From Melanopsichium pennsylvanicum (taxonomy: Eukaryota; Basidiomycota; Ustilaginomycetes; Ustilaginales), in assembly GCA_900208305.1 (NCBI GenBank), contig OAPG01000001.1:1488001-1552000 (forward strand): 64,000 nucleotides of DNA, read 5' to 3'. Positions within the stretch are counted from its first letter, which is position 1. Each line of letters starts with the position of its first letter. A program made the position numbers and the translations under genes. Of this stretch, positions 1 through 64,000 are shown one piece after another. The notes under the pieces were generated by a model. It did no database searches, was not told where the DNA came from, and saw only the letters and a program-made list of their open reading frames with translations.

Positions 1-1
1 A

Positions 2-1438
2 GCAGCCGTACTGCTATCGTCTTTGACCTCGAGCCTGGCCGCATCATCAAGCAACAACTCGTTCAGCCCAAGCTCAGATCCGGGCATCTATCCCGGCGGG
101 GACCAAAACCCAATCGACGGCTGGACCACCCTTCCTTCCGTTGTCGGCGCCAGCATCGACAATTCCACTCTCACCGTCGGCGACTCACCCGCCACCCTTG
201 TCCATTACATCGACGAGTCGTATAATGCATCAAAAATCAAACGTGCAGTGATTCAGATTCACGGAGAGAACAGAGATGCATGGAATCAATGGCTGTACGC
301 AGATCTCGCTGCAAAGAGAGGAGCTACAGGTGGAAGCTACGATCGAGACGAAGTGGTGGTCATGGCTCCGATGTTCTTCAATACCATAGATGAGGGAGCA
401 TATGCCTTTGATTCCACACAGAACTCCGCAAATGCGATCACCAGCACGGAGGATACAGCGGTCACTCCCACGGCTAGGCGCCGAAGTGTGGTGCAGACCG
501 AGGTACCTTTCCAAAGTAAGAGGTTGGAGAGAAGGGGAAAGCACAAGATTCCTTTGCAAAAGGTGTCGACGACGCAAGCCATGATCTGGAAATCTGTCGA
601 ATGGGGAGATGGCTCTCCCGTATATGAACCAACAGACGCTGCCGGAGTGGGAAGCTTTGATGCCCTCGACGCGGCCGTCAACTTCTTTTTGGACCGTCAG
701 CGTTTCCCTCACCTCCGCAACGTTGTGGTTGCAGGTTTCTCTCTGGGAGGTCAGCTCACCAATCGTTATGCCACGTTCCGCAACAACACTTCAGAAGACA
801 AGCGCATCATCTTCTGGATCAGCTCTCCCAACTCCTTCGTCTACTTAACTTCTGAACGTCCGCGATCCATTGGCAGTGCATGCAGCAACAACTACAACGA
901 CTACAAGTACGGCCTCAACGGAACCCTTCCCCTCTACTACAGCTCCGGCCCATCTTCTTCTCAAATTGACTCTTCCGCCATTATCTCACGCTATTTGAGC
1001 CGAACCATCTTCTACCTCGTCGGCAGGCACGATGAGGCGTCGGGTCTTGATTCTTGCGCGCCCAACGCTCAAGGTTTAGCGCATCTGGATAAGATGTATT
1101 ATTGGACACAGCAGATCATCCCCTCGCTTCCCGGGAGTACAGGAGAGGAAGGCAAGTTGCCAAGTAACAATCTTATCAGATTTGTCGAGGATACGGGTCA
1201 TCAGGATTGGAAGATCATTACTTCTGATCCCGGAGTTGAGACGTTGATGCTCAAACACTGGTATGCAAATGGAACCGATGCACAGGCGCCGACGAGCAAC
1301 GGGGTGAGTGCAGGGGACACGCCGAGTAAAGGGACCATCTCGAAAGTCGGGAAATCGAACGATGGAGTCAGAGCTTCGGTAGGGTTACATGTCACAATTG
1401 CATTGGGAGTTGTTGCTTCTTTGGCTACGGTGTTGTGA
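2..1438 (+). CDS. Secreted, probably GPI-anchored alpha/beta hydrolase (5' end outside window)
   Basis: The frame is open to the left window edge, so the true start is missing. The first visible residues (AAVLLSSLTSSLAAS) look like the end of a signal peptide. The body resembles fungal alpha/beta-hydrolase-fold proteins: a GFSLGG nucleophile elbow encoded around 737-754 follows a short hydrophobic strand, and a GRHDE segment and a DTGHQDW segment downstream could supply the acidic residue and the catalytic His. A run of basic residues (ARRRS..RLERRGKHK) in the middle could be a processing site. The C-terminus is a Ser/Gly-rich stretch followed by a hydrophobic tail (VTIALGVVASLATVL), typical of a GPI-anchor signal. 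The substrate cannot be named. Family confidence is good; anchoring is inferred. Confidence 0.75.
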   Translation, partial: AAVLLSSLTSSLAASSSNNSFSPSSDPGIYPGGDQNPIDGWTTLPSVVGASIDNSTLTVGDSPATLVHYIDESYNASKIKRAVIQIHGENRDAWNQWLYADLAAKRGATGGSYDRDEVVVMAPMFFNTIDEGAYAFDSTQNSANAITSTEDTAVTPTARRRSVVQTEVPFQSKRLERRGKHKIPLQKVSTTQAMIWKSVEWGDGSPVYEPTDAAGVGSFDALDAAVNFFLDRQRFPHLRNVVVAGFSLGGQLTNRYATFRNNTSEDKRIIFWISSPNSFVYLTSERPRSIGSACSNNYNDYKYGLNGTLPLYYSSGPSSSQIDSSAIISRYLSRTIFYLVGRHDEASGLDSCAPNAQGLAHLDKMYYWTQQIIPSLPGSTGEEGKLPSNNLIRFVEDTGHQDWKIITSDPGVETLMLKHWYANGTDAQAPTSNGVSAGDTPSKGTISKVGKSNDGVRASVGLHVTIALGVVASLATVL

Positions 1439-2279
1439 GTACGGTTGATAGCTGCGGAGGAGTATGAATGAGTAGGGTTGTGACCCACTCTGGATCCTCC
1501 CAAATATGGTGCAGGCAGGTACCTGTTCCGTCTTACAAATCGAAGCTCGTTGTTCCTTTCACGAGAATGACCGCAGCAAACCTCTTGCATCAACATACAG
1601 TATTCGTGTCTCCTCGCGTTGATCTACACACGCATCTCTTATTATAGACACCTAGATTCATATACGCACTATTCAGACTCCAGCTTTTATCCTTCGTTGG
1701 TCAATCAGCAGACACTATAGAAGATTCCTTTGTTTTTGTCACTCGTTGCTCCCAATTGCATTTCAACATTAGATCATGTTCATTCCTTGCTTTTGACAAA
1801 CATTACTCTGGATGTTGGCAAGTTTTTTGTAACGAAAAGTTTTGTGACTTTCGTTAAAGGATTGGGCGTAACTGATGCAAGAGATGCTCGAAAAAAAAGG
1901 TTTAGATTGAGTGGATTTGGCAGAGATGCAGAAAACACACAGCATACAGCGGACAACAAAAGTCGGATCGAGTGTAAACGCACAAGCTTTGCTCACCCCT
2001 CGATTGCGTGATCTGGTCATCGGCCTTGCGAGCATCGTCAAATTGTTCCCCCTTTAAGTTACTTTGCAGTCGTGCTAGTCTCCGTCTCCACTCGGTCACA
2101 CAAATTGTCGAGCTCTCAAACGAGTCCTTCAGATCAGACATGGCAACAGACTTTGCCATCTGTTTAGAAACAAACAAAATGTTCATTTTTTAAAAAATAA
2201 AAATAAAATAAAATAAAAAAAGGTGAAAGTGATGCCTAGCCGCTGAGATTAAGTCCCGTATCATGGTTACAAGGTTTTA
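1439..2279. other. Intergenic region, no supported gene
   Basis: This separates the hydrolase from the convergent MOB gene. It holds an A/T-rich low-complexity tract (about 2187-2222) and a 26-bp segment at 1956-1981 that recurs with four differences at 7467-7492. Short open frames here overlap on both strands and show no protein-like features. Confidence 0.6.
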
Positions 2280-3818
2280 TCAAGACGAGAGTCCATCACT
2301 CGCCTTGTCAGCCCGCCCGAATTCATCTGCATCGTCCTGCCCACTGCTTACCTCCTTTCCAGCTCCGTCATCCTCAATGTCGACATTCTTGAGTCCATTC
2401 ACCAAATCACTGAGCCCCTTGGGTATCTCTGAACCCCTCAACGAAATCGTCGCATCATCATCGTCCCCTGGCTCCCTCCTTGCCGCAAACTTTTGTGTCT
2501 TGTGATCCACGTCTGCTCCACCATCATTCCCGCCACTATCTTCATCTTCGTCCTCATCCTCGTCAACGTCATCGTCGTCATCATCCTTGAACTTCTCATC
2601 TGCTTCGATACTACTACCAGACCCGCTCTGAGCAAGACGCGAACCCCAGGCCGGAGGCGCGTCCTCTTCATCGCCTTCCTGGTGCTCAGGTCTGCTTGCG
2701 ATCGCAGGAGACGGTGCTGGGGGCGGAACGAGGCCCACTGCATCCACCGCATGACTTGATTGCGATTGTGCGAGACCTTGAGTCAGGAATGTGCGTGGTG
2801 CTGCTGTACTACTACGTTCGCGTTTTGCAGTTGTCCCACCGTTGAGTGCAAATGCTGGTGTGGGTCCTCGCGAGAATTCGTTGGCTTCGTCCAAGTCGCG
2901 TGCTATCGCACCACCATCGTTGGATGAAGACAAGAAAATCGGCCCATGACCTGGACGTGGAGGAAGGTAATCGGTTGCGGTAAGATCGTACTTTTCCACC
3001 AGCACCAGGAAGCGCGAGTACAAGCTGGACTCTGCCTCGCAAGCCAAAAACGTATCCTTATGGTAACACCAAGCATGGACAAATATACGACTCAGCCTTC
3101 TGGCGATACTTCCAAAATGCCTCAAGCTCGTATTCGGGACATACGTCCTGCTTGGAAAGTGTCGTGCTGAATTCAACAAGGACGTGGCTCCATCGAGAGT
3201 GTGTACCATGTAATCTATCGCGCAACACTGCTTCTCTTCACCGTGGGACGCGCAGAGGTACATCCAGTCTCCGGCGTTCATGGCTGCACAAGTGCTTGGA
3301 CGGAGGAACCGGTCGCACTCGATCTGGAGCGAGGTGAGCCAAGGCGTGGTTAGATCGAGGACGAGTCTGCGGAGTTGTTCGTAGACCCAGACGTCTGTGT
3401 CTACTGATTGGAAGGAAACTTCGTCCGAGCTGTTGGAAGAGGCGGTGGAGGAAGGATGAGGAAAGGCAAGAGACTCAATATCGGCTTCGGTAGGGAGGGA
3501 GGTGATTGCTTCGACGTTGTGCGGGTCTCGACGGACGAGCATGCTGAGATACTCTTGCAGTTGGAAGGGGCTTTCACCTCCAGCCGCGATGGTCGAAGTG
3601 CTTGTATTACTGGATGGGCCCGCTGCGCTTGAAGATGATTCAGACGTGCAAGATGGATCATATTTGGATTCACTTGCAAATTGGCGTTGTTCAGCAAGCG
3701 AAACCACTTCGTCCAACTTTTGACCGCGGCGGATGCGGTTGCGTCGAGGTTGTGGCTGCTTGGTCGTAGATTTTGTTGGCATCGCGATTTGGGACTGCAT
3801 TGTGTCGGTGATGCTCAT
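2280..3818 (-). CDS. MOB4: MOB4/phocein-family protein
   Basis: 512 aa. The Mob1/phocein domain spans about residues 145-285 and contains CCAIDYMVHTLDGATSLLN, a FPSR motif and the zinc-ligand region with His248 and His253 (FVHAW, CYHKD). The CCAIDY..HTLDGA signature is closer to phocein (MOB4, fungal Mob3) than to Mob1 or Mob2. Phocein is a core subunit of the STRIPAK phosphatase-kinase complex, which controls cell fusion, septation and Hippo-like signalling. The protein is much longer than animal phocein (about 225 aa): a basic N-terminal segment and a C-terminal tail of about 225 residues with a poly-Asp/Glu run (about 440-460) are added. The open frame extends 78 codons further upstream, but the extension is low-complexity, so the Met at 3818 (MSITDTMQ) was chosen. 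No intron is needed. Confidence 0.85.
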   Translation of the reverse strand: MSITDTMQSQIAMPTKSTTKQPQPRRNRIRRGQKLDEVVSLAEQRQFASESKYDPSCTSESSSSAAGPSSNTSTSTIAAGGESPFQLQEYLSMLVRRDPHNVEAITSLPTEADIESLAFPHPSSTASSNSSDEVSFQSVDTDVWVYEQLRRLVLDLTTPWLTSLQIECDRFLRPSTCAAMNAGDWMYLCASHGEEKQCCAIDYMVHTLDGATSLLNSARHFPSRTYVPNTSLRHFGSIARRLSRIFVHAWCYHKDTFLACEAESSLYSRFLVLVEKYDLTATDYLPPRPGHGPIFLSSSNDGGAIARDLDEANEFSRGPTPAFALNGGTTAKRERSSTAAPRTFLTQGLAQSQSSHAVDAVGLVPPPAPSPAIASRPEHQEGDEEDAPPAWGSRLAQSGSGSSIEADEKFKDDDDDDVDEDEDEDEDSGGNDGGADVDHKTQKFAARREPGDDDDATISLRGSEIPKGLSDLVNGLKNVDIEDDGAGKEVSSGQDDADEFGRADKASDGLSS

Positions 3819-4441
3819 CTTGTTTGATGCTATCGCTGTGTACGTTGATGATGATGAGATGACGGGAGGCAGGAAGGAAAGAGGGAAGGGACACGGCTCA
3901 CGAAAGAGGAACCGATGAAGTGGGAGTGAATCAACGCTTGTGTGTGAGATGGAACTCGGAAAAGTGCAAATTAAACTCGCGTGTGTGTGTTTGTCTGTGT
4001 GTAGGCTTTGCCTTGCAGAAAGGCAAATTTGAGCGAGTCTACACGATCGCAAAGAAGGCTGCTGCAGTACTGTAAATTACATTAAATTTACTATACTGGT
4101 ACAAAGCATGGCGCACCTAGAAGCGCGTGAGTGAGTGAGTGAGTGCGTGAAGCGTTGGCGCGTGATTTTGAACCCAACACAGGGGCTTACTTGAGAATTG
4201 AGGGGCGAGGTGCACCCAAAATTTCGACATCCGACACCCTCACTTTATCACACCGTCAGTCTAACGCGTTGAACTGGTGTCGTGCGACGTTTTTCACACA
4301 CTTCTTAACAAGACAATCTTGTGGGTACCAAATTCAAGATGCACGTGCGACGTGCCCTCTTCTTAGCTTTTTGGTTAATTCGTGCGGAAGTAACAATCAT
4401 CACTCTTACATTCCTTTAAGTTTTCCTTTCTTGGATCGGCA
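3819..4441. other. Upstream region of the MOB gene
   Basis: Contains the presumed MOB promoter and 5' UTR (CT-rich on the coding strand) and a short GTGA tetranucleotide repeat at about 4129-4146. No gene is supported. Confidence 0.5.
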
Positions 4442-4814
4442 TGTGGTGCACGACCGATCCTCTCCGGATCCCTCGCAGAGGAGCGGTCGGCCTAACACGA
4501 CCCTCCTACCGTCCAACCGCGGCTGGCCCCGCCGTAAGCAGAATACGGCCTTCGGCAATCTAACATTGTAGCGCCGCGGTGGGAGGTAGTTACCGCAGTT
4601 GGCATGGGAGGTGGTCAATAGTTCTTGGACTTTACCACCCCGCCCCCGCCTGACATGAGGTTGCCTCCGGACCTCGTCGCATGTCTCTATAGCAACGCAG
4701 TAGTGTGCTCTGACCCTGACCGCCTGTGTTGCCTACGCCTACGACCCCTCCGTACCCGTAGACCCTACTCCGGCTGTAGCCGCCCCGCGGTACCTAGACC
4801 CTACGGCCTTAACA
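4442..4814 (+). repeat. Decayed solo LTR of the Ty3/gypsy family
   Basis: About 370 bp aligning in reverse-complement orientation with the 430-bp LTRs at 46861-47290 and 54068-54497. Shared blocks include GGAGCGGTCGGCCT, CAACCGCGGCTGGCCCC, GAGGTTGCCTCCGGACCTCG and the 3' end CCTTAACA. It is clearly diverged and lacks roughly 60 bp near its 5' end. No coding remnant flanks it, so it is a solo LTR left by LTR-LTR recombination. I could not recognise a 5-bp target duplication. It ends 209 bp before the tRNA-Ala gene. Confidence 0.85.
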
Positions 4815-5023
4815 ATTATTCAATTCCAGACTTGGTCTGGCTTGAGTTGGATCACCTTGATGCCGCTTGGGGCCCTTTGCCTGTTTAGTTTGGACTCATT
4901 GCCTGACCCACACGCTTGGGAAAAAGCCTGAGCCCCATCAGATCCGAGACTTATCGACACTCATTTGAAGAAAATATGATCTGAGTATTTATATATGCTT
5001 AGCTGTCAGATCATGACATCTGC

Positions 5024-5115
5024 GGGGCTATAGCTCAGTGGTAGAGCGTCTCGTTTGCATATTTAAAAGGTGTGAAATTTCGAGAAGGTCTGGGGTTCAA
5101 TCCCCCATGGCTCCA
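5024..5115 (+). tRNA. tRNA-Ala(UGC) with a 20-nt intron
   Basis: A full cloverleaf can be drawn. Acceptor 5024-5030 pairs with 5108-5114 and includes the G3-U70 wobble that is the alanine identity element. The D arm is GCTC/GAGC. The anticodon stem TCTCG/CGAGA carries anticodon TGC at 5056-5058. The T arm is TGGGG/CCCCA with loop TTCAATC, and the discriminator is A5115. A 20-nt intron (5060-5079) sits at the canonical site one base 3' of the anticodon. A T7 run at 5122-5128 is the polymerase III terminator; A and B box sequences lie inside the gene. Confidence 0.95.
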
Positions 5116-5121
5116 AATTTC

Positions 5122-5128
5122 TTTTTTT
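5122..5128 (+). terminator. Polymerase III terminator of the tRNA gene
   Basis: A run of seven T residues begins seven bases after the tRNA 3' end, the usual Pol III stop signal. Confidence 0.85.
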
Positions 5129-6432
5129 AATCTGAGTGCATGATTATTGTATTTTTCGACATCATACTTTTGACCCAGATTTTACGGTGGTTGAATACAG
5201 TATATTGCAGTTGAAATCTACGAAGGAGATTGCGGTGGAACTTGGTTGTTCCTGGCTCTGTCACTCATTTTCATCTGATGCAAGGGCGGAGCCAACGCTG
5301 CACTTAAGTCCATCATACTGCGCTGTATGATGGAGAGAGGATGGATAACAATCCAAATATAAATGTGTGCTTACTGTGCATCCTTGACTGTTTGAACAGA
5401 AATTGACGACGTTGGTGACCAGGGGCTGACCATGGTGTCTCCACAGTCACAGTCGTGTGTGCTGTAGAATAAATTTCGATCTTGGGACCTTTGTGTTTTA
5501 GTGTATCCCGACAGGTCCACTCAAGAACGCTTTGATGCCATACTGTGCCTCACTCTGGAACGAATGTGCGCACCTTTTCATTCTGGTGCGCATTCGGCAT
5601 TATCGCCCAGCGTGCATTCAAGCACAGTACAGACACGTACCCTGCGAGATCACATTTCTACTCTGGCCTCAATCCTCTCCCGCGTGCCAAGTCTCCATGG
5701 TTCCGCTGTTTTCGGTTCTCAAGTCCGATCATGAAGCTTCCTTGAACTACAAACAGATGAAATCGAACCAGCTTGAGTCGACTCACAGCTCATATTCGGG
5801 CAGCTGTCTAAAGAGCTGAACGAGGAAAGGAACAAGAGGTGGATCACGTCGTGTGACGAACTCACACGTGTTGTCGGCTGAAGCGGAAAAGCCTTTCTTG
5901 ACCCGACAAGATTGCGACACAGAGTGTGCCATTTTGAGTTTAGACTTCATTCTCCCCTCTTTGACCCTCGTTTTTTATTTTTTATTTTTTATTTATTTAT
6001 TTATTTATTTTTTAATTTTTTTAAAAAACCTTAAAAGTAGACTGCATGAAATGGCATGATGTGCGCTCAGACCCCCACCCTTTCCTTCAATGAGACCCAC
6101 TGCGCTTCGATTAGACGGACGACACATGCATTCCAGGCGGCACCAAGCTAACTAATAATCATATACAGGGGTGCTATTCTCATGAAGAAGGTTTCGGCGT
6201 ACGTTGAGATCCCTATCGCATGGGCAGCCATGCCCTTCAGCCAAGCCAACGCAGTGCGAGTGCGCTTTATCTGTAGCATATATGTACACCGCTCGCTCTG
6301 CTCCTAGCTTCTCCTCCCCCTTCAAGGCTCAGCTTCCTTCTCAGCCTCGGGTCTCTCTTTCCTTCACCCCGCTATCATACATCTCCAGGTCTCAGCTTCC
6401 CGTATTTAGAACATCAGCAACTTTCAGCGAAG
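5129..6432. other. Intergenic region after tRNA-Ala
   Basis: About 1.3 kb with no supported gene. It holds a perfect 10-bp inverted repeat at 5309-5334 (TCCATCATAC, 6-nt loop, GTATGATGGA), a T-rich low-complexity tract at about 5968-6032, and a CATATATG TATA-like sequence near 6278 ahead of the next gene. Confidence 0.55.
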
Positions 6433-7425
6433 ATGGGAGAGGAGTTCGAGTACCGCATAGTGTATGCGCGCGAGAACAAGCCGCTCATCAAGGCAAAGGA
6501 TCTGCACGTCGAAGTTGAAACCAACGCCATCCCCCCAGGCGGTGTCCGATGGAAATTTGCTACTCGCTACAGGGCTAGTAGGCCAAGCTACCGGAATGTG
6601 CTGTTGCAGAGCATCCTCGACATGTGCAGACAGCACAAACTCACTCCGCTGGAGATCAAGCATCCGCATTCTCAGGGAGGCTACGAATTCGTAGATGTCA
6701 CCTTTGCAAGCCCAGAGGACGTTCTCAAGGTCTACGATGGCGATATTACCTTTGACTTCTACGGCACCGAACCCGAACTCATTGACCGTGGTATCCCCGA
6801 TCGCAAACACGTCGCCATGTGCGTCCAAATGCTACCCACCGATACCGACCTCCAACTGGTAGTGAAGCAGCTCCAAGAAAATGAAAGAATCCGCCAGGCT
6901 GGTCGCATAAGGGATGTGTGGTCACTACACTGTCCCACTTCCGGAACTTTCAAGGGCAAGGTGCTCGTGCTCTTGAAGTTACACACGCAGAGGGGCCTGG
7001 CGCCCCTGGACGTACGTTCCGCCGTTCCAGGCTGGTTCGTCTTCAACAAGACCGCCTACCTCGTGCGATTCGCCGATCGACCGGGTTGGTGCTTCAACTG
7101 CCGATACGACGAGAAGAGCCCTTTTCACAGCGTCTTTAGCTGTCCAAATGCTCCCTGCAGTACCTGCGGTAACAAAAGCCATTCATCGGTGCAGTGCTCC
7201 AAACGAAAAGCCTTGGTCGCAAGAAACGCGCAAAAGGCCAAAAACACCGCCTCTCGAGATGACCCAGACGATGACTTTTCGTCCAGGGCCCGTTCGGCTC
7301 GCGACCCGGCTTCGGTGGAGCGAAGATTCGCCGAGCTTGGCATCAGGGACAGTAGCGTAGAGCCTGATCAGCTTGCTCTCGACTTTGATGTGCTTGCGCT
7401 TTCAGAAAACGATCTTAGCAGCTAG
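6433..7425 (+). CDS. Gag-like double zinc-knuckle protein, copy A of a tandem pair
   Basis: 330 aa, no intron. The N-terminal 200 residues are a conserved but unnamed domain, shared with the neighbour at 8250, running from FEYRIVYA to PGWFVFNKTAYLVRF. Two CCHC units follow: Cys220-Cys223-His232-Cys237 (C-x2-C-x8-H-x4-C) and Cys242-Cys245-His250-Cys255 (C-x2-C-x4-H-x4-C, the classic retroviral-type knuckle). The C-terminus is acidic and Ser-rich and ends in DFDVLALSENDLSS, also matched in the neighbour. Paired knuckles after a globular domain recall Gag or LINE ORF1 proteins, but no polymerase, LTR or target duplication surrounds it, so a domesticated Gag-like gene is the best guess. Nucleic-acid binding is inferred. 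The start is the first Met in frame with the paralogue. Confidence 0.75.
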   Translation: MGEEFEYRIVYARENKPLIKAKDLHVEVETNAIPPGGVRWKFATRYRASRPSYRNVLLQSILDMCRQHKLTPLEIKHPHSQGGYEFVDVTFASPEDVLKVYDGDITFDFYGTEPELIDRGIPDRKHVAMCVQMLPTDTDLQLVVKQLQENERIRQAGRIRDVWSLHCPTSGTFKGKVLVLLKLHTQRGLAPLDVRSAVPGWFVFNKTAYLVRFADRPGWCFNCRYDEKSPFHSVFSCPNAPCSTCGNKSHSSVQCSKRKALVARNAQKAKNTASRDDPDDDFSSRARSARDPASVERRFAELGIRDSSVEPDQLALDFDVLALSENDLSS

Positions 7426-8249
7426 ATGATTCAATCAGATGCACGCATCCAGCGTCCTGGCTCCAGACAAAAGTAGGATCGAATGCAAATGCTGTGAATG
7501 CTGCTGGTCGTGTTCGAGTGCGAAACAGAGATTCATGAACGAACCTCACATATTTGACATGTCTGTGCCGAGCGAACGCCTTCACACACTCTGCAGGATC
7601 ACATTGTTGGCTTTCATTCTCTTCTCGCATTTTCGCATGGCTGAAGAGAGATCCTCTCCAGTGATGATCATTCAGCTCTACACAGTCAAACATCAAGATT
7701 CTGTTCAGCGTCATTTGATTTGCACAACGAGCGCAAATGGGAGCAAGAACCTATTTTTCATTAACTATCATATCGTGAGACATATCGCGCGAGCCACATG
7801 TCGCGGCCACGGAATAGCTCTACTCTCTTTCGGTCCATCAAGGCTTGGAAGAGCAGATTATTAACGCACGGATGGGGCGGCCAGAGGGCTGACCGCTGCA
7901 GAGCGCAGCTGCGAGTGTTGCGCAAAGTGGATCGTTGGTCGATTTGCCGAGATGAAGCTTGTCTCCATCTCCATGCCTGCCATACTGCATGCCGCGCCAT
8001 CAGTACACATAGCGAACCACGGCTTAGCTGCACTTGTGCGGCGCAGCGCAAGTCTTAAGCATTGAGATCAGGTTGCAAGGACGATTAATGCGAGGACTTG
8101 CGGTACCGCAGATAAATATAAGCGAAAGCTCCACGCTCACCATTCCCGACCGATGTCGCATCAGTCTGCCCCCTCCGGTTGAGATCCCGTGCCACCGTGC
8201 CCGACTCTTGATACCCTGTTTCAACACTCTGGCTGCCGCCGTCATCGAA
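7426..8249. other. Spacer between the tandem Gag-like genes
   Basis: 824 bp. It contains the second copy of the 26-bp dispersed segment (7467-7492) and a TATA-like ATAAATATAAG at about 8112-8122, about 130 bp before the copy B start. No gene is supported. Confidence 0.5.
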
Positions 8250-9224
8250 ATGCGCCACGACTTTGAGTATCGCCTTGCGTACTCGTCGGGCGCCAAGCCC
8301 ATCCTCGAAGGTCGCCACCTTCACATCGAACTTGATTCTACCGGAGTTCCTCCCGGTGGCGTCCATTGGCAATTCTCCACCCGTTTCCGACCTAGCAGAT
8401 CGAGCTACTCGGACGTCTTGATCGAGACCATCATCAAGATGTGCAAGAAGCACAACTTGACCCCACTCGACGTTCGACTTTCGCTGCAGAGCGGCTGTGG
8501 TGGACGCTTCGTGGACGTAATCTTCGCGAAAGGGGCCGACGTGCTCAAGGTGTACGAAAACGAGATCTCGTTCGACTTTTACGGAACCCAACCCAAGGTC
8601 GTCGACCGAGGTACGCCCAACCCCAAGCACATGGCCTTGTGCATTCAGCTGCTGCCAAGAAAAGTCAACTTCAATGCGGTGGTCGATGCACTGCGGACGG
8701 ATCCCAGAATGCTTGAAGCTGGTCGCATCTCGGATGTCTGGTCGCTCCATCGTCCTGAATCCGGCGTCTTCACAGGCAAGATACTTGCACTGCTCGAACT
8801 ACGCACGCTGAACGCTGCAGTGGCATATGAAGCGCGAGCTGCCGTTCCCGGTTGGTTCGTCTTTCGAGGCACCGCTTATCTCGTTCGTTTCTGTGATCGC
8901 CCCATGTGGTGCTTTGATTGCCGTTACAACGATAAGATCGCCTTCCATAGCCTTCATACGTGTCCATTCATTCGGTGCCAGACTTGCCGAGCGAGGGACC
9001 ACGCCTCGGTGAATTGCCCAACGCGTCAGGCGCAGGTCGCTTGTAAAAAGCGAGTCCCGCGAGAGCTTAGCGACGATGTGGAAGATCAGGAAGAGGACCC
9101 TTCGTTGACCGAAGTCGAACGAAAGCTGGCCAAACTTGGCGTTCGAAATAGATTCACGGGAGCGGTACAGCTTGCGCGTGACTTTGGTGTGCTTGCGCTT
9201 TCCGAGGACGATCTTGGCAACTAA
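8250..9224 (+). CDS. Gag-like double zinc-knuckle protein, copy B of a tandem pair
   Basis: 324 aa, no intron, head-to-tail with copy A. The two align over their whole length (FEYRLAYSSG, VPPGGVHWQFSTRFRPSRSSY, DISFDFYGT-like core, PGWFVF-TAYLVRF). Both knuckles are kept: Cys221-Cys224-His233-Cys238 and Cys243-Cys246-His251-Cys256, followed by the shared terminal motif FGVLALSEDDLGN. Divergence is substantial, so the duplication is old, yet every Cys/His ligand and the frame are intact, suggesting both copies are under selection. The frame is open 72 codons further upstream, but the Met at 8250 aligns with the copy A start. Function unknown; nucleic-acid binding inferred. Confidence 0.75.
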   Translation: MRHDFEYRLAYSSGAKPILEGRHLHIELDSTGVPPGGVHWQFSTRFRPSRSSYSDVLIETIIKMCKKHNLTPLDVRLSLQSGCGGRFVDVIFAKGADVLKVYENEISFDFYGTQPKVVDRGTPNPKHMALCIQLLPRKVNFNAVVDALRTDPRMLEAGRISDVWSLHRPESGVFTGKILALLELRTLNAAVAYEARAAVPGWFVFRGTAYLVRFCDRPMWCFDCRYNDKIAFHSLHTCPFIRCQTCRARDHASVNCPTRQAQVACKKRVPRELSDDVEDQEEDPSLTEVERKLAKLGVRNRFTGAVQLARDFGVLALSEDDLGN

Positions 9225-9359
9225 ACATACTCGAACGAATGAGCGTACGGAAGTACTTGGTTCGTCAAGTGGAGAAATGATGTAACCGAAGCAAAAGTTG
9301 GAAACGCTATTTGGTCATGTCATGTTGCGAAAAGAAACAAATCGTTCGACCTCGCCCCT

Positions 9360-10217
9360 TCAGTATGTCTGTGGACTCTCTTGCAATGCTGCCATTTGAT
9401 GCTTGACGTGGAGAGAAAGCTCGTCCGCTGAAGGGCACGACCACTGCATGAACGGATCCGAAACTGTACTGCTGCTTAGATGCGCGTCTTCAGATGCATC
9501 GATCCTTTTGCTGACGGCTATAGATGTCAGTGTCGAACGAGAGCGCAGTGTTGATCTAGAAAGGGGCGTCGGCGAAGCGGTGATACTATTCGATTTCGTC
9601 GAAAGCCGTTCTAGCGGTTTCTTAGAGCTGTTCCTCTCCGGGGCAATGATATTGCCTACTGAAAGTCTCGAAAACTGGTCTGCGTCTAGGACCTGATCGA
9701 GCATGTCGCCCATCTGGAGCGATCGCGAATTGGGTAGAGGTGAAGTCGAGTGTGACTGCTGGCGTAGCGGAGTATGGTCAATCCTTCCGAACACATCTTC
9801 TTTGTGGTTCCCCGCAGCGGTGGGCGTACGGGCTTCGTTGTGAGCGCTGCATGGAGCTGTAGGAGAGACTAGATCGAGCTTTGGTGTATCATGAGACGCT
9901 GTGGGTGTGTCATGGAAGAGGCGCCGTGAAGAAGGCTGATGAAAGGGACTGCTTTCGATGCTGCTAGTGCTGCTGGCGGTGCTCATTCCCATGATCATAG
10001 GCTGTTGCAAGATTTGAGAAGGCGACTTGGACGCCTTGCGCCGAGGTGGTGATACGGAGGTCTGCTTCCTTAGTGGTGCACGCGATGAAGAGGCGATGAT
10101 CGGTGGCGGTGATTCGAGTGGAATATTCTTCATACTGTGGTGCATAGAGGCGGAGAAAGCTTCGGGTGATCCGCTGGGAGAGTCACTGGGAGACCGTCTC
10201 GCGGTGTAATTCATCAT
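9360..10217 (-). CDS. Ser/Pro-rich protein with many S/T-P sites and an RRLF motif
   Basis: 285 aa, not recognised. Composition is Ser-, Pro- and Thr-rich and mostly disordered, with about fifteen minimal S/T-P phosphorylation sites (for example near residues 9, 13, 17, 36, 56, 65, 90, 104, 111, 118, 131, 149, 159, 215 and 281). An RRLF tetrapeptide at 98-101 fits the cyclin-docking (RxL) consensus. This pattern is typical of cyclin-dependent kinase substrates, but the biological role cannot be told. The C-terminus (SADELSLHVKHQMAALQ) could form a short helix. It is convergent with copy B, with 135 bp between stops. Confidence 0.6.
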   Translation of the reverse strand: MMNYTARRSPSDSPSGSPEAFSASMHHSMKNIPLESPPPIIASSSRAPLRKQTSVSPPRRKASKSPSQILQQPMIMGMSTASSTSSIESSPFHQPSSRRLFHDTPTASHDTPKLDLVSPTAPCSAHNEARTPTAAGNHKEDVFGRIDHTPLRQQSHSTSPLPNSRSLQMGDMLDQVLDADQFSRLSVGNIIAPERNSSKKPLERLSTKSNSITASPTPLSRSTLRSRSTLTSIAVSKRIDASEDAHLSSSTVSDPFMQWSCPSADELSLHVKHQMAALQESPQTY

Positions 10218-11112
10218 GGCGGATGGTGCGATATCGGAAGTGTTCCTCGTAAAACGTCTGTGTTTATCTGCGAACGATTCAGATGCTTTCGGAACAGCTA
10301 GCGAACTGTCAATAAGATGGATGGGATCGTGCCAGTGGCATGTGTAGCGTCGTCAAACGAGAATGTGGATATGAGTGATGTAGAGGAATGGAAGGGAGAC
10401 AAGATTGAGTTGTACGCAAACAAGCTAAGAAACCGTAGTCCAGGTTACATTCGTCGTTGCATACAAAAGCTTCGAAGCCAATGCAACCGATTGAACCCAA
10501 CTCGGCTGCACCGACAAATTAGTCCAGGCATATGCTGCGGCTGGGGAATAGCAGTGCCTCGTGGAGAGGGATTGACTGACTGAAGAGTGTGAAGGGCAGG
10601 GTACAGTCGATATTCGCATGCAGGGTTCACATTCAAGGATGCTTCGGTGTCGGATGCAAGCGTGCAGGTCGAGAGTCGAGACCAGCATTGACTGGCCACA
10701 ATTGCTGGTGGCGCAGTCGTACCAACCGAGAGCACACGAAAGCAATCGAATGCGAACGAGCGAAACTGTGGGCTGGGCACATGTGCGTAACGAATGCACA
10801 CCAAACTCTTGTATGCGGGCTTCACTGTCCAGGCACGTCGCGTGCTTTGTGCTGCATTTGTGTTGCTTTGCGAGATACCAACACCGAATCGCTGGCGAGA
10901 GCCTCGGATGCACTCTCCGAACTTGCTCTTCCCGATCCCGATCCCGATCCCGATCCAAATCGATTTTTGTTTCTTGACCTGTGGGCGGCCGTCCGTAGCT
11001 GGACCCTGAATTTGAATGTTTGAGCCGTTCATTTTGCCATCGACATTGACCTTGTCAGACTACTAACCACTTGTAATGTTGGTGCTGTCGCGTCACCTTT
11101 ATAAGCAGCATC
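10218..11112. other. Divergent promoter region
   Basis: About 0.9 kb between the minus-strand Ser/Pro-rich gene and the plus-strand JmjC gene. It holds a CCCGAT hexamer repeat (four units, 10931-10954). Overlapping open frames here encode mutually incompatible low-complexity products created by the repeat and are not called. Confidence 0.5.
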
Positions 11113-12306
11113 ATGAACACGATGGCGCAACTTGATGGTAATCTCGACGATCCCTTCCTACTGTTGCTTCGTAAGCAGGCGATCCAGATTCGTGAGCGGC
11201 AAGGCGTTCCTTTCTCTCAATCAAAGGGAGCACAAGATTGGCCAAAGCGCCTATTGAACCGGCCTTCCCCGATCGAGTTTCAGCAGATCATAGAGCGACA
11301 CCTTCCGGTGCTGATCGATGAGTGTTTGGCTGACCGTCCGGGCCTAGCAAATTGGAAGGACACCAGTTACCTCAAATCGCGCATGGGCCCTGACCGTGAC
11401 GTAGTAGTGGCCATCACCCCCGATGGCAGGGCGGACGACCTGATTACCCATCCCGAGCTTCATGAGCCTGTTTTTGCGCTTCCGCTTGAGGAGAATATGC
11501 CCTTCTCTGAGTTACTTGATCGGTTGGCAACTCAGACGCAGGCCAAAAGCGATACCATTGCTTACCTTCAGTCCCAGAACTCGAACCTCCGTGTCCAAGA
11601 TTATGGTGACCTCTCTCCTCTATTGCAAGACCTCGAAATTGACACGAATCTGGACGCCTCGGATGCTGGTAGCAAGAAGCGTAGTGATCTGGTGTGGGCT
11701 ACCGAAGCGATCGGCTATGCTCCGGAAGCCACTAATCTCTGGATTGGGACTTCGGCATCGCGTACATCTATGCATCGTGATTACTACGAGAATCTCTTCA
11801 CAGTCGTCCGAGGCTGGAAAGAATTCACCTTGTATCCGCCAACAGAAAGTTATTTCTTATGCGATGACGAAGAGTACCCTGTGTACAAGTACGTCAAGGA
11901 TCAAGGGCAGCTCAAGCTGGAGCGGGATGCGGAAGGATCAACGACAAGGTGGATCCCTATAGATCCCACCCTACCAACGAGTGCAGATCGCAACGCACCC
12001 TTTGTGCACCGAGACCTGAATTTATCTGCGAAGGAAAGCATGCCAAGCCGGGAGCATACCTATCAGACCAAATATGGCTACGCCCTGCCCGCTCTCAGGA
12101 TCCGCGTTCACGAAGGCGAGACACTCTACTTGCCAAGCGGCTGGTTTCATCATGTCGCGCAACAACAAGATCAGCAACTCGTTGACATGGACGGACACGG
12201 CGTCGTCGATCGTGGTCTTTGCCTCTGCTTGAATTGGTGGTATGAGATCTCTGACGATGTGGCAATACAATTAGAAGAGACCAACCTAACAGTACCAATT
12301 GGCTGA
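11113..12306 (+). CDS. JMJD7: JMJD7-like JmjC-domain oxygenase
   Basis: 397 aa, no intron. The cupin/JmjC core shows the Fe(II)-binding HxD pair His221-Asp223 in TSMHRDYYENL, a probable 2-oxoglutarate-binding Lys236 (GWKEFTLYPP) and the distal His at 346 or 347 (PSGWFHHV). The order WIGTSASRTSMHRDYYEN, then KEFTLYPPTE, then LPSGWFHHVAQ, then CLNWWYE matches JMJD7, a lysyl (3S)-hydroxylase of the TRAFAC GTPases DRG1 and DRG2; peptidase activity has also been claimed for the family. Length is slightly above the animal enzyme (about 316 aa) because of an N-terminal extension and an insert before the distal His. A TTTATAAG sequence lies only about ten bases before the first ATG, so the transcript start is unclear; a second Met is three codons in. 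Confidence 0.85.
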   Translation: MNTMAQLDGNLDDPFLLLLRKQAIQIRERQGVPFSQSKGAQDWPKRLLNRPSPIEFQQIIERHLPVLIDECLADRPGLANWKDTSYLKSRMGPDRDVVVAITPDGRADDLITHPELHEPVFALPLEENMPFSELLDRLATQTQAKSDTIAYLQSQNSNLRVQDYGDLSPLLQDLEIDTNLDASDAGSKKRSDLVWATEAIGYAPEATNLWIGTSASRTSMHRDYYENLFTVVRGWKEFTLYPPTESYFLCDDEEYPVYKYVKDQGQLKLERDAEGSTTRWIPIDPTLPTSADRNAPFVHRDLNLSAKESMPSREHTYQTKYGYALPALRIRVHEGETLYLPSGWFHHVAQQQDQQLVDMDGHGVVDRGLCLCLNWWYEISDDVAIQLEETNLTVPIG

Positions 12307-13904
12307 GGTCAGGGCTTCACAATCTTACACAGTCGAACTTGGTCAAGGTTGGTCGAGAAGGGTATCGCGTTGAATCTCTTCAAGACATTCCCACGAAAGC
12401 AACAAGTCGACGTTGCCTGCGCTTGGCGGGGCGAATTGGTGGACAGTCGGAAAGAGGGAATGCGGGGAAAATCAACTCAAGCGCGGTCCCGATCAACTGA
12501 TTAATCTCACAGCCGCGGTTACCATGTGGGCTCCGCGCTTCATGAGTACGACCACATCATCCGCTTTGGGAGTTTTGTTCAGATCGAGTCAAACGCCAGA
12601 CCTCGGAAGACCTCCAATAGATGTGCAGACCAACTAAGATTTCAACTGGCAGGCCGACTTTGCATCCGAGAACCTGCATGGAGTTCATTTGGCTCTTCAA
12701 AGGCCTCATGGACATCGCACTGCATGCATATAATATGTGTTCGATGTTAGTGACAGTAGCTGGTCACCATTGTTGCTAAAGTGCAATTGCTTCACGAATG
12801 AGAAGGCTGTCATTTACCATTTGAGGAATGATGTAATTTACTGTAGCTTCCGAATTTGCTAAAGCCTCATCTCGGCTAGCAAGGTGTGTGTGTATGCATG
12901 CCCCTTCATCGAAAAGAGGCGTTCATCTTCTCCACACTGATTCAAAGCTGAGGACTTGCTAACGCCGCTCGAGCCAAGTCTAGCTGTGCGACTCGAGCAA
13001 GCAGGCAAAATTGTTCTCCAAGCGGTGTCATCATAATTATATCTTGCTCTAGCGAGCTTGGCTATGATGCTGATGCAGCGTGCAAACAAAACGTTCGGAG
13101 ACCAAAACTTCGACAGTACAATTCACGAATCGTCCAGGCTTAGCCTACGCTTGGGCCCATGCGTCCAAATACCGGTCTAATGTGAGGACTGCGGCCCACA
13201 GTTCACCGCGGAGGACAGAAGTTCTGTGCTTCATCATGACAGAGAAGGGACCGGGTATGCTGCTCTCGTGTACCACAGCGCAATTTTGTCCATCCGGCGT
13301 ATTGGACAGCGCTCGAAGCACAGTGCGAGTACGGAGTGTCACTTGAAACAGCGGTTCCCGACAGCGGCAGCGAGCCTCGACAGCAACCGCTGCTGCAGTT
13401 GCGGTGGGTCCAAGCTCGTCTCCAATCCCCTCAACGCTCAATTGCAGCCCGACTGTGCGCCAAGCGAGCTGCACCTCCTCCCTGATCTTGACTCGTTCCG
13501 CTCAAATCCCCAGATGTCATTCCCCACGGCGCGCTCTTTCACACATTGCCATATCTTTTCCTGAAATTTGGCTTGACTTAAGGTCTGATGCCCGGGGTTT
13601 GCAAGCCTCGCACACGCTATGCAAAGCAGACAAGTGCATGCATTGCTGGTCATGCGCTTATCACCGTATATAAGGTAGTCTGAGCATTCCTTTTTTCCGC
13701 TAAGTAAGCCTGTTCTTCCTTTTGGTCTGAAATTCTGTATCATAACAGCTTCGACCCCAGACCGAAGGACGCTTTCAATTTGAACAGCAACCTCCCAACA
13801 GGCTCTTCTGCATATTCGACACAAGTATCTGCAACCCTGACCGACACATTCTAAGCACCTTAAAAACCTAACGGAGCGACGTTTATTCGCCATACATATT
13901 CACC
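12307..13904. other. Intergenic region
   Basis: 1.6 kb without a supported gene. Short overlapping frames on both strands have no recognisable domain. The right end contains the promoter of the Sec14-like gene. Confidence 0.5.
13667..13674 (+). promoter_or_regulatory. TATA-like box of the Sec14-like gene
   Basis: TATATAAG lies 231 bp upstream of the predicted ATG at 13905, implying a leader of about 200 nt. Confidence 0.5.
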
Positions 13905-15982
13905 ATGGTCATCGAGATTGGTCAGAAAGAAGTTGAGATCCAGCCCGGCTATGTGGGTGAGTAAACATCCTTACTCTTTCCTGACAACGGCTCAATCAGC
14001 GCAGGGCTTTGCCAGCTACTGCTCGAATCACTGAAGGCTCTGTTGCTCAGAGCTCGTCAATACTTCCATGCCTAATATGTCGAGCACGCATTGCAGACGT
14101 CTTTCGATCGATTCGTAGCCCCAAACGTTCCCTCACCTCAACAATGGCACAGTTTCACTGACATCATTCTGTCCATTCTCTGTTCTACGAAATCTCAGGA
14201 AATCTGACACCGGAGCAAGAAGAAAAGCTCCAGGAGCTTTGGATGAAGTTCTTTGAGGTCTGCGAGAACGCTTCCGATGAGGACGGCGATGTACAAGCCA
14301 CGGGTAAAGGCGGCGATCTCGGCGGCTGGGACGAGAAGAAGTCCGGCCCAGATGGCGCTGGCATCCCCAAGGACGACAAGGCAAAGGATGAGCTCAAGGC
14401 TCGCGAGGAGCAGGCCGCTCTCGACGAGCTCCTCAACACGTACGGTCCCTCGGCACTGCGAAATACATTCTGGAAGTTTGTGAAGATGGACAACCCCGAC
14501 ACCGATGTCTTGCGCTTCCTTCGAGCACGAAAGTGGGACGTTTCTCGTGCCTTTGCCATGATGGCCGGTTGTATGAAGTGGCGTCTCGACAACAATGTCG
14601 AGGAGCTTGCCGAGAATGGTGACCTTGGCAATGCAAGCATCGAGAAGTTCCTGGACCAGCAGCGCAGTGGTAAGACTTATGCAATGGGCACTACCGACAA
14701 TGAGCAGCCCATCTGCTACATTCACGTCAAGAAGCATCTCACCTGGGGTCAGCCTGGTTCATCCATGTCCAAGTATGTCATCTACGCCATGGAATCGTTC
14801 CGCCTGCTAATGCAGCCCCCGAACGACAAGGTTGTACTTCTTTTCGACTTGACTGGATTCGGTCTCAAGAACATGGACTGGAACTGCATTCTCTTCATTG
14901 TCAAGTGTCTCGAGGCCTACTACCCCGAGTCGCTCGGTACTCTTTACATTCACAACGCCCCATGGATCTTTTCCGGTATCTGGAAGCTCCTCGGACCCAT
15001 GCTCGACCCCGTCGTACGAAGCAAGGTCAAGTTCACCAAAAAGCCCGAGGACCTCGACAGTGTGCCCAAGGAGCGTCTCCTGTCCAACATGGGTGGTGAG
15101 AACACGAGCGAGTTCGAGTTCATTGAGCCTGTCGAGGGCGAGAACGACCAGACCAAAGACGAGGAGGGCAAGAAGCGCACATGGAACAACTACATGTCTC
15201 TCGCGAAAGAGTACGAACAAATCACGCGCAAGTGGTGTGAGACCAAGGGAAAGAATGCCAAGGTTGTTCAGCAACGATTGCTTCTCGTCAAGAAGCTTCG
15301 TGTAGCACAGTACGAGCATGAACCTTACTTCCGTGGCAAGACCATCTATCACCGTGCCGGCACCATTGACGGCCAGGGTGTTGTAACTTGGGAGTACAAG
15401 CAGAAAAACGGCGATACCATCCGACACGTGGTCGGCCGCAGATCATGTGTCGAGACCCTCAAGAAGGAGATTGCCGAGATCGAAGGCGGTTCCGAGCCTG
15501 AAGAGGCGGAGAAAAAGATTGGCGCGAACGCCAACAACAAGGATGCCGCGGAAGGTGCTGCGGCTGGCGCCGCTGCAGGAGCCGCTGCGGGATCCGGCGC
15601 CGCTGCCGTCGCTGCTGATGCAGACGATGACCACGATGATTTTCATGAAGCGCCTATTGCCTCAAAGACTGCAACGAAGTTGGCGATTGACGCAGACACT
15701 GAGAAGGCCATCTCTCACGACGAGGCAGCTGCCAAGGCTGAGGCCTCCTCGAACGACACCGCTGTCGCCAGCGGTACCGGTCACACCAACGGCCAGGCTA
15801 ATGGTCACGCGCCCACGTACAAGCAAGCAACCAGCGGCCCCAATTCTGAAAAGTTCGCCGGCACTGATTGCAAGACAGAAGAAGCTGACCGCCACAGCAT
15901 GAAGAAGAGCGGCAGCATCAAGTCGATCAAAAACTCGGGCTTTGCCAAGCTCAAATCCGTCATCAGCGCTGGTAAGGCTTGA
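13905..15982 (+). CDS. CRAL-TRIO (Sec14-like) lipid-transfer protein
   Basis: Two exons, 13905-13956 and 14199-15982, joined across a 242-bp intron (GTGAGT..CTCAG) in phase 1; 611 aa. The CRAL-TRIO N-terminal helix bundle (DTDVLRFLRARKWDVSRAF) is followed by the lipid-binding lobe (KVVLLFDLTGFGLKNMDW, YPESLGTLYIHNAPWIFSGIW). It resembles yeast Csr1/Sfh2-type phosphatidylinositol-transfer proteins rather than Sec14 itself, because of the acidic insert before the domain and a long C-terminal extension. The extension contains a helical basic region, an Ala/Gly-rich linker (about 15555-15615) and a Lys-rich end. It probably moves or presents phosphoinositide precursors at membranes. The small first exon was found by splice sites and frame and is supported by the Kozak-like CACCATGG. 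Confidence 0.85.
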
Positions 15983-17045
15983 GGGTTCGAATACCCCGTT
16001 TGCCCCCTTTGTATGCTTTATTTTCTTAAGGATAATGGAAATTGTGCCTAAGCTTCTCTAATGTTTTAAAAATATACCTCAAAGCGCTCATTTATTTGCC
16101 CGATGCTGCGGTCACAGAGAGAGGGTGTGCATATGTCCTGTTCGGGGGAAGACTGTGCATAAATGTGCGAGCAGCTGAGGTTTGTCTTTTCTCGGGGTTC
16201 CATATTGGATGTCTCGTCAGGGTCAGAGGCAAGCACGTTATCATATCGACAAGTTTCTGATTGGTAAGGTCTTCCTTTCAACGATTTGTGGTTATAAGCT
16301 AGACATTGGAACTTGTCAAGTTTGTCTGAATCTGTTTGCCAGTCGCTTCAAAGCGTCATTGGCGAGTCTAATCTAAGCATTGGGATTGGATAGAGGTTGA
16401 GCACAGTTGCGGTTGTGGTGACCGGCAAGGTCCTCTTTCAGCGAACAGATTTCATTCCGCTCCGTCGGATTCGCTGGCCCTACTTGTCTGTATCCGCGCA
16501 CAGTAAGAGTGTGGATCCACATAGCCCAAAATTTCAAATCTGCAATCTGTGGCCCTGTTTGACAGCCAAAGAAACGCCTCGTCGAAGAGCTTTGTCGAAC
16601 GCATTGCTTCTTCTTGTGTGTGTCTAGGATCGCAGGCAAATGAGCAGCGTACCGTTTGTCTCTTGTTCGGTAAGGTCACGTCACGTCGATAGAGTTGCTG
16701 TGTTCCACAGAGCAGTCCTAACTGATGGCTGGTACAAAGGCAGCTCGACCATCAAGGTTGTCATGGCTGACCCTTCTGGTCAAAACTAAATCTGTTCTTC
16801 GGGTTGCGAGACCTTCACCGTCCCCAAAGAAAGATTCTTTGACAGAATCGCAAGGCTCGAGGGCCTGCAGAGCTGGTAAGAAGAAGCGGAATGAAGTAGC
16901 TCGACAAGCACAGACTCAGCTGCCTCCTTCAAAAAGGCTTCTGCCCCCACCAGACCATTTTCCTCGACTGCAACGTCTACATCGTGCTCTGTTCTATAGC
17001 AATCGTCCGTCATCATCGTCGCTGTTGAACGGTCACTCACACAAG
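15983..17045. other. Intergenic region
   Basis: About 1 kb between co-directional genes. The right 300 bp remain open in the frame of the next gene and would encode a basic, Arg/Ser-rich leader if an upstream start were used. No separate gene is supported. Confidence 0.5.
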
Positions 17046-19292
17046 ATGGCCCCAGTCGCAGTTTCGCCCAGACCAGCACCTGCTGAGCCATCGACCAAGA
17101 AGTGCGGTAGTAAGGCTAGTGCAATACAGGTGAAGGAGGAACAGGTCAAGTTCGCATCCTTTGATGTGACCGACCAGGTCTTCTACCGTTCAGGAGACGC
17201 AACTTGTTCCGCCGTCGTCAACCTCAAGCCCATCGTGCCAGGCCACGTCCTGGTCATCCCCAACACCCCATACCACAGACTCTCTCAAGTCCCATCAGAG
17301 ATCGTTGCGTCGCTCTTTCAAAGCGTCCAGGAGATCTCGAAGGGTCTCGAAGTTATTTTCGAGGCCGATGCAGTGACTGTCAGTGTTCAGGACGGCGAAG
17401 CTGCTGGCCAAACCGTTCCTCATTTTCACGTACACGTTCTACCTCGCAAGAAGGGCGACATCAAGCCCAACGATCTTGTCTACGAGCACATCGAGAATTG
17501 GGGCTTCGAAATTGGAAAGCTGCTGAACCAGGAAACAAAGCACAAGGTTGATGCTGTTGAGGATAGAAAGCCAAGGTCAAATGATGCCATGCAGAAGGAA
17601 GCAGCTTTCCTGGGCTCCTTTTTCGTAGATGGAAAGTTTGACATCAAGAAGCTTGACGGATATCAAGCAAAGTCAACCAAGCGAGCCTCTGGTGCTACTA
17701 CACCTGCTCAGCAGAAACGATCTCGAGTAAATCGTCTCCCCGTCACACTGCTTAGTGGGTTCCTCGGAGCTGGCAAGACTACCCTTCTGGAACACATTCT
17801 CACCTCGAGAGACCATGATCTTCGTGTCGCTGTCGTCGTCAACGATATGGGTGCGCTCAATATCGATGCCTCTCTCATCAATAATCACTGTGTTACTCAA
17901 GCAGAAGAGAAGGTTGTGCAAATGCAGAACGGATGCATTTGTTGCACGCTTCGTGGTGATCTTCTCGAGGAAGTCGCAGCCCTAGCAGAGAATCGAGAGA
18001 TCGACTACCTTCTCATCGAAAGCACAGGTATCTCTGAACCCATGCAGGTAGCCGAAACCTTTTCAGAGGAGTTCGCCGACATGTACGGTCAGATGGCTGA
18101 AGAGCTCGAAGACGAGATTCGCGAAGACACTGCGAAGAAGCAAGAGCACGAGAAGATCGCCAAGATTCTCAAGCAAGGCGGTCTCCCCGCCCTCTCTAGG
18201 CTGGACACTTGCGTTACTGTTGTCGATGCGATCAACATCTTTTCCAACTACGATACGACCGACTTCCTCGCGGATAGATATAAGGATGACCACGACGTAC
18301 CAGAAGAGGATGACCGAAACATCAGTGACCTTCAAACGGATCAGCTAGAGTTCGCCAACGTCATCCTCATCAACAAGTGCGATCTAGTCAGCAAAGAGGA
18401 AGTCGACCGTATCACAGCCTTTATTCGCCTTCTCAACCCGGATGCCAAGATCATCCCCACCACTCGCAGCCGCGTGGACCTCAAGGAGATCCTCAATACA
18501 AATCTTTTCAGCTACGAGAAGGCCGCCCTCGGCGCTGGATGGCTCAAGAGTCTCAATGAGGAGATCAAGCCCGAGACTGAAGAGTACGGTATTGGTAGCT
18601 TTGTATATCGTGCTCGCAGACCATTTCACACTGCCAGGCTGTGGGAGACCATTCGTGAAGTCTTTGTTGTGATTCAAAGTGAATACATCGACGATGGTGA
18701 AGACGAGGACGAAGGCATGGACGAGGAAGAGGTTGATGGAGAAAACGAGGAGGATCAAGAGATGGAGGTTGAAGAAGAGGATGGCGTCGAAGCTCAACCG
18801 CAGCTCAATCCTCAAGCGCGACTCGAGGCCAAGAACACCAGCAAGACATTCGGTCCATTGCTCCGCTCCAAAGGCTTCATCTGGCTCGCAACACGACCGC
18901 TAATGTACGGCGAGTGGTCGCAAGCTGGTATTATGCTCACATTGCAAGCTGGTTCACGATGGCGATGTGAGCTCGACAAAGAGTTGTGGCCTCAGGACGA
19001 ACAGATCAAGGAAGCTATCATGAAAGACTTCGAAGGACCTTGGGGTGACAGGAGACAAGAGATTGTGCTCATTGGCAAGAACATGCGCGATGGCGGTGAG
19101 GAGCGACTGCGCGCTGCACTGAACGATTGCCTGCTTACGGATGAAGAGATGAAGCAGTGGGAGAAGGTCATGAACGACAAGAAATTAGATATTCACGGCA
19201 AGCAGCAGAGGCTGCAAGAGATCTACGAGGATGGCTTCGAAGACTGGCCGGATCACGAAGATCCGGATGCTCATGACGGCCATGCCCACTAA
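17046..19292 (+). CDS. HIT hydrolase-CobW (COG0523) GTPase fusion protein
   Basis: 748 aa in one uninterrupted frame. Residues about 33-160 are an FHIT-type HIT domain: FYRSGDATCSAVVNLKPIVPGHVLVIP and the histidine triad HFHVH (His126, His128, His130), the fold that cleaves Ap3A-type dinucleotides. Residues about 228-700 are a CobW/COG0523 G3E GTPase: Walker A GFLGAGKTT (238-246), the metal-binding GCICC (296-300), ESTGISEP (325-332) and NKCD, then a CobW C-terminal domain (GFIWLATRP) with an acidic insert. The C-terminus is His/Asp-rich (DHEDPDAHDGHAH), as in zinc-chaperone ZNG1-like proteins. The frame extends 107 codons upstream with a basic, possibly mitochondrial leader; the Met at 17046 has the better context (AAGATGGCC). 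Coupling of dinucleotide hydrolysis to metal insertion is only inference. Confidence 0.85.
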   Translation: MAPVAVSPRPAPAEPSTKKCGSKASAIQVKEEQVKFASFDVTDQVFYRSGDATCSAVVNLKPIVPGHVLVIPNTPYHRLSQVPSEIVASLFQSVQEISKGLEVIFEADAVTVSVQDGEAAGQTVPHFHVHVLPRKKGDIKPNDLVYEHIENWGFEIGKLLNQETKHKVDAVEDRKPRSNDAMQKEAAFLGSFFVDGKFDIKKLDGYQAKSTKRASGATTPAQQKRSRVNRLPVTLLSGFLGAGKTTLLEHILTSRDHDLRVAVVVNDMGALNIDASLINNHCVTQAEEKVVQMQNGCICCTLRGDLLEEVAALAENREIDYLLIESTGISEPMQVAETFSEEFADMYGQMAEELEDEIREDTAKKQEHEKIAKILKQGGLPALSRLDTCVTVVDAINIFSNYDTTDFLADRYKDDHDVPEEDDRNISDLQTDQLEFANVILINKCDLVSKEEVDRITAFIRLLNPDAKIIPTTRSRVDLKEILNTNLFSYEKAALGAGWLKSLNEEIKPETEEYGIGSFVYRARRPFHTARLWETIREVFVVIQSEYIDDGEDEDEGMDEEEVDGENEEDQEMEVEEEDGVEAQPQLNPQARLEAKNTSKTFGPLLRSKGFIWLATRPLMYGEWSQAGIMLTLQAGSRWRCELDKELWPQDEQIKEAIMKDFEGPWGDRRQEIVLIGKNMRDGGEERLRAALNDCLLTDEEMKQWEKVMNDKKLDIHGKQQRLQEIYEDGFEDWPDHEDPDAHDGHAH

Positions 19293-21266
19293 GCTACCCT
19301 TTCTAATACATGGGCACGAGACATGAATTAAGTGCTCGTTCATCATAAATCTATCCAATAGGATCCACGGCCCTGCGCTCGTTCTGTTCACATTACAGTC
19401 CTCATCTGAGATCACCTCCGTTTGCGAGCTTTGTGTAAACATGAAAGGGACTACCGTACTGTATTGCGACGACGTCCGAGACGCAGATGGTGGCCGTCGT
19501 TGCGAGGCGAGACTTGCATCCGTAATACATTGTCGATCAAACCACACGGCCGCACCAGCACAAAGTTCTGTGTGACTCATAAGCCCATCAAAGATCGGCA
19601 AACAAGAATAGAGCTCTCTCATCGAGCATGTGAACATTTAAGCTTTGCCTTTCTTCTCTCTGTAGTCACATCGTCTTTTAATGCCCGACCGACGTGACTT
19701 TGTAAGATGCTCCATTAGCAGCGTCTAGAAGTATGCATGTATGACTAGCTCTGCATCAAACCCCGGAAACCAATTCACCTGTCGTTGAATCATTCATTGA
19801 TCGCGCTGTGCAGTACAGAACACTGTGTGATGATGTTAGAAGCTCGGATGCTCCATGCTGTAAATTGCGGAACGTGGTTGCCAATTTTGTGGCAGAGATG
19901 TATAGAGACGATCATTCGTTCGAGAGCTGCAGATGGGCTAGCATGTTCCGCTTTTTCCGTGGTTGCTAAAATTAGCCGCAGAAGTTTTGAAATGCCACAT
20001 CCTGTGTGACGTCATTGTTCTGGGCAGTGGAGGCAGAAAGTGTGGCACAACAGAGGTCCGATGGACAACGCTCATCGGTGACAGAGCCGGGGCACAGAAA
20101 GACCTCATTGTAGCTTGCATCCTCTCTCCATCCTCCACGTTTCGTTCCATAATCGCCAGCTCGCGCAAAGCCAGGCCGAAGCCTTGAGACCATGCAGCTG
20201 GTGAAGACGCAGCGCTCGGACCAATCGGCAAAACATTAACAGTGTTGGGATACTTGCAGTGATGAGATCCCTTGCCCCGCTGTTTTTTCCTCCGCGCTCG
20301 CTTATCGACGACGTCAGGGTCAAAAATGCCCACCTAAGTTAACGGTTGCCAGGGTCTTTTGCCGCTCCTCACACATGCCACCGTTCACAGCAAAATGACG
20401 ACGACGTGCAACGTTGAGGGATGCTTGCCCGTAATTGCAGACGACGCAGACCGTTCCGCCAGCATTAGTGCTGCATGTTTGCATGAGCACGATGGTCGAG
20501 AATCGACTTTTGCCAACTGGAATGCGCTTTCGTAGACCTGAACGTAGGCCAAGACAGGCATCGGACTGTTTGATTGTCTTTGGAATGAGAGAAGAGGCCA
20601 GAAGGAGGGGGGAGTGAGACTCGGCGTACGGCTGCGAGATGGGTGCAAGCATCCGATTGGGGATTCCGATGGAGACAAGCGGAGCTTGGGCAACTAGGCT
20701 ACGCTAGCTAGAGCTTGTCGGCTGTGCTCCGATCACAATCGAGGCAGGAAGCTGGGCCGCAGTACTAAACATGCAATGTGACGGCTTGCCTTGTCTCAGA
20801 GGAGCGTATCAATCGCCCTTTCTCTCGTGCATTGCGCCGTGAAGGCAGAAGCGGAGGTGCGGTTGAGCGTAACGTTGCAGGTGGAAGTTGGACAGCCTCA
20901 TCTCGCTGAGCAGCCGTGGTCTGACTTTGCGCATGCAGTCATCGTTCACAGGCCATGCCTTGCCATGGGAACTCTACGAACTGATCTTAGCGAGTGACGT
21001 TTGCAACCGGCTACCACACGAGCCCTTTTCAGGTCAAACCTGACGGTCCGTGGCCTGAACTTCGCTCTCCAAGCTTTTAGGTACGTGGCCACCCTGTCCG
21101 CTGAGGTCACGGGGCCGGACCTCCAAAAATTCGTGCCTGTATCTGGAACCAGCCTCACCACCAAAAGCATATAAGCCCCAGGTTTGACGTTGACATCGCG
21201 TTTTTCCGTCTCCCACACCACAACCCTCAAACACAACACCAAACACACAACAATCAATCTTCCAAA
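19293..21266. other. Intergenic region upstream of the Hmp1-like gene
   Basis: Nearly 2 kb. Many short frames overlap on both strands and none shows a domain or splice structure I can defend. The last 100 bp form the promoter and leader of the next gene. Confidence 0.5.
21170..21175 (+). promoter_or_regulatory. TATA box of the Hmp1-like gene
   Basis: TATAAG at 97 bp before the ATG, followed by a C/A-rich leader typical of strongly expressed fungal genes. Confidence 0.6.
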
Positions 21267-21676
21267 ATGTCTGAGCCTTCCAAGATGAACGGGTAAGCAT
21301 CCATCTTATTATTGGAAAAAAGCGCTCAGCCTCCTGCCATTCTCATACAAATGTGCTGACCACTCACCAACACCTTCCTGTTATCTTCATTGATCTCGTC
21401 CACAGAAACTACAACTCGGTCGCCGGTACCGTAAAGGAGACCATCGGTAACGCTCTCGGCTCTGCTGACTGGCAGAAGGCTGGTAAGGAGCAGCACGCTC
21501 AGGGTGAGACTGAGATCAAGGCCGCTGAGGCCAAGGGCTACGCTGAGGGCACCAAGGACCAGGTTTCTGGCAAGTTCGACAACGTCGTCGGTTCCATCAC
21601 CGGCGACAAGTCCAAGGAGATGTCTGGTAAGGCCCAGGAGGAGAAGGGCAAGGCCCAGAAGGAGATCAACTCCTAA
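21267..21676 (+). CDS. hmp1: Hmp1-like CsbD-family DNA-binding/stress protein
   Basis: Two exons, 21267-21292 and 21406-21676, with a 113-bp intron (GTAAGC..CACAG); 98 aa. The product begins MSEPSKMNG and continues NYNSVAGTVKETIGNALGS, then repeats of amphipathic Lys/Glu/Ala/Gly helix with KDQVSGKFDNVVGSITGDKSKE, the CsbD-like signature. Small proteins of this type are abundant stress proteins in bacteria and fungi. In Ustilago maydis a protein of this kind (Hmp1) was described as recognising mismatched and cruciform DNA. The strong TATA box and the concentration of preferred codons (AAG, GAG, GGC, GTC) suggest high expression. Confidence 0.85.
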
Positions 21677-22011
21677 ATGTTTTCTACTCCTTCGAAACGA
21701 TCATATGGACTCTCTCATCATCCTAACGCACGCAATGCCCCCAAACGTGCCTGTCGATGTCCTTTGCCATTGTTTAGATTGACAATATAATATACCTTAT
21801 CCAGTCCATACCTTGTGCGAGAAGCTTGAGGTTTTATTTCGGCATCACTTTCCACCATCATCAACCATGCGGTCTCCAGGTTTGCAGACACCATTCCAGG
21901 CGAGTCACGACATTTGAAACGAAAATCGATTCGACCAGCTCGTCAGAGTAACGGTCGAACAAGCAAGGATCGAGCATGTCCTAGATAAATTCTATGGTCG
22001 TGGTTGAATGT
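21677..22011. other. Convergent 3' spacer
   Basis: 335 bp between the Hmp1-like and DUF202 stop codons; it holds both 3' UTRs. Nothing else seen. Confidence 0.5.
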
Positions 22012-22791
22012 CTAGTATGTATGTCGACCAGCAAGTATCACAGCGGTAGCTGCAACTACCAATGCCCCGACAAGGAAGGCGATTACCGAGACTGCGAGGC
22101 ATAGGCAAAGGACGTCGGTCAACATGCATGCATACATGCAGATTGATAATTGGCATCAAGATCTGGTTGGTACTCACTTCCAATTCTTGAAGGTATGAAC
22201 TTGCCCCGGATGAGTGTCGTCTGTACTGCGAAGTAGCGGTAGCATCCGAGTGCCAGGGCTATTACACCGAGGAGAATGAACGAACCTCCCAATGGCTTGC
22301 CACTGCAGGAATTGGTGAGTAGGTTTGAAAATCTGGAATCGAGTGCTCTGGTCTGCGTTAAATTACTCACAGCTTGGCAATGCTTGCCAATCTTTGCGAG
22401 AGCAAAACGTGAGGTTCGTTTTCGGGCCAGTCGACCACCGAGTCTTGCTGAAAGTTGATGTAGTTAGCAACAGATAGTCTTGCATCAGGTGTGCCCACTA
22501 GCGATGGAAGTTGGAAGAGCTGTGTAACAGCACTGGTTATGGACATCAAGGCAAGTTTCGGTAGAAGAAGAGCCCTCAGTCAAGGGTCAAGACATAAGCT
22601 CTGCCTTTGTCGGAGGGTGTTACTCACATCCCAATGCTGACCAAGCTTAGGCTGGTGCGTAGCCAAGCCAAAAATGTTCGCTCAGAGGCCAGATGATCAC
22701 GAGCAACGCTGCCCTCGTTTTCGAGTTCGAGGCTGAAAGCTCCGTGGACTCGTCTGAGAGCCGCCTGGACGGGTCGCAAGATTGCCGACAT
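22012..22791 (-). CDS. DUF202 (YidH-like) small membrane protein, four exons
   Basis: Built from splice sites on the minus strand: exons 22628-22791, 22371-22532, 22178-22302 and 22012-22091. All donors are GTGAGT and all acceptors are AG; the joined frame gives 176 aa. Exon 1 encodes the DUF202 hallmark GSVARDHLASERTFLAWLRT followed by TM1 (SLSLVSIGIAVTQLF). Exon 3 encodes GKPLGGSFILLGVIALALGCYRYF (TM2) and the basic GKFIPSR. Exon 4 encodes a third TM (VIAFLVGALVVAATAVILA). An in-frame stop upstream supports the start. DUF202 proteins are poorly characterised inner or vacuolar membrane proteins; the same domain forms the membrane part of Vtc1. Transcribed divergently from BBC1. Confidence 0.85.
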
Positions 22792-23476
22792 GTGGTCGCT
22801 CTTTTGGTGTTGGCTGTCTTCTGCAGTGTCGAGATTCCTTCTATCTACCGTCGGTGAGCGTCGGCTGTTGCGAACATCTTGTGGTGGATAAGGAAGCCTG
22901 GTACAATCGACACCTGTGTGCCCTATAAGAGTGTATCCTAGAGCAGCATTCTAACGCTGCACTGCTACTGCACTTCCACGCAAGGCGCCAAGCTCTAAAA
23001 GTTGAGCAGCGCATGTCTAACCTTTCGACCAAAAATGAATTTGTTTAATTGCGTGCTCAGAAGGCGTGCCCATGCGGAACGCTGTCACGAAGCTGTTTCT
23101 TGAATTTTATTTTTATTTCTAAATTTTTTATAAATTGTTAAATTTTGGGGTCTAGCCTCCACAAGACGGCTGAGAATTGCTGTGACTTAGCGGCATTTGG
23201 TCAGAGCAGCCTTGTCGCAAACGAGAATCTTGATCCGTGCGCTGTCTCAGGGGTGAGCACAGCCGGACGCGGAGCTTGGCCAATTTGACAACGCTTACCA
23301 CTGTGCTCCGCTGTGCTGGTTCGTTCAAGCGCACTTGATCGCCGCCTGTACTAAACGTTTCTTGTCCGACAACACCTTGTTCATCCCAACAGCTCTGCAA
23401 AGCCGCGCTGTTCATCATCTATCTTTGCTGCAAAGGTGGACACTGACGAGCGCTGCCAAAGAGACACATCTTCACC
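22792..23476. other. Divergent promoter, DUF202 gene and BBC1
   Basis: 685 bp with an A/T-rich tract at about 23100-23150. No gene supported. Confidence 0.5.
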
Positions 23477-26400
23477 ATGCCGGCCTTTCCGTACCTTGCA
23501 AAGGCTACAATCAAGTACAAGAGCCCACACAAGCAAGATCTTGCTTTCGCCAAAGGGGACACAATTCGTGTTACAGGCGTTGCACCCAAGACGCACGATG
23601 ATGATGACGACGACGACGATGACTGGCTCGTCGGAGAGACACTCGACGGGACGCGAAGCGGCACCTTTCCTGGTGGCTTCGTGGAACCTTCCGACGACGT
23701 CGAGGAGCAACCGTCACACGAGCCCGAGGCGACCATCGCAGAAGCCACCTCCGCTCCGTTAGCTCTTGGAGCCATCCCCACTGAAGCGCCTACCGAGCTT
23801 CAGAGCGGCGCAGTGGAAGAGGAACCAACACACCAAGCCGATACGATCCCGCAGGCAGCACGCGAAGCTGCTCAGAAGGGGGAGACAGAAGAAGCTGGGT
23901 TTGGCGCTCCTTTGCCCCCTCGACTACCCTCTCCGGATGCTGATCAAGACGCGGAGGAGATTGACGAGCCCAGCAATGCCCAAAAGGATGCTGCCAACAC
24001 TGCAGCTGATGCACCTCCCACCGCAGAGAAGACCACCGACAGCGACACCTCGAAAGCCGCTGGCGCTACTGCAGCAATCGCCAATGTCAAAAGCTTTGCC
24101 AGCGAAACAACTCCCGTCCCTTCAACAACAGAGGCCAAATCTGATCCAGCACCCGCAAAGCCGACACCTGCTGTCGCGACTAAACCTACAGGCATGTCCA
24201 GCTCTTTCCGCGACCGACTCGCTGCCTTCAACAAGCCAGCTGAATCTGCTGCACCGCCCCCATTGCCCAAGGGCAAGCCTGGTGGATGGAGGCGACCGAC
24301 CCCTGCTTCAACCGAAAACAAGCCTTTGCTTCCAGGAGCGCCACCTGCAACGCTTGCCCCCGCCTCGAAGCCCACGTCAGTCTCACAGCCATCCGAGACA
24401 GCCAAGGAAGCACAACCTGCTGCGGCCGAGCCCTCGAGCGGAAGCGGTGGTGCATTCAGCGCTGCCGATGCGCAGAGCAGCATCAAGATGAGTTTGAAGG
24501 AGAGAATGGCTGCACTGCAACGCAACGAAGCTGCTGCCGCTGAATCTGCACCTCAGATCAAGGCGAAGCCTTCGGTGCCTGGAAAGATTGGAGCAGACCG
24601 TCGTAACGTTGCTTTGCAGGGTATGGGGCTTGGACCTGGCGATGCAGTGCCTGTGAGGAAGCCTAGCGTCGCAACTGGTAGCGAGGTTGACGAGGTCGCT
24701 GGTGAGCCTAACGCTGAGCAGGTCAGCACCCAGGAAGATTGCGCTACAGCTCCTAAAAAGGAAGTCTCAACGGATATGGCCGAATTCACCACGGCGGAGA
24801 CTGGCGTATCCGAACAGGCCGCAGCATCGGTTGAGCAATCAGGTGACCCAAGGGAGGCTTTGACAGAGGGAGAACAAGAAATTGAGCGTCGTGCCGCTAT
24901 CGCCAAACGTATGGCAGCTCTCGGAGCTCGTCGAATGGGCGGTGGTCCTGCCATGCCATTGGGAGCACCTACGCCGCCCAACCGCACCAAGACCACTTCC
25001 AGCATCGGATCAGCCGAAGGTACCACGTCCGAGCCTGGCATCAGTATTCCTGCCGATGACTCTGCCCCGACCAGAAATGAGGAGGCTAAGGAGGCGCCAA
25101 TCATTACCCCCAGTGAAGCTTCAGAGACCAATATTGTCTCGCCAACTAGCCGAGAGGCTGGTGAAGAGCCGAAAGTACTTGCTGTTCCAAGGCGAACTGC
25201 TGCGCCCCGAAAGAAGAAGCCAGTGCCAGGCGCTTTTGCCGCTGCTGCGGTAGCCGGAGAGGAAGCTGAGACCGCTGCATCTGCGGCTCAACCCGAGCCG
25301 CAAGCAGGGGACGCCGATCATGCGTCGACTGAGCCTGCCGCTCATCACATTGAAACATCTGCTGCTGCTCCTACTGAGGAGACGGCAAGCAGATCCGCCG
25401 AGCCGGTCGAGCCTGTCACGGCGTCGCACGAGGAGTACGATGCGGCTGCTCTTCGAACGGATCACGCTGTCGACGGCGAGGAGGAGGCTGTGCCTCAAGA
25501 ACCCCAGGAGGTTGCTGGTGAACAACAGCTTGATAGTGACCCAGAAATTGCCGAGAATCAACGACAATTGGAGGAGTACTTACGTGGCGAAGGCTTTTAT
25601 GAGGACCAGGACGAATCGTCGGCCCAGCACGATAAAGAGACCGAGGCTCTTGCTGCGCCAACTGCTGAAGAAGATGAGCTCGCCGCAGAGACCGAAGCGG
25701 AGACTTCTCATGCTGTTGCGAGTGCTCCGGTGCAACGAGAAGATGTCGCCTCGCCAAAGCCGCCCAGCCGCCCGCCAAGCACTCGTCCGCCCGTTCCTAA
25801 GACGAACTTGCCATCCCAGCCTAGGGCTGTCGATCACGATGACGCCGCTTTTGCTCGTGCGTCGAGTTCTTTAGTCGTATCCGCACCGCATCGTACTAGC
25901 GTGCTTCCGCCAGTACCGACTTCGAGTCTGCCTACTGCTTCAGAGTCCGCTGCCGAAGAAGCTGAGGAGTCGTTAGCAAGCGCCGCCCATGCAGAGGAAG
26001 AGGAAGAGACCACGGGCCCAATTCTTGCCGTACCTAGACCTCGCATGGCTGTCCCCACTGAGGATCCAGAAGACGAGGAACTGCTGGCTGCTGCGGAGGC
26101 CTCAACAACCACTGAAGAGGCAAATCAAGTTCCGGAAGTAGCTGCTGAAGCCGAAGTCGAACCGGAAGAGCTTACTGAGGAGGAACAGGAAGCTCAGCGA
26201 AGAGCCAATTTGGCTCGACGCATGGCTGCACTCGGCGGTCAGAGAATCGGTGCCTTCCCCGGCATGGCTCCACCGCCGATCATGGGTGCACCCATGCCAG
26301 CAAAGAAGGCGCCTGTGCAGGCTGCAGAAGATACCGAAGAAACTGTGGATCCCGAACCCCAGATTGAAGAGGATGCACCACTATCTCCAAGCCGATGTCC

Positions 26401-27916
26401 GCCGCGAGGCGGCATGGCCATTCCTGGTCTCACAGCTGTTCACGGTATGAACGCCCATCAGGCCGAGGGTGATGCATTGGAACGAGCCAGGTCTCCCGGC
26501 GCGGATAGCATCAACGCTCCCGCGCGTCTCGCAAGTCCACCGCCTGTGCCCACCAGCCCCCCTCCCAAACCGCTCTCCCCGCCACCTCCTGCTCGACCCC
26601 TCCCCACGGCTGAAGATTCAACTCCGCCAGCTTCCCTCTTGCCTGGTCGCCCATCGAGCACGGTCCCTATGGCCAATCTCGACGAGGCCGTTCGATCAGC
26701 TAGCCCGGCCAACAATAGTCTCGGCAGACGCACTTCAATGAAGCCACCCGTTCCTTCTGGTATTGGCGCTGCTCATTCTCGCGATTCTCCCGCCGCTTTG
26801 GGAGAGTATGAGCCTGTCGAAGATCGAGGGATGGCCACTAGCCCTCCACCTTTGCCGAGAAGCCCTCCACCCCTTCCTGTCAGCCCTCCTCCGCGTCCCT
26901 CATCACGAGCTCCACCCCTGCCTGGATACGGTGGCATTCCTCCTCGTCGTCAAGGATCGAGCGCTTCATCCGTTTCCTACGGAGAAACTTCTGCCGTTCC
27001 CTCGGCCACAACAACAACCCCTGCATTTGAACAGCAAGCTCCCATTCCGACGCCTAGAACGGAAACCAGCCTTCCTCCAATCCCGGCCACCTCTGCGCCA
27101 GCACCACAGTCGAACATCAATGTTGGCGCCCGCCAGTCATCCCGTGACCTCGATCTCATGCCATCTAGTAGGTGGTGGAGACATGGTCTGAACCCACTTC
27201 GCCTCCCACCCACGGTAGCCGGTCGTCCAGATGCGGTTCTGTACGCTGACACCTCTTCAAGCGGAGATGGAATGCACAATGCGGACATCTTCATGTTGTT
27301 CGAGGACTATTCAACGACAACGATCTCGCTTTCTTTCCGAGATGATGACCATGATGAAGTCGACACCTCCCTCACGCAACGTCACAGCTTCCCTCCGCCC
27401 AAACCAACTGCCGCTGAGCTCAAACAATGGAGCACTTCTACCGGGTCGTCTGTAGCCAAACTTGCCTCTGACACAGTCAAGCAGATGAGCGCCCCAATCG
27501 GAGATGGCTCGTCTCGGGCTTTCATACAAAGCATCCTAGCTCAGATCCCAACCTCCCTACCCCCCGTTGGCCATTCGTTGGGAGCACCGATCTTGACCCA
27601 AGTCGGCCCAACCATCATGGAGAGTGGCGGGGACGAGGTTCGACCGGGAGACATCGTATCTTGCAACCAAGCCGATTTCAGAGGCAAAAAAGGTCTCGCA
27701 CCATACCACCAGACATTCGGTACCCAAAGCGAGCCCACTGTAGGGGTGGTGATCGAGGTCGAGAGTAAGAAAAACAAGTTGCGATGCGTTATTCAGTCCT
27801 CCAACAACAAAAAGGGTTTGGCAGAGGAAGGCAGTCTAAGGTTGGATGACCTCAAGGCGGGAATCGTCAAGGTGTATCGCGTCGCTCCTAGGCAAGGTTG
27901 GGTAAATGATTGGTGA
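23477..27916 (+). CDS. BBC1: Bbc1/Mti1-like endocytic SH3 protein
   Basis: 1479 aa, no intron. An N-terminal SH3 domain (residues 1-73: KATIKYKSPHKQDLAFAKGD, DWLVGE, GTFPGGFVEP) carries an unusual run of nine Asp in its RT/n-Src region. A very long disordered part rich in Ala/Glu/Pro follows, with two copies of a helical module (ERRAAIAKRMAALGARRMG and QRRANLARRMAALGGQRIG) and polyproline clusters (PPPLPRSPPPLPVSPPP). The last about 250 residues form a globular domain (RPDAVLYADTSS, RPGDIVSCNQADFRGKKGLAPYHQTFG, YRVAPRQGWVNDW) diagnostic of Bbc1. Bbc1 binds type I myosins and Las17/WASP at cortical actin patches and restrains Arp2/3 activation during endocytosis. The start CACCATG is the first Met of the SH3 domain. 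Confidence 0.9.
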   Translation: MPAFPYLAKATIKYKSPHKQDLAFAKGDTIRVTGVAPKTHDDDDDDDDDWLVGETLDGTRSGTFPGGFVEPSDDVEEQPSHEPEATIAEATSAPLALGAIPTEAPTELQSGAVEEEPTHQADTIPQAAREAAQKGETEEAGFGAPLPPRLPSPDADQDAEEIDEPSNAQKDAANTAADAPPTAEKTTDSDTSKAAGATAAIANVKSFASETTPVPSTTEAKSDPAPAKPTPAVATKPTGMSSSFRDRLAAFNKPAESAAPPPLPKGKPGGWRRPTPASTENKPLLPGAPPATLAPASKPTSVSQPSETAKEAQPAAAEPSSGSGGAFSAADAQSSIKMSLKERMAALQRNEAAAAESAPQIKAKPSVPGKIGADRRNVALQGMGLGPGDAVPVRKPSVATGSEVDEVAGEPNAEQVSTQEDCATAPKKEVSTDMAEFTTAETGVSEQAAASVEQSGDPREALTEGEQEIERRAAIAKRMAALGARRMGGGPAMPLGAPTPPNRTKTTSSIGSAEGTTSEPGISIPADDSAPTRNEEAKEAPIITPSEASETNIVSPTSREAGEEPKVLAVPRRTAAPRKKKPVPGAFAAAAVAGEEAETAASAAQPEPQAGDADHASTEPAAHHIETSAAAPTEETASRSAEPVEPVTASHEEYDAAALRTDHAVDGEEEAVPQEPQEVAGEQQLDSDPEIAENQRQLEEYLRGEGFYEDQDESSAQHDKETEALAAPTAEEDELAAETEAETSHAVASAPVQREDVASPKPPSRPPSTRPPVPKTNLPSQPRAVDHDDAAFARASSSLVVSAPHRTSVLPPVPTSSLPTASESAAEEAEESLASAAHAEEEEETTGPILAVPRPRMAVPTEDPEDEELLAAAEASTTTEEANQVPEVAAEAEVEPEELTEEEQEAQRRANLARRMAALGGQRIGAFPGMAPPPIMGAPMPAKKAPVQAAEDTEETVDPEPQIEEDAPLSPSRCPPRGGMAIPGLTAVHGMNAHQAEGDALERARSPGADSINAPARLASPPPVPTSPPPKPLSPPPPARPLPTAEDSTPPASLLPGRPSSTVPMANLDEAVRSASPANNSLGRRTSMKPPVPSGIGAAHSRDSPAALGEYEPVEDRGMATSPPPLPRSPPPLPVSPPPRPSSRAPPLPGYGGIPPRRQGSSASSVSYGETSAVPSATTTTPAFEQQAPIPTPRTETSLPPIPATSAPAPQSNINVGARQSSRDLDLMPSSRWWRHGLNPLRLPPTVAGRPDAVLYADTSSSGDGMHNADIFMLFEDYSTTTISLSFRDDDHDEVDTSLTQRHSFPPPKPTAAELKQWSTSTGSSVAKLASDTVKQMSAPIGDGSSRAFIQSILAQIPTSLPPVGHSLGAPILTQVGPTIMESGGDEVRPGDIVSCNQADFRGKKGLAPYHQTFGTQSEPTVGVVIEVESKKNKLRCVIQSSNNKKGLAEEGSLRLDDLKAGIVKVYRVAPRQGWVNDW

Positions 27917-28255
27917 TAAAAGAATCTCTCGGAAAATCTGATAATTTAGGATACCTACCGTCGAAGTTTTGATCGAAATGTCAAATGTCTCCCATCAATC
28001 GTGTTGTCTGAAGATTGTCGCGCCTGTGCTCAACCGAATTACAGAAGCCGCAGACGTGAAGATCAAATGTGACGAGCATGCATTGCAGAAAACTGGAAAA
28101 GCTATGGAACAGAGTGTCCGGTCGAGGGGAAAGTGACAAAGAAGAGACACAACAGGGTCGAAACGAACAGCAGATATCGGGACTGGAACATCGAATCAAG
28201 TAAAGAAGAAGCGAGGACGTGGGCAGTCAACTTAGCGTCGGCGAGAAAAGCGCCT
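27917..28255. other. Convergent 3' spacer
   Basis: 339 bp between BBC1 and the FHA gene; only 3' UTRs expected. Confidence 0.5.
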
Positions 28256-29974
28256 TTACTGCTTGTCACCTCCAGCAGTGTTTGCGACAGCGGCAGCATT
28301 CATCATGCTCTTAAATGTGAACAAGGAGCCGGTAAGGAATCCTACCGAAATCAAGCTGGTGGTGTACAACACCTTTGTTGCAAAGGCTCTGATTGCACGG
28401 GCGCGAGAAGAGGTACGAGGTGCGTGACGGTGCTTGCAGGGACCGGTGATGCCAATGCGCCTCTTTTTGGAGGGCGATGGCGAGTAGGAAGTCGACGAAC
28501 ATGAAGCGAGAGACTTTGACGCGAATGAATCAGACTCAAAGTCCGAGCTCGACTCATTGTCATCGGAAGCGGACTGCTCAATCCAGTCATCAATCGTGGC
28601 GATGCCCTCCTTGCGTTTTCGGGAAACTTGCTGTTCTGCCTTTTCAGGTTGGTCTTGATGATCGACAGAAGGCGCACCGAAAGCGCCACGATTGATCTTA
28701 GCACATCTAATCAGAGTGGCTTCGATGGACATTGGGGGAGAAGTAGCAGTGCTTCCCGCGGGATCAAAAATATTTCCGGCGATGTTTTCATTGCTCTGCG
28801 CAGTGGCGCCTTTAAGCCTCGATCTGTCGACATCTTCAGCCAAACAGATTACGGATGCTTCTTGTTCTTGGCTCGCTCGAGAATCGTCCGCCTGCTTCTG
28901 ACCTTCAGGGATCTTGCGGTCTAGCTCAATTTGTTCGCTTGCGGCCTCACTGAGGTCGTACTTGACCTCGGCGCTCGGTTCGGGCACATGTTCGGCTACA
29001 GAGGTAGCAGGCGTTTCTGGAGGCGAAAGATGGCCAGCAATGTAGGATTGCATGTAGTGCTCGCCTTGCTTGCGAGCCTCCGAAGCTTCTCGATCAAGCT
29101 CGGATCGTTCGTCGGCCACCTCCGTTATCTCGTGAAGCCACGATACATGCTGGATATCGAGAGGCTCCGACAGCTCGCCACGATCATCCTTCAAGCAGCT
29201 ATCGTCTTTATCTGATTCGCTGGATTGCTCCTCCGAAGACGAAAAAGCGGACCCAGCCTCATCCCGCACATCATCCTCGCTGTCAGATAAGATCACCGGC
29301 TGTTTCGCGGACAGTCTATCCTGGGAAGGTTGAGGGCTCGATTGTGTAACAGAACCAGCGCGAAAAGTCTCTGCATCAATGCTGACGATGTCGGACTCGG
29401 AGTCAAATGGATCATCGATGAGGCTGAAAGGCTTCACTGCGGCGGTGACGGTTGCGAAAGGCGGTGGCTGGGAAGGGCCCGTACCTGGAGAAGCGAATAC
29501 AAACCGAACGTAGCAGCGCACAGGATGATAAGAGCTGTCGGTGCGAACGCAAGTCTTACCGAATTCGATCAAATCTCCTGGACGAAGCGGGATAGCGCCA
29601 TCGACCGGACGACGGGGTGCTGCAGGGTCGGTCTCGTTGATATCACCCTTCGAGCTTACAGTGGCCTGGCGACGGGCGACGTACGTGCCGTGAGTTGAAC
29701 CGAGATTCCTGATGACTGGTAGGCCATCAAGCCACTGGATTACGGCGTGCTCGCGTGAGACAACTTTGGCCAGCGGAAAATATATGTGATTGGAGAGGTC
29801 ATTTACCAAGGAAGCTCTGTCCATCGAGTTGGAGCGAGCAATCATCTTCTCCTGACCAGCGGGGATGCGAATGACCTGGTGACTAGCGGGACTGATGTAC
29901 GAGAGCGGACCTGCGGCGGATGCATTGACCCAAACGAGCTCGAGACAGCTTGGAGTCGTGGACTCAGGTAGCAT
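28256..29974 (-). CDS. Tail-anchored FHA-domain protein
   Basis: 572 aa, no intron. The FHA domain occupies about residues 10-165, with Arg47 (IARSNS), SREHAVIQW (73-81) and NLGSTHGTYV (90-99), the residues that bind phosphothreonine in this fold; a longer than usual insert separates the last strands (LRPGDLIEFG). A disordered acidic/Ser-rich middle follows, with Glu-rich helical stretches. Near the C-terminus a basic segment (KHRHAPRTSSRARAIRAF) precedes one hydrophobic span (VLYTTSLISVGFLTGSLF) close to the end, so the protein is probably tail-anchored with the FHA domain in the cytosol. SLMAP/Far9-type STRIPAK proteins share this layout, but their coiled coil is not evident here, so I do not assign it to that family. 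Confidence 0.75.
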   Translation of the reverse strand: MLPESTTPSCLELVWVNASAAGPLSYISPASHQVIRIPAGQEKMIARSNSMDRASLVNDLSNHIYFPLAKVVSREHAVIQWLDGLPVIRNLGSTHGTYVARRQATVSSKGDINETDPAAPRRPVDGAIPLRPGDLIEFGKTCVRTDSSYHPVRCYVRFVFASPGTGPSQPPPFATVTAAVKPFSLIDDPFDSESDIVSIDAETFRAGSVTQSSPQPSQDRLSAKQPVILSDSEDDVRDEAGSAFSSSEEQSSESDKDDSCLKDDRGELSEPLDIQHVSWLHEITEVADERSELDREASEARKQGEHYMQSYIAGHLSPPETPATSVAEHVPEPSAEVKYDLSEAASEQIELDRKIPEGQKQADDSRASQEQEASVICLAEDVDRSRLKGATAQSNENIAGNIFDPAGSTATSPPMSIEATLIRCAKINRGAFGAPSVDHQDQPEKAEQQVSRKRKEGIATIDDWIEQSASDDNESSSDFESDSFASKSLASCSSTSYSPSPSKKRRIGITGPCKHRHAPRTSSRARAIRAFATKVLYTTSLISVGFLTGSLFTFKSMMNAAAVANTAGGDKQ

Positions 29975-31046
29975 AGTTACTTAGAGATCTGCTGAAGGTG
30001 GAAAAGACAATGATGGTGATCGATGCTAAAGTTGTTTGACACGCTTGTAATGGTAATGTTCGGTCAGCAGATAATCGATCCTGCTAGCCAGAATATTGGT
30101 ATCAAGGTGAGGATAGGGGGGAGAATGAGCAGCGTAACGGTTAGCAACGACGTCCTCACTTATCTTGCACAGGCACGCAGCTGTTCGACTGAGCTTTTCA
30201 TGCCACAGGGGTCTCTGTGCTCGAGCCGAAGCTGGAAAGTAGGCGTAACCGACTCTCCAGCTCTTGGATGATGAACCTGCCAAAGGGCTCATCACAACGC
30301 TCGGACCATACAGCATTCAATCCATCCGCAGTGGTGCGCATTTTTGGACTCAATTGCTCGCACACGGCTGCGGCAGAGTGTGTTTCCCTGCCTGTTCCGG
30401 GCTGGTTTGTATGTCTATGAATACAGTTGACTTTGCTCTCAAGATCACTGCTGTCTCCACACCATCACAATATGACTTGATAGACAAAGAAAAGGTTGAG
30501 CGACCGAGTCAGGGGCACTCCATAAAGGGAGGCTGCAAGGTCGGCACACATCCCATCAAGGTTGAGCGTTGGTCCCGACACCCTGTGTGTGAATGTAGCG
30601 CACATGCAGGGCTGCATGTTCTATGCTCTTATCAGTGAAGTGGACCCTGAACGTCACTTTTTTGGGTGCTTTTAGGCGTGCGCGCGCATAATCTACTCCC
30701 GCCTTGACTTGGCTGTGTTCCGCGGGCAAAAGTGCAGAGGTCGTGCGATCTGCGCGCGCAGCTGTCATTGTGCGGCTAGTAGAGTATAATTTTTTTCCGT
30801 CCGAATCAAAGCTGCAGCTGCAAGTTGACCGAGTTCCGAGGTAGTTCTTCACGAAGTGTACTCACAGAACACACCTTCGCGATGTGTGTGAAGCTTCGAA
30901 ATCGTTGAGGTTCAACATCGTTTTCTTTGCATACATCCTTCCCCATCCTTCACCGAAAGAGAGTAGCATGTTCCGCTCTTATTCAGGTGCTCACAAATTC
31001 TTTTGATCCACACACTCAGCTACTCAGGCTGCGCACATCTTTCGAG
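29975..31046. other. Divergent promoter, FHA gene and TAF13
   Basis: About 1.1 kb. The frame of TAF13 is open for 40 codons upstream of its ATG, but the encoded leader is not protein-like. No gene supported. Confidence 0.5.
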
Positions 31047-32006
31047 ATGCCTCCAACGCCGACGCGTTCGGTTCAGCGAGGCGGTGCGCGCCAGCGTCAA
31101 GGTTCGTCCCTTCACCCACAACCAGGACCTGCGGCAAGCGCAATGGCAACGGTTGGAGTATCCGTACAACCAGCTAGGGGAGGCAGAGCAGCTCACGCCA
31201 ATGATGCCGCAGCTGTCCCATTCATCCATCCAGCCCTCGCATTAGCATCCGGTGTTCTAGCATCTTCGTCCATATCAGGCTTGCCTCCAGCGACAGCAGC
31301 ACAGATACGTGGTCGTCGACCGTTCAGCCACCGCAACCTATTTGCCCGCGACCTTCGCAATCTCATGTATGCCTACGGAGATTCCCCCAACCCTGACCCA
31401 GACTCCGTGATGCTGATGGAGGAGATGACAGTCGATTTCATTACCGACCTTTGCTGCCGTGCACGACCCAGCCCATACTCGCTTGGACTCGGCATAAGCT
31501 CCATATCGAACAGCTCAAGCGCTTTCGGCGCCACTCTCGAGCAGTTTGCTGCAGCGCAGGATCCAAATGCAGTCCCTGGCGCAGAGGGCTTGGCAAACAC
31601 GCTCCCACCAAGGGCACCACATCGACTCAGGGTCAAGCTCGAAGACTTTCGGCACGCGCTTCGCAAGGATGTCGAAGCCAAGAAGCTTGGGCGTATGGAA
31701 CAGCTGTTGTATGCTGATAAAGTGGTGACAGAAGCAAGGCGTGTGGGTGGTGTTGAAGAAGCGGCAGAGCGCGCTGGTGCTATGCAGACAGATAACCTTC
31801 CTCCACCAACATCCAATGAGGATGGACCGTCGCAGGATCTGGATGATCTGGATAGTGATGATGCTCAAGAAGCAAAATCTGGTAAAAGTAGCAAGAGCAA
31901 GGCAAAAGGAGGAGGAAAGGGTGGCGGTAAGGGCAAACGAAAGACGAAAAGTAGCGCCGCAGCATCCAGAGCTGATTCAGCAAGATCTTCCGTCGCGCCT
32001 TCATAA
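31047..32006 (+). CDS. TAF13: TFIID subunit TAF13
   Basis: 319 aa. The histone-fold region lies at about residues 92-220: RRPFSHRNLFARDLRNLMYAYGD, VMLMEEMTVDFITDLC and LEDFRHALRKDVEAKKLGRMEQLL, matching TAF13/Spt3-type folds. TAF13 pairs with TAF11 in TFIID and helps load TBP. It is longer than the yeast protein (167 aa): an 80-residue Ala/Pro/Gly-rich N-terminus, an insert of about 50 residues between the second and third helices (ISNSSSAFGATLEQFAAA) and a Lys/Gly/Ser-rich basic tail are added. The start was set at the Met beginning MPPTPTRS because the upstream extension is unrelated. Confidence 0.9.
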   Translation: MPPTPTRSVQRGGARQRQGSSLHPQPGPAASAMATVGVSVQPARGGRAAHANDAAAVPFIHPALALASGVLASSSISGLPPATAAQIRGRRPFSHRNLFARDLRNLMYAYGDSPNPDPDSVMLMEEMTVDFITDLCCRARPSPYSLGLGISSISNSSSAFGATLEQFAAAQDPNAVPGAEGLANTLPPRAPHRLRVKLEDFRHALRKDVEAKKLGRMEQLLYADKVVTEARRVGGVEEAAERAGAMQTDNLPPPTSNEDGPSQDLDDLDSDDAQEAKSGKSSKSKAKGGGKGGGKGKRKTKSSAAASRADSARSSVAPS

Positions 32007-32160
32007 CGTCCATCCTTGAATCGGAGATGAAGCACATCATTGCGCTTTCCTCAAGCAGGCATTTGTATTTGTACTTTAAGATTGTATGATGTTCAAAAAG
32101 GATTTTTTTTTTTGCAAGCATTCATTCTCATGGACAAGGTGCGAATGTGCAGGGAAGGCT

Positions 32161-35100
32161 TCAATTCTGTGTTTCAGAAAGGCCCAGTCTCGTAAAGAGT
32201 TGCTTCAGGTCTCCATCCGAAGTTGCGCTGTTTGAAGATTCGAGTAGCTCGCTGACCAAATCGCCTCCTTTGGCTGCCACAAACGATTTCAAGATCGACT
32301 CGATCCTCTTTGTCTGAGTTTCCTTGTTCGCTTCCTGGACATCACTGCCAAGTGATCTCAGATTGGAGCCGATATGATGACTCGCAATTTGCCAAGCAAT
32401 GCTCTGCCTTGCCGTTGTCACCTCTGCCGCCCTGGCGAGGTATCTACAATAATGTTCCAACATGTCCACATCTTCATCCGTCCAGCTGAACAACCAACTC
32501 GCTGCTTTGGTAGCAGGTATGCTTCGCAATGACTCGCTGTAATCATTCCAAACCAACCTGCGGAAGTCCACTGCAATCCCGTGCTCGCCTTCAAGCACAC
32601 CGCCCGAGCAGCCTGCGTTTGCAACCGTCATGACGACCCGGGCAAAGTTCGCATCGCCAAACGAGACCGAGTCCCAAAGACCAACGAGATCGGTGAAGAA
32701 CTGGTAAAAGGACATGCCTCCACCATACGTGCTCCTTGTCCATTCGTCAAGGGTGGTGGTACTCATGTTGAAAGATTTGCGATGACATTGTCGCAGGTCT
32801 ACGAGCTCATCAGCAATGTCCAACAGAGCGGCAATGTCCGAGGAGATGGTGGGGTCGCGAAAAAGATCGCGACCAGTCAGCATTCCAGTCTGTCGTTCTT
32901 GCGAAGTGCCAGAACTATTCTTACCCGTGAACGTATCAGGTTGGTCCTTTTCGAGCAGGAACACTTTCATCACCCCAAGGAGAATCTGTTCGGGGCTTGG
33001 AAGACTGCATAGCATGGCACCTACTTCAGCAATGCCGGTCTCGTCGCTGCTTTCTACAGTGCATTGCTTCGATCTTTCTAGCAGAGCCTTGAACACAGCC
33101 ACCGCAAGCGCGAGAGAGGCCCGGACCATTTCGAGCTCGCTCGGCTTCCAGTGCGGCTCCAGATTGTCGGGGCGATTGAAGACAGCTGTGTTGGCACTAT
33201 GCAGGAGGTCGTCAAGTGCGAGCAATGGCCAGTCGGGCCGGAGGAGTAAGCCGCTCGCTGGGCACTTCCACAACTTACTGCCGGTCATCGGATCGACGTC
33301 CTCGTCCTCTTTATCGTCCTCTTCGTCCTCCTCCTGATCGTTTTTGACCGTCTTCGCACTGGTCTTAGCCTCTACTTTCCTGATCGACTTGAATAAAGAG
33401 CTCACTTTGGACAGAGGCGTGGTATCGCGATGTTCCAGCGAAATTGACTTGTCCTCCGCTGGAAGGCGATTGCTGCGAATGATCGATTCCAGCAAGAACG
33501 GCCGGAGAGTGTCAGCAGATGCTATTCCAGCGAGCGATCTTGTGACTTGCATCACGGCCTCGGCGACGCGACTGTCATGGCGCTTGTCAAGACGAGTGAT
33601 TGCGGCAAGCTCGAGAGCATGATCTGGGTGCTCGGTTCGCGCTGCTACAGCTGCAGCTACAAAGTTCGAGAAAGACCGTTGGAAAACCTGGCGTCCTGAT
33701 GACTTCGACTCTAGACTGTCCAGTGCTGCCCACAGCGGTCCGCAAGCAATCAGAGCTAAACCTTCCCCGAGCATGGCTTTGCTGTCGCCGCTCGCACCGG
33801 CTGTCTCGATATCAGCCTGTGTTGAGGCGATCTGTTCAGCACGGGCGAACGTCTTGGAAAGATCAAGGTATCTGTGGCAAGCGCCACAGGCCAGCTCAGC
33901 CTCGTCCAGCGCAATTGTCTGCGATGGTGCCGAGGAGAACAGGCGAAGTACCTCGAGGAAGTGTTGCTGGATTGGCTTATAGCAGCGTGTCAGGAAGATC
34001 CTACACGAGTCGAGGTATTTTGGCAGGAGCTTCGGCTCCTTCGCTACAGCGCAGCGAAGCCAGGCATCAATGTAGCTGCATAGAGCTCCAATAGCAGGCG
34101 TCGCAGTGGAGGCTCGCGTCGTGACGCCTGACGCAGTAATCGTCTGCGAGGCGTCTTTGACTGGTTCGATCCAATCGCGAACCTGCGTCCACGTGATATC
34201 GTGGTGGTTCAATAGCTCGTGAGGGTCAAAGGCACAGTGTGTCCATGCGCCAAGGATCTCAAAGATTCGTTGAGCCGCTGTGCTCCTGGCCTCGTGTAAC
34301 CAGACTCGGGTGGAAGCGGAAGCTTTTGCCACAAGACCATTCGCAAGCTGCTTCAAGGCCCAAGTGTTGCTTTCCTGCCAAAAGGCCCATGTTCGTGAAA
34401 CAAGCGATGCGAAGAAGCCATACGACGCCAGGGAGGCAAAAAGCTGAAGTACCTCGTCAAAGATTTGGTACGCGACGATGACGACTGCATCTCCGTCTTC
34501 GTCTTCGGAAACCCAGCCGTCTTCGACCTTCCATGGAGGTGTCACAACGAAGCGGAAGAGATGCTCGATGATTCCACTTATGACGATCGACTCTGCGATC
34601 TTGCGATCACTGAGGATGCCCTGGTGCAAAAGTCGCACCGCCGTCACCGAAGGCAACAAGCTCTGTCGCCCTTTTGCCGTGCCGGGAATGATTTCATCAT
34701 CAGTGACCGGAGGCCAAGACATCTTCAGTCCAAGATGAACGACAAAGTCGCATAGTCTTGCTGTATCGGTCTCGAAAAGACTGCTTGCATGAGAAGCAGA
34801 GCAGGAAGCAATGCGGAGCAGCAGCTCGAGCGCAAGCTCTGCTTCCCATGCCGATGTGATGATGCTTTCTGTCTTGTGGAGGAATACGCTGAGAATGTTG
34901 GACTCGAGCATGACTTTGGCCCAGTCCTTTTGAATGTCGACCTCAACTTCGCTTGCCTCTGCGCCGCCATCCCTGTCTTCGACGTCGGCCTTTCCAGAGC
35001 CGCGCGAGCGGTAAAAATCGATCTCCTGTTCGGCACCGAGAGGCACAGAGACGCCAGCAGGCAGCGATCTGATTGCACTGGTCAAGCATCTCAGGGCTGC

Positions 35101-36801
35101 TGCTCGTACAGTGAAGTGTCGGTCGCCGAGAAACCATCGAGACATGGAGATGACTCGAGCTCTGAGAAGCAAGCCGTGCTCATTGAGCGCCCGTGATGCG
35201 GCCTCTGAGCCTGACTTGTTTTCGCTGGCTGCACTGAAAGTCGGGTTCTGCTCGCAGATACGACTGAGAACGTTGAGTGCGAGTTGACGCTGTGCCGCCA
35301 CCGTACTTCGCGTCAGATGAACGAGTTCCGAGATGGTGTACCCAGGAGCCTCTTGATCCTCGCCGTGGTGATGGAGTCCAGAGAGGTAAGTCTGATCGGT
35401 CTGAACGCCGCGCTCGATAACCTCGCCAGAGAAGCCGAAGCGCAGTTCTGTTGAGGCCGTTTTGTAGGAGGGCTGTGGCATCATCCATTCCAATGAGGGG
35501 TTCGGTCCTTCTGGCTCAGCAGGGAAGTACTGGCGCTTGATAGCAAGAGGGCCACCCTCCTCAGCCATGGAAGTCAATTCGGTTGCTGAGCTACCCTGCT
35601 TCGGTGTTGACTGGAGTATGCTTGATGATGTGCCGGCAGCGTCTGTAGTGCTACTTTTGCGATTGCGAAGAGCATCAAGTACATCCTTACCGAAGAGGTT
35701 TTCAAGACTGCGAATCTCTTCCGACACTTCGGCAGCGCTCATTTGACGGAGCTTCTGATCATTCTCCCTAGCTACATCGGAAAGCACCGCAGTGATGGCA
35801 TCGATATCAGCACCTCCGCCAGGATCTCGTGTTGGGTCGGACTTGAAGTCGGGGACTCGACGCTCATCTGCGGCTGCTATATCGGTCTTTCTGCGAACCG
35901 ATGGGGGCCGTAATCCTTTTCGCAACAGTCGTGACTTTCTGAAGGCCGACATGGGCTTACCATCGTCGTCCAGCCACTCGTCGTCGTCTGCTGAGGAGCC
36001 AACTTTGCTTGCATGTACTGCTTCAGATGGAATGCCGAGTGCTGTACGAGTGGCGAGAGCGTCTCGTTGCGGAGCCTCGACCGTGTCCATGTCCTCGCTG
36101 TAATGAACCTGCTTGGTTTTGCCCGACGTCGGTGGAAGGATGGAGGCAATCCAATCGCGGTGATGTACCTCAGGGAACCCAGTGCCAGGCTGCTGACCCT
36201 GAGGGATCGATTCAGCCTGTAGTCTTTGTTGTCTTTGCTCTTCGTGCTTCTGAAGGTCCTCGTCCATTCTTCGCCTAACTACAAAGCGGGAGCCGGATGG
36301 CTTTGGCTTGGAAGAGCTGCCAGGCCTTGTTCGTTTGTCTCCAGCCGGGCGCTCCTGGATGGTTCCGATTATAGAGCCCGAAAGGTCGAGCTGAACCTTC
36401 GGTGATGCTTGAGCATCTTGGTTGCCGTCGCTTGCGCTCGCTGTGTCTGGGGTGAAGCGCACTGTCCTCGGGTGCGATTGCGCTTTTAGACGAATCTGCC
36501 CGGCCTTTTCGCCAAGCAGAGGCTGCTTCGGTGCTGTGATATGATCTTCTTCAACTTCATCGACTGTCGGCTTGCGAGGTGCTTCGACCGCAGCCTGAGA
36601 TGTCAATGATTCCGATCTCTTGGATGAAGTAATGGCTGGAGCCTTCTTCCTGACCACGGAAGCAGCTGGTGGCCAGTCGCTGAAAGAATCTAGCGCAGCT
36701 CTACGGCTAGTGTCAGGCATATCGTCGTCAAATTCTGCGAGATCGACAAAGCGTGGTCGAATCTGCTGCTTGCGCATCTGACGCTCTTCCTGCGAAGCCA
36801 T
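32161..36801 (-). CDS. RPAP1: RNA polymerase II-associated protein 1 (RPAP1/Rba50)
   Basis: 1546 aa, no intron. The N-terminal RPAP1 motif is at about residues 335-380 (ITAVLSDVARENDQKLRQMSA..EEIRSLENLFGKDVLDALR). The RPAP1_C signature is at about 420-500 (YFPAEPEGPNPSLEWM, ELRFGFSGEVIERG, GLHHHGEDQEAPGYTISELVHLTRST). The remaining about 1000 residues are helical, Leu/Ala-rich repeats, as in animal RPAP1. Yeast Rba50 and RPAP1 act with chaperones and GPN GTPases in cytoplasmic assembly and nuclear import of RNA polymerase II. A mixed-charge EEDEEDDKEDEDVD loop lies in the C-terminal third. The stop lies 154 bp from the TAF13 stop, so the two genes converge tightly. Confidence 0.9.
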   Translation of the reverse strand: MASQEERQMRKQQIRPRFVDLAEFDDDMPDTSRRAALDSFSDWPPAASVVRKKAPAITSSKRSESLTSQAAVEAPRKPTVDEVEEDHITAPKQPLLGEKAGQIRLKAQSHPRTVRFTPDTASASDGNQDAQASPKVQLDLSGSIIGTIQERPAGDKRTRPGSSSKPKPSGSRFVVRRRMDEDLQKHEEQRQQRLQAESIPQGQQPGTGFPEVHHRDWIASILPPTSGKTKQVHYSEDMDTVEAPQRDALATRTALGIPSEAVHASKVGSSADDDEWLDDDGKPMSAFRKSRLLRKGLRPPSVRRKTDIAAADERRVPDFKSDPTRDPGGGADIDAITAVLSDVARENDQKLRQMSAAEVSEEIRSLENLFGKDVLDALRNRKSSTTDAAGTSSSILQSTPKQGSSATELTSMAEEGGPLAIKRQYFPAEPEGPNPSLEWMMPQPSYKTASTELRFGFSGEVIERGVQTDQTYLSGLHHHGEDQEAPGYTISELVHLTRSTVAAQRQLALNVLSRICEQNPTFSAASENKSGSEAASRALNEHGLLLRARVISMSRWFLGDRHFTVRAAALRCLTSAIRSLPAGVSVPLGAEQEIDFYRSRGSGKADVEDRDGGAEASEVEVDIQKDWAKVMLESNILSVFLHKTESIITSAWEAELALELLLRIASCSASHASSLFETDTARLCDFVVHLGLKMSWPPVTDDEIIPGTAKGRQSLLPSVTAVRLLHQGILSDRKIAESIVISGIIEHLFRFVVTPPWKVEDGWVSEDEDGDAVVIVAYQIFDEVLQLFASLASYGFFASLVSRTWAFWQESNTWALKQLANGLVAKASASTRVWLHEARSTAAQRIFEILGAWTHCAFDPHELLNHHDITWTQVRDWIEPVKDASQTITASGVTTRASTATPAIGALCSYIDAWLRCAVAKEPKLLPKYLDSCRIFLTRCYKPIQQHFLEVLRLFSSAPSQTIALDEAELACGACHRYLDLSKTFARAEQIASTQADIETAGASGDSKAMLGEGLALIACGPLWAALDSLESKSSGRQVFQRSFSNFVAAAVAARTEHPDHALELAAITRLDKRHDSRVAEAVMQVTRSLAGIASADTLRPFLLESIIRSNRLPAEDKSISLEHRDTTPLSKVSSLFKSIRKVEAKTSAKTVKNDQEEDEEDDKEDEDVDPMTGSKLWKCPASGLLLRPDWPLLALDDLLHSANTAVFNRPDNLEPHWKPSELEMVRASLALAVAVFKALLERSKQCTVESSDETGIAEVGAMLCSLPSPEQILLGVMKVFLLEKDQPDTFTGKNSSGTSQERQTGMLTGRDLFRDPTISSDIAALLDIADELVDLRQCHRKSFNMSTTTLDEWTRSTYGGGMSFYQFFTDLVGLWDSVSFGDANFARVVMTVANAGCSGGVLEGEHGIAVDFRRLVWNDYSESLRSIPATKAASWLFSWTDEDVDMLEHYCRYLARAAEVTTARQSIAWQIASHHIGSNLRSLGSDVQEANKETQTKRIESILKSFVAAKGGDLVSELLESSNSATSDGDLKQLFTRLGLSETQN

Positions 36802-37295
36802 GTTGACAGGCTATTTTCGCCAAGGGAGCTGCTCAGCGTGGGCACGCGTAGGTTTCGTCGAGACTGAGCTGGCGGTCGGCTGGATCGATGAGAGGAGACT
36901 AACTCCAGCTTTCACTACCAGCGATGCCAAACATTCGCTCTAGAAGGAAAGTAAATGGTGTTGCAAGGCAAGCATGTGGAACAACAAGCTGAGTTAGGCT
37001 CAAGAAGGGAGCGTTTCTTCTGGAGAGAAATTTAGAGCTCAGCTTCGGAATTCGGGCGGAGAGTGGAGTTAGATTTTTCTCTTGCTTCTTTGTTGTTAGA
37101 CCGTAGAATCGGAGCCGAATTTTCGAATCCTGATTCGCAATCAAGCTGGTGCGGTTTTGTCGCGCTGCTCTGCAGCTGTTGAGCCACCAAACCCCCACTG
37201 GCAGCTGCAGTCAATACTGACATCGAATTCACTCCGATAACTCTTCTCACATCTTCACACTCGAGGAAGTTCTCCATCACATATAGACACACACA
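36802..37295. other. Divergent promoter, RPAP1 and NDUFS4
   Basis: 494 bp shared by two housekeeping genes. No additional gene supported; the longer minus-strand frames that run into NDUFS4 exon 1 are shadows. Confidence 0.5.
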
Positions 37296-38130
37296 ATGTC
37301 GCTTCTCCGTCAATCGACCCAGGCGCTCCGTGCTGCTGCCTCTGCCTCCTCTAGCGCACGATGGATCAGCACTTCTGCAATTCTTCGCAACACTGAACAC
37401 CCAAACATCTCGCCAGCACCCGCTACCCGTACCAACAACCAGGGCCGAGACCTTGCCGCCGAGCAGCTTCAGCGACATGAACGTGCTGTCACTGCTGACC
37501 TCATCAGCAGCGCTCCTGGTACGTGTGCCATTCGAAAAGCGAGCCCAGGCTTCAGTCTTAAAGGTCCACTCTGGCGCACAGCGGATGATGACCGACAGAT
37601 CACACGAATTTTTGCACCATGATGAGAGAGTACTGACAACCAAATAAACCGTATCCTTATTCGTCCATACCTGTAGAGGAGCTCAACCAGCGCTCTGTAC
37701 GAATCTTCCGCCCTGCCAAGACTGCAAACTCTTCGGGCAAGGCAGGCACCAAGGTGTGGCGTGTTGACTTTGATATTCTCCAGGGCTCCGCACGATGGGA
37801 GAACCCTTTGATGGGCTGGGCATCTTCGTAAGTATCCAGAGCCAAAACTCCGGCATTCAGCTTTTTTACAGGCTTCGCTGTTGCTGACCATATTGACGTA
37901 TCTTGCGTACCTTTTCATTTGCTGGACCCGCTGCACAACTCAACAGAGGAGACTACATGCAGGGTACTTCGCTCAAGTTCCGCTCCAAGGAGGACGCCAT
38001 CCACTTCTGCGAGAAGCAGGGGTGGGACTACCACGTCACAGAGCCCAAGACGGCTCGTATCCCACCTAAGAGCTACGCTGCCAACTACAATCACATCCCC
38101 GGCAAGCTCAGGATCCACCATACCAAGTGA
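37296..38130 (+). CDS. NDUFS4: NADH:ubiquinone oxidoreductase subunit NDUFS4
   Basis: Three exons, 37296-37518, 37677-37827 and 37947-38130, joined across GT..AG introns in a consistent frame; 185 aa. The N-terminus (SLLRQSTQALRAAASASSSARWISTSA) is Arg/Ser/Ala-rich without acidic residues, a mitochondrial targeting peptide. The mature part carries the family signature: RSVRIFRPAKT, KVWRVDFDI, RWENPLMGWASS, FRSKEDAIHFCEKQGWDYHV and the C-terminal KSYAANYNHIPGKLRIHHTK. NDUFS4 is an accessory subunit in the peripheral arm of complex I near the NADH-oxidising module, needed for its assembly and stability. Intron 1 ends TGTAG and intron 2 ends AACAG. Confidence 0.92.
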
Positions 38131-38556
38131 ACTGGTCCCTCTTTGTTAATGTATTAGACCAATGCAATCGTTTAAGCTGCTTTCATATCGGTGTTTCACA
38201 AGTGGGCGCCCTTGCAGACCAAAACAGTTTGCAGGCGAGACAACATGGTGCCATTTCTGAACGTTGACTCAGGGTAGCAACTTAACCCAGACACTCAGAA
38301 CCTTAAAGGAATGCAGTCCACTGCTGGCTATTTTGAACGCATAAGGCTCTCGTCACGAATTGTCTTAACTCAGCAGGGAATGGAGCTCGAGAAATGCTGC
38401 CCAGTGTCGAATGTCGGCACGTGCACGCAGCATGCGGTGGTTTGGAGAGAATACGAGTGCTAAGACGGGACAAGTACAAAAGAGCTGAGAATGCAGGTAT
38501 TCGGAACTGGTAAGGCAAGCGATCTAACGGGATGCAGCATACGCGCAACATTCTAT
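38131..38556. other. Convergent 3' spacer
   Basis: 426 bp between NDUFS4 and PUP3; only 3' UTRs expected. Confidence 0.5.
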
Positions 38557-39430
38557 TTAGTCCATTCTCGCCTTGAGCGTCCTCTCGATAACCTTCTCTG
38601 GGGTACTGTGTCGTAGAAGGATGACGGGGAAAGATCAGTCGCCCGAGGGGTCGATGTCAGAGTTACATTCAAGCTAGATAAGCTCTGTGCTCGTCGACCT
38701 GGCGGTTGTGACTTCGCTGGTCGGAGTGGAAACAAGGGCGATGGACTTACATGATGCGTACGACGGCACCCCAACCTGACAATGCGTCACGTTCGAGCGC
38801 TCCAAGAAGGATCTGCGATACCGTCTCGAAAAGCTCCTCGGGTCCCTATCGACATTAAGAAGAGCAAGAAGAAGGATGATCCAATGGCAGAGATGTCAGT
38901 TTCCAACCCATGGCGTCAAGAACAAGCCTCGATTGCGACGAGACAGGCTTGAAACTTACAAGATCAGGCTCCCAAAGACCTTCGGCCATACCGAACAGCT
39001 TATCGGCTGCTGTGCCGCTCACTACGAAATCCTTTGCAAAGTTGAGACACCCAATCACGTCCGAGGCTGCGATGAAAGGCTCGTTCTTGTTGTTTATACC
39101 AGCGATGACTGGCTCGATAAAGTAAGGACCGAATCTTCGCTCGTAGAGTGTCGAGCTGACGAGGTGTGCAAAGATCTCGGGTTCGATATCGCGCTCTTCC
39201 TTCATCTTATACATGTTAACACGGTAGCGGAACTTCTCTTTGAGTGTTGCGACGTCCGATGCCAAGCCTGGAAGACCGACGTAGGTCTTTTCGGTTACGC
39301 GGTAGACTTTGCCAAAGTTGCATGCGACGGTCATGGCTTGTTGACCGAGTCGAAGGTCCGAGGCAATGACGACACAGTTCTTGCCCTTTGCCGCTACCAC
39401 ACTACCGCCATTGTATTCCATGATACTCAT
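38557..39430 (-). CDS. PUP3: 20S proteasome subunit beta3 (Pup3)
   Basis: Minus-strand exons 38960-39430, 38751-38845 and 38557-38605 give 204 aa, almost the yeast length (205). Donors are GTAAGT and acceptors AG. Exon 1 encodes MEYNGGSVVAAKGKNCVVIASDLRLG and the core of the Ntn fold (GLPGLASDVATLKEKFRYR, VIAGINNKNEPFIAASDVIG). Exon 2 encodes GPEELFETVSQILLGALERDALSGWGAVVRI, and exon 3 the short C-terminal strand ending KARMD. There is no propeptide-Thr1 pair, as expected for beta3, which is a structural, non-proteolytic subunit of the inner ring. Without the two small 3' exons exon 1 would run into an unrelated tail. Confidence 0.92.
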
Positions 39431-40262
39431 GCTGAGCTTCTGTATACTGTGACTTGGGCGTCACGAACCTATTCGAGTGGGGGGTCGGTCGGATGCGTTT
39501 GGTGCAGTCGTTGCCGACTTTGGGGACGTATTCGAAGAAGGATCTGCAGCGTCCAAAGCTAATCTGCGGCTATGTTGCAATGTTAGTGTGTTGACGGACA
39601 AGGTGGTGATGCAAAGGATGAGACGAGGATGATATCGTGGTCGAGATGTTGAGAAGATGTCGAAAGATGCCCAAGAGGTCAACATCAAGATCGGTTAGAG
39701 AGAGGGTCCTTGCGCGTCCGAGTGTGCGTATCCGCTGCGCTCCACAGCTCTCTTTGACGGTGATCGACCTTTGGTTTCTCCACTTTGACGGTCCGTACAA
39801 AACACGAAAGGCGGTTTTTTTAAAAAAATTACTTTAGGTCGAGTTTCCACTCTAACATACTGAAAAAGGGCCCTCTGCACCTTGGTGCACCAAATTGGGC
39901 TTAATTACTTCCAGCTCATGCGGCCAGAAGGGTGTCAAACTTTCATCGCTGTGTTGAAAGCTGTTGTTGCCTGTGTCTGAAAAGAGAAGAGGGTTTCGAA
40001 GTGTGGTGTCCATATTTACCGTATAACTGAGCCGGTGACAAGAATCGGCAAATCCGAAGGAAACCTTTTGGCACGTCACAGACCCACTTTCATCTTCCTC
40101 AGCTCTCGTCTGTCAACCTCCTAGTTGCCAACATTGATACCAGAGCAATCACCAGCACCATCATCGTGCCCAATCATCACCCCTCACGTAAGAACATCGT
40201 TGGATAGCTACGACCAGCCTCACCTCGACGTGCTGCGACGCCGGATTAAACACAAGCCCAAG
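39431..40262. other. Divergent promoter, PUP3 and MSP1
   Basis: 832 bp. Partly open in the MSP1 frame just before the chosen start; an additional 5' exon of MSP1 cannot be excluded. No separate gene supported. Confidence 0.45.
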
Positions 40263-41483
40263 ATGAAGGAGGTCACACGAAAGATGATGACAGACGTAGC
40301 GGTCTTTGCCATGAGTCAAGTCGCATTCTACTACGCATTCAAATACGTTATGTCCTCCCTAGACCCAAATCGACAGAAGCGACAGGATTCAAAAAAGATT
40401 GCCGACGCCAAGCTGGGTAAGCTCGGTCTCCGCGGCAAGGATTTTGAGCTGAACGAGTACGAAGAGCAGATTTCTGCCGAGCTCATCCTTCCCGAAGATA
40501 TCCCAGTCGACTTCCAATCCATTGGTGGTCTCGACGGTATCATCTCATCACTTCAAGAGAGCGTCATCGCGCCGCTGTGCTATCCCGAACTATTCGCCAA
40601 CGCCAGTGGTCTGCTCGGCGCACCCAAAGGTGTCTTGCTGTATGGACCTCCAGGCACGGGCAAGACGATGCTTGCGAAAGCATTGGCAAAGGAGAGTGGT
40701 GCCACGTTCATTAACATGCACGTCTCCACACTCACAAACAAGTGGTTTGGCGAGTCGAATAAGCTCGTGGCCGCTCTCTTCAGTTTGGCACGCAAGCTCC
40801 AACCTTCCATCATCTTTATCGACGAAATCGACAGCTTCCTTCGCGAGCGCGCAACGGGTGATCACGAGGTGACGGGTATGATGAAGGCCGAGTTTATGAC
40901 CTTGTGGGACGGATTGACATCTTCGACGGATCGCATCATGGTGCTGGGTGCCACCAATCGACCTAATGACATTGACTCGGCAATCCTTCGCCGCCTGCCA
41001 AAGCGATACGCTGTCTCTCTACCCAACGCAGCCCAACGTGAGAAGATTCTCTCCATCATGCTCTCGGCCACAACCCTCGATTCCAACTTCAGCATGGCCG
41101 AACTCGTCAAGCGCACCGAAGGCTACAGTGGAAGCGACCTCAAGGAGCTCTGCAGAAACGCAGCTATGAGGCCTGTCCGCGAATTTCTTCGCAGCAAGCA
41201 AGGAAGAGAATCTGTGGCTGAAAGACGACGTCTGGCATCGGCTGGTGTAGGAGCCGGAAAGGTCACCAGCACCGATTCCACCCCTCCCGGCAGTTTGACA
41301 CCGTCTGGAGGTGAAGTGGCAGCAACAGAAACACCATCACCATCACCAGCAACAGCAGCAGCAAACAAAATCGAATCAAGGCCATTGCGGAACTCGGACT
41401 TCTTCGTTGTCGATTCCGCAGCAACTCCAGTCAACGGATCCCGGGCGGCACCGATGGCTGTTGATGAAGATCCCTTGGATTGA
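40263..41483 (+). CDS. MSP1: Msp1/ATAD1 AAA-ATPase membrane extractase
   Basis: 406 aa. A single N-terminal membrane span (about residues 10-30, [20 protein letters not shown]) is followed by one AAA module: [19 protein letters not shown], Walker A GPPGTGKT (128-135), pore-loop NKWFGES, Walker B IIFIDEID, sensor ATNRPNDID and arginine-finger region RRLPKRY. This is the Msp1/ATAD1 layout: an enzyme of the outer mitochondrial and peroxisomal membrane that pulls out mislocalised tail-anchored proteins and stalled import precursors. A Ser/Thr/Pro-rich C-terminal tail of about 90 residues is longer than in yeast. The start MKEVTRKMM fits the position of the anchor; the frame is open somewhat further upstream. 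Confidence 0.88.
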
Positions 41484-43753
41484 GATCGAGTCGGACTCGG
41501 GCGACGTCTTATCGACAGGATTGGATCCGATGTATGCAAGCTTCGCTTTCTCGCAAGTACAAGCATATGTACAAGCACACGCACGAGCATGCCGACGCTT
41601 CTACGTGCATGAACAGGGAATGTGCGCTTGAGTTGATGCGGGGCAAAACGCAAGGAGGCAGGATTCCGTAGCAGCATAACAAAATAGACAACGTAAATGG
41701 CCGGCGAGCTGCGCGGCTAGCATTTGGTCGATGTTCGGCTCCGTAATTCGGAACGACGAATCCGGCGTACGACAGGTGATTTGTATTTTTATGTATTGCG
41801 AGATTCTGCATTGCAATACAACACAACATCGAGCACAGCGCAGAATCGAGGCTTTGGTAGAGTTGAACCGGTCCGAGCGATTCGCAAAACTTGGCAGAGC
41901 GCACTGACCCGGATCAGAGTGAGCAATAGGGTCAAGAGGATGCAGGGTCTGCGAAGAGTCAAAGATTTTTGTTGTCACGATGCTTGAGCAGCTTGTTGGG
42001 ATGAGAATAGGATGTGTGATACTGATACTCGCACAGGAAGCAGAGCTCACAGTCAGTCATTCAGGAAAAGCGTTTAGGCGGTCTTGCAAGGTTGCATATA
42101 CTGGATGTGGATCATCAAATTGTTCGAGAATTGTATGGGGATTGAGGAGAAGGCTGAACTGCAAGGCTCGGAGTAAAAAGGCTTGAATATTCAGGTCTAG
42201 TTTCGAAAGTATGCTGTTCGCCTGGAAGGTGAGCAGCAAATCTTGTTGTGTTGTCATTCATCCTGGCTTGTCTTTCGGCAAGCGGCATGGAAGACATCAG
42301 GATTTCTATTCCAGTACGACGAAGGAAGTTGTCCAAACCTTCCAAAAAGGGCTTTTTCTTGACATGCGCATGCACATACGCACCAACGCGTTCGGCTAAA
42401 GGGTTAAGCGCTGCCAGACCAGATGAAATCATCCCTCATCTGCCCGGAGAGCGACAAAGTCGACCATCACGTGCATGGCTCGGCGATTGAATCTACGCTA
42501 ACTTGTAGCGTTGCCACGCTTCGATGGAGATCGACCAGATGGATAAAAAGAAAGTTAGCGGACCAATTAATTTATGCACGGAAGGCCTGCAGTATCTGGT
42601 TGTCGTTCTTTTCCCAAGCTGATTCGGGTAGAACTACGCCATTGTTAAGGGTGCATGTGACAAATAACAGTATCGGAATCTAGTCAGGGAGCAATGGATG
42701 GAAGCGGTGTATCAAGCAGGATCGAAAGCAGATGAAACTGTCTCTGGATTTACCAGAAATTAATTCAAGGCCACGAGAATAGTTCTCTCTGAAAAGAATT
42801 TATCGAACAGCGGAGTCCGCAAATGGCCCCATTCCATGGAAATCACACCCCGAACTGAGTCTGTAAAGTCTTTCCTTTGCTTCAACCCACCTCCTCGGTT
42901 TGTCTGGCTGTCAAAACGGGTCCATGTTTCTCTACCTCTTGTTTCTGTTCATTCTTATTTTCGAGTTATCGAAATCAATTGCTGAGGACATTTATGATCG
43001 TATCTGGACGGGAAGGATAGATGGCAGTAATTTATGAACTGTGATCTTGGAACTAAGCGACCGGATTGCTGTTTGTTGTGAATTGACTGACGAGCCAGAA
43101 TCAGGTGACAAGCCGATGACATCTTCGGACTAATTCGCTGCCTCAGTCGGTACATCATGCTTGCCGAGCGCCTGTGGGTGCCGCACAAAGTAGCTACGAC
43201 GTTTTTTACGTCAATCTGCACCTTATGAGCACTACTAGGAATGCTATGCTGAACTGGGGCACGTTTCGGGACACTGACATGACACTAGATTCCCCAGTAT
43301 CACGTCTGGGGGCAGCTAACCAACACCAATTATGAGACGCTGTTGTGTCGGAAGCAATCCGGTGCTGTCTATATTCACACTATTCTGATTACTTTCCAAG
43401 CTACCTAATGTATAGTAAATTCCATTATTTACTATACCTTTTTGGCTCTTCGGAAGCGTTGCGAAGATTTTGACTCGGCACTGGCAAGATAATCAGCAGC
43501 TCTTGAATGAGTGGATGAGGCAATGTATATTTGTGGCTTTGACCTAAGAGTGCGGTGGTTGTGTCTTGCCTGGGCTTTAGTGGCAGACAAACATTTCGAA
43601 ATGATTAATTGAATAAATCAAAAGAGAAATTTCTTAGCAGAGATTTATCGTCCGTTGTCCAATAAGGCAAGCTGGAAAATTGCAGCAAATACTGTAAAAG
43701 AATCGGCCTTCTTGGTGAGCTCGCTTGGCCTCTACTGTATGCAACACACTCGC
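41484..43753. other. Gene-poor region before the retrotransposon nest
   Basis: About 2.3 kb. One minus-strand frame (42115-42432, 105 aa) has a balanced composition but no recognised domain, no clear promoter and no paralogue in the window, so I leave it uncalled. Base composition falls to more A/T than the gene-dense part. The copia element inserted at its right edge. Confidence 0.4.
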
Positions 43754-43758
43754 TTGTG

Positions 43759-44011
43759 CAGTTGTAGGGAATGCTATTATTGGCTATTGCGCTGCTGTGA
43801 TGGTATCGTATATACATGAGTTATGGCTTCGCTTGATCTAACTACTAAGCTAGCCGGGAGTTCTGAGCTGGCCGGAAATTGCCGGAAGCTTCAGCTCCGA
43901 GCTATTGGATCTGATTGGTCGGTCTAGGGACTATGTGTCAGTCGGGCTGGTAGTGGTTGGTTTGTTAGGTCTTTGTTGTGTAACGTCGGATCTTCATCGC
44001 GTCGCTTCAAC
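43759..44011 (-). repeat. Copia 3' LTR
   Basis: 253 bp, matching 56043-56295 with two substitutions. Its left boundary could be shifted by two bases because CA precedes GTTG on both sides. The pol stop codon at 44007-44009 lies inside it. Confidence 0.93.
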
Positions 44012-46858
44012 TGCCTCCCTCAACGGGCAAGATGGCTGGCCAACTTGGCCGTTGTCTCTGTGGCTGGATGAGACCCATGCCGTTTCTTGCCTTTCGCAGT
44101 GACTCCTTTCCCACCGGTTTTGTAAAGATGTCTGCTAGGTTGTCCGCTGTATTGATGTACTTGATATTAATTTTGCCGTCTTGCACGTTGTCTCGAATGA
44201 AGTGATATTTTGTGTTGATGTGTTTTAGCTTCCAATGTTGCTGTGGATCTTTGCTTACCTGTATGGTGCCGGTGTTGTCAGACAGGATTGTTGGTGTCCC
44301 TGTGTCAATTCCAATGGCCTTGAATAGTTGCTGAAAGAATAATATTTCTCTGGCTGCTTCCGTTGCTGCAACAAATTCTGCCTCTACTGCTGAAAGGGCT
44401 GTGCAGCGCTGTAGAGCAGATTTCCAAGCTACTAGGTTTCCGTGGACAAACACGGCCGATCCGGATGAGCTCTTTCTTTGAGTCATTGGGTCGCTGGCCC
44501 AGTTTGCGTCGCTATGTGCCAGTAACTGTTCTTCTTCCTTTCTTGAGCCATAGCGGAGACAAATGTCTTGCGTTTGATCGAGGTAATGTAGCACCTTTTG
44601 TGCTGCGTCGAAGTGTTCCTTCGATGGCCGTGTCATATATCGTGCAAGCACGCTAACAGCTTGTGAGATATCAGGTCGGGTACCGTTTGCTAACCACAGG
44701 AGCTTACCTACAATTTGTGGGTAAGCCTTTCGCTCCGCCGGGCTTGCAACTGTAGTGGGTACTGGGATATCTTGGAGTGGGACACTTGACTTCCTACGGC
44801 GTTTATCCAAGTGCTCTTCCAGGATTTGCTTGATGTATGCACTCTGTTCCATGTTGAGCGTTTTGGCCTGACGGTCCCTTGTTAGCTTTATTCCTAGGAA
44901 ATGTGATACTTCTTGGCCATCCTCCATCTTCCATCGTTGCTTGATTTCTTGCTTTATCTTGTTGACGGCCTCCAACTTGGGTGCAATGATCAGGGTGTCG
45001 TCTACGTAGATAACTACTATGGCAAAGTTGTCCCCTGTTCCCCTTGTGTATACGCACGGTGCGCAGTCCACTCGATGGAAGTTTGAACTGCGAAGGAACT
45101 TGTCAAACTCTAAGTGCCATTCCCTTCCGGACTGTTTTAAGCCGTATAAGCCTTTCTTGACAAGATACACCTTTCCTTCGGGTACATTTGACCCGTTAGG
45201 TGGTTTCATGTATATAACGTGCTTGAGTGTTGAGTTTAAGTAGGCCTGAGTTATATCGAGCTGGTGGGTCTCCCAATCACGCTCGACTGCTAGTGCTAGT
45301 AAGCCTCTGATTGCACTGACGGGTGCTACTGGAGCAAAAGTCTCCTCAAAGTCAATTCCTTCACGCTGTGTGAAACCCCTGGCAACCAGTCTTGCTTTGT
45401 GGCGGATGGGGATTCCATCTGCGTCCAGCTTGAGCCTAAGGATTATCCTGGAGTCTACGAGGTTCGCTCCCTCTGGCTTATCCACTATCTCCCAGGTTCC
45501 CATCGCTTCCAATCCTTCTAATTCCTTTCTGATGGCCTCATGCCACTGTTGGGCGTCATCGCCATTGAAAGCTTCCTTCAGCGTTGGTGTAAGGTTTAGC
45601 GTCGCTGACTGGGCTGAGCCAAGCAGCTTTTCCGCCCCCTTTGCCACAAACACCTTTCTTAGCAATCTCTCTGTATTTCCATTTGCCGTGTAGAGTTCTC
45701 CAAGGAGGTACTCGACTTCTTCTTCTTCGTGTTCTGTATTTTCTTCATTTTCTGCACTCTGCGTGTTTATCACTGGTACATCAATGTCTGGCTCCGATGT
45801 GGTTTCAAACTCCAATTCCGGGGGTTCTTCTGTATCATCATACGTATGTTCATCATCTTCGATCGTAAGGTGTTCAACGCCCGTGATCTTGGGGCTTTCG
45901 ACTTGCCTCCTTTGGTGCCATCCCTTTTGCTCGTGGAATGTTGCTGAGTTGCTCCATCGTATTGAGGGGCTATGATCCGGAGTGTAGAACCTCCATCCCT
46001 TGCGTTCTTCATCGTATCCCGCCATGATGCCAGGTATGGCTCTGACTCCGTACTTGCCAACATGGTCTTTCTTTGGTAGGTGGACCCAAGCAAGGCATCC
46101 AAATACGCGCAGTTGCTGTGCCAGCCCGTGGGCTGTTCTTTTGTAAAATTCTTCGTAGGGAATTTTGCCGGTAATCGATGGTGTCAGATTAATCGTGTGT
46201 GCTGCTGCTAGGACTGCGTAGGGCCATAGTTCTTTAGGAACCGCTCGCTGAAACATCATGGCACGTGTTTGCTCTTGTACCAATCTAATTGTTCACTCTG
46301 CCTTGCCGTTTTGCACGCTGGTGTGTGGTACAGTTCGTTGCCATTTGAAACCGATTTCCCTTTCCCATTGTATAGCCGAAAGGTTAAACCACTCTCCTCC
46401 GTTATCGCTACGCAGTTTCATTAATTTCTGTCCAGTAGCGCGTTTGGCAGCTGTTACCCAGTCCTTTAGTGCCTGCAATGCTTCCGACTTCGCTAATAAC
46501 GGCTTGACGTATACGTAAGACGAATAATCGTCAACAGCTACCAATGCAAAATGGTAATTCGGGTGGCCGCGTAGGTCTGTTAGGAGGTCGATATGTACTA
46601 GTTCGAGAGGGGCTGTGGTTGGTTCGATCTTTTTGCTGCTTGTCATTCTTGCCTTTGTTTGTTTTGCTTGGCTGCAGCAGTTGCAGTCTCTTGCTTCGTG
46701 ATATAGCTTTGTTTCTTTGCTTAGGTAGTGTTTTTGGATTTGCTTCGTCTTGTCTCTGCCTGGGTGGCCGAATCGCTCGTGCCAGAGCTTGCTGCTTGCT
46801 GTGTGTGTGCTGCTGATTTCTTCTTTGCTTGCTGTTGGCTTGTTCAATGCGACTGCTG
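44007..46858 (-). pseudogene. pol: Copia pol, 3' fragment (integrase, RT, RNase H) with a premature stop
   Basis: It begins with the GAG-pre-integrase zinc region (WHERFGHPGRDK, CNCC) and the integrase core (HIDLL, RSDNGGEW, catalytic Glu exactly 36 residues later). A TGA at 46293-46295 immediately follows that Glu, where the conserved family motif has Arg, so a CGA-to-TGA change is the likely cause. The frame then continues without interruption for 758 codons: the integrase C-terminal part, reverse transcriptase (SAIRGLLALAVERDWETHQLDI, YVDDTLII) and RNase H (SDANWASD, KLKHINTKYHFIRD) to the 3' LTR. Confidence 0.9.
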
Positions 46859-46860
46859 TG

Positions 46861-47290
46861 TGTTAAGGCTGTAGGGTCTAGATACCGCGGGCGGCTACAG
46901 CCGGGATGGAGGCTACGGGTACGGAGAGGTCGTAGGCGGGGCGACACAGGCGGTCGGGGGTCAGAGCACACTACTGCGTTGCTATAGAGCTAACTAAGTA
47001 ATACATGCGACGAGGTCCGGAGGCAACCTCGTGTCAGGCGGGGGCAGGGTGGTAAGGTACAGGAACTATCGGTCACTTCCCACCGCGGCGTTACAATGTT
47101 AGGTTGCCGACGGTCATATCCTACGTACGGAGGGGCCAGCCGCGGTTGGGCGGTAGGAGGATCGTGTCAGGCCGACCGCTCCGCTGCGAGGGGTCCGGAG
47201 AGGGTCGGTCGGGGCCCAATCACGACGATCGCTCAATCGGGAGGGGGGCCGAGCACCCCCTCTTTGGACTCCGGTTGGTAGGCACTAACA
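46861..47290 (-). repeat. Gypsy 3' LTR
   Basis: 430 bp. A GGGGGG-rich purine tract (coding strand of 47291-47310) abuts it inside the element and could serve as the plus-strand primer. Confidence 0.95.
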
Positions 47291-47523
47291 TTACCCCCCG
47301 GTTCAGGCCGGCTGGTCCCCAGGCGGCTGATAGGACAGGAGGGCGAGGGGGGTCGTACTCCCTCAACCTTAATCCGCGCCAGGGGCGCCTCTCTGTACAA
47401 GTTGCGACGCTCGTCTCGGCAATTTAATCGCGGATGCGCAGCAATGAGGCAATACCACCCACAATGCCTTGGACCGGCGGAATTGACTGTGCGCCATTGC
47501 TCGTGCGTAGCTATCGAGGAGGG

Positions 47524-47530
47524 ATATAAG
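47524..47530 (+). promoter_or_regulatory. TATA-like box of the antisense accessory gene
   Basis: ATATAAG about 65 bp upstream of the chosen ATG, followed by a pyrimidine-rich leader. It lies inside the element, about 235 bp from the LTR, so the gene would have a promoter separate from the LTR. Confidence 0.45.
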
Positions 47531-47594
47531 GATGGGGTTCAACGGGTCTTCCTTCTCGATTTCCCCCATTCTTCCCCATTCTTTTTTTTCCGCA

Positions 47595-49049
47595 ATGTCG
47601 TCGCCACCAGCAGACGCTTCCTTGGATTGTCTTTTTTTTGCAATGTCGTCGTCACCAGTAGACGCTCCCATGGATTCCCCGGCCGACAACCCGTCGGCCG
47701 GTGTCAGTACCGTTCCCCCTCCATCGCCTACGTCCGCGACGGCGGCAGCGTCGGCAACAGCAGCAGCAGCAACAACAACAACAGCACCAACAACAACAAC
47801 AACGTTACCCGCTTCCGGAGGTGAGTCGATCGTGGTTCCGTCGTGATTCGGTTGCAGATGGGGGCCCAGAGGGCCTGACAACCACCGGTCGGTGCCGTGG
47901 AATGGGTTACTGACGTTTGTTCCCTCCCCCTTGTTTTGATTACGACAGATCGGCCGTCGGAGACCTCCGCTGGTCCCATCCGGGGGGTGCGCCGTTCTCC
48001 GCGTGCTCACCTTTCCCGGGGGGCCAACTCGGGCCGTCGCAAGCGCGCCGTGCGTCAACAGTCTGCCGATCCGTTGGCCATTCCTTCCTCTGCATCGACC
48101 AACACTTCCCTCGTCCTGGCGCCCCGGAATTCGATGCCGTGGTCGCGTCCTTCGGTTCCCATCGAGATCACTCCGGAACTCGTTGGTGATGGTAAGTATT
48201 TGTTCCATTGCTGTGTTGATTGGGATCGCTACTGACGTTTGTGTTTCCGTGGCCGATACGACAGACCTTGCCCCGCTATGGGCCGAGACGTGGGGCGATT
48301 GCTACGGCTGCGTATGCGCCGGCGTTGCCTGTGAGCGGGCAGGAGGCAATCTCCGCTGCCGTCGGTGTCAGGGGCAGCACGGGCAACCCTGCGACGCGGA
48401 TATGCGCGGTACGTATTTCCGTCGGGCGTCTGTCGCGATGTCCTGGGTGGTCGGCTGACTCTTGTTCCTCCTTTTGTTTTCCTCGACAGTCCCACCACTT
48501 GGTGGCGCCCAAGGTCCCCTCCGAATGAGGGTTTACGCGTGCTTGCTTGAGAGGTGGAGGTCCGGAGGGGTCGGTCGGCGTCGCCGCCCCCACCCCAACG
48601 TCAGGTTGTCGCTGAGGACACTTGGCGAGATCCCAGAGGAGGAGGAGGAACTGAGGGAGGAGGTGGCTCGGGTGGGCGCGGTGGGTCGGGAGCGGGAGGC
48701 GGCTCGCAAGCAAGCTAGGTCTCGCCCCGACCGTCCAGCCGAGGCTGCCCGAGAGCGGCGTCGCACTCGGGCGCGGGCCCAAGGCCAGCCGGGGGAGTCC
48801 GCTACGGGCCTGGGGGACCTGGGTGCGGCCGTAAGGCGTGCCGAGTCCCTCTTCCACGGGGTGCAGGAGGGGACTGAGTTATTACAACAGGGGCTGGCCG
48901 ACGTGGCTGCGCTGTTGCTGACAGAGTCGCTGAGGACCGGCAGCGAGCGAGAGCTCCGCCGGATCAGCGAGATCCAGCAACTGTCGCAGAACACGCGACA
49001 GCAGGTGGACGTGGTCTGGGCGTGGTTGGAGGGCTTCCTGAGGGACTAG
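47595..49049 (+). CDS. Antisense four-exon accessory gene inside the gypsy element
   Basis: Exons 47595-47820, 47949-48191, 48265-48408 and 48490-49049 give 390 aa. All introns are GT..CGACAG with a CTGAC branch-like site, all are phase 1, and each join keeps the frame open. The N-terminus is Ser/Ala/Thr/Pro-rich (a poly-Ala/Thr run). Exon 2 encodes a basic Arg-rich segment (RGVRRSPRAHLSRGANSGRRKRAV). Exon 3 encodes a Cys cluster (CYGCVCAG, then ACERAGG, then CRRCQGQHGQPC; C-x2-C-x-C-x4-C-x8-C-x2-C-x6-C), probably zinc-binding. Exon 4 encodes long charged helices (EEEEELREEVARVGAVGRERE) and a terminal helix (ISEIQQLSQNTRQQVD). Earlier in-frame Mets exist at 47532; 47595 was chosen because a TATA-like box lies at 47524. 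Transcription converges with pol (183 bp between stops). No family recognised; nucleic-acid or protein binding is a guess. Confidence 0.7.
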
Positions 49050-49232
49050 CCCCGGGGCCCCTCCTCGAATGCATTTGTTTTCTTTTCTGTCGCTTGCGTG
49101 TGTGTGTGTCCGTGTGTGGGAGTGGGGGTGAGGGGAGCCCGACCGGGTCTCCCACCCCAGAGGTTGGGGACCGGAGGGGTTTTGGCTCCGGCGGGGGGGT
49201 CTCCCGACGGCGACCGTCGCTCGTATCCGTGC

Positions 49233-52200
49233 CTAACGCCGGGTAGGGGCCGGCTTGGTCGGGTTTGCGGCGTGGTACGCAGCGACCAGATCCGGGGCGC
49301 GGTCCACGTCTTCCGCCGGGACCCAGCTTGGGGGGTACCCTACCCAGGAGACCTTGTACTGTAGGCGTCCGGCGCGGCGGCGGGAGTCCAATACGCCCTC
49401 GACTTCGAAATTGGCGTAGTCGTCCTCCAGAGTAGTTGGTTGGGGGGCGTCGCTGGACTCCCTGACTCCGTCGGGGTATGGCTCCAGCATCTGTACGTGA
49501 AAGACGGGATGGACCTTCCACGACGGAGGCAGGAGGAGTCGGTAGGCTCGGTCGCTAATCACCTCGTCGACTTTGAACGGGCCAGCGAGGGGGTTGGAGA
49601 GCTTGTGGGAGGGTCGGTCGCTGCGGAGGTGCTTGGTACGGAGGAGCACCAGGTCCCCCCGGCGGAACGAGACGTCGCTCCTGCAACGGTTAAACCACTT
49701 CGCGACGGCAAGGTTGGCTTTGGCGATGGCGTCCTGGCACACCCGCACTTTATCCGCCGACGGAACGTTGGAGGTGGCCGGGGGGATGGAGGGGTGTGCC
49801 CGAGGTGCAAATGTGAAGCAAGCTATAGCCGGGGCGATGGTTGTGGTCGCCGACGGTCTTTGGTTCAGCGCGAGCTGGGCTGTCGGCAGGAGGGTTGCCC
49901 AGCCGCTGTGGTCGTAGGCCGTATAGAAGCGGAGGAACAACTCCAGCGTCTGGTTGGCTCGCTCGGTCTGGCCATTTGTTTGAGGGTGGTAGGCCGACAA
50001 GTAAGACCCTTTAATCCGGAGGGCCCGGAGGAGTTCCGTCCAAACGGAAGCTACAAACGTGGTTCCTCGGTCAGATACAATGGTGTCCGGGAGGCCAAAG
50101 TATGAAAAGACGTAGCGGTGGAGCTGGTACGCCAAAGTCTCCGCTGTATCGGTTTTGTTTGCAGGAATGAAGACCACAAACTTGGTGAGGCGGTCGACGA
50201 CTAAGAGAATGGAGTTGTAGGTGGTGCCGTTGGCAAGGGAGGGCGGGAGGTCAGTGATGTGGTCCATGGTAATAGTGGACCACGGCCGATCGGGAGGGAC
50301 CAACAGGAGAAGGTAGCCGTGGGGTTTGTGACGGGGGTGTTTTGCCCTTCGGCAGGCCGCGCAAGAGGCGACATAGCTGTTGGTGTCCTGCACCATGGTT
50401 GGCCAGTAAAAACGTTGACGCATGAGATGGAGGGTCGTCTTGCGGCCAGGATGTCCCGCCGTAGGGTGGTCGTGCAGTAGGTGGAGTGCCTTGTCCCGTA
50501 ATTGGGGTGGCAGGTAGACGTGACCCTCTGTGGTGTACGGGACACCATCGCGGACGGCAACGTTTGGGGGGAGGTTGGCCGCTTTCCGGAGGGTTTCGAT
50601 CCACTCCGTAGGCAGGGGGTCCAAGGAGTGTACGCCGGCTGCCCTTGCAAACAAGTTTGCAGGGAGGAGAGTGGCTTGGTTGGCGGGGTCTGGGCGCGAC
50701 GGTCCGTCGGGGAACAAGTCGTGCCGGCGACTCAGAGCGTCGGGGCGGACGGCCTCCTTACCTGGACGGTAGTGGAGGACGAAGTCGAACTCAGCCAGGT
50801 CGGCTTGCCAGCGGGCTTGGCGACGGTTGAGTTGTCGCTTCATCTGAAAATACTGGAGCGCCTGGTGGTCGGTGTAAATGAGGAACGGTCGGGTGAGGCC
50901 ATGGAGGTAGTGTCTCCAAGCGCCGCAGGCGTCTACGATAGCCAGGAGTTCCTTGTCGTGGATTTCGTAGTTACGCTCCGCCGGGATCATCTTTCGCGAC
51001 CAGTATGCCACAGGATGGAGGGTATGCGAGCGGCTGTTGGGCTCGGCGCTCGCGTCGGCGCCCGGCTGTGGGTGCCACTGCGACAGCACGGCGGCTACCA
51101 CAGCATCGCTCGCGTCTGTTTCAACGACGGTGTAGAGCGTTGGAGAGAAGTGCCGGAGGATAGGGGCAGAGGTGAACGCTTCTTTCAGCCGGTTGAAGGC
51201 TGCCGTTGCTTCTGGGGGCAGATCTACCTTTCCGGAGGCTCCTCCTTTCAGGAGGTTGGTGAGGGGGGCCGCTACACGAGAATAGTGGCGGATGAAGCGA
51301 CGGTAGAAGTTGGCAAATCCGAGGAAGACTTGGATCTGTCGGATCGACTGTGGTGGCGGCCACTCCAAGACTGTACTGACCTTGGTCGGGTCCATGGAGA
51401 GGCCGTCGGGACTGACGAGGTAGCCGAGGAACTCGACGGAGTCGGTGGGGAATTCGCATTTGTCCGGAGCGCAATACAGCTGATGCTTCCGTAATCGATC
51501 CAACACTTGGCAGACGTGGTGGTGGTGGTTGGCCTCGTTGTCGGAGAAGACTAGGATGTCGTCCAGATATACGATGACGGACACGTCTAAGAGATCCGAC
51601 AGCACGTGGTTCATGAGCCGTTGGAAGGTCGCCGGAGCGTTGCAGAGGCCGAACGGCATGACGAGGTATCCGTAGCTGCCGTAGCGCGTGCGGAATGCGG
51701 TCTTCCATTCGTGGCCGGGGGCGATCCGGAGGAGGTTGTAGGCACCCTTCAGGTCGAATTTAGTGAAGATCTTGGCCGTCGCCAGCCGATCAAGGTGTTC
51801 GGAGATGAGGGGGATCGGGTAGCGATCCTTGACGGTGATGGCATTGAGGGCGCGGTAGTCCACACACGGCCGGAGGCGACCGTCCTTCTTTGGTACAAAA
51901 AGGAGGGGCGCGGCAGCTTGGCTACTCGACGGTCGGATGAAGCCAATGGCCTGCATCTTCCGGAGGTAGTTCCGGAGCTCCTCTTGTTTGCGGTGCGACA
52001 GTGAGTAGAGTGCGCCGTAGGGAGGGGTTTTGCCAGCCTCCAGGTTGATCTCGTGGTCGTGTGGGCGGTGGGGAGGCAATTGGTTGGCCCTCTCGGCGTC
52101 GAAGACGTCGGCGTACTCGCGGTACTCTGGCGGTAGGACGGCGAGGTCGGTCGCGGAAGCTCGGAGGGGCAGTAGCTCCTCTTCCGGTTCTGGGAGGACC

Positions 52201-52829
52201 AGCAGGTCCTCCTCAGTGGAGACCAGCTGTCGCCGGCCGACCAAGTTGTGGAGTTCGTTCTTTTCGATTTTGGGGTTGGAGGGCACCGTGACGGTGTGGG
52301 GGACCCGGAGGTCCCACGTACGGAGGGTATAGTTTGGCTCCGGCCTGGCGGCCTCGACCCAATCCATCCCCAACAGCACGTCGTGGGAGGTCATGGGGGT
52401 GATGAAGAGTCGGTGGCGTGAGGTGATGCAGTGGTTGTTGATGATGATATCCACCGCCGCGTGGCGACTGATGGCGGCCGACATGCCCTGGAGGAATGTG
52501 GCGTGGACGGATTTACGGAGGGAGTGGGTAGGAATGTTGGCCGTTGCGACCATTTCGGGAGTAATGAAAGAGGCGGTGGCGCCGGTATCGAGCAAGGCAA
52601 GGCCTTGCGTGTCGCCGACGCTTACCAAGCATTCGTAGGTTGGTAAGGTAGGGTGTCGATGGATCCGGAGAACGGATCCCTCTTGCTCCACGACGGGAGT
52701 GTCGGTCCGGTGGGCTGCCCAGAATGCTGCGGCAAGCACCCGGAGCTGGCTTAGGTTGTCGATGGGTTCGGACCGAAGGAACCCATCGACCCTTAGTTTC
52801 CCTCCGGGGGATCCTCCAAATCCGATAGG
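49233..52829 (-). CDS. pol: Gypsy Pol polyprotein with C-terminal chromodomain
   Basis: The open frame starts at 52829 and is presumably entered by frameshift at about 52797; there is no need for its own start codon. Domains in order: aspartic protease LDTGATASFI (encoded near 52590); reverse transcriptase with FDLKGAYNLLRI, MPFGLCNAPATFQRLM and YLDD (near 51560); RNase H with VETDASD and YTDHQALQYF; zinc-binding integrase N-terminus (H-x3-H..C-x2-C: HDHPTAGHPGRKT, CAACRRAKH); integrase DDE core (TITMDHITD, IVSDRGTTF, NGQTERANQ); and a chromodomain (FEVEGVLDSRR..QYKVSWVGYPPSWVPAEDV). The chromodomain is thought to direct integration to particular chromatin. All catalytic residues seem intact. 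Confidence 0.95.
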   Translation of the reverse strand, partial: PIGFGGSPGGKLRVDGFLRSEPIDNLSQLRVLAAAFWAAHRTDTPVVEQEGSVLRIHRHPTLPTYECLVSVGDTQGLALLDTGATASFITPEMVATANIPTHSLRKSVHATFLQGMSAAISRHAAVDIIINNHCITSRHRLFITPMTSHDVLLGMDWVEAARPEPNYTLRTWDLRVPHTVTVPSNPKIEKNELHNLVGRRQLVSTEEDLLVLPEPEEELLPLRASATDLAVLPPEYREYADVFDAERANQLPPHRPHDHEINLEAGKTPPYGALYSLSHRKQEELRNYLRKMQAIGFIRPSSSQAAAPLLFVPKKDGRLRPCVDYRALNAITVKDRYPIPLISEHLDRLATAKIFTKFDLKGAYNLLRIAPGHEWKTAFRTRYGSYGYLVMPFGLCNAPATFQRLMNHVLSDLLDVSVIVYLDDILVFSDNEANHHHHVCQVLDRLRKHQLYCAPDKCEFPTDSVEFLGYLVSPDGLSMDPTKVSTVLEWPPPQSIRQIQVFLGFANFYRRFIRHYSRVAAPLTNLLKGGASGKVDLPPEATAAFNRLKEAFTSAPILRHFSPTLYTVVETDASDAVVAAVLSQWHPQPGADASAEPNSRSHTLHPVAYWSRKMIPAERNYEIHDKELLAIVDACGAWRHYLHGLTRPFLIYTDHQALQYFQMKRQLNRRQARWQADLAEFDFVLHYRPGKEAVRPDALSRRHDLFPDGPSRPDPANQATLLPANLFARAAGVHSLDPLPTEWIETLRKAANLPPNVAVRDGVPYTTEGHVYLPPQLRDKALHLLHDHPTAGHPGRKTTLHLMRQRFYWPTMVQDTNSYVASCAACRRAKHPRHKPHGYLLLLVPPDRPWSTITMDHITDLPPSLANGTTYNSILLVVDRLTKFVVFIPANKTDTAETLAYQLHRYVFSYFGLPDTIVSDRGTTFVASVWTELLRALRIKGSYLSAYHPQTNGQTERANQTLELFLRFYTAYDHSGWATLLPTAQLALNQRPSATTTIAPAIACFTFAPRAHPSIPPATSNVPSADKVRVCQDAIAKANLAVAKWFNRCRSDVSFRRGDLVLLRTKHLRSDRPSHKLSNPLAGPFKVDEVISDRAYRLLLPPSWKVHPVFHVQMLEPYPDGVRESSDAPQPTTLEDDYANFEVEGVLDSRRRAGRLQYKVSWVGYPPSWVPAEDVDRAPDLVAAYHAANPTKPAPTRR
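52758..52802 (-). promoter_or_regulatory. -1 programmed ribosomal frameshift signal between gag and pol
   Basis: On the coding strand the heptamer G GGA AAC (52802-52796) is in the X XXY YYZ phase of gag. The gag stop TAA and two bases form a 5-nt spacer, followed by a perfect 12-bp hairpin, GTCGATGGGTTC / GAACCCATCGAC (52790-52779 and 52769-52758) with a 9-nt loop. Pol is in the -1 frame and is open from 52829, so it overlaps the end of gag by about 35 nt. All parts of a classic signal are present. Confidence 0.85.
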
Positions 52830-54028
52830 TCACTGTCGGGGTTGGAGGCTGACCCGTCATCCATGGGGTTGACGAGTATAGTCCCGGAATCGTTGTCAAA
52901 TGAAATAGCATGTGCCCGGAGAGTTTGTGTTTGGGGCGCCTTTGGGCAGTCACGGGCCAAATGGTCGCTGCCACCGCAGCCGAAGCACTGCCTGTTGGTC
53001 CGTCGGTGCTGGCGGAGGCGTTCCGCCGCATCACGCGTAGGGTCCTTGGCCGGTAGTGGAGGTCGTTCCATTTTGCGGGGTCCCTCCGGGGGCTCTCGTT
53101 TGGCCGTCACGGCTGGGAGGGGCGGTCGGTGTCGCAGCTGTGACTCCGCGGGTCTTGTCGTGGCCTCCTGTATCACCTGCATCCGGCGCTCCGTGACAAT
53201 GGCGGCGTTGATGAAGTCACGGATGTTGGTCATCGGCACGTGGGTGAGCTTTTCCCGTAGGCGCGGCCGGAGGCTTTGTTCGAACAGCATCAACGCCTGC
53301 TGCTGGTCGGTCAGGTGCGATTTGGCCGTCAGCGACATGAACTCCGCCGCGTGCTCCGATACTGATCCCTTCTGGCGGAGGGCATTCAGTTGGAGGCGTG
53401 CGGTGTAGCTGGGGTTGGGATCGCCATGGACGCGACGGAGGTCGGCGCAAAAGGCCCTCCAGGAGCTCATCCAGGGCGGATCCTCCCCCTCCTGTTGTCG
53501 CACATTGCAAATGCGGGTTCGTGGTTTGCCCGTCATGTTGCCGATGGCAAACATGATGCGACGGGCATCCGTCAGAAACTTGGAGGGATTAGCCTCGAAG
53601 TTGAGTTTGCATTGATCCAAGAAGTCCTCCAGTTTGTCTTGGCTGCCGTCCCATTCCGGAGCCTGGAGTCGAATCTCTGGCTTGCGGGGCGCGGCCTCCA
53701 CGTAGACGGGGGCTACGGTTGGCGGGGGGACCTGGGCAGCGGTTGCTCCTTGGTAGTGCTGAGAAGACTCCGGTCTAGGTTGATCCTCCCTGGGGAAGAA
53801 GGCAGCCTCTAGCAGAGCGGTAATGCGCCGCTGTTGTTCAGAGGTTTCACGCAGAAGCGCCAGGATATCCATTTGCCCTTGGACCAAGGTGGTCAGGGCG
53901 GCGGGCGGTTTGCCCGAGGGTGCAACAACGCTGGCGGGCTCGTCTCCGCTGGGGGAGATGGTGGGAGCGTCTCCCTCCGCTTGGGGGGAGGCGTCCGTTT
54001 GGTTTCGTCGGTTGGAGCGTGTACTCAT
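52793..54028 (-). CDS. gag: Gypsy Gag
   Basis: 411 aa from the first Met outside the LTR (MSTRSNRRNQ). A retrotransposon capsid domain lies in the middle (KLEDFLDQCKLNFEANPSKF, SSWRAFCADLRRVHGDPNP, SVSEHAAEFMSLTAKSHL). One CCHC knuckle, CFGCGGSDHLARDC, lies near the C-terminus, after a Pro/Arg-rich linker. The last codons GAG GGA AAC TAA contain the slippery heptamer that leads into pol. The open frame extends into the LTR, but the LTR part is not protein-like. Confidence 0.92.
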   Translation of the reverse strand: MSTRSNRRNQTDASPQAEGDAPTISPSGDEPASVVAPSGKPPAALTTLVQGQMDILALLRETSEQQRRITALLEAAFFPREDQPRPESSQHYQGATAAQVPPPTVAPVYVEAAPRKPEIRLQAPEWDGSQDKLEDFLDQCKLNFEANPSKFLTDARRIMFAIGNMTGKPRTRICNVRQQEGEDPPWMSSWRAFCADLRRVHGDPNPSYTARLQLNALRQKGSVSEHAAEFMSLTAKSHLTDQQQALMLFEQSLRPRLREKLTHVPMTNIRDFINAAIVTERRMQVIQEATTRPAESQLRHRPPLPAVTAKREPPEGPRKMERPPLPAKDPTRDAAERLRQHRRTNRQCFGCGGSDHLARDCPKAPQTQTLRAHAISFDNDSGTILVNPMDDGSASNPDSDLSDLEDPPEGN

Positions 54029-54056
54029 CTTGGTTACGACGTCGTCCCGTGGGGAG

Positions 54057-54066
54057 GTCGCATGTA
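54057..54066 (-). promoter_or_regulatory. Gypsy primer-binding site, probable self-priming type
   Basis: One base inside the 5' LTR the transcript reads TACATGCGAC. The transcript-sense LTR segment 54218-54209 reads GTCGCATGTA, its exact complement. No match to a tRNA 3' end was evident. This is the arrangement of Tf1-type elements, where the 5' end of the RNA folds back to prime minus-strand synthesis. Confidence 0.55.
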
Positions 54067-54067
54067 A

Positions 54068-54497
54068 TGTTAAGGCTGTAGGGTCTAGATACCGCGGGCG
54101 GCTACAGCCGGGATGGAGGCTACGGGTACGGAGAGGTCGTAGGCGGGGCGACACAGGCGGTCGGGGGTCAGAGCACACTACTGCGTTGCTATAGAGCTAA
54201 CTAAGTAATACATGCGACGAGGTCCGGAGGCAACCTCGTGTCAGGCAGGGGCGGGGTGGTAAGGTACAGGAACTATCGGTCACTTCCCACCGCGGCGTTA
54301 CAATGTTAGGTTGCCGACGGTCATATCCTACGTACGGAGGGGCCAGCCGCGGTTGGGCGGTAGGAGGATCGTGTCAGGCCGACCGCTCCGCTGCGAGGGG
54401 TCCGGAGAGGGTCGGTCGGGGCCCGATCACGACGATCGCTCAATCGGGAGGGGGGCCGAGCACCCCCTCTTTGGACTCCGGTTGGTAGGCACTAACA
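54068..54497 (-). repeat. Gypsy 5' LTR
   Basis: 430 bp; three substitutions relative to 46861-47290. A 10-nt segment within it (54209-54218) is an inverted match to the sequence just inside the element (54057-54066). Confidence 0.95.
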
Positions 54498-54502
54498 CTG
54501 TG

Positions 54503-54945
54503 CCAGTGGTTGCATTTGCTTGGGGTTCGTCTAAGTTAGCTGCGTTCAAGTGGCCGGTGATTTCCCATCTATTCTTGCTCTTGTTAATGTCAGTTTGGAT
54601 TGCTGTGCCGTCATTTTGTATTATAGTGGCACTGGACTGTTCAAAAATCACTTGTGCACCCTCAGTTGTCAAAGCGGGAACGGATAGCAGGTTTGTATTC
54701 AAGTGAGGTACATGGAGAACGTCCAACAGTGGTATGGTCTCATTTCCTACTAGCAAACTTGCGTCACCGATTGCTTCGACCTTAAGCTTCTCCTGGCCTG
54801 CGGTACCAACATATCCTTTCTTGCTTGTTGGGCTGATCAGCTTGCTTGCGTCGTTCACCATGTGGTGTGTTGCACCTGAGTCGAGGATAAAAAGGTTGCG
54901 CTGCCGTTGTCCGGAGTTGCTTGTTGAGAGGGCGCACTCGCGTCC
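54503..54945 (-). pseudogene. pol: Copia pol, 5' fragment (protease)
   Basis: In the Gag frame directly after the UAG stop. It encodes the aspartic-protease active site DSGATHHM and downstream strands (VEAIGDASLLVG, LLDVLHVPHLNTNLLSV) typical of copia pol, then breaks at the gypsy insertion. Deleting the inserted element together with one CTGTG copy restores continuity of this frame into the downstream fragment, confirming the insertion point. Confidence 0.88.
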
Positions 54946-56001
54946 CTATTTGGCGTCTTCGTCGGTGAGCTGTACAGTGTTCTGGGGTTGCTGTGTGGGG
55001 CAGAAAATTGCGATGTGGCCGGGTTGACCGCATTTGTAGCACTTCGCTGGAGCTGTAGGGTTCGCCGGGTCACGTCTGCCGCGTTTGTAGGCTTCTTCGT
55101 TGACGATTTGCTTGTTACCCAACGATCTGAACTGCGTGGCTCTGGCTGAGGCTTGGAAGTCTTTGCCCGAAGCTTGCCTAGCTGATGGAATGTGGAATGT
55201 AGTAGGTTTGACTTGCCAATTTGTGCGACCTGATTTGATTCGACCTTCTAGCTCGGCTTCTTGGTGTTTCTTTGCTAGAGCGTGGTATGCGTACTCGTAG
55301 CTACATGCGGGACTGGCTGCCTTTAGCGAGTCAACGGTGCTTTGGTATAGCCAGTCGGACCTTGTGCACCGGTAGAGCGTGGATTTCTTGAGCTTGTCGC
55401 TCAGACTATTATCGCCGAGCCTGGCGGCGTCGTTCCAGATTTGGTCGAGATCCTTACCTAGATTTACTATGTTTCTGTTGATGAGTCTCACTTCATGCAC
55501 TCGGTCATGTATTGCTTCAAGTTTAACTTCGTCATTGATTGTAAGTACTTTCTTGAGGTTTTGGTACAGGGTAGATCCGAGTTGACTGCCTTCGCCTTCA
55601 TTGCGTACAATATATGTGTCGATCCTGCTCTCGGGGCTGTTGTCGCAGGCAGCGAGGATGAGGCCGAGTAGGTGTTGGTCGAGATCTTCATCATATTTGG
55701 CGTCGTCCTTGGGGATAGCGCCAGTAAGAATTTTATCTGCGTTCTTGATTGTCTGAATGCAGTTGATAAATTTCGGCTGCCAGACGGCCCAATTGTTTTC
55801 GTTGAGCTTGGTAATATTGGAAACGATGCTGATGACCGATCGCGGGATCTTGTCTGCTTCCCTAGGTTCTTGAGGTGCGTTGGTGTTGATAAGGCTGAAT
55901 GCCTTTTCGAGGACTTGGTCCTCACTCCAATCTTCATGGGCTGCGCGAATTAGCGCCATGGTGCGGTCAAGTAGGGCAACTGTATCTGCGCGGGGCGGCA
56001 T
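54946..56001 (-). CDS. gag: Copia Gag
   Basis: 351 aa. The N-terminal helical capsid-like part (DWSEDQVLEKAFSLI, WAVWQPKFINCIQTI, LDQHLLGLILAACDN) is followed by a basic linker and one CCHC zinc knuckle, CYKCGQPGHIAIFC. Residues such as NNWAVWQPKF match the UBN2/retrotran_gag region of copia elements. It ends at a UAG codon at 54946-54948; beyond it the same frame continues into the protease (LFILDSGATHHM), so Gag and Pol are separated only by this stop. Confidence 0.88.
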   Translation of the reverse strand: MPPRADTVALLDRTMALIRAAHEDWSEDQVLEKAFSLINTNAPQEPREADKIPRSVISIVSNITKLNENNWAVWQPKFINCIQTIKNADKILTGAIPKDDAKYDEDLDQHLLGLILAACDNSPESRIDTYIVRNEGEGSQLGSTLYQNLKKVLTINDEVKLEAIHDRVHEVRLINRNIVNLGKDLDQIWNDAARLGDNSLSDKLKKSTLYRCTRSDWLYQSTVDSLKAASPACSYEYAYHALAKKHQEAELEGRIKSGRTNWQVKPTTFHIPSARQASGKDFQASARATQFRSLGNKQIVNEEAYKRGRRDPANPTAPAKCYKCGQPGHIAIFCPTQQPQNTVQLTDEDAK

Positions 56002-56024
56002 GCTGGCTTGAGTTGGGCTTTGCT

Positions 56025-56042
56025 GAGCTTCAGACTCTTAAT
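56025..56042 (-). promoter_or_regulatory. Copia primer-binding site, complementary to a tRNA-Lys(CUU) anticodon arm
   Basis: Directly inside the 5' LTR the plus strand reads GAGCTTCAGACTCTTAAT. This is not the 3' end of a tRNA. It reads like the D-stem/anticodon-stem region of tRNA-Lys(CUU): GAGC, T, stem TCAGA, loop CTCTTAA, T. It would therefore prime from a 5' half-tRNA, as known for Drosophila copia with initiator tRNA-Met. The tRNA gene itself is not in the window. Confidence 0.6.
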
Positions 56043-56295
56043 CAGTTGTAGGGAATGCTATTATTGGCTATTGCGCTGCTGTGATGGTATCGTATATACA
56101 TGAGTTATGGCTTCGCTTGATCTAACTACTAAGCTAGCCGGGAGTTCTGAGCTGGCCGGAAATTGCTGGAAGCTTCAGCTCCGAGCTATTGGATCTGATT
56201 GGTTGGTCTAGGGACTATGTGTCAGTCGGGCTGGTAGTGGTTGGTTTGTTAGGTCTTTGTTGTGTAACGTCGGATCTTCATCGCGTCGCTTCAAC
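56043..56295 (-). repeat. Copia 5' LTR
   Basis: 253-bp partner of the LTR at 43759. It presumably carries the element promoter; the Gag start lies only 41 bp inside the element. Confidence 0.93.
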
Positions 56296-56300
56296 TTGTG

Positions 56301-57478
56301 CATCCTGTTCATCAAGATACGGACTCGACCTCATTCTCTCACTTTTTCAACGGCACAAGAATGGTAACAAATGCAGCTCAAAGGCAGCATGTAGAAGGAC
56401 GACTGAAATCGCCCTACAAGCTACACGAGCAGTGACATCTCAAAGACAAGCTCTCTTCAGCCTGTAAAAGTGTCCAATCTTGCCGCCCGCACACAAGTCG
56501 CCTGTTAAGCGCACCGGCGCTTGCCTATTGTTATGTTTCTCCTTTAAACGATTTGCATATCGCTTATCCTCATCTTTCCCTCCTCCGCCAATCACCTTGC
56601 CCCGCTCTTTCTTTTGGGGGTTAGTGGGAGAGCCAACAGGATCTCAATACAGTAATAACCTGCACCGCAATCACAACCCAATGCTGTCCTTCCCCACCAA
56701 ATGGTTGTGCTGTTTGTCAAAATCGAATGCAACCGCCAACGCATAGCGGGGACAAGCATGCAAGCAAGCAAGCAATTATGGCACAATGGCGGAACCCAAT
56801 CGCTGTCTTAGAGAAACGCTCTTCCACTTCATGAACAATCTTCCTCGGCTCGAGTCTTGTGCAGATGAGAAAGGGGGGGCTCTTCTCTTTTCCTCCTCCC
56901 TTTTTGCGCCATCGACCCTGTCATGCCTTCGCTTCGACGTTGAGATCGAAAATGACCAGAGGCGGCGGCTACTTCTGTGCAAGCGAGCCTCAACCGTTCT
57001 TCGCCATCCACCCTGGCGCCTCTTCTTCTGAGCTCTCCAGGATTCATTCCGAATAACATTGACAGGGTCTTGGTCTATGGTCTCGCAGATCAGAGGCGGA
57101 ACTTTTTGGCCTCACATCTCTCGACTGAATCGCTGGACCCTCGTGGACGACTTCTGCTCCTGTTTCCGTACTTATATTTCAAACCTATCCAGAGGCTTAC
57201 GATTGCCCCCTGGTCATCGCTATCTTTGATATATCCCGCTCGATCGACGACGTCGGATACTTGAGCACCACTTGCGATCCTGTATACCCTCACCTCGACT
57301 ATTCGAAGCTCGAGTAGCATTGCTACCCAAAGCTGGCGACTCTTGATACATGCGTCCTGCTTAAACACGCATCAGGGTTGCTGCTTCGCGTCATTCTCAC
57401 ACCGTCACCAGCCCGAAGAAAACACCTATCCAAACCCCTGGTATGAACCTCTTGTAGAGGCTCAGTAAACACATCAAC
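56301..57478. other. Intergenic region right of the retrotransposon nest
   Basis: About 1.2 kb with CT-rich leader sequence before the 7TM gene. Several overlapping short frames, none convincing. Confidence 0.5.
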
Positions 57479-60349
57479 ATGTCCTACGCGGCACTCAATA
57501 CACAATTCAGTCTCCAGTCTCCCCCACCTCGAAATGTCTTTTCCACAATTCGCAACATCGACGGTCGTGCGTGGTTCCCCGATTTCACAATGGAGGCAAA
57601 CCCAACCGGCTCCTTGCAAAACTTCATCAAAATCCTCTTCTACCCTACTCTACACAAAAGCACCTTTGTCCAGCTCAAGTTGCTTTCTGTCCTCACCGCC
57701 ATCATCGGCGTCTCTATCCTTCTCATCATTCTCAGAAGGCTGTACGAGAAATCATTTTGGCTTTTTAGACTGGTGAGGAGAAGTAATGGTACATTGATCG
57801 TGCCGAATGCGATCACTGCTTTCGTTGCTGTTGAGAGTACTTTTGCTATCCTTCTAATTGCATTGTAAGTATAGCTCTTTTTTTCTACAGCTCGGTTCTA
57901 CATTTCTAAGCTCGATTCTGACCTATACACACTGATTGTATCGTTTTAACACAACCTGCGCAGATGCTGGGAAGTCATAGCTTGGTTTCAACAGGGCCGA
58001 TCACCAAAGTACATGATTCTCTGGATCGGCCTTACCTGGCTACCACTTATCCTCGGAGCATGGTGCACCACGGTTGGAATCATCTACGCCCGCCCCGACG
58101 CACTCTCGTTTGTCTCCCCACAGCCCAACAAACCCCATTCCTGGGCCCTGCGTACAGGCATCACGCCTACCGTTGTCAACATTTTTGTCTTTCTCATCCC
58201 CGTGATTCAGATCGTCTCCGTCGTCATTCCAGCAGTCCTCGCCCAAAAACGTTACAGTCAAGCGTTTGACCACTACCACCGGTGGGCTGTCACAATTCAA
58301 CCTGGCCAGACCCTCTCGCGCGAACTGCTGGTAGAGGCACAGCAGATCTGGTTTAAAGTGTTGGACGCTGCATATTACATTTCGATATGCATGGCGGTGT
58401 GGGAGGCTTGGGTGTGCGGCTTGTTCATCTGCTACTGCCTGGCCGGCGGTTCGTTAATCGCTACGCTCAGATGCCAGTTGAGAACGGTGAAGAGTCTTAG
58501 GCAGAACCAGGAGCTTAGCGAGAGCAGTGCCGTGCAGAACGGCAAGCACCCGAGAGGACCGAGCACAAATGCGGTTGCCAACATTATGATTTCGCACCCA
58601 GCATTGCAGTGCGACACAGATGAAGAGAAGCTACCCGTCAACCCTACAAGTCCCAATCTCCTTGAGGTTCAAGCACCTCCGAGGTCGCTTTCGCTTTCTT
58701 CAGCGGTTTCGGATAGCGCTACGCTTGTTGCTTGCGAAAGCGGTGTCAAGCGCTACGCTAGGCATACCAAATCTGCAAATGCCAAATTGGCGTCCGCGGC
58801 TCGCCGATTTGGTTCCGATGGGATCATTGGCAACACCGAAGCTCAGCAAACCGAGTCGATGTATTTCTCTCGCGAAGAGCTTCGCGTCGACGAGCCCTCG
58901 CACTCGTTCTTCCCGCCTGTGCGTCCCTCGGCGTTCGTGCGTCCCGCTATGCCCTCCTCCAACCAGCCGTCCAGGGGTGACAAACAGACGACGTTTCCGT
59001 CGCACAAACGCTACTTGGAGAAATTCTACCGCAACTTTGTGGTGCAGTTCGTGGGTCTCATGCTGTGCATTCTCTTCTTTGCCGTCTTTTGTGGCAAACT
59101 CGTCACCACGTGGTATTCGGCTTGGGAAGCAAACGATCTCGCAACCGCCTTCGAGATTGCGCTACTCGTGGTTTGCTGGGTGACTGTGGCGTTGGCAAGC
59201 ATCATAATCTTTGCAATTTTGAGTCGAACGTACGAGCCGGTCTTGTCGAACTTCAATGCGGCTGCGACGGCGAACCGATCGAGTGGTGGGAGTCGAAGGG
59301 GCAGTATGGTGCACGGAAAGAACGGACCGAAATTGGCTGCAAGGAGACTGAGTGGGGCCAAGACATGGGCTGCGTCGACGTTGAGTCAATTCTCCAGTGG
59401 GGAGCATAGGAGGAGCCAAGGGGATATTGGGTTGGATGCGGTATGTAGTCGTCGAGCTGGTTCTCTTTCTGGAGCGGGCAGATCGTCGATGCATGCCTAT
59501 GATGAGCTTGAGGGCGAAATGAACGAGTCGCCAAGGATGGAACTTGATCCTCCTGTCCCAAAAAGTCAACCTTTGACCTTGCGCAAGCCAACATCCAACG
59601 CAACACCAGATCTGCAAGCGTGGTCTCGCAGAACTGTTTCTCATACCGAACAGCAACCTCGTCGACAACGATCGTTTGGTAGAGGTTCAATCTCTCATTC
59701 TGCCTGCAACATGAGTGGGGTGATGGTCGAACAAACCGTCAGTACGATTGTCGAAGACCCCACTGTGGAAGAATACTATCGAATCGAGCGACCAGTTCGT
59801 GCGGCAGCGCGTGTCCGTACTTCGCCATCCAAATCAGACGTATCGGAGCAAGAGATTTTTACACCTCACTCTGCTTCGATGGAAAAGGGGCTGTACACTC
59901 CTTCGCGCTTCAGTAACCGAAGTGAGTGGGCCAATAGTCCTGCCACACCAGTTACGCTTTGGTCACCTTCCACTCCCGGATCCATACGTCCTCTGATAAG
60001 CAAGAGGGATCGTCAGTTTTCGGACAGCAGTTCTACTTTGCCTCAAATTCCGTTCGGACGAGAAATTGACGAGACGACTGTTCAAAGCAGCAGCAACTTC
60101 TGGAACCTTGATCGATCTCGATCGAATATCGCACCTGGAACTTCACAGGTTCGAAGACCGAGTACGACAGGAACCGATCCAGTAGGGTTGGGAATTGGAT
60201 TAGCAGGAGCGTCTCAAACCTGGACCGCACCCAGTGTGTGGGGTAGTGGAGAACCCGATCCTGAACTCATGCAAGAAGATGCCCAGATGCGGTTGCGCAT
60301 GGCTTCCCGTCCCAATACCGCTGGTGACCCTAAGCGATCCAAAATGTAA
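57479..60349 (+). CDS. Seven-transmembrane protein with long third loop and tail
   Basis: Two exons, 57479-57864 and 57964-60349, joined across a 99-bp intron (GTAAGT..GCGCAG); 923 aa. Seven hydrophobic spans can be placed: LKLLSVLTAIIGVSILLII, AITAFVAVESTFAILLIAL, MILWIGLTWLPLILGAWCTT, VVNIFVFLIPVIQIVSVVIP, a span near WVCGLFICYCLAGGSLIATL, FVVQFVGLMLCILFFAVF and FEIALLVVCWVTVALASIII. Between the fifth and sixth spans lies a loop of about 200 residues, and after the seventh a tail of about 330 residues; both are Ser/Thr-rich and disordered. The count and loop pattern resemble a G-protein-coupled receptor, but no class signature (Ste2, Ste3, Git3, mPR, PTH11 CFEM) is visible. Likely a plasma-membrane sensor; function unknown. 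Confidence 0.8.
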
Positions 60350-60799
60350 ACAGTTTTACAACATTAAGTCGTTGAAATGTAAAGTTATCCGGAAGCTTGT
60401 GAAACAATATTGGGTTTTCTTTCCCTTTGAAGAGAGCGATCAAGAACAGAAGCAATGTCATAAAAAATGCGTGATTGTGCTGATAATCCGTGATTGGGTA
60501 TGCTTGGAGTGATGATACTTGACAAGGAGGTAATGATGAGATGATGTGATATTTAAATAAAAAACGAACCAAAGACAAGATTTCCAACTACGTGCCGCGG
60601 TTATTTTGGCGACAAATCTAGACGTGGTGAATGGCATTGTGCCAACACAAGAGGGGTGCAGAATCGAGGCTTTCGGCTCACAATACAAGGAGCTAACATT
60701 CTTCTCCACCGCCTTTCCCAGCTTTACTTTGCTCTGCTCTGCTCTGCTCTGCTCTGCTCAACTCGACCCAAACCCAACAGAGGAGCGTCACTATTTTTT
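60350..60799. other. Convergent 3' spacer with CTCTG repeat
   Basis: 450 bp; a (CTCTG) pentanucleotide microsatellite lies at about 60731-60759. No gene supported. Confidence 0.5.
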
Positions 60800-61615
60800 T
60801 TAAGCTGACTTGTGATCATACTTCATACCATCCAACCCCAACAACTGATTCTCGCTCCTCCTGATCCAAGTTTCAGTCACCAACATCAACCCTACCACTG
60901 CTGGAGTAAAACTGAACCAGCCCGCATTTGAAAAGTTACCCGCACCAAAGATCAACAAAGGCATAGGACACGATGCTACAAAGATGAACCAGAGATACAA
61001 CAATCTTGGGTTGCTTACACTGTCGTACAGTGCTCTTGAATCCGAGTAGGTAGGTTCGACTTTATCTGCACGTTCGTTCAAGTTGATCTTGTTACCCGTG
61101 GTGATTCGAAGGTCGGAGAGGGTGCTAATGAGGTATGTGGGGGCAGTGCCAAAAGGGTGACTACGGTAAAAGGCGGGATTGCGTCGAGTGAGTTTGCTAA
61201 TGAGGTTGTCATGACCCATGAGACTCAACAATTCGAATGCGGCGAGGTACAAAAGGTAACCTTGGATACCGAAGAAGATCATGTAGATGGGAAAAGCAGG
61301 AAGATAAGTGAGGTGATCCTCGGTGCCGATTACGTGAACTCCGTGGTGGAAGAGGGTAAGATGGTTTTCGGGATGCGTGCCATCGATATAGCTCGGGATT
61401 GGGGTGAGGTAGAGGACGAACACGAGCGTGACCATGAAGAGGAGAGCAGCTCGGTAGAAGTAGTTGGAAGCATCGTTTTGAGATTTCAACTCTTTGAGTA
61501 GTTTTTCTTGCTCTTCGGTAGGGATGGGATCGGCGAGATCGTCATACTTGTCGAGCGTTTCGCTGTGATGACCCTTTGCGCGGGATTGGACTGTTGTGGA
61601 TGGTGATGAAGCCAT
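60800..61615 (-). CDS. Multi-span membrane protein of unknown function
   Basis: 271 aa, no intron. After a cytosolic-looking N-terminus (DKYDDLADPIPTEEQEKLLKELKSQND) there are about four hydrophobic spans: AALLFMVTLVFVLYLTPIP, PAFPIYMIFFGIQGYLLYLAAFELL, LLYLWFIFVASCPMPLLIFGA and FTPAVVGLMLVTETWI. The segment between spans 2 and 3 contains HPFGTAPTYLISTLSDLRI. Length and layout suggest an endomembrane protein, but I do not recognise the family. The Met at 61615 was chosen; a longer frame upstream runs into a Pro/Ser translation of the CCCCCCTT repeat and is not credible. Confidence 0.7.
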   Translation of the reverse strand: MASSPSTTVQSRAKGHHSETLDKYDDLADPIPTEEQEKLLKELKSQNDASNYFYRAALLFMVTLVFVLYLTPIPSYIDGTHPENHLTLFHHGVHVIGTEDHLTYLPAFPIYMIFFGIQGYLLYLAAFELLSLMGHDNLISKLTRRNPAFYRSHPFGTAPTYLISTLSDLRITTGNKINLNERADKVEPTYSDSRALYDSVSNPRLLYLWFIFVASCPMPLLIFGAGNFSNAGWFSFTPAVVGLMLVTETWIRRSENQLLGLDGMKYDHKSA

Positions 61616-62202
61616 GATAGAGGCTTGCGAAAAACCAAATAGGCTGATCTTAAACACGGTAAGTGGTGATGGTAAGGGGGGAAGGGGGGAAGGGGGGAAG
61701 GGGGGAAGGGGGGAAGGGAACTCAAGCATCTTAGTCTGTAACACTCAGAATCTTGCGTGTTGTTGTTTTCGGCCCAACCGACTCTGATGAATTTGCGATT
61801 TCGGCAATTGCGTTCTGTAAGTACGCGTCACGATGCTCAGAAAGGCAGTCAGAAAAAGTTGGTTCGAAATGAGGCGTTGCGAATAATAATGTATCATTTG
61901 GAACCACACCGCAGCATCGGTACTCTATCTTCGTGTGCACATTTCGATTCTTCTCAACCGCTCTTGACCCTCAACCCATATATCGGAAAAGCCTCGGAAA
62001 ACACACGGTCATCCAACATTCTTAGTTGTTAAACTGCTTCACTTGCTATTCTCTCTTCCTCATCACCATCACTCTGTGATCAATCCTGACCGCCGCCCTT
62101 TCTGCGCTCAAGAATCACTTCTGTTCGGCACCTCTTCGGTCGAAGACACAATCCTTTGAATCAAAATTTAGCATCGCATCTCTTGAATTACGCCCACTAA
62201 TC
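61616..62202. other. Divergent promoter with G-rich minisatellite
   Basis: 587 bp between the membrane protein gene and MED6. It contains the G-rich repeat at 61676-61718 described separately. Confidence 0.5.
61676..61718 (+). repeat. GGGGGGAA minisatellite (G-quadruplex-prone)
   Basis: Five runs of six G separated by AA, then GGG, on the plus strand; on the coding strand of the 60800 gene it is a CCCCCCTT polypyrimidine tract 60-100 bp upstream of the ATG. Confidence 0.85.
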
Positions 62203-63302
62203 ATGTCCGCTGCTCCCCTCGCAGGCTCTGCCTCTGAAGCACCATCCAACCTTCTTCATGTTCAATTCAAGAATCCTGAATACCTCTCTTTCCTAACTCA
62301 TCTACATACAACGGGACAGTTGCCCCCATCATCCAACACATCATCTGCACCATTCGACCCCGCGCATCCATTAAACGAACAAAATGTGATGGGATACTTT
62401 GCAACCAGCCCTTTTTTCGATCGCCGTAGCAACAACGAACAGATTCGTATGCAAAACATCGCCAATGGTTTGCAAAACATTACGGGTGGCATGGGTGCAA
62501 AACAGGAAGAGCAAGAATTGAAAAGGTTTACAGGTTTGGAGTTTGTTTTGGTCCATGCAAGAAGTCCAAGTTGTTTCGTCGTTCAGAAGCGTTGGAGAAC
62601 GTCTCCCACAGAAAGTAAGTCAAGCAACCATCTCTTCTCCACCGCCATGGCTTATTAAAAAAAAGAAAAAAAAGAAACATAAAGGAACTTTTTACTCAAA
62701 ATAAATTTTTCTATGTGCAATGTACAATGGTGGGATGTCCATCAACAGCAACTCCATTGGCAGCGTACTATATTATCAACGACTCCATCTATCAAGCTCC
62801 AGATCTTTACTCTATTCTAGCTACTCGTTTGGTAAGCCAGTCTCTAATTCCGTACCACAGAGCTGTCTCTCTTTCCCTCTTCTTTTTTTTTTTTTCTCTC
62901 TTTTCTTTTCTTTCTGTCTTTTGTGTGAATACTGACGCTTTCAATCGGTATCTTATTTTCTGGGCTGCGTATCATTTGAATATATAGCAATCAACGGTAT
63001 ACGGTCTCAGAACTTCACTTTCGGCACAACGTGGTGCTAAACCCTCTTTCGATCCAAGACGTGGTCATCACGGTCGATTCATCATTCCCGATCCTACCAC
63101 TTCTGTCACATCTGGGAAGAAATCAACAATTACAAGAAAGGTTGGTAAACACGACACTCAATTTTCCTCTTGCTCCTCCGATGATGATGATGATGATGAA
63201 ATTCCGAATCGGGAAGATCAAAAAGGAATGCAGTCGGAACAGGACATTTCAGTTGCACAACAACAAAACTCGGTTGCAACAAAAAGAGTTCGCCGATTTT
63301 GA
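62203..63302 (+). CDS. MED6: Mediator subunit MED6
   Basis: Three exons, 62203-62614, 62749-62831 and 62988-63302, with GTAAGT..ACAG and GTAAGC..ATAG introns; 269 aa. Exon 1 encodes the MED6 signature (VQFKNPEYLSFL, LNEQNVMGYFATSPFFDRRSNNEQIRMQ, GLEFVLVHARSPSCFVVQKRWRTSPTE). Exon 2 encodes TPLAAYYIINDSIYQAPDLYSILATRL, the second conserved block. Exon 3 gives a diverged tail with GHHGRF, a poly-Asp run (SSDDDDDDE) and a basic end (KRVRRF). MED6 joins the head and middle modules of Mediator and is essential for regulated RNA polymerase II transcription. Retention of intron 1 would end the protein after SKSSNHLF, before the second block. Confidence 0.92.
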
Positions 63303-64000
63303 TATTCAATCCATCAACCTCGATAAACCATATTAACAATACCTACAACAAAAAGAAACTCCCCCACAATTACACTATACTCTACTCATTTTTTTGATAC
63401 CCTTCCTTTCCTCACATATACAAGCTGAACACACTTCTCGGGCAAACTTGTCAGAATCCTTCCTTGGGGAGGTTACTGCTCACAACTCTCTTTGCATCAA
63501 ATCACAGTATACCCCGCCAACCCGCATTTCAATCCATGTGTGTGTGGGGCTTTTTCAACCATTCCCAGACTACACTCTTGTTTCCAAAGTGCGTGAATTC
63601 CGACACAGAACGACAGGATGAGGCTTGTCCAACCCGTTCACTTCACACGCGACATGTTCACCGTTGCCGCGCGTGGATTCATTTCAGAATGCGATGGATT
63701 TGTGTGTGTATATATATATATATATATATTGATGGTTGAGAAACGAGAAGAAAACAAGAACGAGAACAACGAAACAGGATGGTAAACAGGTGTTCGTGTG
63801 TCTCTGTTGCGAGTAACGTTGTTAGGGAATGTACGTGTCCGTTCGTGTCTCCACAGACAGAGGAAAAGATCCTTGGAAGATTTGGGTAATGCGAGAGTAC
63901 CTTCGAACGGACCTCCCCACATCATCCTGGACTATACTGCATGCACAGAGGTGATGTTGAGTCGGATCCGCACGGCGGGTGTAGGGATGTGTGTGATGTC
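63303..64000. other. Right-edge region
   Basis: About 700 bp. Contains a TA dinucleotide repeat near 63708-63729. From 64000 leftward the minus strand is open for 22 codons to a TAG at 63932-63934; this could be the C-terminus of a gene lying beyond the edge, but is too short to call. Confidence 0.4.

Follow-up and report, generated by a model that had tools for sequence, protein, structure and literature searches.

A predicted three-intron antisense gene between pol and the 3' LTR of a chromovirus of the smut fungus Melanopsichium pennsylvanicum

Antisense genes of LTR elements and the smut locus

Additional genes antisense to gag-pol are described from plant and fungal gypsy elements and from retroviruses. 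In plant gypsy elements they are called aORF-3R (antisense extra ORFs), among them maize Grande gene23, rice RIRE2 and the Retand TRP28 proteins (PMC7264820, PMC11963269). According to these papers, the Grande product is nuclear and its gene has its own promoter, and the TRP28 domain of Retand is predicted to be DNA-binding. The word intron has no occurrence in either paper. Among fungi, the Boty-like elements of Botrytis cinerea carry an additional antisense gene, brtn (Zhao et al. 2011, as cited in PMC8365987, PMC4227169 and PMC5987419). Finally, HTLV-1 to -4 make spliced antisense transcripts for HBZ and APH-2, APH-3 and APH-4, whose products are nuclear (APH-3 also cytoplasmic) and act on LTR transcription (PMC10186651).

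The smut gene resembles each of these in some respects and differs in others. Like the plant aORF-3R, it is antisense, lies between pol and the 3' LTR and occurs in most, if not all, copies of its family; the plant genes differ in their hosts, and no Pfam domain was found in the smut protein. Like brtn, it is antisense and belongs to a fungal gypsy element that has a chromodomain, but the host of brtn is an ascomycete. With HBZ and the APH genes it has in common the antisense orientation, splicing (predicted for the smut) and a location towards the 3' LTR of a retroelement, and, if the role proposed below is right, a nuclear product with an effect on LTR transcription. Those genes differ in belonging to a retrovirus and in that their transcription begins in the 3' LTR; HBZ is a bZIP protein, and the APH proteins lack a bZIP. 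The sequence-only reading of this DNA had cited antisense ORFs of some plant gypsy elements as the known parallel. That much stands, but it was too narrow: such a gene is also known in the fungal Boty elements, and spliced ones are known in HTLV. Among the titles and abstract openings returned by literature searches that covered a minority of subscription journals, none described a fungal LTR element with a spliced gene in antisense.

The window is the 64,000-nucleotide stretch C1:1488001-1552000 of the Melanopsichium pennsylvanicum assembly (21.1 Mb, 61 contigs). On its minus strand it contains a Ty3/gypsy chromovirus at 46861-54497, identified by its LTRs and target-site duplication and by a gag-pol with integrase whose pol ends in a chromodomain (Table 1). 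A second element, with pol frames that look copia-like by eye, occupies 44007-46862 on the same strand and directly adjoins the gypsy element, which probably inserted within it.

Table 1. Features of the chromovirus and of its predicted antisense gene, in window coordinates (dN/dS by Nei-Gojobori)
Feature	Positions	Strand	Remarks
Target-site duplication CTGTG	46856..46860	.	second copy 54498-54502
3' LTR	46861..47290	-	430 bp, TG..CA ends; self-blastn 99.3% vs 54068-54497
TATA box GGGATATAAGG	47521..47531	+	predicted, antisense gene; GGATATAAGG at 47522-47531, kept in 36/36 copies covering the site
Exon 1	47643 (or 47595)..47820	+	low-complexity Ser/Pro/Ala/Thr; further in-frame ATGs at 47532 and 47595; dN/dS about 1
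Intron 1	47821..47948	+	128 nt; GT 36/37, AG 37/37; CTRAC 37/37
Exon 2	47949..48191	+	Arg-rich segment 47978-48055; dN/dS 0.53
Intron 2	48192..48264	+	73 nt; GT and AG 37/37; CTRAC 37/37
Exon 3	48265..48408	+	seven-Cys cluster 48300-48392; dN/dS 0.41
Intron 3	48409..48489	+	81 nt; GT and AG 37/37; CTRAC 37/37
Exon 4 to stop TAG	48490..49049	+	charged region, then predicted helix pair 48807-49043; dN/dS 0.37
pol open frame	49233..52829	-	protease, RT, RNase H, integrase, chromodomain (Pfam)
gag open frame (stop to stop)	52793..54196	-	Ty3 capsid, CCHC knuckle
5' LTR	54068..54497	-	430 bp; partner of 46861-47290

Structure, conservation and constraint of the antisense gene

Read on the plus strand, antisense to gag-pol and placed between pol and the 3' LTR, the four exons join into an open frame of 374 codons from the ATG at 47643. 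An alternative in-frame start at 47595 gives 390 codons, in agreement with the four-exon gene of about 390 codons proposed by the sequence-only reading. The stretch between these two ATGs resembles a duplication of ~50 nt by eye; among the 36 copies with coverage there, 13 are without it. The three GT..AG introns fall where that reading had placed them, each with CTGAC in the window copy, and the TATA-like box it had noted 5' of the gene is there too. At the level of sequence the antisense gene is confirmed as real.

The region or parts of it are contained in 40 loci of the genome (L001-L030 and L051-L060). Four of these were dropped before the count: L001, which is the window itself, and the incomplete or rearranged L002, L051 and L060. 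The alignment consists of the window and the other 36. Fully intact copies, with a start, an open frame, GT-AG sites and no internal stop, make up 32 of the 37. The five defective ones are L024 (a frameshift and stops), L053 (a stop), L059 (truncated), L014 (AT at the intron 1 donor) and L018 (ATT at the start). In every copy, CTRAC lies 33-40 nt upstream of the end of each intron. The bodies of the introns are variable, with length shifts of 1-2 nt (128-130, 72-73 and 80-81 nt across copies). Net length changes in the exons are multiples of three in all copies except L024 and L059; those in exon 1 fall in triplet repeats, and we give them no weight. A separate genome search with exon 4 returned 42 matches, 38 of them full length, of which two have a stop.

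All three introns are present in 37/37 aligned copies. The element's genomic RNA would be the other strand, on which the introns of the antisense gene would stay unspliced and be copied whole at each retrotransposition. The retention fits this strand logic, since splicing of the sense RNA cannot see introns of the opposite orientation, and it supports the earlier suggestion that an element can carry an intron-containing gene through retrotransposition in this way.

Three copies of the window family, L036, L040 and L041 (the same as L006, L010 and L011), have an internal deletion over the gag/pol junction, at element positions of about 5566-6379 or 5534-6198. They are probably non-autonomous, and the antisense gene in them is intact despite the deletion. 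Beside another copy, L038 (C8:45276-53176), there are two additional tandem LTR pieces (positions 199-430). A genome LTR search, in which 40 of 210 candidates were scored, was left out of the copy counting.

The gene is closely tied to its pol. The genome has 36 pol C-terminal matches of the window family at 96-100% identity, a count that excludes four short fragments (34-72 residues, 85-97%), and exon 4 lies at 186-276 bp from all 36. Conversely, 36 of the 38 full-length exon 4 places have an adjoining pol. Within the M. pennsylvanicum genome, then, the gene travels with the same pol, one of the checks that the sequence-only reading had proposed, and most, if not all, copies of the family have it.

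The other sequence check was dN/dS among copies. Taken over 148 pairs at no more than 95.5% identity, which are not mutually independent, it is 1.01 for exon 1, below one in each of the other exons (Table 1) and 0.43 for exons 2-4 together. The latter value is the lowest among the six frames, and the proposed frame is the sole one without stops; the other five range from 0.65 to 1.43 and have 3-7 stops in the window copy. Codon-wise reading of the introns yields 0.55-0.81, and a short 5' flank yields 0.45 in one of its frames. The chance that the gene is an artefact, with long open frames arising from GC-rich DNA and exons chosen by eye, appears negligible. The region does have other long frames, for example 47369-48301 on the minus strand (310 aa), but an artefact is contradicted by the frame-specific dN/dS and by the conservation of splice and branch sites across copies.

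We also compared nonsynonymous changes to a null in which each change and its trinucleotide context were kept (500 shuffles; 35 copies, without L024 and L059). The context-matched nonsynonymous ratio over all exons is 0.71 (142 N, 90 S; P 0.004, or 2/500 shuffles). By exon it is 0.67 for exon 2 (P 0.038), 0.58 for exon 3 (P 0.054) and 0.59 for exon 4 (P 0.004). Exon 1, at 0.99, has no visible constraint by this measure or by dN/dS. By the same measure pol gives 0.65 (20 copies, several partial), a value close to that of the antisense gene. Two comparisons weigh against constraint. There is no nonsynonymous depletion in changes common to at least three copies (57 N/27 S, versus 60 N/42 S for singletons). 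Premature stops are not significantly depleted either (1 stop-creating change observed versus 2.6 expected, P 0.265), and that comparison is not used as support. Constraint at the protein level on exons 2-4, close to that on pol, is supported by these comparisons of copies.

Base changes in this part of the element are enriched in CpG transitions: among the 37 copies over 47443-49150 they account for 164 of 378 changes, at 332 of 1,071 C/G positions, which suggests methylated, silenced copies. Such a concentration is one point for a reading in which the antisense transcript itself is the regulator, formed by convergent transcription, pairing with the sense RNA as dsRNA and silencing or modulating the element, with the frame secondary; RNA transcribed from the gene would in any case be the complement of the sense RNA in its 3' part. 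Without a protein, however, one would not expect constraint on codons, cysteines that never vary or conserved splice sites, and we consider this reading very unlikely. If a protein is made, an anti-silencing role for it is possible in view of the CpG pattern.

A captured host gene, carried as a passenger without function for the element, would account for spliceosomal introns, which are typical of host genes, and for the apparently unconstrained exon 1. Against it, no host paralogue was found in the genome, all 42 exon 4 matches being at least 84% identical at E up to 10, and constraint is close to that of pol. Outside the genome, a protein search found 7 entries, from Melanopsichium only, among ~8,000 candidates sharing most words. 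A profile search found 9, one under the name 'Melanopsichium pennsylvanicum 4', and no relative outside Melanopsichium among the 7,985 candidates sharing most words from 5.8 billion proteins. This origin is improbable in our estimation. Viral contigs were searched with three queries, namely pol, exon 4 and an alignment of family B (see below), and gave no relative; no relative appeared in a scan of plasmids.

Gene models have been deposited for several copies (MEPE_05065 and others). Those for P0001-P0004 have the exon 1/exon 2 junction as proposed here, with exon 2 spliced straight to exon 4; P0006 includes exon 3. Treating exon 3 as intronic, as in the first four, is at odds with its codon constraint and invariant cysteines. 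One further model, P0007 (MEPE_01710), starts with exons 2-3 of the antisense gene and has PF00565 and PF00567 (SNase and Tudor); it is either a fused gene model or an exonisation of an element relic.

The predicted protein and its proposed role

The Arg-rich segment, the seven-cysteine cluster and the long charged helices of the sequence-only reading all reappear in the spliced product: a basic stretch in exon 2, the cysteines in exon 3, and a charged region followed by a predicted helix pair in exon 4. The cluster reads C-x2-C-x6-C-x8-C-x2-C-x7-C plus one further cysteine. All seven are invariant in the 35/35 copies compared, as is an eighth cysteine in exon 4. Six of the seven match the spacing C-x2-C-x6-C-x5-12-C-x2-C-x6-8-C, which is that of the binuclear zinc cluster (Zn2Cys6, Gal4-type). 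When the exon 3 peptide was shuffled 200,000 times, Zn2Cys6 spacing arose in 79 shuffles, and in 48 with the stricter linker of the pattern just given. The fungal Zn2Cys6 proteins also resemble the smut protein in having C-x2-C-x6-C / C-x2-C-x7-C with helices some distance after. The smut protein differs in its one extra cysteine and in the few basic residues between its first cysteines, and it has no match to the Pfam zinc-cluster family at E up to 10. Pfam as a whole gave no match for the window protein at E 0.01, and looser limits gave only the sub-cut-off New_glue (E 7.1) and DUF3439 (E 0.025, P0006). Exon 3 alone had no match in Pfam, and sequence searches of the PDB had none either. An AlphaFold2 model of exon 4, from seven sequences, contains a confident helix pair near the C terminus (pLDDT 76-89 per block, residues 111-185), with low confidence outside it and a mean of 62. 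As modelled, the helix pair is probably a dimerising one.

Gene structure, constraint, linkage to pol and intron retention are supported, all at the level of DNA comparison. Beyond that, we infer transcription, splicing, nuclear location, binding of zinc and DNA, and a regulatory role. The nuclear zinc-binding regulatory role draws on the basic segment, the cluster and the helices, and on analogy to Grande, Retand and HBZ. The gene would probably have its own internal TATA promoter and be convergent with pol. Its spliced product would combine the basic segment, the Zn2Cys6-like cluster and the C-terminal helix pair; it would reside in the nucleus and act in trans on the DNA or chromatin of the element, tuning LTR transcription or opposing silencing. 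As an explanation of the whole, a protein-coding three-intron accessory gene for a nuclear trans-acting regulator of the element is the one we hold to be probable, with moderate confidence.

The same gene could have another job, with its product a trans-acting factor on RNA or particles, in nuclear export, packaging or partnership with Gag or integrase, and not on DNA or transcription. The basic segments and the helix pair would suit RNA or protein binding equally well, and no DNA-binding family was recognised. But the cysteine spacing is that of the binuclear zinc cluster and not of a CCHC knuckle, and a comparable cluster recurs in the antisense genes of other families. We rate such a role as rather unlikely, though worth keeping in mind beside a nuclear regulator of the element.

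Antisense genes in other smut chromoviruses

Three further chromovirus families of M. pennsylvanicum have an analogous antisense gene with a cysteine cluster. Their identities are given relative to the window's pol end. Family B (pol 39-42%, 35 places) has the opposite-strand gene ..WPSWQCARCAKLGIP|CFASAFADVLSAGGKGRTPRACVHCHLGGHKKC.., and its exon 1 gives 46 genome matches: 39 of family B at 78% or more, one short fragment, and six at 37-40% that belong to C or D. At a distance of up to 1.5 kb, the gene accompanies 30 of the 35 pol places, and family B pol accompanies the gene at 30 of its 39 places. The dN/dS of the family B gene is 0.16-0.51 at dS 0.08-0.33, from three pairs of three copies, two of which still contain a stop. 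Family C (L064, L065) and the single copy D (L066, pol 36%) have a similar antisense gene. By eye, B, C and D have one predicted intron position in common, in phase 2 and just 5' of the third cysteine, whereas the proteins of B and C share only 37-43% identity across some 75 residues. A common intron position at that identity means that a spliceosomal intron may have survived very many rounds of reverse transcription.

A search with family B exon 1 found 36 proteins: 22 from Melanopsichium, 11 from Ustilago (U. hordei, U. nuda, U. tritici and Ustilago sp.) and 3 without an organism name. The models have both halves of the cluster in 7 of the 36 and the first half in 17, and several stop at the intron. 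Annotation of U. hordei in PMC9603552 used RNA-seq. Pfam places DUF5559 in one of nine members of the family B/Ustilago alignment (E 0.045, below cut-off), and an AlphaFold2 model of the family B protein is too poor for use (mean pLDDT 41).

An hhalign comparison of the window protein with a family B and Ustilago profile, from which C and D are absent, gives P 0.56, with most window-protein rows skipping exon 3; with exon 3 included it gives P 0.042 at a probability of 1.2%, which is not significant. The likeness that we claim between the window gene and those of B, C and D is limited to position, orientation, the presence of introns and a 3+3 layout of cysteines.

Family C differs in its linkage. 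Antisense sequence lies within 1.5 kb of two of its 19 pol places (43-44%), complete at one and partial at the other, and the remaining 17 have none. One of these 17, L061 (C3:163900-167100), was read directly: compared with L064 (C23:211900-214400) it has lost about 1.4 kb internally, and the two arms overlap by 17 bases. There are five full antisense exon 1 frames without stops in this family. Beside three of them, the match to a 300-residue pol query is confined to residues 219-288 and includes a TGA, and at least the remaining integrase end is therefore missing there. Since 17 of 19 pol copies are without the gene nearby, it can be lost in cis without stopping amplification. This argues against a requirement for the gene in cis for transposition, and the pattern fits either a trans-acting product that copies share or a gene that is simply dispensable. 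One may tentatively read the smut chromoviruses as a group that encodes spliced antisense trans-acting zinc-cluster regulators, kept long with their introns by element-level selection, although we would not call this probable. The present state of family C, with the gene and an intact pol mostly on separate copies, is what a shared trans-acting product would predict, and as a part of the group reading it is just as tentative.

By its sequence, the predicted smut antisense gene is a variant of the known antisense accessory genes, within what looks like a wider pattern in smut chromoviruses. It provides a clear case, in a fungus small enough for experiments, of an LTR retrotransposon whose reverse strand retains a predicted protein gene with several introns, the splice signals themselves being conserved. 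The plant antisense ORFs, the fungal brtn and the retroviral HBZ can thereby be compared as a single design, in which a gene in antisense lies towards the 3' LTR. It also suggests that some 'uncharacterized proteins' of smuts, the MEPE_ entries and perhaps related Ustilago entries, are retrotransposon accessory proteins. The long-standing question of what these antisense proteins do becomes testable.
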